This document shows, piece by piece, positions 1-36,233 of a stretch of DNA of 36,233 nt. The DNA lies in IMG/VR virus record IMGVR_UViG_3300030109_000124, positions 4,926-41,158 of that record; one strand, 5' to 3'. Numbering within the stretch: position 1 is the stretch's first letter; the number at the start of each line of letters is the position of its first letter. A program made the translations under genes and the position numbers. This DNA comes from a virus. The notes under the pieces were generated by a model. The model was not told where the DNA came from and made no database searches. It saw only the letters and a list, made by a program, of their open reading frames with translations.

Positions 1-297
1 GTTAGCGCGTTGAATGCTAGAGCCGATGGAACTGCGTGTAGTGGTGTTACTATTGATAAAGTACACCACTCTGTAACTGGTTTCACCCAAGTGCAATTAC
101 TTTGGGACGCAACCACGAACACAATCGCATTAGCATTGGCAGAGTCAAGTAATGGGCATATGGACTTTAGCGGTTTTGGTGGGTTACAGAATACCTCTGG
201 TTCTGGAAAGACAGGAGATATTGCTCTAACTACTATAGGAGCTGCTGCTAACGACACTTATGTTATCGTTCTTGATTTGTTAAAGCATTACGGATAG
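1..297 (+). CDS. Virion-associated conserved phage protein, 3' part only
   Basis: The reading frame is open from the first base of the window, so the 5' end of this gene is missing; the TTG at position 10 is probably internal. About 98 codons are visible. The residues include a TIDKVHHS segment, a QVQLLWDA segment and a glycine-rich GFGGLQNTSGSGKTGDI stretch, and the product ends with a hydrophobic YVIVLDLLKHYG tail. This pattern recalls a small conserved protein found among head and neck genes of marine phages, but I cannot assign a function. The stop is followed at once by the ATG of the next gene, so the two are probably translated from one late mRNA. A virion role is inferred only from its position before adaptor-like genes. 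Confidence 0.6.
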   Translation, partial: VSALNARADGTACSGVTIDKVHHSVTGFTQVQLLWDATTNTIALALAESSNGHMDFSGFGGLQNTSGSGKTGDIALTTIGAAANDTYVIVLDLLKHYG

Positions 298-975
298 ATG
301 GCTACTTCAGGTACTAGAACTTTTAGTTTAGACGTAGCGTTAGCTATAGAGGACGCATACGAACTAGCAGGACTCGAACTTCGTACAGGTTACGATGCAG
401 TCACTGCTAGGCGTTCTCTAAACCTAATGTTTGCAGATTGGTCTAACAGAGGGGTTCAGCTTTGGGAAGTTGTAGAAGTCTCTCAGACTTTAACTGAGGG
501 AGATTCTTCTTACGACCTGAATTCTTATGACATTGATATACTAGACGCAATAATTCGAAGAACTGTTAATGGAATTCAAACTGATTTTCAGATTTCTAGA
601 ATTGACCGTAATGAATATTTTAATGTTCCTAATAAAACAACGAAGGCTAGACCTACACAGTTTTATGTAGAACGAACGGTTACGCCTAAAGTATATTTAT
701 GGCCTTCTCCTGAAAACTCTACAGATCAGTTTATTTCCTATAGGTGGCAACGTATTCAAGACGCTTCAGCTTCTGTCAATGATCTTGATGTACCTAGTCG
801 ATTCCTACCTTGTTTAACCATGGGATTAGCTTTTTATTTAGCAGTTAAAAAGAACCCAGACAAAGTTGCTTTACTACAGCCCATGTATGAGCAAACTCTT
901 CAAAACGCATTAAGGTTCGATGAAGATAGAACGTCTGTCCATTTAATCCCCTCAGTAAGTTCCGTCTTTACTTAA
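298..975 (+). CDS. Head-to-tail adaptor-like protein (P22 gp4-like)
   Basis: The protein has 225 residues. The N-terminal half is helical and carries a pattern like LNLMFADWSNRGVQLWEV (about residues 40-58), which recalls the helical tail-accessory (gp4-type) adaptors that sit under the portal of P22-like podoviruses. The middle has short beta segments (RPTQFYVERT, VYLWPSPE), and the C-terminal helical part has LPCLTMGLAFYLAVKKNP. The ATG directly abuts the stop of the previous gene and the stop overlaps the next ATG as TAATG, so it sits in a tightly coupled late operon. The adaptor role is inferred from pattern and position. A general neck or connector protein is the alternative. Confidence 0.6.
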   Translation: MATSGTRTFSLDVALAIEDAYELAGLELRTGYDAVTARRSLNLMFADWSNRGVQLWEVVEVSQTLTEGDSSYDLNSYDIDILDAIIRRTVNGIQTDFQISRIDRNEYFNVPNKTTKARPTQFYVERTVTPKVYLWPSPENSTDQFISYRWQRIQDASASVNDLDVPSRFLPCLTMGLAFYLAVKKNPDKVALLQPMYEQTLQNALRFDEDRTSVHLIPSVSSVFT

Positions 976-1343
976 TGGCTTACGCACAAGGTAAACACGC
1001 ACTCGGGATTTGCGACCGTTGCGGTTGGGCTTATAGGTATTTACAGCTCCGTATGGAATGGACTGGTTTTAAGGTTTGTCCAGAGTGTTATGAACCTAAA
1101 AATCCGCAATTAAATCCCCCGACATTACCCACGGATCCAGAATCGTTACATCAACCAAGACCAGAAGTTTCTTTGCCTCAGTCTCAGCTAGGGGCGATTA
1201 TAACAACAAGTCCTACGTTTACTACTTCTGCTGGAGTTAATGTAGGTGCTCTTCCAGCAACTACAGTAGACCCTATTGGCTCAGACTTTTCAGCAGATGG
1301 GGCTACGGGTAGTATTGGCACAGTAACAGTGGTGACCACATGA
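975..1343 (+). CDS. Small zinc-ribbon virion protein with beta-repeat-like tail
   Basis: The protein has 122 residues, with a four-cysteine zinc ribbon at the N-terminus: C13-x2-C16 and C35-x2-C38 (ICDRCGW and VCPECYEP). A proline-rich linker follows, then a C-terminal Ser/Thr/Gly-rich region with TTSAGVNVGAL and GSIGTVTVVTT. That last part resembles the repeats of the 233-residue protein encoded at 2758-3459. The start codon overlaps the previous stop (TAATG) and its own stop overlaps the next ATG (ATGA). No enzymatic motif is visible. A structural or assembly role is inferred from the neck/tail location. Zinc binding is inferred from cysteine spacing only. Confidence 0.6.
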   Translation: MAYAQGKHALGICDRCGWAYRYLQLRMEWTGFKVCPECYEPKNPQLNPPTLPTDPESLHQPRPEVSLPQSQLGAIITTSPTFTTSAGVNVGALPATTVDPIGSDFSADGATGSIGTVTVVTT

Positions 1344-1978
1344 GCTTTACTTACGCAACGCTAAAGACAGCTATTCAAGATTATTGTGAAACGAGCGAAA
1401 CTACGTTTAATAATAACTTATCGGTTTTTATTCAGGAAGCAGAAGAAAGGATTCTAAAAGCTGTTGAGATTCCTGATTTTAGAAAAAACGTAACAGGTAC
1501 GGCTACTTCAGGTAGCACTTATTTATCTATGCCTACCGATTTCTTGGCCCCGTTGAGTTTAGCGGTTATCTCTAGTAGCGTGTATACATACTTGTATTTG
1601 AAGCACGTTTCGTTTATTAGAGACTATACGCCAAACGCATCGACGACAGGGGCACCCATTTATTATGGATTATTTGATAGCTCAACTTTTATTTTGGCTC
1701 CTACACCTGACGCTAATTATACTTTTGAGCTTCATTACAAGTACAGACCGGCGTCGTTAACAGCTGGTTCAGATAGCGGAACAACATGGCTTTCAACAAA
1801 CGCTCCAAATGCATTATTATATGGTTCATTAGTAGAAGCGTCGACATTCATAAAAACCCCAGAAGAAACCCCGTACTATGATCAAAGGTTTCAAGAAGCA
1901 ATCGCAGGATTAAAGAAACTTGGGGAAGGCTATGGGATTCGAGACGAACATCGTTATGATATATCTAGGATGGGTTAG
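1340..1978 (+). CDS. Phage adaptor / neck protein (SU10 adaptor-like)
   Basis: The protein has 212 residues. It shows the succession typical of a family of phage adaptor proteins in marine and SU10-type podoviruses: an N-terminal helix (TLKTAIQDYCETSETTF), a FIQEAEERILKAVEIPDFR segment, a beta part with LSMPTDFLAPLSLAV, then FILAPTPDANYTFELHY and a C-terminal helix with NALLYGSLVEASTF. Such proteins connect the portal ring to the tail nozzle. Translation is coupled to the zinc-ribbon gene by an ATGA overlap. The assignment rests on the remembered family pattern; it could be annotated simply as a tail or neck protein. Confidence 0.65.
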   Translation: MSFTYATLKTAIQDYCETSETTFNNNLSVFIQEAEERILKAVEIPDFRKNVTGTATSGSTYLSMPTDFLAPLSLAVISSSVYTYLYLKHVSFIRDYTPNASTTGAPIYYGLFDSSTFILAPTPDANYTFELHYKYRPASLTAGSDSGTTWLSTNAPNALLYGSLVEASTFIKTPEETPYYDQRFQEAIAGLKKLGEGYGIRDEHRYDISRMG

Positions 1979-1980
1979 TT

Positions 1981-2271
1981 ATGTTTAAGATGGCTGTTGA
2001 ATCAAATATGGGAGATGTTGTCGTTAAAACAACAGAACGCAGAGGATTATCCCCTGAAGAATTAGCCGAACGAGCGGTAGAGCAAATAGTTAGTGTGTCT
2101 TCTTCTGTAGACCCCGTTGTAAGACAACAGGCAGAAGCGTTTAGAAGCCGCATTTATCATGTAGTATTGGGTATAATCAAACAAGCAATTAAAAGCGATA
2201 GGACAACGCTTATTAATGAGTTTATTCAACAGGGTCAGTCAGACACTGCTGATATTTTAAGGAGACTATAA
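1981..2271 (+). CDS. Conserved small helical phage protein, function unknown
   Basis: The protein has 96 residues. The core reads GLSPEELAERAVEQIVSVSS, then DPVVRQQAEAFRSRIYHVV and a SDRTTLINEFIQQGQSDTAD segment, a mostly helical pattern I associate with a small conserved protein between adaptor and tail genes in marine phages. No catalytic motif is visible. The ATG lies two bases after the previous stop, with an alternative in-frame ATG nine bases later. Its own stop overlaps the next start (TAATG). From context it may be an assembly chaperone or a small virion component, but nothing in the sequence decides this. Confidence 0.7.
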   Translation: MFKMAVESNMGDVVVKTTERRGLSPEELAERAVEQIVSVSSSVDPVVRQQAEAFRSRIYHVVLGIIKQAIKSDRTTLINEFIQQGQSDTADILRRL

Positions 2272-2747
2272 TGGCTATCACCACAGCTATGGCAACCTCG
2301 TTTAAATCAGAGCTTTTACAGGGAATTCATAATTTCCATAACGGTTCTGGTGGAGGAACGACTACCACTACAGGTACGGGCAATACGTTCAAGATTGCTT
2401 TGTACACCAGTAGTGCAACTATGTCAGCGTCTACTACGGCTTATGCAACGACTAACGAAGTCTCTGCTACAGGCACAGGGTATACCGCTGGCGGTAATAC
2501 ATTAACGAATGTAGACCCGACCACATCAGGAACTACTGCACTGACAGATTTTTCTGACACTACTTGGTCTAGTAGTTCGATTACTGCAAGAGGATGTTTA
2601 ATTTACAATTCTTCAACTACCGCAGGATCAGCTAATAGAGCAGTAGCGATATTAGATTTCGGAGCGGATAAGACATCTACAAGTGGAGACTTTACTATTC
2701 AGTTTCCAACAGCAGACGCTTCTAACGCGATCATAAGAATCGCATAG
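2271..2747 (+). CDS. Putative minor structural (tail) protein
   Basis: The protein has 158 residues rich in Thr, Ser and Gly, with a predicted all-beta character. Recognisable stretches are FKIALYTSSATMSAST, TNEVSATGTGYTAGGNTLT, TDFSDTTWSSSSITARGCLI and AVAILDFGADKTSTSGDF. This arrangement is typical of small tail or decoration proteins that recur in marine podoviruses and siphoviruses. An AAGGAG ribosome site precedes the ATG, which overlaps the previous stop. The product is probably exposed on the particle next to the beta-repeat protein and tail fibre encoded downstream. The exact location in the virion is unknown. Confidence 0.65.
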   Translation: MAITTAMATSFKSELLQGIHNFHNGSGGGTTTTTGTGNTFKIALYTSSATMSASTTAYATTNEVSATGTGYTAGGNTLTNVDPTTSGTTALTDFSDTTWSSSSITARGCLIYNSSTTAGSANRAVAILDFGADKTSTSGDFTIQFPTADASNAIIRIA

Positions 2748-2757
2748 GATATAGTGT

Positions 2758-3459
2758 GTGGCTGATGTCAAGGTTGCCTTTGATGGATGGAATTCTTCCT
2801 CTCATGGATGGGGCGAAGGAACGTGGGGTAATGGCGAAGCAGTTCCTGGAGCAACAGGGACTCTTGGTACGGTCTCGGTTACGGCAGACGCTAATGTCTC
2901 AGTTACAGGCGTTGCGGGAACGGGGACTCTTGGGTCGGTTTCTGTATCCGCTGATGCGAGTGTTAGTGTATCTGGTATATCAGGCACTGGTGCTCTTGGT
3001 TCACTTACGGTTACGGCTGCGGCGAATGTTAGTCCCACAGGAGTTGCAGGTACAGGAACACTTGGGTCAGTTACGGTCTCGGCTGACGCAAGCACTTCGG
3101 TCACTGGCGTGGCAGGTACAGGCTCGCTGGGATCAGTTACGGTTACAGGCACGGCGACAGTCTCTGTCACAGGCGTGGCAGGAACAACAGGGCTTGGAAG
3201 CGTCTCCCCGATCACAAGTAACACGATTGAAGTTTCTACACCAGAAATGGTCGGATCTGTTGGAACGGTTACGTTTGATGGAGATGCAAATGTTTCGCTT
3301 ACAGGTGTGGAAGCGGCCTGTACAACGAGTGGCGTTAATGTTTGGGGGCTTATCGATGATAGCCAAACAGCGAATTGGTCAGGAATTGATGACAGTCAGA
3401 CGCCGAATTGGTCAACTATTGACGATAGTCAAACACCAGATTGGAAAGAGGTAGCATAA
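2758..3459 (+). CDS. Repetitive beta-rich virion protein
   Basis: The protein has 233 residues from a GTG start (MADVKVAFDGW). The N-terminus has a Gly/Trp-rich GWGEGTWGNG motif. Residues 34-143 hold five near-identical 22-residue repeats of the type GTLGSVTVSADASVSVTG plus VAGT. The C-terminus carries three copies of a WSxIDDSQTPNW-type unit. The amino-acid bias (Gly, Ser, Thr, Val) and repeats point to an extended beta structure on the virion, perhaps tail-associated, encoded directly before the fibre. There is no enzymatic motif. Overlapping open frames in other frames here are by-products of the repeats. Function is inferred from position. Confidence 0.6.
   Translation: MADVKVAFDGWNSSSHGWGEGTWGNGEAVPGATGTLGTVSVTADANVSVTGVAGTGTLGSVSVSADASVSVSGISGTGALGSLTVTAAANVSPTGVAGTGTLGSVTVSADASTSVTGVAGTGSLGSVTVTGTATVSVTGVAGTTGLGSVSPITSNTIEVSTPEMVGSVGTVTFDGDANVSLTGVEAACTTSGVNVWGLIDDSQTANWSGIDDSQTPNWSTIDDSQTPDWKEVA
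2857..3186 (+). repeat. Five tandem 66-bp coding repeats
   Basis: Five imperfect tandem copies of a 66-base unit encode 22 residues each (residues 34-143 of the protein at 2758-3459). Each begins with a G-x-L-G-(S/T) turn and ends with a VAGT or ISGT turn. Differences are mostly at Ser/Thr/Ala positions and synonymous sites, which fits duplication followed by drift. The array could expand or contract by recombination. Confidence 0.8.
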
Positions 3460-6400
3460 ATGGCTAGTACATATGTAAACGATCTTCGCCTAAATGAAAT
3501 GGCGACAGGAGATGGCTCAGGAACGTGGGGAACGACCACGAATTTAAACCTGGAGATGATCGCTGAAAAATTTGGAACAGGGTCTGAAGCTCTTTCAGAC
3601 GCCTCTACCGCCACCATAACGATGGCTGACGGGGCTTCAGACGCTTTTCGTTCTACAGCACTAACACTTACAGGTTCTTTATCACAAGCCTGTACCGTGA
3701 CATTTGCCCCAAATACTATTAGTAACGTCTGGGTAGTTCAAAACTCTGCTGGTAATACTGTAACGATTTCACAAGGAACAGGCGCAAATGTGGTCATACC
3801 AAATGGCGGCATAAGAATGATTGCTACAGACGGTGCCGGTTCTGGAGCAGCGGTTACTGATGTACTCGATGTATTAGGCGGCACAGGCAATGTAGGGCTT
3901 GGTAGCGGTGCGTTTGGTACAGGGCTTACCACAGGTACAGATAACGTAGCTATAGGTGAGGCTGCGGGTGATGCACTTACAAGCGGCTCTGAAAACACCT
4001 TTGTCGGTGATAATGCGGGTGGGGCAACAACCACTGCAAGTTATAACACGGCAGTAGGTAGAAATGCTTTGCTTGTTAACTCTACTGGTGCATCTAATAC
4101 CGCAGTTGGTAAAGGTGCTTTAGATGCAAATACAACAGGTAGTGACAATGTTGGTGTGGGCGCATTAGCACTTTCAGCTAACACCACAGCTTCAAACAAT
4201 GTTGCCATTGGAAGAAGTGCTTTGGCTACTAACACCACAGGCTCGGGTCATGTTGCTGCGGGATATCAAGCTCTTACTGCCAACACTACAGGGGATGAAA
4301 GTACAGCATTTGGCTCTGGCACTCTTGAAGCAAACACAACGGGTGGAAAAAATACTGCTGTGGGTTTTGAAGCTTTGCACCTTAACACCACAGGAAATCG
4401 AAACACGGCTGTGGGAGCGCATGCTTTAGATGCGGCAACTACAGCAAGCTACAATGCAGCATTAGGAACTTTTGCTTTATCAGATAACACTACTGGAGCA
4501 AACAACACTGGCCTTGGGTATTATGCTTTAGCGCAGAACACCACAGCATCAAACAACACGGCTATTGGATATCAGGCTTTACAAGCCAACACCACAGGTG
4601 AAGTTAATTCCGCATTTGGTACTCAAGCTTTGTATACAAACACTACAGGTTATGGAAACACAGCCGTGGGTAAAAGTGCTTTATATACTAATAATGGAAA
4701 CAACAACACGGCTGTTGGACATGAAGCACTAGAATTAAATACAACTGGCACAGGCAGTGTTGCTATAGGTAGGGAAGCTTTAGAAAACAACACCACTGGA
4801 ACAGCGAACACTGCTGTTGGTTCTAGTGCGTTAGAAGCTAACACCACCGCTTCAAACAACACGGCTGTTGGACATTCGGCTCTTACGGCCAACACCACAG
4901 GAACAGAAAACACCTCAGTTGGAAAGTCATCTTTAGCCGCTAACACCACGGCAGATGCAAACACTGCTTTGGGTTTTAATTCGTTGATAACTACCACTAC
5001 AGGGGGATACAACGTGGCTCTTGGGCGCAGAGCACTGTACTCTACGACAACTGGGTATACTAATGTAGCCGTTGGTGTTGATTCTTTATACAGCAACACC
5101 ACGGGCATAAACAATATAGCAATAGGTGTTGATGCTCTCTTTGACGTAACTACAGAAAGTGCCAATGTAGCAATTGGAAGATCAGCGGCGGCTAATGTTA
5201 CTGGTGCTGGAAATGTAGCAATTGGATATCAAGCATTAGACGCTCAAACAACGGTTAGTTACAACGTCGCCATCGGACTAGATACTTTAGGCGCAAACAC
5301 TACAGGTGCTAACCAAACAGCTGTTGGAACCAATGCTCTGCTAACGAACACCACGGGCGGTAATCTCACAGCCGTGGGAAGAAATGCTCTTTATGCTAAT
5401 ACGACAGCATCTAACAATACCGCTATGGGTTACGGTGCTCTGGAAAATAACACCACTGGGGCGCAAGTTACTGGGTATGGAACAGAGTCGTTAAAACAAA
5501 ACACCACTGGCTCAAACAACACCGCGATGGGCTATCGTGCGCTTTATGCTAATACGACAGGCGGTAGAAATACCGCTATTGGAAACTATACGCTGGATAC
5601 CCAAACTACAGCTGGAAGTTTTAACACAGCGGTTGGTTATGCGGCTGGTGATGCGGTTACTACAGCTCAAGCACTTACGCTTATAGGCGATGTTGCAGGA
5701 GATGCGATTACAACAGGGGGTACAAATACTTTTGTTGGGCAATCGTCAGGTAGTGCTTGTACTACAGGAAATGCAAACGTAATGATGGGTTACGTTTCTG
5801 GTGCTTCAGTTACCACAGCCGCCGCTACAACATTAATTGGCCAAAACGCTGGAGATCTTATTACAACGGGTGACTATAATACTTGTCTTGGTTTTGATAC
5901 TGGATCGAATGTTACCAACCTAACTACGGGTGAAAAAAATATTCTTATAGGAGCTTATGCACACACTAGTGCATCCGGTTCCGATGCACAAATAGTTATG
6001 GGCTATAACGTCGGCGGCACAGCAGATAGTAACTTTACATTTGGTTTTGGATCGACTGATAGCAACATTGCTTTTGGTGCAACTTCAATAACAGCTCCTT
6101 CAGATGTTCGCTTCAAAGAAGATATTCAAGATGAAAAAGTAGGTCTTGAGTTTATAAATGAGTTACGGCCTGTTACCTATCTTTGGAAAAAAGAAAAAGA
6201 CATTCCTGAAGAGATGAAGGCGTATAAAGCTGACTCTGAAGAAAGAGTTATGAATGGCAAACATAACCACGGTTTTGTTGCTCAAGAAGTTAAAGAGTTG
6301 ATTGATAAAACGCCTGACCTTAAAGACGGTTTTGATATGTGGTCGGAAGACGAATATGATGGAAGACAGCGGATTGGTGAAGGTGCTTTGATACCAATAA

Positions 6401-6477
6401 TGGTAAAAGCAGTACAAGAGCTTTCTGCTAAAGTAGATGATTTAACTGAAAAACTTAACAACTGCAATTGCGAATAG
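3460..6477 (+). CDS. Tail fibre / adhesin with YadA-like repeats and S74 chaperone
   Basis: The protein has 1005 residues. Residues 1-143 form an N-terminal particle-attachment region (YVNDLRLNEMATGDGSGTWG). Residues 144-858 are about 42 repeats of mostly 17 residues of the form NTAVGxxALxANTTGxx, resembling the left-handed beta-roll head repeats of trimeric autotransporters such as YadA. From S881 (SDVRFKEDI) a peptidase S74 intramolecular chaperone follows, with HGFVAQEV and LIPIMVKAVQEL and a final coiled coil. In this family the chaperone trimerises the fibre and cleaves itself off before the serine of the SDxRxK motif; S881 and K886 are both present. The likely role is host receptor binding. 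A GAGGT ribosome site precedes the ATG. Confidence 0.85.
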   Translation: MASTYVNDLRLNEMATGDGSGTWGTTTNLNLEMIAEKFGTGSEALSDASTATITMADGASDAFRSTALTLTGSLSQACTVTFAPNTISNVWVVQNSAGNTVTISQGTGANVVIPNGGIRMIATDGAGSGAAVTDVLDVLGGTGNVGLGSGAFGTGLTTGTDNVAIGEAAGDALTSGSENTFVGDNAGGATTTASYNTAVGRNALLVNSTGASNTAVGKGALDANTTGSDNVGVGALALSANTTASNNVAIGRSALATNTTGSGHVAAGYQALTANTTGDESTAFGSGTLEANTTGGKNTAVGFEALHLNTTGNRNTAVGAHALDAATTASYNAALGTFALSDNTTGANNTGLGYYALAQNTTASNNTAIGYQALQANTTGEVNSAFGTQALYTNTTGYGNTAVGKSALYTNNGNNNTAVGHEALELNTTGTGSVAIGREALENNTTGTANTAVGSSALEANTTASNNTAVGHSALTANTTGTENTSVGKSSLAANTTADANTALGFNSLITTTTGGYNVALGRRALYSTTTGYTNVAVGVDSLYSNTTGINNIAIGVDALFDVTTESANVAIGRSAAANVTGAGNVAIGYQALDAQTTVSYNVAIGLDTLGANTTGANQTAVGTNALLTNTTGGNLTAVGRNALYANTTASNNTAMGYGALENNTTGAQVTGYGTESLKQNTTGSNNTAMGYRALYANTTGGRNTAIGNYTLDTQTTAGSFNTAVGYAAGDAVTTAQALTLIGDVAGDAITTGGTNTFVGQSSGSACTTGNANVMMGYVSGASVTTAAATTLIGQNAGDLITTGDYNTCLGFDTGSNVTNLTTGEKNILIGAYAHTSASGSDAQIVMGYNVGGTADSNFTFGFGSTDSNIAFGATSITAPSDVRFKEDIQDEKVGLEFINELRPVTYLWKKEKDIPEEMKAYKADSEERVMNGKHNHGFVAQEVKELIDKTPDLKDGFDMWSEDEYDGRQRIGEGALIPIMVKAVQELSAKVDDLTEKLNNCNCE
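3889..6033 (+). repeat. About 42 tandem 51-bp coding repeats of the tail fibre
   Basis: Residues 144-858 of the fibre divide by eye into about 42 units of mostly 17 residues (51 bases), with a few units of 15, 16, 18 or 20. The N-x-A-(V/I/L)-G turn and the A-L-x-x-N-T-T-G/A ending are kept, and DNA-level words such as AACACCAC recur. The outer units at both ends are more divergent than the central ones. The array is protein coding and is not a CRISPR or an intergenic satellite. Confidence 0.85.
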
Positions 6478-6486
6478 GAGACTAAA

Positions 6487-6837
6487 ATGGCAGTAAAGAA
6501 AACATTAACTTCTGCGATTCCGTATTCTGAGGATGGAAAGGTGACACGCTGGGAGTTTGAAATGAAGTACGAGCAAGGTACTGAGGGTAAGGATGATTAC
6601 TACACAAACATTAAAAAAGCTATTGTTTATGCGTCTGAGGTAAGCAAAAGCCCTAATGGAGATGTAACGACTAACAACTTTACTCCAAAAGCTGAAGGTG
6701 ATTGGACTAAAAAAGAACTTGAAGATCTTTGTCCAATAACTAAGTGGGATGAGATATTTGAAAGTCAGTACGATTCAGTTATTACAAATCCCCCTAAAGA
6801 AGCCGTTGCAAATCGTGAATTTGTGATTCCTAGCTAA
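6487..6837 (+). CDS. Conserved phage protein following the tail fibre
   Basis: The protein has 116 residues, starting MAVKKTLTSAIPYSEDGKV. It has a strong AGGAG ribosome site seven bases before the ATG. The sequence is soluble and mixed charge, with a WEFEMKYEQGTEGKDDYYT segment, a TNNFTPKAEGDWTKKELED segment and WDEIFESQYDSV. No known domain is recognised. It lies directly after the fibre and its stop overlaps the next start (TAATG), so a fibre-assembly or accessory role is possible. This is only an inference from order. Confidence 0.6.
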   Translation: MAVKKTLTSAIPYSEDGKVTRWEFEMKYEQGTEGKDDYYTNIKKAIVYASEVSKSPNGDVTTNNFTPKAEGDWTKKELEDLCPITKWDEIFESQYDSVITNPPKEAVANREFVIPS

Positions 6838-7541
6838 TGGAGCCGCAACACTTTTCATTCCATACGCTACCAGCAGTATTTATGCTGGAAGCACAGCTAT
6901 CTGAAGACATGGTAGGCGTGCTTAATGATTACCTAGATAAACTGATGGTAGATGAAAAACGCAAGAGTCATGCGGGTACGTTAGTAGGTCAGATAGGTCA
7001 CGGCCAGCAATTAACTATGGATCATCTTTGCGAAGAGCTGAAAGACTTTAACTGGACGATTCAGGGCTTGGCAATGGATTATGTAAAGCAGTTTTGTGCT
7101 GCATCGGGTAATCCGTTAACAGGAAAAAGAGAAGTTCTAACAGACGAGCTTTGGTCGGTACACAGCTACGAGCGTGACTATAACCCAATCCACGATCATG
7201 GGACTAAGACCCTTATGGGAGTCTCTTGCACCACTTGGACAAAAGTACCCCAACAAATACTAGATCAACCTACAGCGGGAAGCGCAGAGTACAGTTTATA
7301 TAACTCTTCTGGTAACGCAGACGGTTGCCTTGCGTTTAGTTATGGCCGAAACAGTTTATTAGATACAGAGCGATTAGCTCCTCCACAAAGTTTTGTGATT
7401 AAGCCAGAGGTCGGGAAGTTTTTGATGTTCCCTAGCTGGTTGACGCACATGGTTTACCCTTTTGAAGGTGAAGGAGAACGGCGAACAGTCGCTGCAAATT
7501 TAAATGTATGGAAGGTAGAGGAAGATGGAACCAGACACTAA
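6837..7541 (+). CDS. Putative 2OG-Fe(II) oxygenase
   Basis: The protein has 234 residues. It matches the pattern of a phage-borne 2-oxoglutarate/Fe(II) dioxygenase family (2OG-FeII_Oxy_5 type): an SYERDYNPIHDHG stretch supplies the first metal ligands (H119, D120 or H121), GVSCTTW follows as a core strand, and FPSWLTHMVYPF gives the distal histidine H204. ERRTVAANLNVW then supplies the arginine (R215 or R216) expected to bind the 2-oxoglutarate carboxylate. Such enzymes hydroxylate small molecules, proteins or nucleic acids; the substrate here is unknown. The position between the tail fibre and the lysis genes, in the late operon, is notable. The next gene starts inside its 3' end. Confidence 0.7.
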   Translation: MEPQHFSFHTLPAVFMLEAQLSEDMVGVLNDYLDKLMVDEKRKSHAGTLVGQIGHGQQLTMDHLCEELKDFNWTIQGLAMDYVKQFCAASGNPLTGKREVLTDELWSVHSYERDYNPIHDHGTKTLMGVSCTTWTKVPQQILDQPTAGSAEYSLYNSSGNADGCLAFSYGRNSLLDTERLAPPQSFVIKPEVGKFLMFPSWLTHMVYPFEGEGERRTVAANLNVWKVEEDGTRH

Positions 7542-7740
7542 AGAAGTTGTAGAGGAAACTGAGGTTGCTCAACTTCCTCCTAATCCTGAGATGTTAAACA
7601 CCAGGATGGACGAGCTTAGAGAACAGATTGCTCAAATAACCCAGATTATTAATTCTAATCAAAAACAACTTGATACACACATGGCAGCATTTAACTGGTA
7701 TGCGCAACAACTAGAAACGGTTACTCCGGAGCAAGAATAA
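7525..7740 (+). CDS. Small coiled-coil protein, function unknown
   Basis: The protein has 71 residues. It is acidic at the N-terminus and then forms one long predicted amphipathic helix (MLNTRMDELREQIAQITQII, continuing to about residue 65). No membrane segment or enzymatic motif is visible. It overlaps the oxygenase gene by 17 bases and its stop overlaps the start of the next membrane protein gene (TAATG). Its place at the head of the lysis region suggests it might associate with the membrane proteins downstream, but it could equally be a tail accessory protein. Confidence 0.55.
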   Translation: MEPDTKEVVEETEVAQLPPNPEMLNTRMDELREQIAQITQIINSNQKQLDTHMAAFNWYAQQLETVTPEQE

Positions 7741-7943
7741 TGGATTTTGTTCTTAATATAATATCTGTAGTAACGGGTATTGTGTGTGCGGCATCGATTA
7801 TATGCAGCCTTACTCCTACACCTAAAGATGATGCGTTGATTGGACGGCTATATAAGATCGTTGAGATCGCAGCGTTAAACATTGGTAAGGCAAAAGAAGG
7901 AGCTACAGCTAATCCAATTAAGTTTGTCAAAAGGTCTGATTGA
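7740..7943 (+). CDS. Small membrane protein, holin candidate
   Basis: The protein has 67 residues. The first 25 or so are strongly hydrophobic (MDFVLNIISVVTGIVCAASI), giving one transmembrane segment. A conserved-looking TPTPKDDALIGRLYKIVE stretch and a basic tail ending KFVKRSD follow. Short phage proteins with this TPTPKDD pattern occur in marine phages next to lysis genes and are sometimes called holins, but I cannot confirm pore formation. It starts on the previous stop (TAATG) and ends in a TGATG overlap with the next gene. Confidence 0.6.
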   Translation: MDFVLNIISVVTGIVCAASIICSLTPTPKDDALIGRLYKIVEIAALNIGKAKEGATANPIKFVKRSD

Positions 7944-8188
7944 TGCCGGCAAAAAAGACGACAAGCAATTCTAAAACAACCAGGAAGAAAACGACTCCTG
8001 TTTCAGACGCACAAATAGCTCTGAACGAAATAAGAACCCATGAAAGAGAATGCGCTTTAAGATATGAGCGTATTGAAGAGCGTTTAGCTGAGGGTTCTAG
8101 TAAGTTTCAAAAACTAGAAAGAATGATTTGGGGTGTGTATATATTGATTGTGGGAAGTATTTTAATTCCCCAGTTTTTAGGAGTGTGA
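7943..8188 (+). CDS. Small tail-anchored membrane protein (XhlA-like holin candidate)
   Basis: The protein has 81 residues from the ATG at 7943, which overlaps the previous TGA (TGATG) and is preferred over the TTG one codon upstream. The N-terminus is Lys/Thr-rich and cytoplasm-like (MPAKKTTSNSKTTRKKTTP). A charged helix (RYERIEERLAEGSSKFQKLE) follows, then a C-terminal transmembrane helix (MIWGVYILIVGSILIPQFL). This layout resembles XhlA-type holin-associated proteins: a charged coiled coil then a terminal membrane helix. The family is not certain; the topology is visible directly. Confidence 0.6.
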   Translation: MPAKKTTSNSKTTRKKTTPVSDAQIALNEIRTHERECALRYERIEERLAEGSSKFQKLERMIWGVYILIVGSILIPQFLGV

Positions 8189-8189
8189 T

Positions 8190-8480
8190 ATGAGCGATGG
8201 AAACAGTATTAAAATCCCAACGTGGGCGTTACCTATTGGTGCGGCTATTGTGTCTGGTGCAATAGCGTGGGGATCTATGCAGGCTCAAGCTTCAGCAACA
8301 GCTGACGAAGTCGCAGAGATTAAAGTAAAAGTTGAAGAAGCCGACACAACGGGAAAGTTGAACGCACAAGCGATAGAACAAATAACTCAATCGCTTGCAC
8401 AGATGAACGAGACAGCTCGAGACTCGGATGCAAAACTTCAGACGTTGATAGAGTTAATGATCAAACAAGCCGCGAATTAG
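8190..8480 (+). CDS. Membrane-anchored coiled-coil protein, lysis region
   Basis: The protein has 96 residues. It has one N-terminal membrane segment (WALPIGAAIVSGAIAWGSM, about residues 11-29) followed by an Ala/Glu/Gln-rich coiled coil up to the end (LIELMIKQAAN). The layout resembles inner-membrane spanins or holin-associated proteins, but a more convincing spanin pair lies downstream. The stop at 8478-8480 is followed by an open frame in the -1 frame whose protein-like sequence begins just before this stop. The true product may therefore be longer if a frameshift or a one-base sequence error is involved. Confidence 0.6.
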   Translation: MSDGNSIKIPTWALPIGAAIVSGAIAWGSMQAQASATADEVAEIKVKVEEADTTGKLNAQAIEQITQSLAQMNETARDSDAKLQTLIELMIKQAAN

Positions 8481-8758
8481 TAGATTACGACCCAGAAAAT
8501 CCTAATCTTTTTTGTGATTTACGTGAATGGAGAAATTTAGAGTTAGTTCAACCTCCATCTAAAAGGAAAAAAGTAGCTATAGGCTGGTTGAAATTTAACC
8601 ATCGACAATGCGGCTACGGAGCTCAAATTTATGTGCGAAACACTATGGCTAGAACATTAGGCACAGCGCACCAGATAGATGTTGAAATGTTGACATGGGA
8701 ACTAATCGCTCCTCAAGCTGAAAAAACTCAAGCGGTTAAACAAAAGAGAAGACTATGA
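8459..8758 (+). CDS. Protein-like open frame without a recognisable start; possible frameshifted extension
   Basis: The frame is open from 8336 to a TGA at 8756-8758. From about 8459 it reads like a real protein (DQTSRELVDYDPENPNLFCD, later KVAIGWLKFNHRQCGYG and ending KTQAVKQKRRL). It has no ATG, GTG or TTG near its apparent N-terminus; the first usual starts are TTG 8588, GTG 8633 and ATG 8645. Its stop overlaps the next ATG as ATGA, the coupling used by neighbouring real genes. One extra base at about 8459 would fuse it to the upstream 96-residue protein, giving roughly 195 residues. Options are a frameshifted fusion, an indel, a rare start or a shorter protein from 8588. Confidence 0.5.
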   Translation, partial: DQTSRELVDYDPENPNLFCDLREWRNLELVQPPSKRKKVAIGWLKFNHRQCGYGAQIYVRNTMARTLGTAHQIDVEMLTWELIAPQAEKTQAVKQKRRL

Positions 8759-9018
8759 CTCTTATGGTTTTTATGTTGATTATGCTTGATAGCGGAGGCA
8801 GTAAAACTGGTATTGAACTTGCGTTTAGAGAACTAACCAGTTGTCTTGAATATCGCGACGCTTTAGTGATGCAATCAACTCACATACACAACCTAGTTCT
8901 TGGTCGGAAGTCGAATAAATTCGACGCATATTGTGAGGTAAGACTTATACCTTCAACCGAAGCTGGTAAAGGCAATTATATATTTAGAGATCCAATCATT
9001 AGAAAAGAAGAGGACTAA
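8755..9018 (+). CDS. Small protein with hydrophobic N-terminus
   Basis: The protein has 87 residues. The first dozen residues are hydrophobic (MTLMVFMLIML), then DSGGSKTG, suggesting a signal-like segment or a short membrane anchor. The remainder is soluble with two cysteines (TSCLEYRDALV and DAYCEVRLIP) that could form a disulphide if exported. No known domain is recognised. The start overlaps the stop of the upstream open frame (ATGA) and the stop overlaps a tiny downstream ORF (TAATG). It lies among lysis genes, so a periplasmic accessory role is possible but unproven. Confidence 0.55.
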   Translation: MTLMVFMLIMLDSGGSKTGIELAFRELTSCLEYRDALVMQSTHIHNLVLGRKSNKFDAYCEVRLIPSTEAGKGNYIFRDPIIRKEED

Positions 9019-9095
9019 TGACCCATATCAGGGTTGTTGGGTTATTTCTTCTCTTAGGTATAATAATTAAAGCTAAGGATAAAGATGAACGCTAA
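9018..9095 (+). CDS. Possible 25-residue single-span membrane peptide
   Basis: The frame starts on the previous stop (TAATG) and encodes 25 residues: MTHIRVVG, then a hydrophobic LFLLLGIII core, then a charged KAKDKDER tail. It ends eleven bases inside the next gene. A start-stop coupled position on both sides, a basic/hydrophobic/charged layout and the lysis location are reasons to take it seriously. Its length alone would not distinguish it from chance. It could be a mini-holin-like peptide or simply a translational coupler for the next gene. Confidence 0.35.
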   Translation: MTHIRVVGLFLLLGIIIKAKDKDER

Positions 9096-9405
9096 AAAAC
9101 TAGAACCAAAATCTCGTTATGCGGAGTACGACACAGACGGAGACGGGATAGTAAGCGATGAAGAACTCGCACGACATCAAGAAATGTTGCAGCTGGAGCT
9201 TCAAGAAGAAAAAGCCGATAGCCAGCGTAAAATGGCTTGGGTGGCTATGATCAGTATGTGCGTGTTTGCTTTACTTCCTCTTGCTCCTTTCGTTCCTGCT
9301 GATCGTCTCTCTACATTAGCTTCTCTAAGTGATATGTTGTTTTTATCTCAAGCTAGTGTTGTAGGTTTGTATTTCGGAGCTACCGCATACATGGCGAGAA
9401 AATGA
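9085..9405 (+). CDS. EF-hand membrane protein of the lysis region
   Basis: The protein has 106 residues. An EF-hand-like loop DTDGDGIVSDEEL (about residues 16-28) carries the D-x-D-x-D-G-x-(I/V)-x-x-x-E spacing of canonical calcium-binding loops. A charged helix follows, then two hydrophobic segments (about residues 50-68 and 83-103) separated by PADRLSTLASL. A protein of this design recurs next to spanins and endolysin genes in marine phages as I remember them. The two-span membrane part makes it a holin candidate, possibly responsive to calcium. That function is inference. Confidence 0.65.
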   Translation: MNAKKLEPKSRYAEYDTDGDGIVSDEELARHQEMLQLELQEEKADSQRKMAWVAMISMCVFALLPLAPFVPADRLSTLASLSDMLFLSQASVVGLYFGATAYMARK

Positions 9406-9848
9406 TAGGGTTTAAACTTAGTGCAGGATTAGGAATTGCTTTAATTGCTTTAGCAGGGGCTTTTAAACTTTACTACGATAAATCACAAGCAGAGCTTGAT
9501 TCATTTCAGTTACAGTTAGAGCGTTCAATTCAGAATGAAAAAATCTTAGAAAGTACGATTGCAGAACAAAATGAAAACCTTGAACAAACTCTTGAAAATC
9601 AAAAACTTATGATTGCTCAAGTAGAAAGATTGAGTGAAGAAAATCAGAAAGCTCAGGTAGAGGTTGACACTATTAGAAAAAAGTTCGCGAAGCACAATAT
9701 GGATGTGCTATCCCTAAGAAAGCCTAAGTTAATTCAGAAAATTATAAACAAAGGAACTAAAGAGGTGTTAACTGAACTTGAAAACATCACTGACCCACAA
9801 CAATTTAATGAAACTGATCCTGTTCTTACTGCTACTTCTGCTGGCTAG
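9402..9848 (+). CDS. Inner-membrane spanin-like protein (Rz-like)
   Basis: The protein has 148 residues. It has an N-terminal signal-anchor (about residues 4-22, LSAGLGIALIALAGAFKL), then a long coiled coil rich in Glu, Gln and Leu (residues 28-98), then an RKPKLIQKIINKGTKEVLTE segment. This is the inner-membrane spanin layout: anchored in the inner membrane with a periplasmic coiled coil that bridges to an outer-membrane lipoprotein. Its 3' end overlaps the lipoprotein gene by 41 bases in another frame, as in many Rz/Rz1 pairs. The start overlaps the previous stop (ATGA). It implies a Gram-negative host. Confidence 0.7.
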   Translation: MIGFKLSAGLGIALIALAGAFKLYYDKSQAELDSFQLQLERSIQNEKILESTIAEQNENLEQTLENQKLMIAQVERLSEENQKAQVEVDTIRKKFAKHNMDVLSLRKPKLIQKIINKGTKEVLTELENITDPQQFNETDPVLTATSAG

Positions 9849-10188
9849 TGGTTGTTCTCTTTTAGGATCTAAAAGAGAGATCCCAGAAGTTGCCCCTGTA
9901 GAGGTTATTACTGTTGTAAAACAGGCTCCTCTTTATCATCCTCCTCTTCCTAATAGTATTAGTTCTTCGCCTGTGGAATGGACGGTACTTACCCCTGAAA
10001 CAATGCAAGATTATTTAACTGATCTTGAAGAAGGAAATGCTCCAACTAACGCATGGTATTCTTTAACTACGAAAGGCTACGAAAACCTCTCGTATAATAT
10101 GGCTGAAATTAAACGATACATTAGACAAGTTTTATCTATAATTGACTATTACAGAGAATCCGATAACAAGGAGGAAGTCGATGAGTGA
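9808..10188 (+). CDS. Outer-membrane spanin-like lipoprotein (Rz1-like)
   Basis: The start chosen is the ATG at 9808, because it gives a compact lipoprotein signal: MKLILFLLLLLLASGC with the lipobox cysteine at residue 16. The upstream in-frame TTG at 9778 would only lengthen the signal. The mature part has proline-rich segments (EVAPVEVITVV, YHPPLPNS) followed by a VLTPETMQDYLTDLEEGNAP part and a helix with NMAEIKRYIRQVLSIIDYYR. Overlap with the inner spanin gene and the following endolysin gene supports an outer-membrane spanin partner. At 126 residues it is longer than a classical Rz1, so it may do more than span. Confidence 0.7.
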   Translation: MKLILFLLLLLLASGCSLLGSKREIPEVAPVEVITVVKQAPLYHPPLPNSISSSPVEWTVLTPETMQDYLTDLEEGNAPTNAWYSLTTKGYENLSYNMAEIKRYIRQVLSIIDYYRESDNKEEVDE

Positions 10189-10600
10189 ATTGACTGAGAT
10201 GTTGAGAAAACATGAAGGCGTTCGGGATAAAGTTTATTTGTGTAGTGCGGGCTACGAAACAATAGGAGTGGGTCGCAACATAAGTGAGGACGGACTAGGG
10301 CTTTCTGACGATGAAATTGATTATCTTTTAAATAATGATATTAAAAGAGTTCGAGAAGAGCTTACAGAAGAATACTATTGGTTCGCAGGACTAGATGAAG
10401 CTCGACAAGACGCTATGATAGACATTAGTTTCAATCTTGGTCAAACAAGACTAAGAGGTTTTGTAAAGTCACTGGAAGCGATGGCTCGTGAGGATTTCGA
10501 TACAGCAGCTGATGAGTTTATGGACTCTAAGTGGAGTGAACAGGTGGGAGATCGTGCTGTAGAGGTTACAGAAATTATACGAACAGGAGAGTATCAGTAA
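10181..10600 (+). CDS. Endolysin, T4-type lysozyme (GH24) with E-C-T triad
   Basis: The protein has 139 residues from the ATG at 10181, which follows a near-perfect AAGGAGGA ribosome site; the TTG at 10142 is rejected. The N-terminus reads MLRKHEGVRDKVYLCSAGY and ETIGVGRNIS. This matches the GH24 catalytic segment E-x8-(D/C)-x5-T with E12, C21 and T27. Cysteine replaces the aspartate of T4 lysozyme, as in some other phage endolysins such as P1 Lyz. The enzyme should cleave the glycan strands of peptidoglycan. There is no signal sequence, so export depends on a holin. The C-terminal helices (QDAMIDISFNLGQTRLRGF) are typical of the family. Confidence 0.85.
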   Translation: MSELTEMLRKHEGVRDKVYLCSAGYETIGVGRNISEDGLGLSDDEIDYLLNNDIKRVREELTEEYYWFAGLDEARQDAMIDISFNLGQTRLRGFVKSLEAMAREDFDTAADEFMDSKWSEQVGDRAVEVTEIIRTGEYQ

Positions 10601-12483
10601 TGCCTCTTCAGAAGTTTATTTTTAATCCTGGAATAAATAAAGAAGGTACGGCATATACCGCTGAGAACGGGTGGTTTGACGGTAATTTAGTTCGGTTTAG
10701 AAAAGGATTTCCAGAAAAGATAGGCGGCTGGGCTAAAAACTCTCTTAATGCGTATAAGGGAACAGGACGTAAACTTCACGCTTGGGTTAATCTCCAAGGC
10801 ACGAGATTTTTAGGTATTGGAACTCGTCTAAAACTGTATATCCAAGAAGGAGATGCTTTTTACGACGTGACTCCTTTGCGTTTAACTACGAGCGCAGGAG
10901 ATGTTACTTTTTCAGCGACTAATGGTTCTTCTACTATTACAGCAACAGATACGAACCACGGAGCAGTAGCAGGAGATTTTGTTACGTTTAGTGGAGCCGC
11001 TACTTTAGGCGGTTTAGTTACAGCGGCTGTTCTTAATCAAGAATATGAAGTGGCTACTGTAACTAGTGCTAACGCATATACGTTTACTGCGAAAGATACT
11101 TCAGGAACCACGGTCACTGCTAATGCTAGTGATAGTGGTAACGGGGGCAGCAGCGTAGTTGGAGCTTATCAAATTAATATTGGACTAGACACTTTCGTAT
11201 CTGGTTCTGGATACGGTTCTGGTACTTGGGGTAGCGGTACGTTTGGATCAGTTAGTGCGTTAAGTGCTTCTAGTCAATTACGGTTATGGTCTATTGATAA
11301 CTTTGGTGAAGATATGGTCTCTTGCGTAAGAGCAGGAGGTATTTTTCTCTGGGATAATTCAGACACTGTTTCAGTTAGAGCAAAAGCCTTAGAAGATGTA
11401 ACAAACGCTAACCTTCCTCCAACACTAGGTCTTCAGGTTTTAGTTTCTGCGGTAGATCGTCATGTATTAGTGCTTGGTTCTGACCCAATCTCAGGCCCAA
11501 CTCGTTCCAATGTTCTTGATCCGTTGTTAATCAGCTGGTGTGATCAAGAAAATATTTTAGAGTGGGAGCCGAAAAGTACGAATACTGCAGGAAACTTACG
11601 GCTTTCTTCAGGGTCACAAATCATAGGCGGGTTACGAGCTAGACAAGAAACGCTAATCTGGACAGATACCGCGCTATATAGTTTACAGTTTATAGGTGCA
11701 CCGCTTACTTTTGGCGTTAATCTAGTTAACGAGGGCGTGGGATTGATTGGCCCGAATGCAGCAGTCAACTCACCTTCAGGTGTTTTCTGGATGGATCGTA
11801 AAGGGTTCTACGTTTATAACGGATCTGTTCAACCTGTAGAGTGTAGTGTACATAGTTATGTATTTGACGATATTAATGAATCTCAGAACTTCCAGTTTTT
11901 TGCACTTCTTAATCGTCAATTTAATGAAGTAGGCTGGTTTTATAATTCTAGCGATTCCGACTTACCTGATAGATATGTAACGTACAACTACGTTGATAAA
12001 GTGTGGGCTATTGGTAAATTAGCTCGTACCGCGTGGCTTGATGAAGGGGTGGAGAATAATCCTAGAGCGGCGGGAGCAGCGAGTAGTAATTACTATATCT
12101 ATGATCATGAATCTGGGAACGATGCAGATGGTTCTCCTATGACTGACGTTTATATAGAGTCTGCTGATTTCGATATTGGAGAAGGCGAAAACTTCCAGTT
12201 TGTTCGTCGCATGATTCCAGACGTAAGTTTTACGGGAACAGGGGGATCTGGACAACAAATCAACACTGTGTTAAAAACCCGTAATTATCCTGGGGATTCT
12301 TTAGCTACGGATAGTACAACAGCGTTTACAGCGACCACTACTAAAATAGATATGCGAGCACGTGCAAGACAAGCCGTAGTCCGTTTTGAATCAGATGATG
12401 ATGCGTCTGAGGGAATACAACTAGGGGTAGGTTTTAGGATTGGTGGTACTCGTTTAGATATTCGTCCTAATGGAAGAAGATGA
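10600..12483 (+). CDS. Tail nozzle / packaged-DNA stabilisation protein (P22 gp10-like)
   Basis: The protein has 627 residues. The N-terminus (FIFNPGINKEGTAYTAENGW, then FDGNLVRFRKGFPEKIGGWA) and the later segments (LLISWCDQENILEWEP, GGLRARQETLIWTDTALYSL, GPNAAVNSPSGVFWMDRKGF) match the pattern of the phage stabilisation family that forms the nozzle below the adaptor in P22-like tails. A Ser/Thr/Gly-rich insertion of about 100 residues (roughly 100-215) makes it longer than P22 gp10 (472 residues). It starts on the endolysin stop (TAATG). It separates the lysis genes from the internal virion genes, an unusual placement. Confidence 0.75.
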   Translation: MPLQKFIFNPGINKEGTAYTAENGWFDGNLVRFRKGFPEKIGGWAKNSLNAYKGTGRKLHAWVNLQGTRFLGIGTRLKLYIQEGDAFYDVTPLRLTTSAGDVTFSATNGSSTITATDTNHGAVAGDFVTFSGAATLGGLVTAAVLNQEYEVATVTSANAYTFTAKDTSGTTVTANASDSGNGGSSVVGAYQINIGLDTFVSGSGYGSGTWGSGTFGSVSALSASSQLRLWSIDNFGEDMVSCVRAGGIFLWDNSDTVSVRAKALEDVTNANLPPTLGLQVLVSAVDRHVLVLGSDPISGPTRSNVLDPLLISWCDQENILEWEPKSTNTAGNLRLSSGSQIIGGLRARQETLIWTDTALYSLQFIGAPLTFGVNLVNEGVGLIGPNAAVNSPSGVFWMDRKGFYVYNGSVQPVECSVHSYVFDDINESQNFQFFALLNRQFNEVGWFYNSSDSDLPDRYVTYNYVDKVWAIGKLARTAWLDEGVENNPRAAGAASSNYYIYDHESGNDADGSPMTDVYIESADFDIGEGENFQFVRRMIPDVSFTGTGGSGQQINTVLKTRNYPGDSLATDSTTAFTATTTKIDMRARARQAVVRFESDDDASEGIQLGVGFRIGGTRLDIRPNGRR

Positions 12484-12809
12484 CTAAACTTTTACAGGGA
12501 AGATTACCTATTGAGCTAGAGCCTTGGGTTCGTAACTACACGTACAATAGAGCTGTTAGAGTTTTAGAATTAAGTTTAGATAGGGTCGATCCAGATAAAA
12601 CTCCTGTCTTTACAAGTGACGAAAGAGACGAGTTGAAATTCGAAGCTGGGAGTATTATTTGGAATACAACTGAAAGTGTTCTTCAGGTATATTTGGGAAA
12701 TTCGTGGCAGAATATCTCCACGCCCACTACCTCTGGACTCAGTGCTACAGCTAATCTAGGGGAAATACAGGTGATTGCAAGCGGATCAATAGTTGTAGAG
12801 GTTGGGTAA
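12480..12809 (+). CDS. Small virion-associated protein, function unknown
   Basis: The protein has 109 residues. It has a charged N-terminus (MTKLLQGRLPIELEPWVRNY) with a RAVRVLELSLDRVDPDKTP stretch, then a beta part with GSIIWNTTESVLQVYLGNSW. That last sequence is of the kind seen in small repeat modules of phage tail fibres, where a value or label is displayed on a beta strand. The start overlaps the nozzle gene stop (ATGA), so the product is made together with the nozzle and may bind it. No domain assignment is possible. Confidence 0.55.
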   Translation: MTKLLQGRLPIELEPWVRNYTYNRAVRVLELSLDRVDPDKTPVFTSDERDELKFEAGSIIWNTTESVLQVYLGNSWQNISTPTTSGLSATANLGEIQVIASGSIVVEVG

Positions 12810-12812
12810 TTT

Positions 12813-13703
12813 ATGACGAGTATATTTAGCGACGAACAACGAGCCTCCTTAATGGATTCGATGACTAATCCTGAATCTAACGCTCGTAAGATGATTGAGC
12901 AAAATGCCGAGATAGGCATCTCTCCTGACGTAACTACTGAAATACTTAATAAATACGCTACTTACGGAGCCAATACTGGTATTGGAAATCTTGGCGGCGG
13001 TAAACTTGTTGATGCTCTAAATGAACATTACCGTAATCAAGTAGACGCTCCTCTGCAACAAGATCCTCCTGAAATGTTTCTGGGCGGTCTTTTAGAAGGG
13101 ATTAGAAGTGCTGGGGCTAATGTAGGAACGTATCTAAAAGATGTGTTTACTCAAGGCGGGGAAGCTACAGGTGATTTAGTAAAAGAAGCACCAGACGCAA
13201 TTAATAGTCCTGTTGGTGTCGAAGGAGATGCAGTAGACGCAGCTGTTCAAACAGCAGATGCACCTGCAGACACACCTGTTTCGACTGATGAAAAAACTCG
13301 AATGCAACGATTTAAAGATTACATGGAAGATAATCCTATACTTGCTAGGGAACTAATTGGTACGGGAGGTACTATAGCAGGGATTTTAGCTAAAGCTGCT
13401 ATAGGGGAAGATGATACTCCTGCTTCAATTCGTGCTCCACGTCCTAGATTTCGACCAGGAAAAGTTCGTACTCAGCGGATAGGTATGGAAGATGGCGGTA
13501 CAGTCCTTAACCGCAAAATGTTTCTAGGAGGCGGTGAGGTTGATGGTCCTGGAGGTGAGAAAGAAGATTTAGTTCCGATTTGGGCTAGTCCTAACGAATA
13601 CGTTGTTTCCGCTAAAGGCGTGAGACGAATGGGTGGCGGCGACCTTCAACAAGGAATCGCGGCTCTTGATAGAATAAATTTTGGTGATGAACGATATGGC
13701 TGA
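12813..13703 (+). CDS. Internal virion protein with DGG-motif C-terminus
   Basis: The protein has 296 residues. The N-terminal half is helical (FSDEQRASLMDSMTNPESNA, ATYGANTGIGNLGGGKLVDA). A short hydrophobic Gly/Ala stretch lies near residues 185-200 (LIGTGGTIAGILAKAA). The C-terminal part begins at residue 225 with MEDGGTVLNRKMFLGGG, then GPGGEKEDLVPIWASPNEYV and VSAKGVRRMGGGDLQQG. The GG-x-V-x-GPG ... EYV(V/I)SA pattern is common in uncharacterised structural proteins of marine phages. A similar DGG..RKMF.GG element occurs in the protein at 21157. It is probably an internal or scaffold-like particle component. Confidence 0.6.
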   Translation: MTSIFSDEQRASLMDSMTNPESNARKMIEQNAEIGISPDVTTEILNKYATYGANTGIGNLGGGKLVDALNEHYRNQVDAPLQQDPPEMFLGGLLEGIRSAGANVGTYLKDVFTQGGEATGDLVKEAPDAINSPVGVEGDAVDAAVQTADAPADTPVSTDEKTRMQRFKDYMEDNPILARELIGTGGTIAGILAKAAIGEDDTPASIRAPRPRFRPGKVRTQRIGMEDGGTVLNRKMFLGGGEVDGPGGEKEDLVPIWASPNEYVVSAKGVRRMGGGDLQQGIAALDRINFGDERYG

Positions 13704-15426
13704 GAATCAAACTGCATATAGTTATCAGGCTCCTGACCAATATATTTACAACCTCTTAACAGGGGGCGGTAATCGTTTTGGTCTACTTCCAGGAGTAGAA
13801 CAGTATTACGCAAGTCAGTTCCAAAACCTAGGAGCTGCCGATAGCAGTCCTTTTACTTATACAGGTGAACGTATTGCAGATTTCTCTCCTAGAGAAAAAC
13901 TTGCAATGGAAATGAGTGACCAAGGTATTGGTGCGTTTCAACCTTATTTTAATCGTGCTGCAGGTTTAAGTGAAGAAGCTCTTGCTACGTTAGCAGGAGG
14001 AACGTCTGAAGCAAAAGCACAGCTTTTACGTTCTCTACAACAAGGAGAAGACTACACTCGCACAGGATTAGATAGAGCCGTAGGTGCAGAAGGCGAGTTT
14101 CGTGGTCAGTTATCTGAGGCTGAACGTCTAGCTAGAGAAGGCCAGACTATGTCTGACCCGTATTTAACAGAAGGTATCGCAGGAATTAGATCAGGCCGAG
14201 CTGATGAATTAGCAGGATTAACTGAGGCAGCTCAAATAGGACGAGGCGCAGTTACTGCTCAAGACCCGTATATACAAGAAGCGTTACAACAAACACGAGC
14301 CAGCACGGCAGGGTTCGATCCTTCTTCAATAAGTCAATATATGGATCCTTATGAGGATCAAGTAGTTCAGCAAGCGATGAAAGATATTCGTGAATCGCAA
14401 GCTAAAAGCGATATTGGACGACGAGCTGGAGAAGTAGGACAAGGAGCTTTCGGAGGCGCAAGATCACGACTTACACAAGAAGAATCCGATCGTGTAACGG
14501 GTCGTGGATTGATGGATGCTGTAGCAGGAATCAGGAGTCGTGGTTTTGAAGGCTCACGATCAGCGGCTATGGGTGAGTTTGGAAGACAGCGTGGAGCTGA
14601 GGCAGCTGCTGCTGGGGCTACTGCAGGATTAGGTGCTCAAGCAGGAAGCGCAAGAACAGGATTAGCTTCTTTACTTTCTGGTGTAGCAGGCCAACGTGGA
14701 GCTGCTAGACGTGGAGCTGCTGGTGAAATTGCTGGACTAGGTTCACAAAGAGGAGCAGGATTAGAACGACTAGCTTCGACCGTTGCTGGTTTTGGGCAAC
14801 AAGGGTACGGAGCAGGAATGGGCACTTCGGGTGCACTTACGTCAGGAGGGCAACAGCTCTACGGCATGGGGACTGGGGCTTCTTCTGCGTTAAGTGGGCT
14901 TGCAGGAACACTAGCAGGGGGACAAGAAAGAGGAGCAGGAGCAATGTCTGGTTATGCTGGGATGCTTCCTGGATTAATGCAAGGTGACGTGTCTAATATG
15001 ATGAATGTAGGCGCAATGAACCGAGCTAGAAATCAAGCTATGATGGACCTTAACTACCAGAATTTCGTAGGCCAGTACAATTTACCACAACAGCTTATGT
15101 CTGGTTACGCAAATTTCTTAACTGGTGCAGGGCCACTGGCTGGTGGAACAGGGTACTCAGGAACCACAGCACAAAATCCGTACTCTATGACTGGAGGTAC
15201 AGCAGGAGCATTTAACCCTTATGCGACTATGGGAGGATATTTCGGTGGTGGAGGTTCAGTAGAGAAAGGCGGTAAGCCGATTCCTGAAGGAAATAAAGGA
15301 CTCGCGGCTCTTTCTAAGAAAGCCCCTGATGTAGTACGAAAGATGGGATTTAGCCCAGCCAAAGCAATGCATGGAGGAATCGCGTCTCGTTTTCCAATGA
15401 CTTCTCGTAAAATGAGGACTGGCTAG
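13696..15426 (+). CDS. Gly/Ala-rich internal virion protein
   Basis: The protein has 576 residues from the ATG at 13696, which overlaps the previous stop region; ATG 13687 is an alternative. A conserved-looking element lies near residues 215-265: ISQYMDPYEDQVVQQAMKDI followed by GRRAGEVGQGAFGGARSRL. I associate this with a family of particle proteins in marine podoviruses. The region after it is Gly/Ala/Gln-rich with many AGL and GAG repeats and probably flexible or helical. The C-terminus has GGGGSVEKGGKPIPEG and SRKMRTG. It sits with two other large proteins that look like the ejection set (T7 gp14/15/16 position). Confidence 0.65.
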   Translation: MAENQTAYSYQAPDQYIYNLLTGGGNRFGLLPGVEQYYASQFQNLGAADSSPFTYTGERIADFSPREKLAMEMSDQGIGAFQPYFNRAAGLSEEALATLAGGTSEAKAQLLRSLQQGEDYTRTGLDRAVGAEGEFRGQLSEAERLAREGQTMSDPYLTEGIAGIRSGRADELAGLTEAAQIGRGAVTAQDPYIQEALQQTRASTAGFDPSSISQYMDPYEDQVVQQAMKDIRESQAKSDIGRRAGEVGQGAFGGARSRLTQEESDRVTGRGLMDAVAGIRSRGFEGSRSAAMGEFGRQRGAEAAAAGATAGLGAQAGSARTGLASLLSGVAGQRGAARRGAAGEIAGLGSQRGAGLERLASTVAGFGQQGYGAGMGTSGALTSGGQQLYGMGTGASSALSGLAGTLAGGQERGAGAMSGYAGMLPGLMQGDVSNMMNVGAMNRARNQAMMDLNYQNFVGQYNLPQQLMSGYANFLTGAGPLAGGTGYSGTTAQNPYSMTGGTAGAFNPYATMGGYFGGGGSVEKGGKPIPEGNKGLAALSKKAPDVVRKMGFSPAKAMHGGIASRFPMTSRKMRTG

Positions 15427-17618
15427 TGGCTACGAATTTCGGTTTTAATATAGGCGGGGGAGGACTCGCGGATCTTGTTCAGACGCCTAAAGTAACGCCC
15501 GTAAGAGGGATGCAATTCGCTCCTACCCCAGCACTCCGCACTACCCCGCAGAAAGAGCCTAAGAAAGCGTTACAGGGAGCCTTATTAGGTGCTATTTCTC
15601 CGTTACTCGGGGAAGCTGCAGTAAAAGGATTAGGAAGTCTTCCTGGATTAGAAAATATTCTGTATCAAAAAGATCAAAAAACTCTTGAAGAGTTAGGAGT
15701 TAAAAAGCCTACACTAGGACTAGAAGAGTCTAAAGCAGGAGTAGATCCTTTTTTAGAGGAAGCCAAAAGACGAAGAGACTTGGTTGATGCAGCACTTCCA
15801 GCAGGAGATGTTCCCAGACAAAAAACTCTGTTAGGCAAAGCCTTGACCGAAGCTCTTACTTATGCTCCTGCTGCATTTTTAGACGATGAAGGAGAAGGTG
15901 GAGTTGCTGAATTTATTTCTACAGCGGGTGCGGGTAGAAAAGTTAGAGGAGCTTTAGACGAAGCTCGATTAGAAGCCTATCTTGACCGTCAAACTGAACG
16001 TGGTAAAAAACTTGCCGATGTAGGTGATTTTGACCGTAAAGTTAGTTATAGCGCAGAGCTTATGAAAGATGGATCGTTTTCCCCTGTAAAACGAACTGTT
16101 TTAATTTCTCCTGATAAAACTACTCGCTATGTTCTTAGTGCGGGCAACCCGCAAGTTGATTTCATATTAGATTCTAACGGTAAACGAACACCTGTTCCTA
16201 AAGGTCAATACTTTGTTCGTGAGTCGTTAACCTTAGACGATAACGATCCTGGAAAACCAAAAGATGTAAAACTTTACAACACGACTAATGGAGATATTGC
16301 TTACGGAACTGTACAGTTTATGCAAACTCCTCAAGGCCGTGATTCACGAGTAATGTTATTAGACCCTCGTAACCGTGATGGTAAAAGACAAAAACGATCT
16401 GCTGCTTCTTTAGCTAATAGCTACGATGATAATTGGGTTCCTTATGATCAAGAACTAGCTGACCTAGATGCACGTGAAAAAGGCGATCCACAACTCGTAG
16501 GCAGATACGAGGGCCGTAGAGATCGAGAAATATCGATTTTAGAAGTGGCAAATATTGCGGCTGATCTTCTACCTATTACTATAGAGGGTGAGACAAATCC
16601 AGAGTTATTAGCAGACGCTGGTGCAATTGCAGGAACACTGGACACGGTTGGTAAAAATATTAATGCGTTATTCCACCTATTTGAACGAAGCGGCAGGTCA
16701 GTAGGGGATATTCTTTATAACCAATCACGCAGCGCACAAGCAGCAGTAAGTATGAATAAGTTATTAATCGCTAGTAACGACTACAACGCAGTAATGACTG
16801 ATTCTTCAGCAAGCGCACAGGATAAAGTAGCTGCTAGAGCTGCGCTTACTACAGCGTTAAAACAAGTACAGGCGAATTCAATAGATGAAGGATACAGTAA
16901 CGCTTTCACTTCTTTAGACTTGGAAAGCGATGAGTTTCAAGATATTCTTGAAAAACGAGGAATGTTAGCGGCAGGACAATTACGACTAGCGTATGCCGCT
17001 GCTGCTGCAGATGGCCAAACAGGTACATCTCTTTCAGATAAGGACGTTGCAAACTTCCTAGAGCAAGTAGGTTTTGGTCAACAAAATGCTAGAGCAGTAG
17101 GAAAGAAAATCGCTAGCTTTGTAAAAGGACGCTTGCAAACATTCGATTCAGGAGAGTTTAGAAAACTTTCTAACAATGCTCGAGTTCATGATGAAATAGG
17201 TGTTACAGAGACGAATAACGAGCTAATGGGGACTTTCGGCGTTAATCAAGCAGATCTAGACGCATTGAAAGATCCTCAAAAAACTGAAGAAGAAAAACAA
17301 GCAGCAGCAAATAGAATACAACAAAGAATTTCTATGGTAAGTCGAGGCACGGCCTATGCTGATTTTACTTACGATAAAGAAAATCAACGATATCGCTATG
17401 TTCCTGTATTAGAACGACTAGGGGAATATCAGCAGTTGTACAATAAATACTTGCGAAGTGAAATAACTGGGCCGAAAGGCAAGAAATACAATGGCTTTTT
17501 CGAATATTACGGTATCAGTGAAGACGATATAAATCTTGAGGGACCAGGAGAAATTCCTACAGGCAGAGGAAGGTTAACTCGTCCTAACACTCGCAGAACA
17601 TTGAGAATTAGAAACTAA
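15426..17618 (+). CDS. Large internal virion protein
   Basis: The protein has 730 residues from a GTG start that overlaps the previous stop (TAGTG). The N-terminus is Gly-rich (FGFNIGGGGLADLVQTP). The middle contains a predicted beta part (residues about 200-320, with VLISPDKTTRYVLSAG and QYFVRESLTLDDNDPGK). The C-terminal half is helical (residues about 370-700) with many Ala, Gln and Glu. I see no transglycosylase, protease or nuclease motif. By size and order it fits the second internal core or ejection protein of a podovirus. This is inference from context. Confidence 0.6.
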   Translation: MATNFGFNIGGGGLADLVQTPKVTPVRGMQFAPTPALRTTPQKEPKKALQGALLGAISPLLGEAAVKGLGSLPGLENILYQKDQKTLEELGVKKPTLGLEESKAGVDPFLEEAKRRRDLVDAALPAGDVPRQKTLLGKALTEALTYAPAAFLDDEGEGGVAEFISTAGAGRKVRGALDEARLEAYLDRQTERGKKLADVGDFDRKVSYSAELMKDGSFSPVKRTVLISPDKTTRYVLSAGNPQVDFILDSNGKRTPVPKGQYFVRESLTLDDNDPGKPKDVKLYNTTNGDIAYGTVQFMQTPQGRDSRVMLLDPRNRDGKRQKRSAASLANSYDDNWVPYDQELADLDAREKGDPQLVGRYEGRRDREISILEVANIAADLLPITIEGETNPELLADAGAIAGTLDTVGKNINALFHLFERSGRSVGDILYNQSRSAQAAVSMNKLLIASNDYNAVMTDSSASAQDKVAARAALTTALKQVQANSIDEGYSNAFTSLDLESDEFQDILEKRGMLAAGQLRLAYAAAAADGQTGTSLSDKDVANFLEQVGFGQQNARAVGKKIASFVKGRLQTFDSGEFRKLSNNARVHDEIGVTETNNELMGTFGVNQADLDALKDPQKTEEEKQAAANRIQQRISMVSRGTAYADFTYDKENQRYRYVPVLERLGEYQQLYNKYLRSEITGPKGKKYNGFFEYYGISEDDINLEGPGEIPTGRGRLTRPNTRRTLRIRN

Positions 17619-17620
17619 TT

Positions 17621-20600
17621 ATGGCAACCCAATCTAATATAGAACTGTTAGATGAGTACCTACAAACCCCTGATTTTTATAAATGGAGTGAAGAGGTTAC
17701 TGGTTCTCTAGCAGGGGATTCAGACTACACTATTGGCGAGATTCTAAGTAATGATTCTTTGCGTCTTAATAGTTATTTACAATCTGAATATTTATTAGAA
17801 CGGGCTGAAGCAGGAGATCAAAGAGCTTTAGAACTAGTAGACGATAGAGATAAAGAAATCGCTAACGCGATGAATCAATATCTAATGATGTACGCTCCTA
17901 GTGAGGTCAATGTTCCTCCCTCTATTGATCCTGTTGATCCACAACCGCGACGACCAATAATTCCGATTCCTGTACTTTCGGGGTTGTCAAGAATTCCTGT
18001 TGTAGAAGATGTAACAGAGTATTCAGGGATTACAGAGTCTTTGATGAATCAAGAAGATCGTCAGGAATTAATTGACGCACAGGTTAATCCTGATCGTATT
18101 TTCGAAGGAGACAGCTCTTTCTATCAAAAGTGGTTAAGAGGTTCAGACCCTATTGATGCAGATTCTCCTTGGAGAGTAAAAGCGTCTTTCTTTCCTGTTA
18201 ATATGACTCCTTTCGAAGCTGAAAAACTTTTACGAAACGAGTATCCGGATGCAGAATTAAGATACATTAACCCTAACGACAAAAGTATGGGTCTCGCGAT
18301 TCGTGTTCCTAGAAAAGATGGAGCTGAAGGAGAACAGGGAGAATGGGTAGCTCTGAGACCTCAGTTCGGTTACGAAATGCTTACCGAAGAAACACTGACC
18401 ATGCTGGGCCAAGAGATAACACCTATTCTTGTTGAGATGGGGCTGTACGGAGGCTATAGAAAACTTGTAAAGGACGGTATTAAAGAAGCCGGTGAGCTGC
18501 TAAGAAAAGAGTCTACTGTTGGCGGCAAGATAAAGAAAGGCGCAGCTACCGCAACCATTGCTGGGGTATCTGCAGGAATGGGACGGTTCCTTCAGCTTGC
18601 TTACGGTAATACTTTGTTCAGAGATGAAGAACAAGCAAATGCGATTCTTGCTCAGATTGAAAAAATAGAAGCTGATACTTCTTTAGAAGAAGCTGAACGA
18701 GAAGCTGCAGTAAGTGAGAAACAAAAAGAACTTTTGAGTTTAAACAATGTTTCAATAGAACGAGCTTTTGAAGATGCTGGATTAGCTGCGGCACTGGCTG
18801 GGGCAGGCACTGCTATAGTAGGGGGTGTTTTAGGTGCGCTTTCTACAGGTTGGAAAGCAGTTACAGGTTCAAATATTCCTAATGAAATACTAGCAAGACT
18901 ACAATCTAAAATCTCAACGAAAGGCAAAACCCCTGAGTTTTCTTCAGGAGAGTTAGCTGAAAGAACTAAGAAAGCTGCAATAGCTGTGGCTGACGAAGCA
19001 GGAACATTTTATAGACCTCCTGCAGGAGAACTTACTCAAGATGATTTCTTTAAAGCATTAGAACTAGAACTTTTTGCTCAACTGTCTCCTACTGCTAAAG
19101 GCCGAGAAGTATACCAATCAATACTTGATAACAATGAAAAGGCTTCAGAAAATTTCTGGCAAGAGTTAACAGAAAATGCTCCTGAGCTTGAAGGTATTTC
19201 TTATAATGATTTTAGAGACTACCTCGGTAGACAACAAGAAGAATATGCTGAAAGAGCTGCTGAAGCGTCTAGACTTCGTCAACGAGAAATAGAAGAACAA
19301 ACCGATTTAGAAACAGTATTGCCTGACCAAGATCCTGAAGCGATGCTTACTGTCGATGAACTAGGGTCAACTTTTACAAGAGACGTAGAGTCAGGTGGAC
19401 TGGTCTATAAAAGAAACAGTCCTGAGTTTTTATATCAATACGATGAGCAGTATCAAACAGCTAAAGATGCAGTAAACGCTGAGGTTAGTAATTTAGCGGA
19501 TTTAAAATACGACAGAGTAACAGACTCTACCGCTTTGATTCGTAAGGAATTTACGGAAGCTCTAGGGGGTGGTGAGAGCAAAGATAAAATAATGCGTACA
19601 TTAGGAGAAGTTGAAGCTTCTGATGTTATAAAAAGCATGATTCCCATGAGAGACGGAGTAAGTATTCTTAAACAGCTTATGGGAGTTGGAGTAGACGAAA
19701 AAGGTCAATTCTTAAAACAAGCTGATCTTACCTTCGGGCAATTGAACGGTATGTATCACGCTTTGAACAACCTGTTTATGACTAGTTCTGACCGAGAAGT
19801 TAGACAAATTGCTACAGGTCTTAGAGATGCTGTCGAAGCGCAAATGGATGATTTGATTACATTTCAAGCGCGAAAAGAACTATCTGCTGGGGGTATAGAT
19901 TCTCCGACCCCAGACGCATTAAGAGAAAAAATTCAAGAAATAGCTGGGCCTCTAATGAAAGCTCAAGAAGACCTCTATAAATTAAACACGTCTATCGAGC
20001 GTAGATTTATTCGAGAGCTGGTAGATAAAGAACCCTCTCAAATAGCTGATTTTGTGTTATCAGCTTCGCCTAAACAAATAGAAGATTTATTAGGTCAGAT
20101 TTATAAATCTCCTGACTCTATTGTACGACTAGGAAACCTTAGACAACTGGTCGTTGAAAATATTCGTAAGTCTATGGGAGGATTACCTTTAGCTGAGCAA
20201 AATAAAGCATGGAGTAAATTTTTAGATAAAAATGAAGAGCAGCTACAAGCTCTGTTTCCTGAAGCTGACTTTTTAAAATTAAAAGAATTTAAAAATGTAC
20301 AAGAACAAGCATTAGCTGAAATTGCTCAAGTTACCGAATCTTTGACACAACTAGAGAAAGAACTAGGTAAGCCTCCAGCTGATTTCGTTAAAGATTTTCT
20401 ACTTGCTGGTAAAAGTGCAAGACTTGCCGGAAAAGCAGATATGAGTCTTGCTGAGTTCAATAAAGTCTTACAAGAAACACCTGAGCTTCAACCTTATGTA
20501 ACTGCGCTCGTAAGAGACTTTATGCGTGATAACTTTGAAAAACAACAGCTTGACGAGGGAGGACTTTTCCAAACAGATAACTTCGATGTTAGTGGTTTTA

Positions 20601-21145
20601 TTAGCTTTATAAACCAGGGTTTGAGAGCAGGACCACAAGGAACAGCTCGTTTAGGGTCATTGTTCAGCCAATTACTAGGTAAAGATGTTGGCAATCAATA
20701 CGCTAAAGATTTAAGAGCTTTTGGAAAACTGCTTGACCGAGGTACTCGTCGCGGCCCGAAAAGCCCAGTTGCTCAAGGATCTGCCGCAACAGGTACTATT
20801 GAAGATTTTCTCGAAGAAACAAGTTTCGCGATTCGAATGTTCATTCCTCCTTTAACTCAAACAGGCAGAAGAGTAACAGCTTTTCTGATGGGTTATCGTG
20901 ATAAAGCTAGAAGTGATCTGCTACAAATACTAGCTGATCCAACTAAATTAAATAAACTCTTGGAGGCTCGAGATCGCTCAATGGGTCGTCGTGAGTTTTT
21001 CAAGTTTCTTAGTGCTTTGGCTATTTCTCGAGGAGTCAACATAGGTTCTGAAGAAAGAGAAACTGCTGAACAAAGAGCATTAAAAGCTATTGAAGGCCCG
21101 ACTACAGGAATCATGGACCTGTATTCGAGAGTCATGTCGATATAG
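17621..21145 (+). CDS. Very large internal virion / DNA ejection-type protein
   Basis: The protein has 1174 residues, the largest in the window. It is mostly helical and charged. A Gly/Ala hydrophobic stretch near residues 388-408 (AALAGAGTAIVGGVLGALST) and another near 298-316 (GAATATIAGVSAGMGRFLQL) could insert into a membrane. The rest has long coiled-coil-like regions, for example around residues 530-560 and 900-930. A lytic transglycosylase motif was looked for at its N-terminus and not found. Size, position after two other internal proteins and amphipathic segments fit a T7 gp16-like ejection protein in role, but no sequence relation is claimed. Confidence 0.6.
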   Translation: MATQSNIELLDEYLQTPDFYKWSEEVTGSLAGDSDYTIGEILSNDSLRLNSYLQSEYLLERAEAGDQRALELVDDRDKEIANAMNQYLMMYAPSEVNVPPSIDPVDPQPRRPIIPIPVLSGLSRIPVVEDVTEYSGITESLMNQEDRQELIDAQVNPDRIFEGDSSFYQKWLRGSDPIDADSPWRVKASFFPVNMTPFEAEKLLRNEYPDAELRYINPNDKSMGLAIRVPRKDGAEGEQGEWVALRPQFGYEMLTEETLTMLGQEITPILVEMGLYGGYRKLVKDGIKEAGELLRKESTVGGKIKKGAATATIAGVSAGMGRFLQLAYGNTLFRDEEQANAILAQIEKIEADTSLEEAEREAAVSEKQKELLSLNNVSIERAFEDAGLAAALAGAGTAIVGGVLGALSTGWKAVTGSNIPNEILARLQSKISTKGKTPEFSSGELAERTKKAAIAVADEAGTFYRPPAGELTQDDFFKALELELFAQLSPTAKGREVYQSILDNNEKASENFWQELTENAPELEGISYNDFRDYLGRQQEEYAERAAEASRLRQREIEEQTDLETVLPDQDPEAMLTVDELGSTFTRDVESGGLVYKRNSPEFLYQYDEQYQTAKDAVNAEVSNLADLKYDRVTDSTALIRKEFTEALGGGESKDKIMRTLGEVEASDVIKSMIPMRDGVSILKQLMGVGVDEKGQFLKQADLTFGQLNGMYHALNNLFMTSSDREVRQIATGLRDAVEAQMDDLITFQARKELSAGGIDSPTPDALREKIQEIAGPLMKAQEDLYKLNTSIERRFIRELVDKEPSQIADFVLSASPKQIEDLLGQIYKSPDSIVRLGNLRQLVVENIRKSMGGLPLAEQNKAWSKFLDKNEEQLQALFPEADFLKLKEFKNVQEQALAEIAQVTESLTQLEKELGKPPADFVKDFLLAGKSARLAGKADMSLAEFNKVLQETPELQPYVTALVRDFMRDNFEKQQLDEGGLFQTDNFDVSGFISFINQGLRAGPQGTARLGSLFSQLLGKDVGNQYAKDLRAFGKLLDRGTRRGPKSPVAQGSAATGTIEDFLEETSFAIRMFIPPLTQTGRRVTAFLMGYRDKARSDLLQILADPTKLNKLLEARDRSMGRREFFKFLSALAISRGVNIGSEERETAEQRALKAIEGPTTGIMDLYSRVMSI

Positions 21146-21156
21146 GTGAGTTATAA

Positions 21157-22623
21157 ATGAGAATAGAAATTTTCGAAGCCCCATTACCTGATTTTAATCA
21201 AGCTGAAGAAATGCAAGACGGTGGCAGCGTTAAACCTCGCAAGATGTTTAGAGGAGGTATGGGTGGTTTTGAACTTCCTGAAAATCTACAAGAACTTATT
21301 GGGTATGCTCCTCAAAATCTTACAGGAAACGTAATTGAAGATGCAGAACCCGCACCTCAAAGAAGCGATCCTGAATATCAGTTTGGGCCATTCCAAGGTA
21401 AAAAGGGCATGGATGCTTTTGCAGCTGATTTAACACTTACTCCCGCGCAACTTGCAAGACAACGAGAAGATTTAGCACTTCGTCCTGAAGACGTAGATAA
21501 GTATGGGTTATCCCCGTACTCAGGATTACCTACTACAGAGGGGGCTGCGGAGTGGTTGTATGGAGGCCAAGATCCTTACTACGACACTACTGGTACAACG
21601 GAAGAGACTACTACTGAGACAGTTCCTACAGAAGAAGTAACTGTACAAACAATCCAGGAGATGATAGAGGAAGGAAGCCTTACTCCTGAGTATATTCAAG
21701 AACTAATTAATGCTGAAGGTCTTACAAGAGACGATGTCTACAGTATTCTTGAAACAGGATTCTCGTTCAGCGAAGAACAAATGGCCCAGCTGTTTGATCA
21801 AGGAGTTCTGACAAGAGATGAAATTGCATCTTTAGTTGACGAAGCAGTTGCCGCTATGGAAACTGGTGAAGAAACAGGAGAAGCATTAACGGAAGAAGAG
21901 GTCGCTGAGATAGCTGCTTCTTCGGGCATGACTGAAGATCAAATAAACGAGCTTATCTCTCAACAAATTGGCGGTCAGGACATGAGCCAATTTGTAACGC
22001 AGCCTCAGTTACAAGAACAAATTTCAGGACTAGAAGGACTGTTTCAGAACTATCTAACCCCTGAACAGTTACAAGGTTATTTAGACGAGCAAGGAGCTGG
22101 TTACGATCAAACGATTCAAGAACTTCAAGGTAAACTAGGCACGTTAGAACAACAGTATCAAGACGTGACTTCTCAGTACGAAGCAGATGCGGTACAAAAT
22201 CAGATTGATCAAACTAAAGATGATCTCAACACTTACTTTGCTAGTGCCGCTCCTACTGGGCCACGAACAGGGTCTACGTCGCAGTTTAAATCTGGGTCTT
22301 CGTTCCTTCCTGGGGGTAGCCCGATGGCTAACCTAATAGGAATGCAGAGAGAAGGACAAGGACAAGACCCGTTTAGTACTTACTTAAAAACATTTACCCC
22401 TAGTTATTCGGATTATGATGCACCGTTTACTGCAGAAGAATATGGTAGTCGAAACCAACCACTTCTAGGAACCCAGTACTCTAATCCGTTTACTGGCGGG
22501 GCTTCTTACAGAGGAGCTGACGGTGGTCAAATTTCTTCTAATGGGATTATGGATCTCACGAATTTCGATACGAATGTTCAACCTTTTCAAAACGCTTTTA
22601 GACCGAATAAACCAAGGACATAA
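21157..22623 (+). CDS. Acidic helical-repeat virion protein with DGG motif
   Basis: The protein has 488 residues. Residues 20-34 read QDGGSVKPRKMFRGG, closely matching an element in the protein at 12813. Residues 175-271 contain about six short helical units beginning (L/F/M)-(T/S)-x-(E/D) such as LTPEYIQELINAEG and LTRDEIASLVDEAV. A Gln-rich coiled coil follows (about 280-360), then a low-complexity Ser/Gly C-terminus with DGGQISSNGIMDL. It is the second-last gene of the structural block and its product is very acidic in the middle. A packaged internal protein or scaffold is likely; no domain was recognised with certainty. Confidence 0.55.
   Translation: MRIEIFEAPLPDFNQAEEMQDGGSVKPRKMFRGGMGGFELPENLQELIGYAPQNLTGNVIEDAEPAPQRSDPEYQFGPFQGKKGMDAFAADLTLTPAQLARQREDLALRPEDVDKYGLSPYSGLPTTEGAAEWLYGGQDPYYDTTGTTEETTTETVPTEEVTVQTIQEMIEEGSLTPEYIQELINAEGLTRDDVYSILETGFSFSEEQMAQLFDQGVLTRDEIASLVDEAVAAMETGEETGEALTEEEVAEIAASSGMTEDQINELISQQIGGQDMSQFVTQPQLQEQISGLEGLFQNYLTPEQLQGYLDEQGAGYDQTIQELQGKLGTLEQQYQDVTSQYEADAVQNQIDQTKDDLNTYFASAAPTGPRTGSTSQFKSGSSFLPGGSPMANLIGMQREGQGQDPFSTYLKTFTPSYSDYDAPFTAEEYGSRNQPLLGTQYSNPFTGGASYRGADGGQISSNGIMDLTNFDTNVQPFQNAFRPNKPRT
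21679..21969 (+). repeat. Degenerate 14-15-residue helical repeats (coding)
   Basis: Within the protein at 21157, residues 175-271 show six units starting at L175, L189, F204, L218, L244 and M258. Each has a T/S cap, two or three acidic residues and an aliphatic pair (pattern x-T-x-E-E-I-x-x-L-I). The fourth and fifth are separated by a Glu/Thr-rich linker. The repeats are visible at protein level only; the DNA copies have diverged. Confidence 0.5.
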
Positions 22624-22628
22624 TTATT

Positions 22629-23039
22629 ATGATGCCGATTAACGAACAACCGAACCGATTAGATCAAATGAGAACCGCTATGTCTCAGAACACGGCCTCT
22701 ATGCCTATGGGTGGCAACCCAACTCCCTTGAATGCTCCCCCCGTAGGCTCTATGCCGTCTTCCCCACCTGCAGGGGGAGGCGGTCCTCAAACAGCTTCAG
22801 CTACACCCATGGGAGCTGACCCTATGCCAGCAGGAGACAACGCTCGTTTAGATGAGCTGTTAAACGCTGTTGCAGGTGAAGAAGGGATGATGCCTGAGGA
22901 AGGTATGATGGAACAGGCTCCTATGGAAATAGCTAGTGGGTTAGCCGATGCTGCAGTTAGTCTTGCAGGGTCTATTCCAGCTGCTAAAGCTGAATTAGAA
23001 GCAGCGTTAGCTCAACTAGATGCGATGGAGATGGTATAA
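22629..23039 (+). CDS. Low-complexity Pro/Gly/Met-rich protein, end of the late operon
   Basis: The protein has 136 residues. The first half is disordered and rich in Met, Pro, Gly and Asn (SMPMGGNPTPLNAPPVGSMP). The second half has an acidic patch (EEGMMPEEGMMEQAPM) and an Ala-rich terminal helix (AAVSLAGSIPAAKAELEAAL). Two consecutive ATG codons (22629 and 22632) could both start it. It follows the previous gene by five bases and is the last rightward gene before the leftward helicase gene. Its function is unknown; such proteins in phages are often particle-internal. Confidence 0.55.
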   Translation: MMPINEQPNRLDQMRTAMSQNTASMPMGGNPTPLNAPPVGSMPSSPPAGGGGPQTASATPMGADPMPAGDNARLDELLNAVAGEEGMMPEEGMMEQAPMEIASGLADAAVSLAGSIPAAKAELEAALAQLDAMEMV

Positions 23040-23059
23040 GGACTAGCGTAACCAGTCCT
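23039..23059. other. Weak hairpin between convergent genes
   Basis: An inverted repeat AGGACT ... AGTCCT (six pairs, nine-base loop) overlaps the stop of the rightward gene and the stop codon of the leftward helicase gene. It is placed where a bidirectional terminator would be useful, but it is short and has no T tract on either side, so termination is only a possibility. Confidence 0.25.
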
Positions 23060-24485
23060 GCCACTTATCATCTCCTAGAACTTCCTGAGCAAGATCTAGT
23101 TTATTTCTTAGGGCATCGACAATCTTTTCGTCTATCGTATCTTTTGCTACAAGATCAACGTAGGTAACTTTATTAGTCTGCCCAATACGGTGTGCTCTAT
23201 CTTCAGACTGTAAGCGTTTCTCTAAGTCAAAATTGTTAGAGTAATAAATTACATTCTTAGCTTCGGTCAACGTAATCCCATACCCTCCTGTTTGTGTGTT
23301 TCCTACGAAAAACCGTAACGGGGATTCAGGGTCTTGAAAATCTCTAATAACACGCTCACGCTCATCAGGATGAGTGTCTCCGAAATAAGAAGATACCGCC
23401 TGTGTACCAAATACTTCGTGTAAGCTGTTTACTATTTCTACAATGTTCTGTCGATAGTTCGCCCAGATTATTACCTTTCCTTGCATCTCTGATATTACTT
23501 CGAACATTGAGTCAATACGGTTATTGTCTATAGGAATGTCTTTGTCATCGTCACTTTTAACGTGGCCGCATACTATCTGATGAAGTCTTAATAACTGTGT
23601 GAGTATATTCGTAACAGAAATCTGTTCCTGATCTTCTAGGATCGTGATTGCGTATTCTTTCAACTCGTTATAGAGCTTCTTCTGTTCAGCTGTTAATTCT
23701 ACATCTCTACGCTGATAAACTTTATCAGGTAAGTCTAGGCAGTCTTTCTTCAATACCCTGAAGGAAAACTTATCAAGTTTCGTGGTTAGTTCATCTAGGT
23801 TTCTAAATCCCACAACCTGTTTCACTGTTCTTCCTCCGAAGTATCGATTAACAACCTCACCGTAATGATTCTGAAAAGAGTAGAAGGAAGTAAATCCTAA
23901 GAGACTCCTTTCTAAAGTCTCTGTCTGACTATACAGGTCTAGTGGTGATTGAGTTATTGGAAACCCTGTTAGTATTCTTCTGAACTTAGCATCTTTACTA
24001 AGTTTTATGATCGCCTTAGTTCTAGCGGCTTTCGGATTCTTAATTGTTGTTGACTCATCAACGGCGAACATTGTTAAGTGACTGAAGATAAACTTCTCAG
24101 TGAACGTCACTCCTTTCTTTGAGCTAAACGCCTCTACGTTTATAACCAGGATCTTCAGTTTATCCATTACATCAAACAACGCGGTTAGATCTTCTTTCTC
24201 CTTCTTACGAGGATTAGGCGACCAAACAGCTACATGACGATCTATATAGTCAGGAAGGTGCGCAGGGATCTCCCTAGAAGCCCAGTTTTTATAGACTCCT
24301 TTAGGAGCAATAATAACTACTCCGTTGATGGCTCCTTTACCGTAAAGTATGCCAATCGTATCAATTAAGACTTTCGACTTCCCCGTACCCATCTCCATGA
24401 ACAGCGCATACTTCTCTTTTTTCCATGAGCGAAGCAACGCAGTGCGTTGATGTTCAAACGGTTCAGTCTTGAATTCGTATTTCAA
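23043..24485 (-). CDS. SNF2-family SF2 helicase/translocase
   Basis: The protein has 480 residues. Motifs in order are FEHQRTAL (Q-like), Walker A EMGTGKSK (31-38), IIAPKGVYKNW (Ia), DEST (143-146), LTGFPITQSP (III), KVIIWANYRQNI (IV), GGYGITLTEAKNVIYY (V) and DRAHRIGQ (about 429-436). This is the full SNF2-like ATPase set for translocation on double-stranded DNA. It is the only minus-strand gene in the window. The start is TTG with an AAAGGA ribosome site about ten bases upstream; no in-frame ATG lies before Walker A. In phages such proteins may remodel or unwind DNA in replication or recombination. Its promoter must lie in the gap at 24486-24789. Confidence 0.85.
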   Translation of the reverse strand: MKYEFKTEPFEHQRTALLRSWKKEKYALFMEMGTGKSKVLIDTIGILYGKGAINGVVIIAPKGVYKNWASREIPAHLPDYIDRHVAVWSPNPRKKEKEDLTALFDVMDKLKILVINVEAFSSKKGVTFTEKFIFSHLTMFAVDESTTIKNPKAARTKAIIKLSKDAKFRRILTGFPITQSPLDLYSQTETLERSLLGFTSFYSFQNHYGEVVNRYFGGRTVKQVVGFRNLDELTTKLDKFSFRVLKKDCLDLPDKVYQRRDVELTAEQKKLYNELKEYAITILEDQEQISVTNILTQLLRLHQIVCGHVKSDDDKDIPIDNNRIDSMFEVISEMQGKVIIWANYRQNIVEIVNSLHEVFGTQAVSSYFGDTHPDERERVIRDFQDPESPLRFFVGNTQTGGYGITLTEAKNVIYYSNNFDLEKRLQSEDRAHRIGQTNKVTYVDLVAKDTIDEKIVDALRNKLDLAQEVLGDDKWQDWLR

Positions 24486-24731
24486 GACTCTATTTCCTTT
24501 CTAAGTTCTAATAGAAATTATAGTAAATAATATTAAAAATAGAAAATTTATTTCTTGAGAAAAAGCCCCTTACTAATACAACTAATATTTTCTATTACTT
24601 TCTTCTCTCTGTTTTTCCCTTGCGTCTCAACTGTTTAGGACTGAGTTATTACTTCTATTACTCTATTGCTCTTCTTTTACGAAATTTTTAAAAAAGTTTT
24701 TATTTTAAAATCAAGTAATACAATAAATACC

Positions 24732-24744
24732 GCTTTACTTTCCA
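24732..24744 (+). promoter_or_regulatory. Shared leader motif, copy 1
   Basis: The sequence GCTTTACTTTCCA is copy 1 of a motif found in all three leader regions of the right half of the window. It lies 58 bases before the ATG at 24790, inside a CCGCT ... AGCGG inverted repeat. Function is unknown; a phage promoter element or regulator site is inferred from the recurrence. Confidence 0.5.
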
Positions 24745-24770
24745 GCGGCTCCTCTAGTAAAGTTTTTACT
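24733..24770 (+). promoter_or_regulatory. Overlapping inverted repeats in the leader of the replication operon
   Basis: CTTTACT (24733-24739) can pair with AGTAAAG (24756-24762). The same AGTAAA can instead pair with TTTACT (24765-24770), close to the ribosome site at about 24774. The two pairings exclude each other, so the leader RNA could have two forms. Both stems are short and AT-rich, so regulation is only a hypothesis. Confidence 0.3.
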
Positions 24771-24789
24771 TATAAAGGAGAAATTAGAA

Positions 24790-25125
24790 ATGACAGTCTA
24801 TATTGTGCAAGAAGCTCCTGGAAAAAACTTAGTCCCTGCTCAAAAGTACGGAGAACTAGAGTTACTACTTCCAGCGAGAACAAACCTGATGCTTTCTACA
24901 GGACCAGAGGTTTTAAAACTAAAGAGAAAGCTAAGTGATTTCAATGATGAAGATTACCTGTTACTGGTAGGAGACCCAGCGGCGATAGGGTTATGTTGTG
25001 CTATCGCAGCCTCCGTAAACGGACGGTTTTCAGTTTTGAAGTGGGACAGACAGGAGATGACATACTATCCTGTTACGTTCGATATAAGAAGAACTCCAAC
25101 AGAATTAGGAGAAGTATATGTCTGA
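24790..25125 (+). CDS. Conserved phage protein, first of the replication operon
   Basis: The protein has 111 residues with a strong ribosome site (AAAGGAG, nine bases before the ATG). The pattern VYIVQEAPGKNLVPAQKYGE, then LSDFNDEDYLLLVGDPAAIG, then FSVLKWDRQEMTYYPV is one I recognise from small conserved proteins at the start of replication modules in marine podoviruses, but their function is not known to me. It has a mixed alpha/beta look with no catalytic motif. The next gene starts eight bases before its end. The shared motif upstream suggests it is the first gene of a regulated transcript. Confidence 0.65.
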   Translation: MTVYIVQEAPGKNLVPAQKYGELELLLPARTNLMLSTGPEVLKLKRKLSDFNDEDYLLLVGDPAAIGLCCAIAASVNGRFSVLKWDRQEMTYYPVTFDIRRTPTELGEVYV

Positions 25126-25699
25126 GACAGAAAACAAAGAGTTAACTTTCGAAGAGCTAACGGGTAATACAACTACAGAAGAGTGGAGCGACACCACCAC
25201 TGATAATGAATACTCTAAGATTTCTGCAACAGCGCAGAGATTATTACATCAAGATAGACTAGTAGAAAGTTTAGAAGCTGATTTGAAAGCGGCTAAAGAA
25301 CTAGCTAGAACTATACGGGAACAAGAGCTTCCTGAAGCAATGCAGTCTGCTAACTTGATGGAAATTAAATTAACAGACGGCTCTAAGATATCTATAGACC
25401 AGTTTTATAAAGGTCATATTTCCGAGCTTCATAAAAAGAAAGCACATCAATGGTTAGTAGATAACGGCCACGGTGGAATTATTAAACATGAGATCACTGT
25501 CAAGTTCGGTAAAGACGAAGACGAAAAAGCTACAAACACATTAGAAAGATTAAAACAGCAGGGGTTAGCTCCTGAGGTTAAGCAAGGAGTTCATTCGCAG
25601 ACGCTAAATGCGTTTGTGAAAGAGCAGCTCACGGGTGGGAAGGATATTCCTGCCGATCTATTCGGGATATACGTGGGATCCCGCGCCAAAATAAAGTAG
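25118..25699 (+). CDS. Conserved phage replication-module protein, function unknown
   Basis: The protein has 193 residues. An acidic Thr-rich N-terminus leads to a coiled coil (about residues 45-75, LVESLEADLKAAKELARTIR). A core follows with LPEAMQSANLMEIKLTDGSK, HKKKAHQWLVDNGHGGIIKH and VHSQTLNAFVKEQLTGG. This arrangement recurs directly upstream of SSB-like genes in podoviruses as I remember them. No enzymatic motif is visible. It overlaps the previous gene by eight bases and lies ten bases before the next. It may partner with the SSB-like protein; that is inferred from order. Confidence 0.65.
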   Translation: MSETENKELTFEELTGNTTTEEWSDTTTDNEYSKISATAQRLLHQDRLVESLEADLKAAKELARTIREQELPEAMQSANLMEIKLTDGSKISIDQFYKGHISELHKKKAHQWLVDNGHGGIIKHEITVKFGKDEDEKATNTLERLKQQGLAPEVKQGVHSQTLNAFVKEQLTGGKDIPADLFGIYVGSRAKIK

Positions 25700-25709
25700 A
25701 GGAAAAACT

Positions 25710-26501
25710 ATGGCTAGTAAGAAAGTAGCAGAGCAGCAAGCCTCTGACCTCATACCTTTCGATGACGATTTGTTATCTGCGGGTACAGGGCTAGAGGAAG
25801 CAGAGGCTGGTGATTATGCAATCCCGTTTTTACGGATTCTCCAATCAATGTCACCTCAATTAAAAAAGAGTGACGGTAAATATATCGCTGACGCAGAAGA
25901 AGGTAACTTCTTCAACACGGTTACTGAGGCGGTGTACGATGGGTCAGACGGAGTATTAATTATTCCATGCGCCTATAAAAAGAAGTATATAGAGTGGGTG
26001 ACTCGGGAAAACGGTGGTGGTTTCGTAAGTGACCAACATTCTATACAGACAATGGTAACTTGTAAAAAAGATGACAGTGGACGTTACATTATGCAAAATG
26101 GTAATCAACTTGCTGAAACGGCAGAGTATTACTGTATTTTTGCGCAAGATGAAAATGCCCCTGAGCAAGTTCTATTGAGCTTGACTTCTTCACAGCTAGG
26201 CTTTTCGAGACGTTGGAATACAATGTTGAATAACGCTCGAGTAGTAAATAAGGCAGGAGAAGCTGTACCAGCTCCTATGTTTGCACATACATATCGACTA
26301 ACTACAATTCCGCAATCTAATGATCAATATAGTTGGATGGGACTTTCTGTTGAAAAAGAAGGGCCAACTTCATTGCCATTAGCAACAGCGGCATTAGAGT
26401 TTATGAAGGCGGCTAGACAAGGCACTGTTCGAGTACAACAAGAACAAGAATCAGTGGTAACAACTACGGAGGAAGAGAACGAGGACGACGTTCCATTTTA
26501 G
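25710..26501 (+). CDS. Putative single-stranded DNA-binding protein
   Basis: The protein has 263 residues. The N-terminal and central part contains conserved-looking stretches (EEAEAGDYAIPFLRILQSMS, IIPCAYKKKYIEWV, SLTSSQLGFSRRWNTML) of a phage protein often found beside primase genes. The C-terminus is a flexible acidic tail ending EENEDDVPF, much like the DDDIPF tip by which bacterial SSB proteins recruit partners. On this basis I infer ssDNA binding. An OB fold cannot be recognised by eye. It is preceded by a weak AGAGG site and followed by the primase gene after 15 bases. Confidence 0.6.
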   Translation: MASKKVAEQQASDLIPFDDDLLSAGTGLEEAEAGDYAIPFLRILQSMSPQLKKSDGKYIADAEEGNFFNTVTEAVYDGSDGVLIIPCAYKKKYIEWVTRENGGGFVSDQHSIQTMVTCKKDDSGRYIMQNGNQLAETAEYYCIFAQDENAPEQVLLSLTSSQLGFSRRWNTMLNNARVVNKAGEAVPAPMFAHTYRLTTIPQSNDQYSWMGLSVEKEGPTSLPLATAALEFMKAARQGTVRVQQEQESVVTTTEEENEDDVPF

Positions 26502-26516
26502 TGTTAAGGGTGAGCA

Positions 26517-28040
26517 ATGTCATTACAGGAAGAATTTGCCCACCGTTTTGCGGGGTTAAGGCACGGACATAGTGTCTTTACCCCGACAAAAGAAACACGG
26601 GAAGATGGGAAAGCAAAGGGTAAGTATGTAACTATATCTAAAACTCTGAGCCAAAAAGAACTTGAAGATATTTGGTTACAGCACCTAAAAGGTGAAAGAG
26701 GTCTCGGTATAGTACCGATTGACGAAGACAACAACTGCATTTGGGGATCTATTGATATCGATGAGTTTTCAGTAGATCTGAAGGGTTTAGCTAAGAAGCT
26801 AAAGAAATTTAAATTACCTTTGGTCGTATGTCGATCAAAGAGTGGAGGGGCGCATTTATTTCTATTTGTGTTTGACCCCGTCCCTGCATCTACGATGCAA
26901 CGAAAACTTAGACAAGTAGCGTCTGCTATTGGGTTTGGCCAGTCTGAGATATTTCCTAAACAAACTAAGCTCTTATTAGAGCGAGGGGATAGAGGAAGTT
27001 CTCTGAATATGCCTTATTTTGGCGGGGAGAACTCTACTGGTTACGGCTTCGGCCCGACTGGTAAAGTTCTCAGTCCGAAAGAATTCCTAGAGTATGTAGA
27101 GACACTCGTTCTAACTGAAGAAGAGTTAGAAAAACTAGAAGTGACTCCTATACTAGAAGACGCTGAGTGGTTAGATCAAGCTCCTCCTTGTTTAGAGCAT
27201 CTTATAGCTCAGGGGTTTCCGAAAGGAATGCGAAACTCAGGACTGTTTAATGTAGGAGTTTTTCTACGAAAGAAGTTCCCAGATGATTGGGAGAGTCGAG
27301 TAGAGCAGGCTAACCATAAACACTTCTCTCCTCCTTTGAGTGCGCAAGAAGTATTGACGGTTACGAAACAGGTTCAGAAGAAAGATTATTTCTATAAGTG
27401 TAACGATCAGCCGATAGCGGGACACTGTAACAGTCCTCTATGTAGAACTCGCAAATTTGGTATAGGAGCTTCGGGCGGCACTCCTCTGTTCAGTAATCTA
27501 ACTAAACAGAATAGTGACCCACCTATCTGGTTCTTAGATGTAGAAGGTGGACGACTAGAGTTAGAAACTGAAGAACTCCTGAACCAGAATAGGTTTCAGA
27601 GAAAGTGTATGGACAGCCTCAATATTATTCCTCAGAAGGTAAGGGATAATGTCTGGCGTCAGATTATACAACAGCTCCTGGATACTTTGACTATCATCGA
27701 AGTTCCTAAAGACGCATCAACTGAGGGGCATTTCAACGAATTATTAGAGACGTTTTGTACTGAACGTCCTGCTAGAGAACGTGACGAGTTACTATTAGGA
27801 AAGCCGTGGTCAGATAAAGATAGAACATATTTTAGACTAGGCGATCTGATGGACTACTTACACCGCAAGAACTTTAGAGACTACCCTAGAAATAAACTTA
27901 CAGCTAAGTTGAGGAATATGGGAGGAGATTCTTATTTCTTCAATATAAAAGGGAAAGGTGCGAATGTGTGGCATATACCACAGTTTGAAGCTCAGACAGA
28001 GTCACACGACTTACCTGATTTCGACGACAGCGTACTGTAG
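26517..28040 (+). CDS. Archaeo-eukaryotic-type primase (AEP, TOTE-like)
   Basis: The protein has 507 residues. The AEP catalytic pattern is visible: GSIDIDEF with D80 and D82, then CRSKSGGAHLFLFVF with the S-x-H element ending at H113, then EIFPKQTKLL and GSSLNMPYF. The C-terminal part has a four-Cys-type segment, KDYFYKCNDQPIAGHC followed by NSPLCRTRKFGIG, as in primases of TOTE-type conflict elements. The enzyme should synthesise primers from NTPs or dNTPs. It is followed without a gap by the UvrD-like helicase gene. It lacks any fused DnaB/gp4 helicase domain. The last 150 residues are unassigned helical sequence. Confidence 0.7.
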   Translation: MSLQEEFAHRFAGLRHGHSVFTPTKETREDGKAKGKYVTISKTLSQKELEDIWLQHLKGERGLGIVPIDEDNNCIWGSIDIDEFSVDLKGLAKKLKKFKLPLVVCRSKSGGAHLFLFVFDPVPASTMQRKLRQVASAIGFGQSEIFPKQTKLLLERGDRGSSLNMPYFGGENSTGYGFGPTGKVLSPKEFLEYVETLVLTEEELEKLEVTPILEDAEWLDQAPPCLEHLIAQGFPKGMRNSGLFNVGVFLRKKFPDDWESRVEQANHKHFSPPLSAQEVLTVTKQVQKKDYFYKCNDQPIAGHCNSPLCRTRKFGIGASGGTPLFSNLTKQNSDPPIWFLDVEGGRLELETEELLNQNRFQRKCMDSLNIIPQKVRDNVWRQIIQQLLDTLTIIEVPKDASTEGHFNELLETFCTERPARERDELLLGKPWSDKDRTYFRLGDLMDYLHRKNFRDYPRNKLTAKLRNMGGDSYFFNIKGKGANVWHIPQFEAQTESHDLPDFDDSVL

Positions 28041-29534
28041 ATGCTAACACAACGGGCACAAATAATACTTGGCCCTCCTGGAACTGGTAAAACAAGCACC
28101 CTGTTAGGGTTACTCGAAGAGGAACTCGATAAAGGAACAGATCCTGAAGACATAGGGTTCTTCACGTTTACGAAACAAGCAGTGCAGGAAGGAAAGAGCA
28201 GAGCGATGTCGAAGTTCTCTGTGACTAATAACCAACTGCGGTATTTTAGAACCCTCCACTCGTTATGTTTTTATCAGCTGAGTCTATCTAAGGGTAGTGT
28301 TATGTCTTCTTCGGATATATACGACTTAAATGAAAAGTTGAACCTCAGATTGAAAGGAGCAGTAAACACCGAAGAGGGACACATCTCTGGTATCTCTAAA
28401 GATGATCGACTTTTGTTTATAGAAAACCTCTCTAGGATGCGACAGGTCAGTTTAGAAACACAATGGCACGATTCTGATGATGCTGTAGGCTGGTTCGAGT
28501 TAGAGAGATTTGCCAACGGACTAAAGCTGTTTAAACAAGATCGACTGTTGATCGACTATACTGATATGCTGCAACTGTTCCTTGACCGAGGAAAGGCTCC
28601 GAAGCTAGACGTAATGTTTGTCGATGAAGCTCAAGACCTTTCTCCTCTCCAATGGGCCGTGGTCAGGAAGCTGTGTGAGTCAGCTGATCGTATCTATATT
28701 GCAGGTGACGATGATCAAGCTATCTATCGTTGGGCTGGTGCAGATGTTGATTACCTCATTCGTAACTCTAAGAACGCGATGGTTCTCAAACAGTCCTATA
28801 GAATCCCTAAATCTATCCATACCCTTGCCGAGCGTTGTATCGGACAAGTCGGTTCGCGGGTACATAAAGTGTGGAACCCTAGAAAAGAAGAAGGACACGT
28901 TTCGTGGGAACCGTCTTATGAAACTATAGACATGGAACACGGTGAGTGGTTAGTATTAGCAAGGACGAATTACCTACTCAATAGCATCGAACAACACTGT
29001 AGGTCTGAAGGTTGGTTTTACAAAAGCAAAAATAAGCCAAGCGTTTCGGAGAGGAAGATCATGTCAGTGCGATCTTGGGAGAGTTTTAGAAAAGGAGAGG
29101 GAATCCCCTTTGTAGATTTCACCAAAGTGCTTAATTATTTAAAGATTCGTCTACCTAACTCCCTCGAGAATTTCGACTTTGATACTTATATCACACACGA
29201 AATAGCCTCAAAACACATTCCCAACCTTCCTAACGAATATTGGTACGATGTATTCACGGCAGTCTCCGCAGATGAGCGCAGTTACATACGAGCAATGCTT
29301 AGGCGGGGTGAAAAAATCACAAAAGAACCACGGATACGCTTATCCACCATTCACGCAGCCAAAGGAGGTGAAGCAGATAATGTAATTTTACTAACAGACA
29401 TATCAAGTCGCGTGTACAAATCTTTCCAGGATAATCCTGACGATGAGTCGCGTGTGTTTTATGTAGGGCTTACTAGGGCAAAAGAAAATCTTTATTTAAT
29501 TGAGCCGCAAACGCAAAAGTATTTTCCGCTTTAG
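28041..29534 (+). CDS. UvrD/Rep-like SF1 helicase
   Basis: The protein has 497 residues. Motifs in order are Walker A GPPGTGKT (11-18), FFTFTKQAVQEG (Ia), DEAQD (195-199), AGDDDQAIYRWAGA (from 221, motif III), LKQSYRIPKSIH (IV), STIHAAKGGEADNVILL (V) and VFYVGLTRAKENL (VI, from about 472). It is a short SF1A helicase that unwinds DNA 3' to 5' in this family. It probably supports phage replication with the upstream primase. The ATG directly follows the primase stop. Its TAG stop is the first part of the shared leader motif before the next gene. Confidence 0.85.
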   Translation: MLTQRAQIILGPPGTGKTSTLLGLLEEELDKGTDPEDIGFFTFTKQAVQEGKSRAMSKFSVTNNQLRYFRTLHSLCFYQLSLSKGSVMSSSDIYDLNEKLNLRLKGAVNTEEGHISGISKDDRLLFIENLSRMRQVSLETQWHDSDDAVGWFELERFANGLKLFKQDRLLIDYTDMLQLFLDRGKAPKLDVMFVDEAQDLSPLQWAVVRKLCESADRIYIAGDDDQAIYRWAGADVDYLIRNSKNAMVLKQSYRIPKSIHTLAERCIGQVGSRVHKVWNPRKEEGHVSWEPSYETIDMEHGEWLVLARTNYLLNSIEQHCRSEGWFYKSKNKPSVSERKIMSVRSWESFRKGEGIPFVDFTKVLNYLKIRLPNSLENFDFDTYITHEIASKHIPNLPNEYWYDVFTAVSADERSYIRAMLRRGEKITKEPRIRLSTIHAAKGGEADNVILLTDISSRVYKSFQDNPDDESRVFYVGLTRAKENLYLIEPQTQKYFPL

Positions 29535-29555
29535 TGCTTTACCTTCTAAGGGTCT
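29532..29555 (+). promoter_or_regulatory. Shared leader motif, copy 2
   Basis: The helicase stop TAG runs straight into TGCTTTACCTTCTAAGGGTC. It matches copy 3 at 35951 over more than 20 bases with three differences, and copy 1 over the 13-base core (29536-29548). The next ATG is at 29590, preceded by AAAGGAG. The 55-base gap holds nothing else. A role as promoter or regulator site is inferred. Confidence 0.5.
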
Positions 29556-29589
29556 TTAAGTAAACTAATAAATAAGAAAGGAGAAATAA

Positions 29590-30114
29590 ATGAATATATT
29601 TGTTACTGACCCAGATCCAGTAATAAGTGCACAGACGTTGTGTGATAAACACGTTGTCAAAATGGTACTTGAATCAGCGCAGATGCTATCTACAGCTTGG
29701 CGCGAACCTAACGATCTAAGGTCGAGTGAATTCTCGTCAAAGTACGCAGACGAACATGAATTATACAAAACCGCACATCCTAATCACCCCTGTAGTATTT
29801 GGGTTAGACAAGCTCGAGAAAACTATAAGTGGTTATACAGACACTTCGTTGCTTTGTGCGATGAGTACACACACCGCTACGGGAAAAGTCATGCCTCTGC
29901 TAGACTCAAGGGGCCATTGATGTGGCGTCCTTTTAGATCTAGTGCCCTACTAGATGCGATAGAAGAACCTTACGGGTTCGTACTAGCAATGCCAGATGAA
30001 TATAAGTCAGACGATGTGTTTGACTCTTATCGAAATTATTTAATAAACGAAAAACAACATTTTGCTAAATGGGAGAAAGACCCTAGCCGCAAACCAACAT
30101 GGTGGAAAACATAA
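29590..30114 (+). CDS. Conserved phage protein with Cys/His motifs
   Basis: The protein has 174 residues with a strong AAAGGAG ribosome site. Motifs are CDKHVVKMVLESAQMLSTAW (C18-H21), then AHPNHPCSIWVRQARENYKW (H63, H66, C68), DEYTHRYGKSHAS (H95, H101) and a terminal MPDEYKSDDVFDSYRNYL ending TWWK. This pattern recurs in a family I know only as conserved hypothetical in T4-like and marine phages. The His/Cys clusters could bind a metal or form an active site. It heads the modification/nucleotide cassette and its stop overlaps the methyltransferase start (TAATG), so a role in nucleotide or DNA modification is possible. Confidence 0.65.
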   Translation: MNIFVTDPDPVISAQTLCDKHVVKMVLESAQMLSTAWREPNDLRSSEFSSKYADEHELYKTAHPNHPCSIWVRQARENYKWLYRHFVALCDEYTHRYGKSHASARLKGPLMWRPFRSSALLDAIEEPYGFVLAMPDEYKSDDVFDSYRNYLINEKQHFAKWEKDPSRKPTWWKT

Positions 30115-30977
30115 TGGCCTCTATTAGAAAGAAACTCGAAGAAAACGCAAACAACAGTAAGAACACTCGCATGGATATTGCTAGTGGAAACATGCTAGGA
30201 AACTGGAGACCTGACGAGATCACCCACATGACTCGTTACGATAAGATCTCCTCGCTTTGTATTGAAGAAGCAAAGAAATTAGGCAGACCTATTAATGTGT
30301 TGGAGGCAGGATGTGGAGAGATATGGGTTCTTAGAAACCTGTACAAAGCCTACACCGTTAAAAAGTCTGATGTGATTTCTTCTTATTGCGGAGTCGATAT
30401 AGACCCTGCATGTCTCAACGAGAAACAAGGGTATAGCAGCCCTACAGGACTAGTTGAAGATTCTACTTGGTTTAAGAACTTCAACGGCAGGATCGATATT
30501 CAAGACCTCACCGTTAATCCTGTGTTCGACTTACCTGACAACTCTATTGATTTCTTCTGGACCACAGAGGTTATCGAACATATGAACCGAGAGTTCATTC
30601 AAGCGTGGCTTGATGACGCTAACCGTGTTTTGAGACCAGGAGGATTAATTTACGTTTCTACACCTAACCACGACGGTTCCAACGATAAGTTGCCTGAAGA
30701 CCACATATACGAGTGGGGGTTCGAAGAACTCAAGAAAGAGTTGACTCGATACACTCGAGGATGGTTTTTACAATCTGTAGTTGGTACGTTTGCTCAGATG
30801 CCTAAACTAAAAGCAGCTATGAGTAAAGATAATGAGGACGCTGAGTGGCGGTTGATGGAAGACCAGTTCGAGCTTCTACAAGAACGCTACGGTAAACAGT
30901 TTCTTAGAGTAGTTGCCGCGACTTTCTTCCCAGAAGTATCTAACAACTGTGCATGGATATTAAGAAAGAAACCATGA
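30114..30977 (+). CDS. SAM-dependent methyltransferase (class I)
   Basis: The protein has 287 residues. The start chosen is the ATG at 30114, overlapping the previous stop; the ATG at 30099 lies inside the upstream gene. Motif I NVLEAGCGEIWVLRN (61-75), GVDIDP (93-98), WTTEVIEHM (149-157) and RVLRPGGLIYVSTPN (171-185) define a Rossmann-fold class I methyltransferase of the UbiE/ubiquinone type. No DNA target-recognition domain or DPPY/PC motif is visible, so it may act on a small molecule, sugar or modified base. Its stop overlaps the next start (ATGA). Context favours a role in the nucleotide-modification pathway. Confidence 0.75.
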   Translation: MASIRKKLEENANNSKNTRMDIASGNMLGNWRPDEITHMTRYDKISSLCIEEAKKLGRPINVLEAGCGEIWVLRNLYKAYTVKKSDVISSYCGVDIDPACLNEKQGYSSPTGLVEDSTWFKNFNGRIDIQDLTVNPVFDLPDNSIDFFWTTEVIEHMNREFIQAWLDDANRVLRPGGLIYVSTPNHDGSNDKLPEDHIYEWGFEELKKELTRYTRGWFLQSVVGTFAQMPKLKAAMSKDNEDAEWRLMEDQFELLQERYGKQFLRVVAATFFPEVSNNCAWILRKKP

Positions 30978-31924
30978 GTAATACACCTTTTATCTCAGAA
31001 GAGATTGTCCTCTATCTGTATTGGATAGAAGAACGAGAGCGGATTAGAAGAAAGAAAGAAGATGCTAACGCTGACCCGCCTTGGACTGAAGATGAGATTT
31101 TTAAGAAGTTCAAGTTCTGCCAAGTCTTTCGAGAAGACGATAGAACGACTCGTTGGTTCGCTGCTCATATACGCAGACCACTATCTGCCGAACCTGAAGT
31201 AGCGATGGCAACGATCATCTTTAGATTCTTTAATCTGATTGAGACGGGGAGAACGCTACTAGACCACAATCTACACCTTGAGTGGGATAGAGAGAAAGCT
31301 ATTGAAGAGATCAGCAAACAGCCTAAATGGGTAACAGGAGCTTATATCGTTAAAACTCCTAACCGCATGAACAAGGTCAAAGGTGTTGCTGAATGTGTTT
31401 CTCATATCTGGTCTAAACGTGAACAGCTACTTGCTGCGCTAGAGAGAATGACCACCCTTGAAGAGGCGTGGTCTTTTCTCATGCAGTACCCGTATATCGG
31501 CCCTTTCGTTTCGTATGAAATTGTTACCGACCTACGACACACCTATCTGTTAAACGAAGCAACAGATATCCGTACTTGGGGTAATCCAGGACCAGGAGCC
31601 ATGAGAGGATTGAACAGACTAACAGGTAGACCACTAGACTTTACTCGTAAAACACACGACTGGCACACAGAGATGCGAATCCTGTACGACATTTGTCAAG
31701 AAGAACTAACAGTTCCTGGAATGACCACAGACAGTCCGTACTACCGAATGCCTTTTGAAATGCGAGAGGTAGAAGGAGGACTGTGTGAATTCGATAAATA
31801 CTCTCGAATCCATAATGGAGAAGGCCGTACACGAAGCGTGTATGACTACTCTAATACAGAGATGCCGATAATAGAAGATTTAGATAAAGGAGAAAGCAAA
31901 TGGGTAAACTCAAACAACACGTGA
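30974..31924 (+). CDS. Putative thymine-hypermodification protein (aGPT-PPlase2 / 5-hmdU kinase helical-domain-like)
   Basis: The protein has 316 residues from the ATG at 30974, which overlaps the methyltransferase stop. The N-terminal pattern YWIEERERIRRKKED, PPWTEDEIFKKFKF and QVFREDDRTTRWF, and the C-terminal YPYIGPFVSYEIVTDLR with DIRTWGNPGPGAMRGLNR, resemble the domain described as alpha-glutamyl/putrescinyl-thymine pyrophosphorylase clade 2. That domain also forms the helical part of 5-hydroxymethyl-dU DNA kinases. No Walker A P-loop is present, so the kinase half is missing here. These proteins act on 5-hydroxymethyluracil in phage DNA to build larger modifications. The neighbouring thymidylate-synthase-like enzyme fits this. 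The assignment is from remembered pattern. Confidence 0.6.
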   Translation: MSNTPFISEEIVLYLYWIEERERIRRKKEDANADPPWTEDEIFKKFKFCQVFREDDRTTRWFAAHIRRPLSAEPEVAMATIIFRFFNLIETGRTLLDHNLHLEWDREKAIEEISKQPKWVTGAYIVKTPNRMNKVKGVAECVSHIWSKREQLLAALERMTTLEEAWSFLMQYPYIGPFVSYEIVTDLRHTYLLNEATDIRTWGNPGPGAMRGLNRLTGRPLDFTRKTHDWHTEMRILYDICQEELTVPGMTTDSPYYRMPFEMREVEGGLCEFDKYSRIHNGEGRTRSVYDYSNTEMPIIEDLDKGESKWVNSNNT

Positions 31925-32136
31925 TGGAAGGAGAAGAAAGCCACACTGAAAAAGTAATGTTTTATTACGGCAACTTCCTAGTTGGATGTATGGAAGACAG
32001 GACGATGCCTAACACGTGGCAGGACGCTATCAACGCGATACATTGGTCTATGTATTTCGAAGGGAAGGAGATCAGTCGATTGCAGATCGAATATATTCTT
32101 AAAGAGAACACGGAGAGTTTATATGAAGACGATTAA
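31900..32136 (+). CDS. Small protein within the modification cassette, function unknown
   Basis: The protein has 78 residues. It starts inside the previous gene (25-base overlap) behind an AAAGGAG ribosome site. It contains HTEKVMFYYGNFLVGCMED and NTWQDAINAIHWSMYFEGKE segments and is helical and soluble. No motif points to a function. The next gene starts 14 bases before its end, so it is embedded in a tightly coupled operon with modification enzymes and could be an accessory subunit. Confidence 0.55.
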   Translation: MGKLKQHVMEGEESHTEKVMFYYGNFLVGCMEDRTMPNTWQDAINAIHWSMYFEGKEISRLQIEYILKENTESLYEDD

Positions 32137-33190
32137 AGCGCGAAACGTAGATGAAGCTCTTTATCTAGGAGTGGACTTTTTTCGAGGGCCAGAAGGAGTC
32201 AATTACAGAAAGCAAGAAAGTAGAAATGGAACAACAAGAGAGTCCATTGGCCCTGTTGTTACACACTACACGAGACCTTGGGAGCGTGTTTCATTTCAGA
32301 AAGAACGCGATGCAAATCCTTTCTTTCATTTGTACGAAGCTATCTGGATGTTAGCAGGATCTAAAGAGCTGAAGAAGCTGACTTATTTCAACGCAGGCAT
32401 GGCTAACTTTTCAGACGATGGCGTGAGGTTAAACGGAGCCTACGGGTACAGGTGGACTAAGACGTTTATGTGGAATCAGATCGACATAATTATAAAAATG
32501 TTGAAAGAAGACCCAGACTCTAGGCGTTGTGTATTACAGATGTGGGATGCGGTGCACGACTTAAACAGCTCGAGTATCGACATACCTTGTAACACAAACA
32601 TCTATTTCAAGATCAGAGATAACAAATTACAAATGACAGTTTGTAATCGGTCGAACGATATGATCTGGGGAGCTTACGGAGCCAACGCAGTTCATATGTC
32701 GGTGCTACAAGAGTATGTGGCAGCAGCCCTAGGAATAAAGATGGGGCCGTACTACCAGATTAGTGATAGTTTTCACATTTATGAAAATGAACAATGGGAC
32801 AAGATAAAGGATTTATCAGGCAGAGGATTCGGCTCTTGGTTCTCTTCTACTTACCCTAACCCTCACTACCCTCTAGTCTCAGACCCAGATTCATTTACCG
32901 ATGAGTGTATGCAATTTATACAAACCACTCCTCCTACTCGACGGTCTGGAAACCCAGAAGAGGTGGATGCGTTCTCACCGTCGTTTACTACGGAAACCTA
33001 TAAGAACACGTTCTTTCCTGACGTGATGATACCGATGGTTTCAGCATTTAGAAGCCACAAAGAAAGAAACTACAAGGAGGCTTATGACTTTCTTAAAGAA
33101 ATTAAAGCACTGGATTGGCAAGAAGCCGCATTCCATTGGATTAAACGAAGACAACTTAATTGGGAGAAGAAACATGGGACTGGATCCTAA
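32123..33190 (+). CDS. Thymidylate synthase-fold enzyme, probable dNMP hydroxymethylase or divergent ThyA
   Basis: The protein has 355 residues from the ATG at 32123, behind GGAGAG; longer starts would run through the previous gene. TS-family landmarks are YEAIWMLAGS (E72, W75), NGAYGYRW, DSRRCVLQMWD (R134/R135), DIPCNTNIYF with catalytic C156, CNRSNDMIWG (R176, S177, D179) and GANAVHMSVLQEYVA (N188, H191). The residue after the catalytic Cys is Asn rather than the usual His, and the region after RSND is WGAYGAN rather than LGLPFN. The kept Asn suits a uracil substrate (dUMP). It may make dTMP or 5-hydroxymethyl-dUMP; the adjacent aGPT-PPlase2-like gene favours the latter. Confidence 0.75.
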   Translation: MKTIKARNVDEALYLGVDFFRGPEGVNYRKQESRNGTTRESIGPVVTHYTRPWERVSFQKERDANPFFHLYEAIWMLAGSKELKKLTYFNAGMANFSDDGVRLNGAYGYRWTKTFMWNQIDIIIKMLKEDPDSRRCVLQMWDAVHDLNSSSIDIPCNTNIYFKIRDNKLQMTVCNRSNDMIWGAYGANAVHMSVLQEYVAAALGIKMGPYYQISDSFHIYENEQWDKIKDLSGRGFGSWFSSTYPNPHYPLVSDPDSFTDECMQFIQTTPPTRRSGNPEEVDAFSPSFTTETYKNTFFPDVMIPMVSAFRSHKERNYKEAYDFLKEIKALDWQEAAFHWIKRRQLNWEKKHGTGS

Positions 33191-33524
33191 GTGGCAGGAT
33201 GTTAAGTCTATTGCGCAGGGGGATATACACAGCCTGATTGAGTCTGAGAAATCGTACGGAGACTCTTGGAGAAGGCGTGGCGGTACTGGTGCTTTTATGA
33301 TGTTGGCTCGTAAATTCGACCGTATTGAACAGCAGAGCAAAGACTGCAATTACGATATTTTCGAAGCGGGAAGTAAGTTTAACGGCGAGGACGGTTTACT
33401 AGACGATATAGGGGATCTTAGACGATACCTCTTACTAGTAGAGCATCACATTAGGTACGGCTCTAACGAGCCTATAGAGGAAAAGGTAAGGGATGTCGAG
33501 ACAGATACCGTTGATTCAGCCTGA
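33174..33524 (+). CDS. MazG-like or nucleotide-modification-associated small protein
   Basis: The protein has 116 residues from the ATG at 33174, behind GGGAGAAG and overlapping the previous gene by 17 bases. The pattern is IESEKSYGDSWRRRGGTGAF, then MLARKFDRIE, YDIFEAGSKF and LLDDIGDLRRYLLLVEHHI (75-93). The last helix resembles the D-x-x-x-Y-x-x-L signature of all-alpha NTP pyrophosphohydrolases (MazG superfamily), and the YG-x-SW start recalls nucleotide-modification-associated domains. A role in hydrolysing a cellular nucleotide to favour a modified one would suit its neighbours. The family assignment is tentative. Confidence 0.5.
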   Translation: MGLDPKWQDVKSIAQGDIHSLIESEKSYGDSWRRRGGTGAFMMLARKFDRIEQQSKDCNYDIFEAGSKFNGEDGLLDDIGDLRRYLLLVEHHIRYGSNEPIEEKVRDVETDTVDSA

Positions 33525-35361
33525 AAGTGATTGGGCAGCTCCTGAGACGCTACCTTCGTTTACACCTACTGAGACGATTGCAGTAGACCTTGAGACATAC
33601 GACCCTGACTTATCGAAGACAGGACCAGGATGGGCTACAGGAAAAGGATACACGGTAGGTGTTGCACTAGCCACTGAAACGTGGTCGGGTTATCTACCCA
33701 TACGACACGACGGCGGTGGTAATTTAGAAGAAGAACTTGTCCTACGTTGGCTCAAAAACACACTTGAAAACCATAAAGGCACCCTCGTTTTCCACAATGC
33801 ACTTTACGATGTAGGCTGGCTCAAACGAGAGGGGATCGACATAAAATGTTCTATTAGAGACACGATGTTCGCGGCCCCTTTGTTAGACGAAAACAGAAGA
33901 TCGTATTCGTTAAACAATCTAGGTAAGGATTTATTAGCGGAAGAAAAAGATGAAACACTACTCGAGATGGCAGCAAAAGCGTGGGGAGTAAACGCAAAGA
34001 GTGGTATGTGGGCATTGCCTGCTAAATATGTTGGGCCATATGCTGAACAAGACGCAGTTCTAACATTTAAACTGTGGGAGATATTTAAAAAGAAGATCGA
34101 GGCCGAAGGTCTACAGAAGATTTTTGATCTTGAGTGTGATCTTATCCCTCTGCTAATCGAGATGCGTTGGAGAGGAGTGAGGATCGATCTCGATCGAGCA
34201 CATCAGGTATCAGAAGAACTATCGAAAAAAGAGCAGCAGCTTCTAGTTGAGTTTAAGAGAAAGTTTGGCTCGACTGTTGAGATCTGGTCTAACGCTTCGA
34301 TACAAAAAGCCTTTGATAACAATGACATATGGTATCCGCACACACAAAAAGGGATGCCTAGTTTCCAAGCTAACTGGCTCGAGAATCACGATCATGAACT
34401 ACCGAAGATGCTGGTCGCTGCTCGAAAACTAAACAAAGCTCGGACTACGTTTATCGACGGAATGATTTTAGAACATTGCTCAGACGGTAGGATTCATGCT
34501 GAAGCTCATCCGCTGCGTAACGATGGAGGAGGAACGGTCACGGGTAGATTTAGTTACTCGAATCCAAACCTACAGCAAGTTCCTGCTAGAGATCCTGAGA
34601 TCGGTAAGATGATTCGATCTCTGTTCATTCCAGAAGAAGGCGCACATTGGGGAGTGTTCGATTACTCTCAGCAAGAACCTAGAATCACAGTACATTACGC
34701 ATCACTGCTCGGACTTACAGGAGCAAACGAAGCAGTAGAAGCCTATTCTAGCCAAGATGCAGACTTTCATCAGATCGTAGCAGATATGGCTGACATTCCT
34801 CGGAAACAAGCTAAAAATATCAACCTCGGACTAACCTATGGGATGGGAAGAGAGAAATTAATTAAAGAGTTAGGGTTAGAACAAGACGAAGCGGAGAATT
34901 TGTTAGAAGTATACCACGCAAGAGTTCCTTTTATTAAAGGGATACAGGACAGGTGCACTCGGATAGCGCAAGAACGTGGATATATAACGACTCTCGGAGG
35001 CAGGAAATGTCATTTTGACCTGTGGGAACCAGTCGGTTATCTATCTGACGAAAAACGAACACCTTTACCTAAAGAAGAAGCTATAGATCAATACGGAGAC
35101 AATCTCAAACGATCGTTTACTTACAAAGCACTTAACAGATTGATCCAGGGATCAGCAGCAGACATGACGAAACTTGCAATGCGTGACTTGTGGAGAGAAG
35201 GACTTGTTCCACACCTACAGGTTCATGATGAACTCGACTACTCGGTCGAGACAGAAGAGCAAGCTCAGCTCATTATCGACAAGATGGTGAACTGTGTTGA
35301 ACTAAAGGTTCCACTAGTAGTGGATTACGAAAAAGGACAAACATGGGGCGAAGCAGAATGA
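33493..35361 (+). CDS. polA: DNA polymerase I-like (family A) replicative polymerase with 3'-5' exonuclease
   Basis: The protein has 622 residues. The 3'-5' exonuclease domain has D32 and E34 (VDLETYDP), D106 (NALYDVGWL) and Y183/D187 (YAEQD). The polymerase domain has GRFSYSNPNLQQVPAR, motif A FDYSQQEPRI (D390, E395), motif B RKQAKNINLGLTYGMG (R437, K441, L445, Y449) and motif C VHDE (D579, E580). There is no 5'-3' exonuclease domain, so it is T7-like in size. The residue equivalent to E. coli Phe762 is Leu445, a variant common in marine viral polymerases. It overlaps the previous gene by 32 bases and the next by an ATGA. Confidence 0.92.
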   Translation: MSRQIPLIQPESDWAAPETLPSFTPTETIAVDLETYDPDLSKTGPGWATGKGYTVGVALATETWSGYLPIRHDGGGNLEEELVLRWLKNTLENHKGTLVFHNALYDVGWLKREGIDIKCSIRDTMFAAPLLDENRRSYSLNNLGKDLLAEEKDETLLEMAAKAWGVNAKSGMWALPAKYVGPYAEQDAVLTFKLWEIFKKKIEAEGLQKIFDLECDLIPLLIEMRWRGVRIDLDRAHQVSEELSKKEQQLLVEFKRKFGSTVEIWSNASIQKAFDNNDIWYPHTQKGMPSFQANWLENHDHELPKMLVAARKLNKARTTFIDGMILEHCSDGRIHAEAHPLRNDGGGTVTGRFSYSNPNLQQVPARDPEIGKMIRSLFIPEEGAHWGVFDYSQQEPRITVHYASLLGLTGANEAVEAYSSQDADFHQIVADMADIPRKQAKNINLGLTYGMGREKLIKELGLEQDEAENLLEVYHARVPFIKGIQDRCTRIAQERGYITTLGGRKCHFDLWEPVGYLSDEKRTPLPKEEAIDQYGDNLKRSFTYKALNRLIQGSAADMTKLAMRDLWREGLVPHLQVHDELDYSVETEEQAQLIIDKMVNCVELKVPLVVDYEKGQTWGEAE

Positions 35362-35564
35362 GGATACAGAGTCTTACTCAGGAGAAAATATCTAAATTTG
35401 AAAAAAGGAATCTTGAAATCTTTCGATTATACTCAGAAGAGGAAAAGACTCTGGAAGAGATCGGAAAAGATTACGGCTTGACTAAACAGCGAGTCTGGCA
35501 AATCGTACAGCGTTGTTCAGATGGTCAGGGAGATTATTATGCACAGCATCGACAGGAGAACTAA
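35358..35564 (+). CDS. Sigma-region-4-like helix-turn-helix protein
   Basis: The protein has 68 residues from the ATG at 35358, overlapping the polymerase stop (ATGA). Residues 31-51 read TLEEIGKDYGLTKQRVWQIV, a classic sigma-70 region 4 helix-turn-helix (E-x-I-G-x-x-x-G-x-(S/T)-x-x-R-(V/I)-x-Q-I). The N-terminus is a basic/acidic helix (QEKISKFEKRNLEIFRLYSE). Such short proteins can bind DNA or redirect host RNA polymerase. It is the best candidate for a transcription factor in the window. A direct link to the shared leader motif is speculative. The stop overlaps the next start (TAATG). Confidence 0.7.
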   Translation: MRIQSLTQEKISKFEKRNLEIFRLYSEEEKTLEEIGKDYGLTKQRVWQIVQRCSDGQGDYYAQHRQEN

Positions 35565-35953
35565 TGCCACAAGAAGCATCGCTCTGGAAGCTACTGAAAG
35601 CTAACCTTCCTAAAGAAGCTCATGTTCAAAGGATCGAGACTGGAGGGACTGCTCGAGGAGTACCTGATGTTAATGTCTGCCATGCAGGGAAAGAAGTCTG
35701 GATCGAACTGAAATCAATCAAAGGAAATAAACTAACTCTGACTGAGTTTCAGATTGTCTGGATGCATAACAGAAGCATAAGCGGAGGGAACTGTTTCATC
35801 CTAGTAAAGAAAGACAAAGAGCTACGAGCATTCGATATTTCCGAGTATGAACTAGAAGAGTTTTTAGAAGGAAAAGTGAATTGGAACAGTGACTTACACG
35901 TTAGTCTTAGTCCTCCTTACGAATGGGAGACGCTGTTTAAATTCATTTTTTAG
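35564..35953 (+). CDS. VRR-NUC-type nuclease (PD-(D/E)xK)
   Basis: The protein has 129 residues from the ATG at 35564, which overlaps the previous stop. The nuclease core is QRIETGGTARGVPDVNVC (D35) followed by EVWIELKSIKGNKLT (E48, K50), the GxPD ... ExK arrangement of VRR-NUC/PD-(D/E)xK enzymes. FILVKKDKELRAF supplies a following strand. Stand-alone phage VRR-NUC proteins probably cut branched or junction DNA during replication or recombination. The TAG stop begins the third copy of the shared leader motif. Confidence 0.8.
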   Translation: MPQEASLWKLLKANLPKEAHVQRIETGGTARGVPDVNVCHAGKEVWIELKSIKGNKLTLTEFQIVWMHNRSISGGNCFILVKKDKELRAFDISEYELEEFLEGKVNWNSDLHVSLSPPYEWETLFKFIF

Positions 35954-35974
35954 TGCTTTACTTTCTAAACGTCG
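35951..35974 (+). promoter_or_regulatory. Shared leader motif, copy 3
   Basis: The nuclease stop TAG runs into TGCTTTACTTTCTAAACGTC, matching copy 2 over more than 20 bases with three differences and copy 1 over the 13-base core (35955-35967). The downstream ATG is at 36048. Three independent leader copies in one orientation suggest a functional element. Confidence 0.5.
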
Positions 35975-36010
35975 GCGGTTAAGGTATTAAAAGTAGCGCG
36001 GCATACCGCC
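35974..36010 (+). promoter_or_regulatory. GC-rich alternative hairpins before the DUF932 gene
   Basis: GGCGGT (35974-35979) can pair with ACCGCC (36005-36010) over six bases. Alternatively GCGG (35998-36001) can pair with CCGC (36006-36009) across CATA. The pairings are mutually exclusive. The stretch is clearly more GC-rich than its surroundings and lies between the shared motif and the AAGGAGG ribosome site. It could be a weak terminator/antiterminator or a structured leader; no T tract follows. Confidence 0.35.
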
Positions 36011-36047
36011 TACCAAAGAAAGTAGAACTGAAATAAGGAGGCCAATT

Positions 36048-36233
36048 ATGGCAGCAGCAGTAGAAACGATGGCGTACTCAGGAGAAGTACCATGGCACCG
36101 CGAAGGTGTTGCAGTACAACCTGACCTAACGCCATATGAAATGATGGAAGCGGCAGAGCTTGACTGGACTGTTACTAAACGTAACACTTGGACGTCAGCG
36201 ATTCCTATGAATCAATACAAGCCTGACGAGGAC
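36048..36233 (+). CDS. DUF932-type phage/plasmid protein, 5' part only
   Basis: The gene begins at the ATG at 36048 behind an AAGGAGG ribosome site and runs off the end of the window after 62 codons. The sequence ETMAYSGEVPWHREGVAVQ, then LTPYEMMEAAELDWTV, matches the N-terminal pattern of DUF932 (TIGR03299) proteins found in many phages and plasmids near replication and recombination genes. Their function is not established. The gene has its own leader with the shared motif and a GC-rich hairpin, so it probably starts a separate transcript. Confidence 0.75.
   Translation, partial: MAAAVETMAYSGEVPWHREGVAVQPDLTPYEMMEAAELDWTVTKRNTWTSAIPMNQYKPDED

Follow-up and report, generated by a model that had tools for sequence, protein, structure and literature searches.

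The locus analysed here raises a simple question: how is a stretch of DNA that reads like protein, and that carries no ordinary start codon, translated? The window is the whole stretch of DNA that we analysed, 36,233 nucleotides (GC 42.5%) taken from a virus record of 41,158 bases. A sequence-only reading of the window had noted the frame and offered three explanations for it: an indel, an unusual recoding event, or a rare start. Our comparisons indicate that the frame is very probably the 3' portion of a single gene, reached by -1 programmed ribosomal frameshifting. Recoding therefore survives, in its classical type, while the indel is excluded and a rare start is disfavoured.

Two open frames and a slippery heptamer

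The upstream gene (8190 to 8480, plus strand), which we call the 0-frame gene, is an open reading frame of 96 amino acids with an N-terminal hydrophobic segment (residues ~9-28) and a coiled coil, the latter judged by eye. Relative to this gene, the -1 frame is open from stop to stop between 8336 and 8758 on the plus strand (140 codons). Its earliest ATG, GTG or TTG is a TTG at 8588, already inside the conserved domain described below, so the earlier description of an open frame with no ordinary gene start was accurate. So too was its report of an ATGA overlap: the TGA of the -1 frame (8756-8758) is overlapped by the ATG at 8755 of the next gene (8755 to 9018, plus strand, 87 amino acids). The two open frames share 145 nt (8336-8480), and a G_GGA_AAG slippery heptamer (8351 to 8357, plus strand) begins 15 nt downstream of the -1 opening, in 0-frame phase (ACG GGA AAG). 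The sequence-only reading placed the junction of the two parts at ~8459 and found no slippery heptamer there. None indeed lies near 8459, but the in-phase GGGAAAG stands ~100 nt upstream, where it was overlooked because the search centred near 8459, and the slip site at 8351-8357 replaces that junction.

Most ribosomes translating 8190-8480 would make the 96-residue protein, with its N-terminal export or membrane segment and coiled coil. Some would shift backwards by one base at G_GGA_AAG and read on in the -1 frame from 8357 to 8758 (plus strand, 133 codons plus TGA, with base 8357 read twice), and the predicted joined product has 56 + 133 = 189 residues. This longer form would consist of the shared first 56 residues, a polar linker of ~41 residues, and a conserved helical C-terminal domain of 92 residues (8480 to 8755, plus strand) that is delimited by alignments and a structural model and bears a conserved Cys pair at domain residues 12 and 44. 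A fusion with the upstream coiled-coil protein had been anticipated at ~195 residues; the fusion is retained as a prediction and its length is revised. Within the 123-nt overlap downstream of the heptamer (8358 to 8480, plus strand), the 0-frame encodes the coiled coil and the -1 frame the linker. This overlap is long, and we counted its length against frameshifting. When the window alone was subjected to synonymous-codon shuffling, an open run this long had P = 0.02 and a heptamer within the open run P = 0.003. Because its second half has no start, such a gene is bound to be overlooked or cut short by ordinary gene calling, and a conserved frameshift here would correct it.

Conservation of the layout and rival explanations

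Relatives were collected by scanning IMG/VR with the -1 domain (the best 80 of 96 loci) and with the 0-frame protein (78 loci), and a distant-first alignment took in 80 of 190 relatives. For the locus table, we started from 208 motif placements and, after removing repeats and those with less than 250 nt upstream, retained 111 distinct loci; the motif used missed one divergent member, L150. The 111 loci contain 88 distinct domain sequences, and conservation past the 0-frame stop is strong. The earlier reading had called for comparison with relatives, and the two-frame layout is kept in every one of the 111 distinct loci with the domain: over the final 120 nt of the 0-frame gene none has a stop in the -1 frame, and every slip site falls within the open -1 stretch. 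A sequencing or assembly indel, or a true frameshift mutation that broke the gene, would account for the fact that one added base joins both parts. The same layout recurs, however, in 111/111 loci, among them a locus on another contig (L002) whose stretch is 100% identical to that of the window, and the protein is strongly conserved after the 0-frame stop. Because the layout is conserved throughout, we regard an indel as excluded for all practical purposes.

A classical X_XXZ_ZZN heptamer lies inside the open overlap at 87/111 loci: GGGAAAA at 37, GGGAAAG at 27, AAAAAAG at 19, AAAAAAC at three, and AAAAAAA at one. The other 24 loci (including L003, L016, and L103-L110) have only an A_AAG tetramer. 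Twenty-two of these form one group with GTA AAG, running on as GTA AAG GAG/GAA, where sisters show GTA AAA AAG, and L038 and L079 have GCA AAG at the aligned place; in L150, which is without a classical heptamer, A_AAA stands at the corresponding position. A_AAG is a common tetramer and is perhaps a candidate slip site at these 24 loci. In E. coli constructs that include a pseudoknot, A_AAG shifts more readily than any other tetramer (PMC4066793), and G_GGA_AAG is highly shift-prone in the same organism (PMC5009743).

We compared these motifs with chance by synonymous-codon shuffling of 73 representatives with less than 92% ungapped identity. An in-phase heptamer was observed in the open overlap of 55 of the 73 representatives, against 3.3 expected, and for an open length at least as great as that observed the median per-locus P was 0.023. 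Codon choice at the slip site is uniform: Thr-Gly-Lys is coded ACG GGA AAR at all 64 loci that encode this tripeptide in the 0-frame, while in the remainder of the same reading frames ACG supplies 54/311 Thr codons (17%) and GGA 72/254 Gly codons (28%). Since these loci are related, 64 loci do not amount to 64 independent events. More independent evidence comes from the differing slip positions across lineages; the kind and position of the heptamer vary by lineage (-123 to -132, -138, -144/-147, and -165), and the -1 opening shifts accordingly. The same two-frame gene, with ACG GGA AAA, also occurs on L230, a contig assigned to a Sphingobacteriales metagenome-assembled genome, which is either a phage contig in the bin or a prophage.

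Substitutions were compared between GGGAAAR-group pairs of equal spacing, 213 pairs at offset 129 and 364 pairs at offset 132. In the overlap, the mean differences at 0-frame codon positions 1, 2, and 3 were 2.1, 1.5, and 12.8 at offset 129 and 2.3, 1.5, and 12.0 at offset 132; in the domain, they were 4.2, 41.0, and 13.1 and 3.3, 31.2, and 9.2, respectively. The substitution phase flips at the 0-frame stop, from position 3 before it to position 2, which is position 3 of the -1 frame, after it. From these phases, the constrained frame is the 0-frame until its stop and the -1 frame beyond, and the overlapping part of the -1 frame seems to serve as a linker needing only to remain open. Natural controls are provided by seven relatives in two lineages (L112-L115 and L140-L142), which keep the 0-frame gene, lack the domain, and have five to seven -1 frame stops within the final 150 nt. 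The next gene in L140-L142 begins ATGA directly on the 0-frame stop, and by eye we took it as a counterpart of the gene at 8755. Since L112-L115 have a closed -1 frame with no domain after it, we took their in-phase TTTAAAC and GGGTTTA heptamers as chance. By sequence comparison, the domain is lost together with the open -1 frame.

Protein homology turns strong at the 0-frame stop, a pattern also expected if the domain were translated separately, from a non-canonical start (ATT, ATC, ATA, CTG, or GTA) or by reinitiation at that stop; the existence of a distant homologue as a stand-alone gene, and the want of a classical heptamer in L150 and the A_AAG group, point the same way. The codon at which homology starts, however, is mostly not a start codon (CTA at 64, TTA at seven, ATA at six, and GTA at one of the 78 readable among 80 relatives). 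No ATG, GTG, or TTG precedes the domain in the -1 overlap at 109/111 loci, the exceptions, L060 and L097, having theirs upstream of the heptamer, and 17/111 loci are without any of seven start-like codons (CTG, ATT, ATC, and ATA included) between the slip site and residue 12 of the domain. Separate translation would, moreover, leave the open upstream -1 frame and the heptamers unexplained, and would yield a domain with no export signal, in contrast to the stand-alone homologue of the MW202825 type. We judge it improbable. Polymerase slippage is known at runs of six to seven A, and such runs occur in the AAAAAAG-type lineages, where transcriptional slippage might produce a fused mRNA. The window and 63 other loci carry GGGAAAR instead, with runs of only three to four that do not favour slippage, and we consider this explanation very improbable.

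Ribosomal frameshifting accords with an in-phase motif (X_XXZ_ZZN or Z_ZZN) in the overlap, a -1 open reading frame that lacks a start and is open from the slip site, and conservation beyond chance, all of which we find here. The two-frame layout, the slip site, and the frame-specific selection are established from sequence comparison, and on this footing we infer that slipping itself very probably occurs. Stimulatory RNA structures and upstream Shine-Dalgarno-like elements are common with -1 frameshifting but are not always present in bacteria. No support was found for a conserved RNA structure downstream of the slip site in the GGGAAAR group, and the window's 123 nt after the slip site fold no better than shuffles (z -0.68); in the AAAAAAG group, a stem, GACAG...CUGUC, follows the slip site. 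An apparent Shine-Dalgarno-like peak ~9 nt upstream of the slip site in the GGGAAAR group was matched by synonymous shuffles (mean P 0.71) and was set aside.

The two predicted products and the C-terminal domain

The hydropathy of the 0-frame protein peaks at 1.46 over 19 residues, a borderline hydrophobic segment that is followed by AQA-SA and could serve either as an anchor or as a signal that is cleaved off. With anchor and cleaved signal alike, the domain of the fused product would be predicted to be exported, and the shared N-terminus probably places it in the periplasm. The 0-frame protein has weak PHROG matches to a holin (E 4e-5) and to Rz-like spanins (E 0.005-0.009); it has no Pfam match above the cut-off, and a separate Rz-like gene is present in the window. 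Neither tblastn of the 0-frame protein nor tblastn of the gene at 8755 returned a match, and megablast of window positions 1-25000 against phages returned none. Matches of one relative (L096) to Pseudomonas phages (E ~2), of which those annotated with a function lie in terminase genes, were taken as chance.

Eleven domain columns are invariant among 49 aligned sequences, two distant ones included: C12, E16, P26, R29, A33, W36, N40, C44, N54, G61, and A63. The structural model of the domain is helical with a mean pLDDT of 74.0, only one of five models being that confident; it replaced a first model with a pLDDT of 59.6. The window domain has no PHROG or Pfam match and no PDB match by sequence, a PHROG search of 20 domain members gave no consistent match, and the stand-alone homologue likewise matches no known family. 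Comparison of folds with the PDB gave weak matches to helical arrangements that are common (Foldseek E of at least 3.8; VIA-align Z of at most 5.3), and we did not retain them. Three BFVD models of uncharacterized proteins from uncultured Caudovirales phages (A0A6J5QTX3, A0A6J5PMF2, and A0A6J5Q980) resemble the domain with a Foldseek probability of 1.00, a TM-score (query) of 0.64-0.66, and 19-33% identity, at E-values of only 0.0045-0.11. Unlike the fused form, they are listed as proteins of 90-103 amino acids.

In L231-L233 and in MW202825 (UOF82387), the domain is encoded by a stand-alone gene that starts at a GTG. Identity is 23-24% for L231 and L232. The GTG overlaps the upstream stop, which we read as TGA in MW202825, and the surroundings are lysis-like, as in the window, with a lysozyme farther downstream. 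The L231 protein begins VRWWWISIILLCVMFARSA-EN, and the N-terminus of the stand-alone homologues is, judged by eye, typical of a signal peptide; these genes differ from the window in having their own GTG and this N-terminus, and no frameshift fusion. The annotated start of UOF82387 (L155:2935-3207) appears too short, and an upstream GTG adds the signal-peptide-like N-terminus.

Gene neighbourhood and comparison with known systems

Downstream of the gene at 8755 lie a small membrane protein gene (9085), an Rz-like gene (9402), a lipobox-bearing Rz1-like gene (9778) that overlaps the Rz-like gene in a different frame and was named by eye, and a lysozyme gene (10142, Pfam E 2e-13). The spanin-type pair region spans 9402-10188 of the window. 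The gene at 8755, for which PHROG gave no match and Pfam none above the cut-off, encodes a product with a short hydrophobic start and two Cys, possibly another exported partner. A homologue of phage stabilization proteins is also found near the locus, and ~4 kb downstream there is a gene that gave weak matches to tape-measure proteins. The locus does not occupy the place of a tail assembly chaperone, among tail genes and directly upstream of the tape measure; its neighbours are of lysis type. At loci long enough to tell, relatives keep the 0-frame gene (85/85), the gene at 8755 (104/104), the gene at 7943 (73/78), the lysozyme (61/86), and the stabilization protein (55/62), while Rz is present in only 4/94, for which reason the spanin pair seems exchanged. 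Farther away, the window encodes an SNF2/helicase-C protein on the minus strand (23043-24485, the longest minus-strand frame in the list of open reading frames) and a pyrimidine dimer DNA glycosylase family gene (PF03013; 29590-30114).

These neighbours, together with the weak PHROG matches, are the basis for a tentative proposal that the domain might serve the lysis module, for instance as a subunit that times lysis or regulates the holin or endolysin, in a dose that depends on how often ribosomes slip. More speculatively, a domain that is stand-alone and exported in a distant phage could have been captured by a lysis-module membrane protein as an optional extension made by frameshifting, such that a fixed minority of complexes would carry a periplasmic timer or antiholin-like domain and frameshift dosage would set lysis; we think this full scenario rather unlikely as it stands. 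Under it, lineages would separately have placed GGGAAAR, AAAAAAN, and perhaps A_AAG at different positions. A conserved lysis-module case in widespread environmental (marine) phages would, if true, be a new use of frameshift-set dosage. The family is, in addition, a natural series, from no domain through GGGAAAR, AAAAAAN, and A_AAG only to a stand-alone gene with a signal peptide, and it offers a means to study how frameshift sites arise and move.

Known recoding in tailed phages mostly concerns virion assembly genes. The slip mechanism is well known; its use for an exported protein beside cell-bursting genes appears to be new. Our search of the non-subscription literature turned up no description of a frameshift fusion in a lysis-module membrane protein, and the word new is provisional for that reason. 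Passages of PMC10885494 and PMC5009743 treat tail, capsid, and IS cases, and those of the former also count lysins with the genes in which a frameshift is known. Passages of PMC9671017 report GeneMarkS-predicted frameshifts near holin genes of Streptomyces phages, passages of PMC13313380 concern an IS3-type transposase, and a passage of PMC9936078 notes a possible slippery sequence in exclusion genes.

Three known systems invite comparison with the predicted gene. The heptamer of lambda G-GT is GGGAAAG, and the two systems are alike in heptamer type, in direction, and in an N-terminus common to the short and long products. Lambda G-GT is a tail assembly chaperone made by -1 frameshifting (PMC5009743); the window gene differs in not lying between tail tube and tape measure genes, in its N-terminal hydrophobic segment, and in having Rz/Rz1-like genes, lysozyme, and small membrane proteins as neighbours. 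Expression of the MS2 lysis gene is linked to frameshifting (PMC10885494), and there too a reading-frame shift is tied to a lysis function, but the MS2 lysis protein is a separate product and that of the window gene a predicted fusion. A further parallel is with phage C-terminal extensions made by frameshifting, such as Ig-like domains on coat and tail proteins and the extension of the T3/T7 coat protein, where an optional domain is added to a fraction of the protein, as predicted here, and relatives occur with and without it (reviewed in PMC5009743). The window gene departs from these in its carrier, a small exported or membrane coiled-coil protein adjoining lysis genes, and in its cargo, a helical, Cys-paired domain without a Pfam, PHROG, or PDB match.
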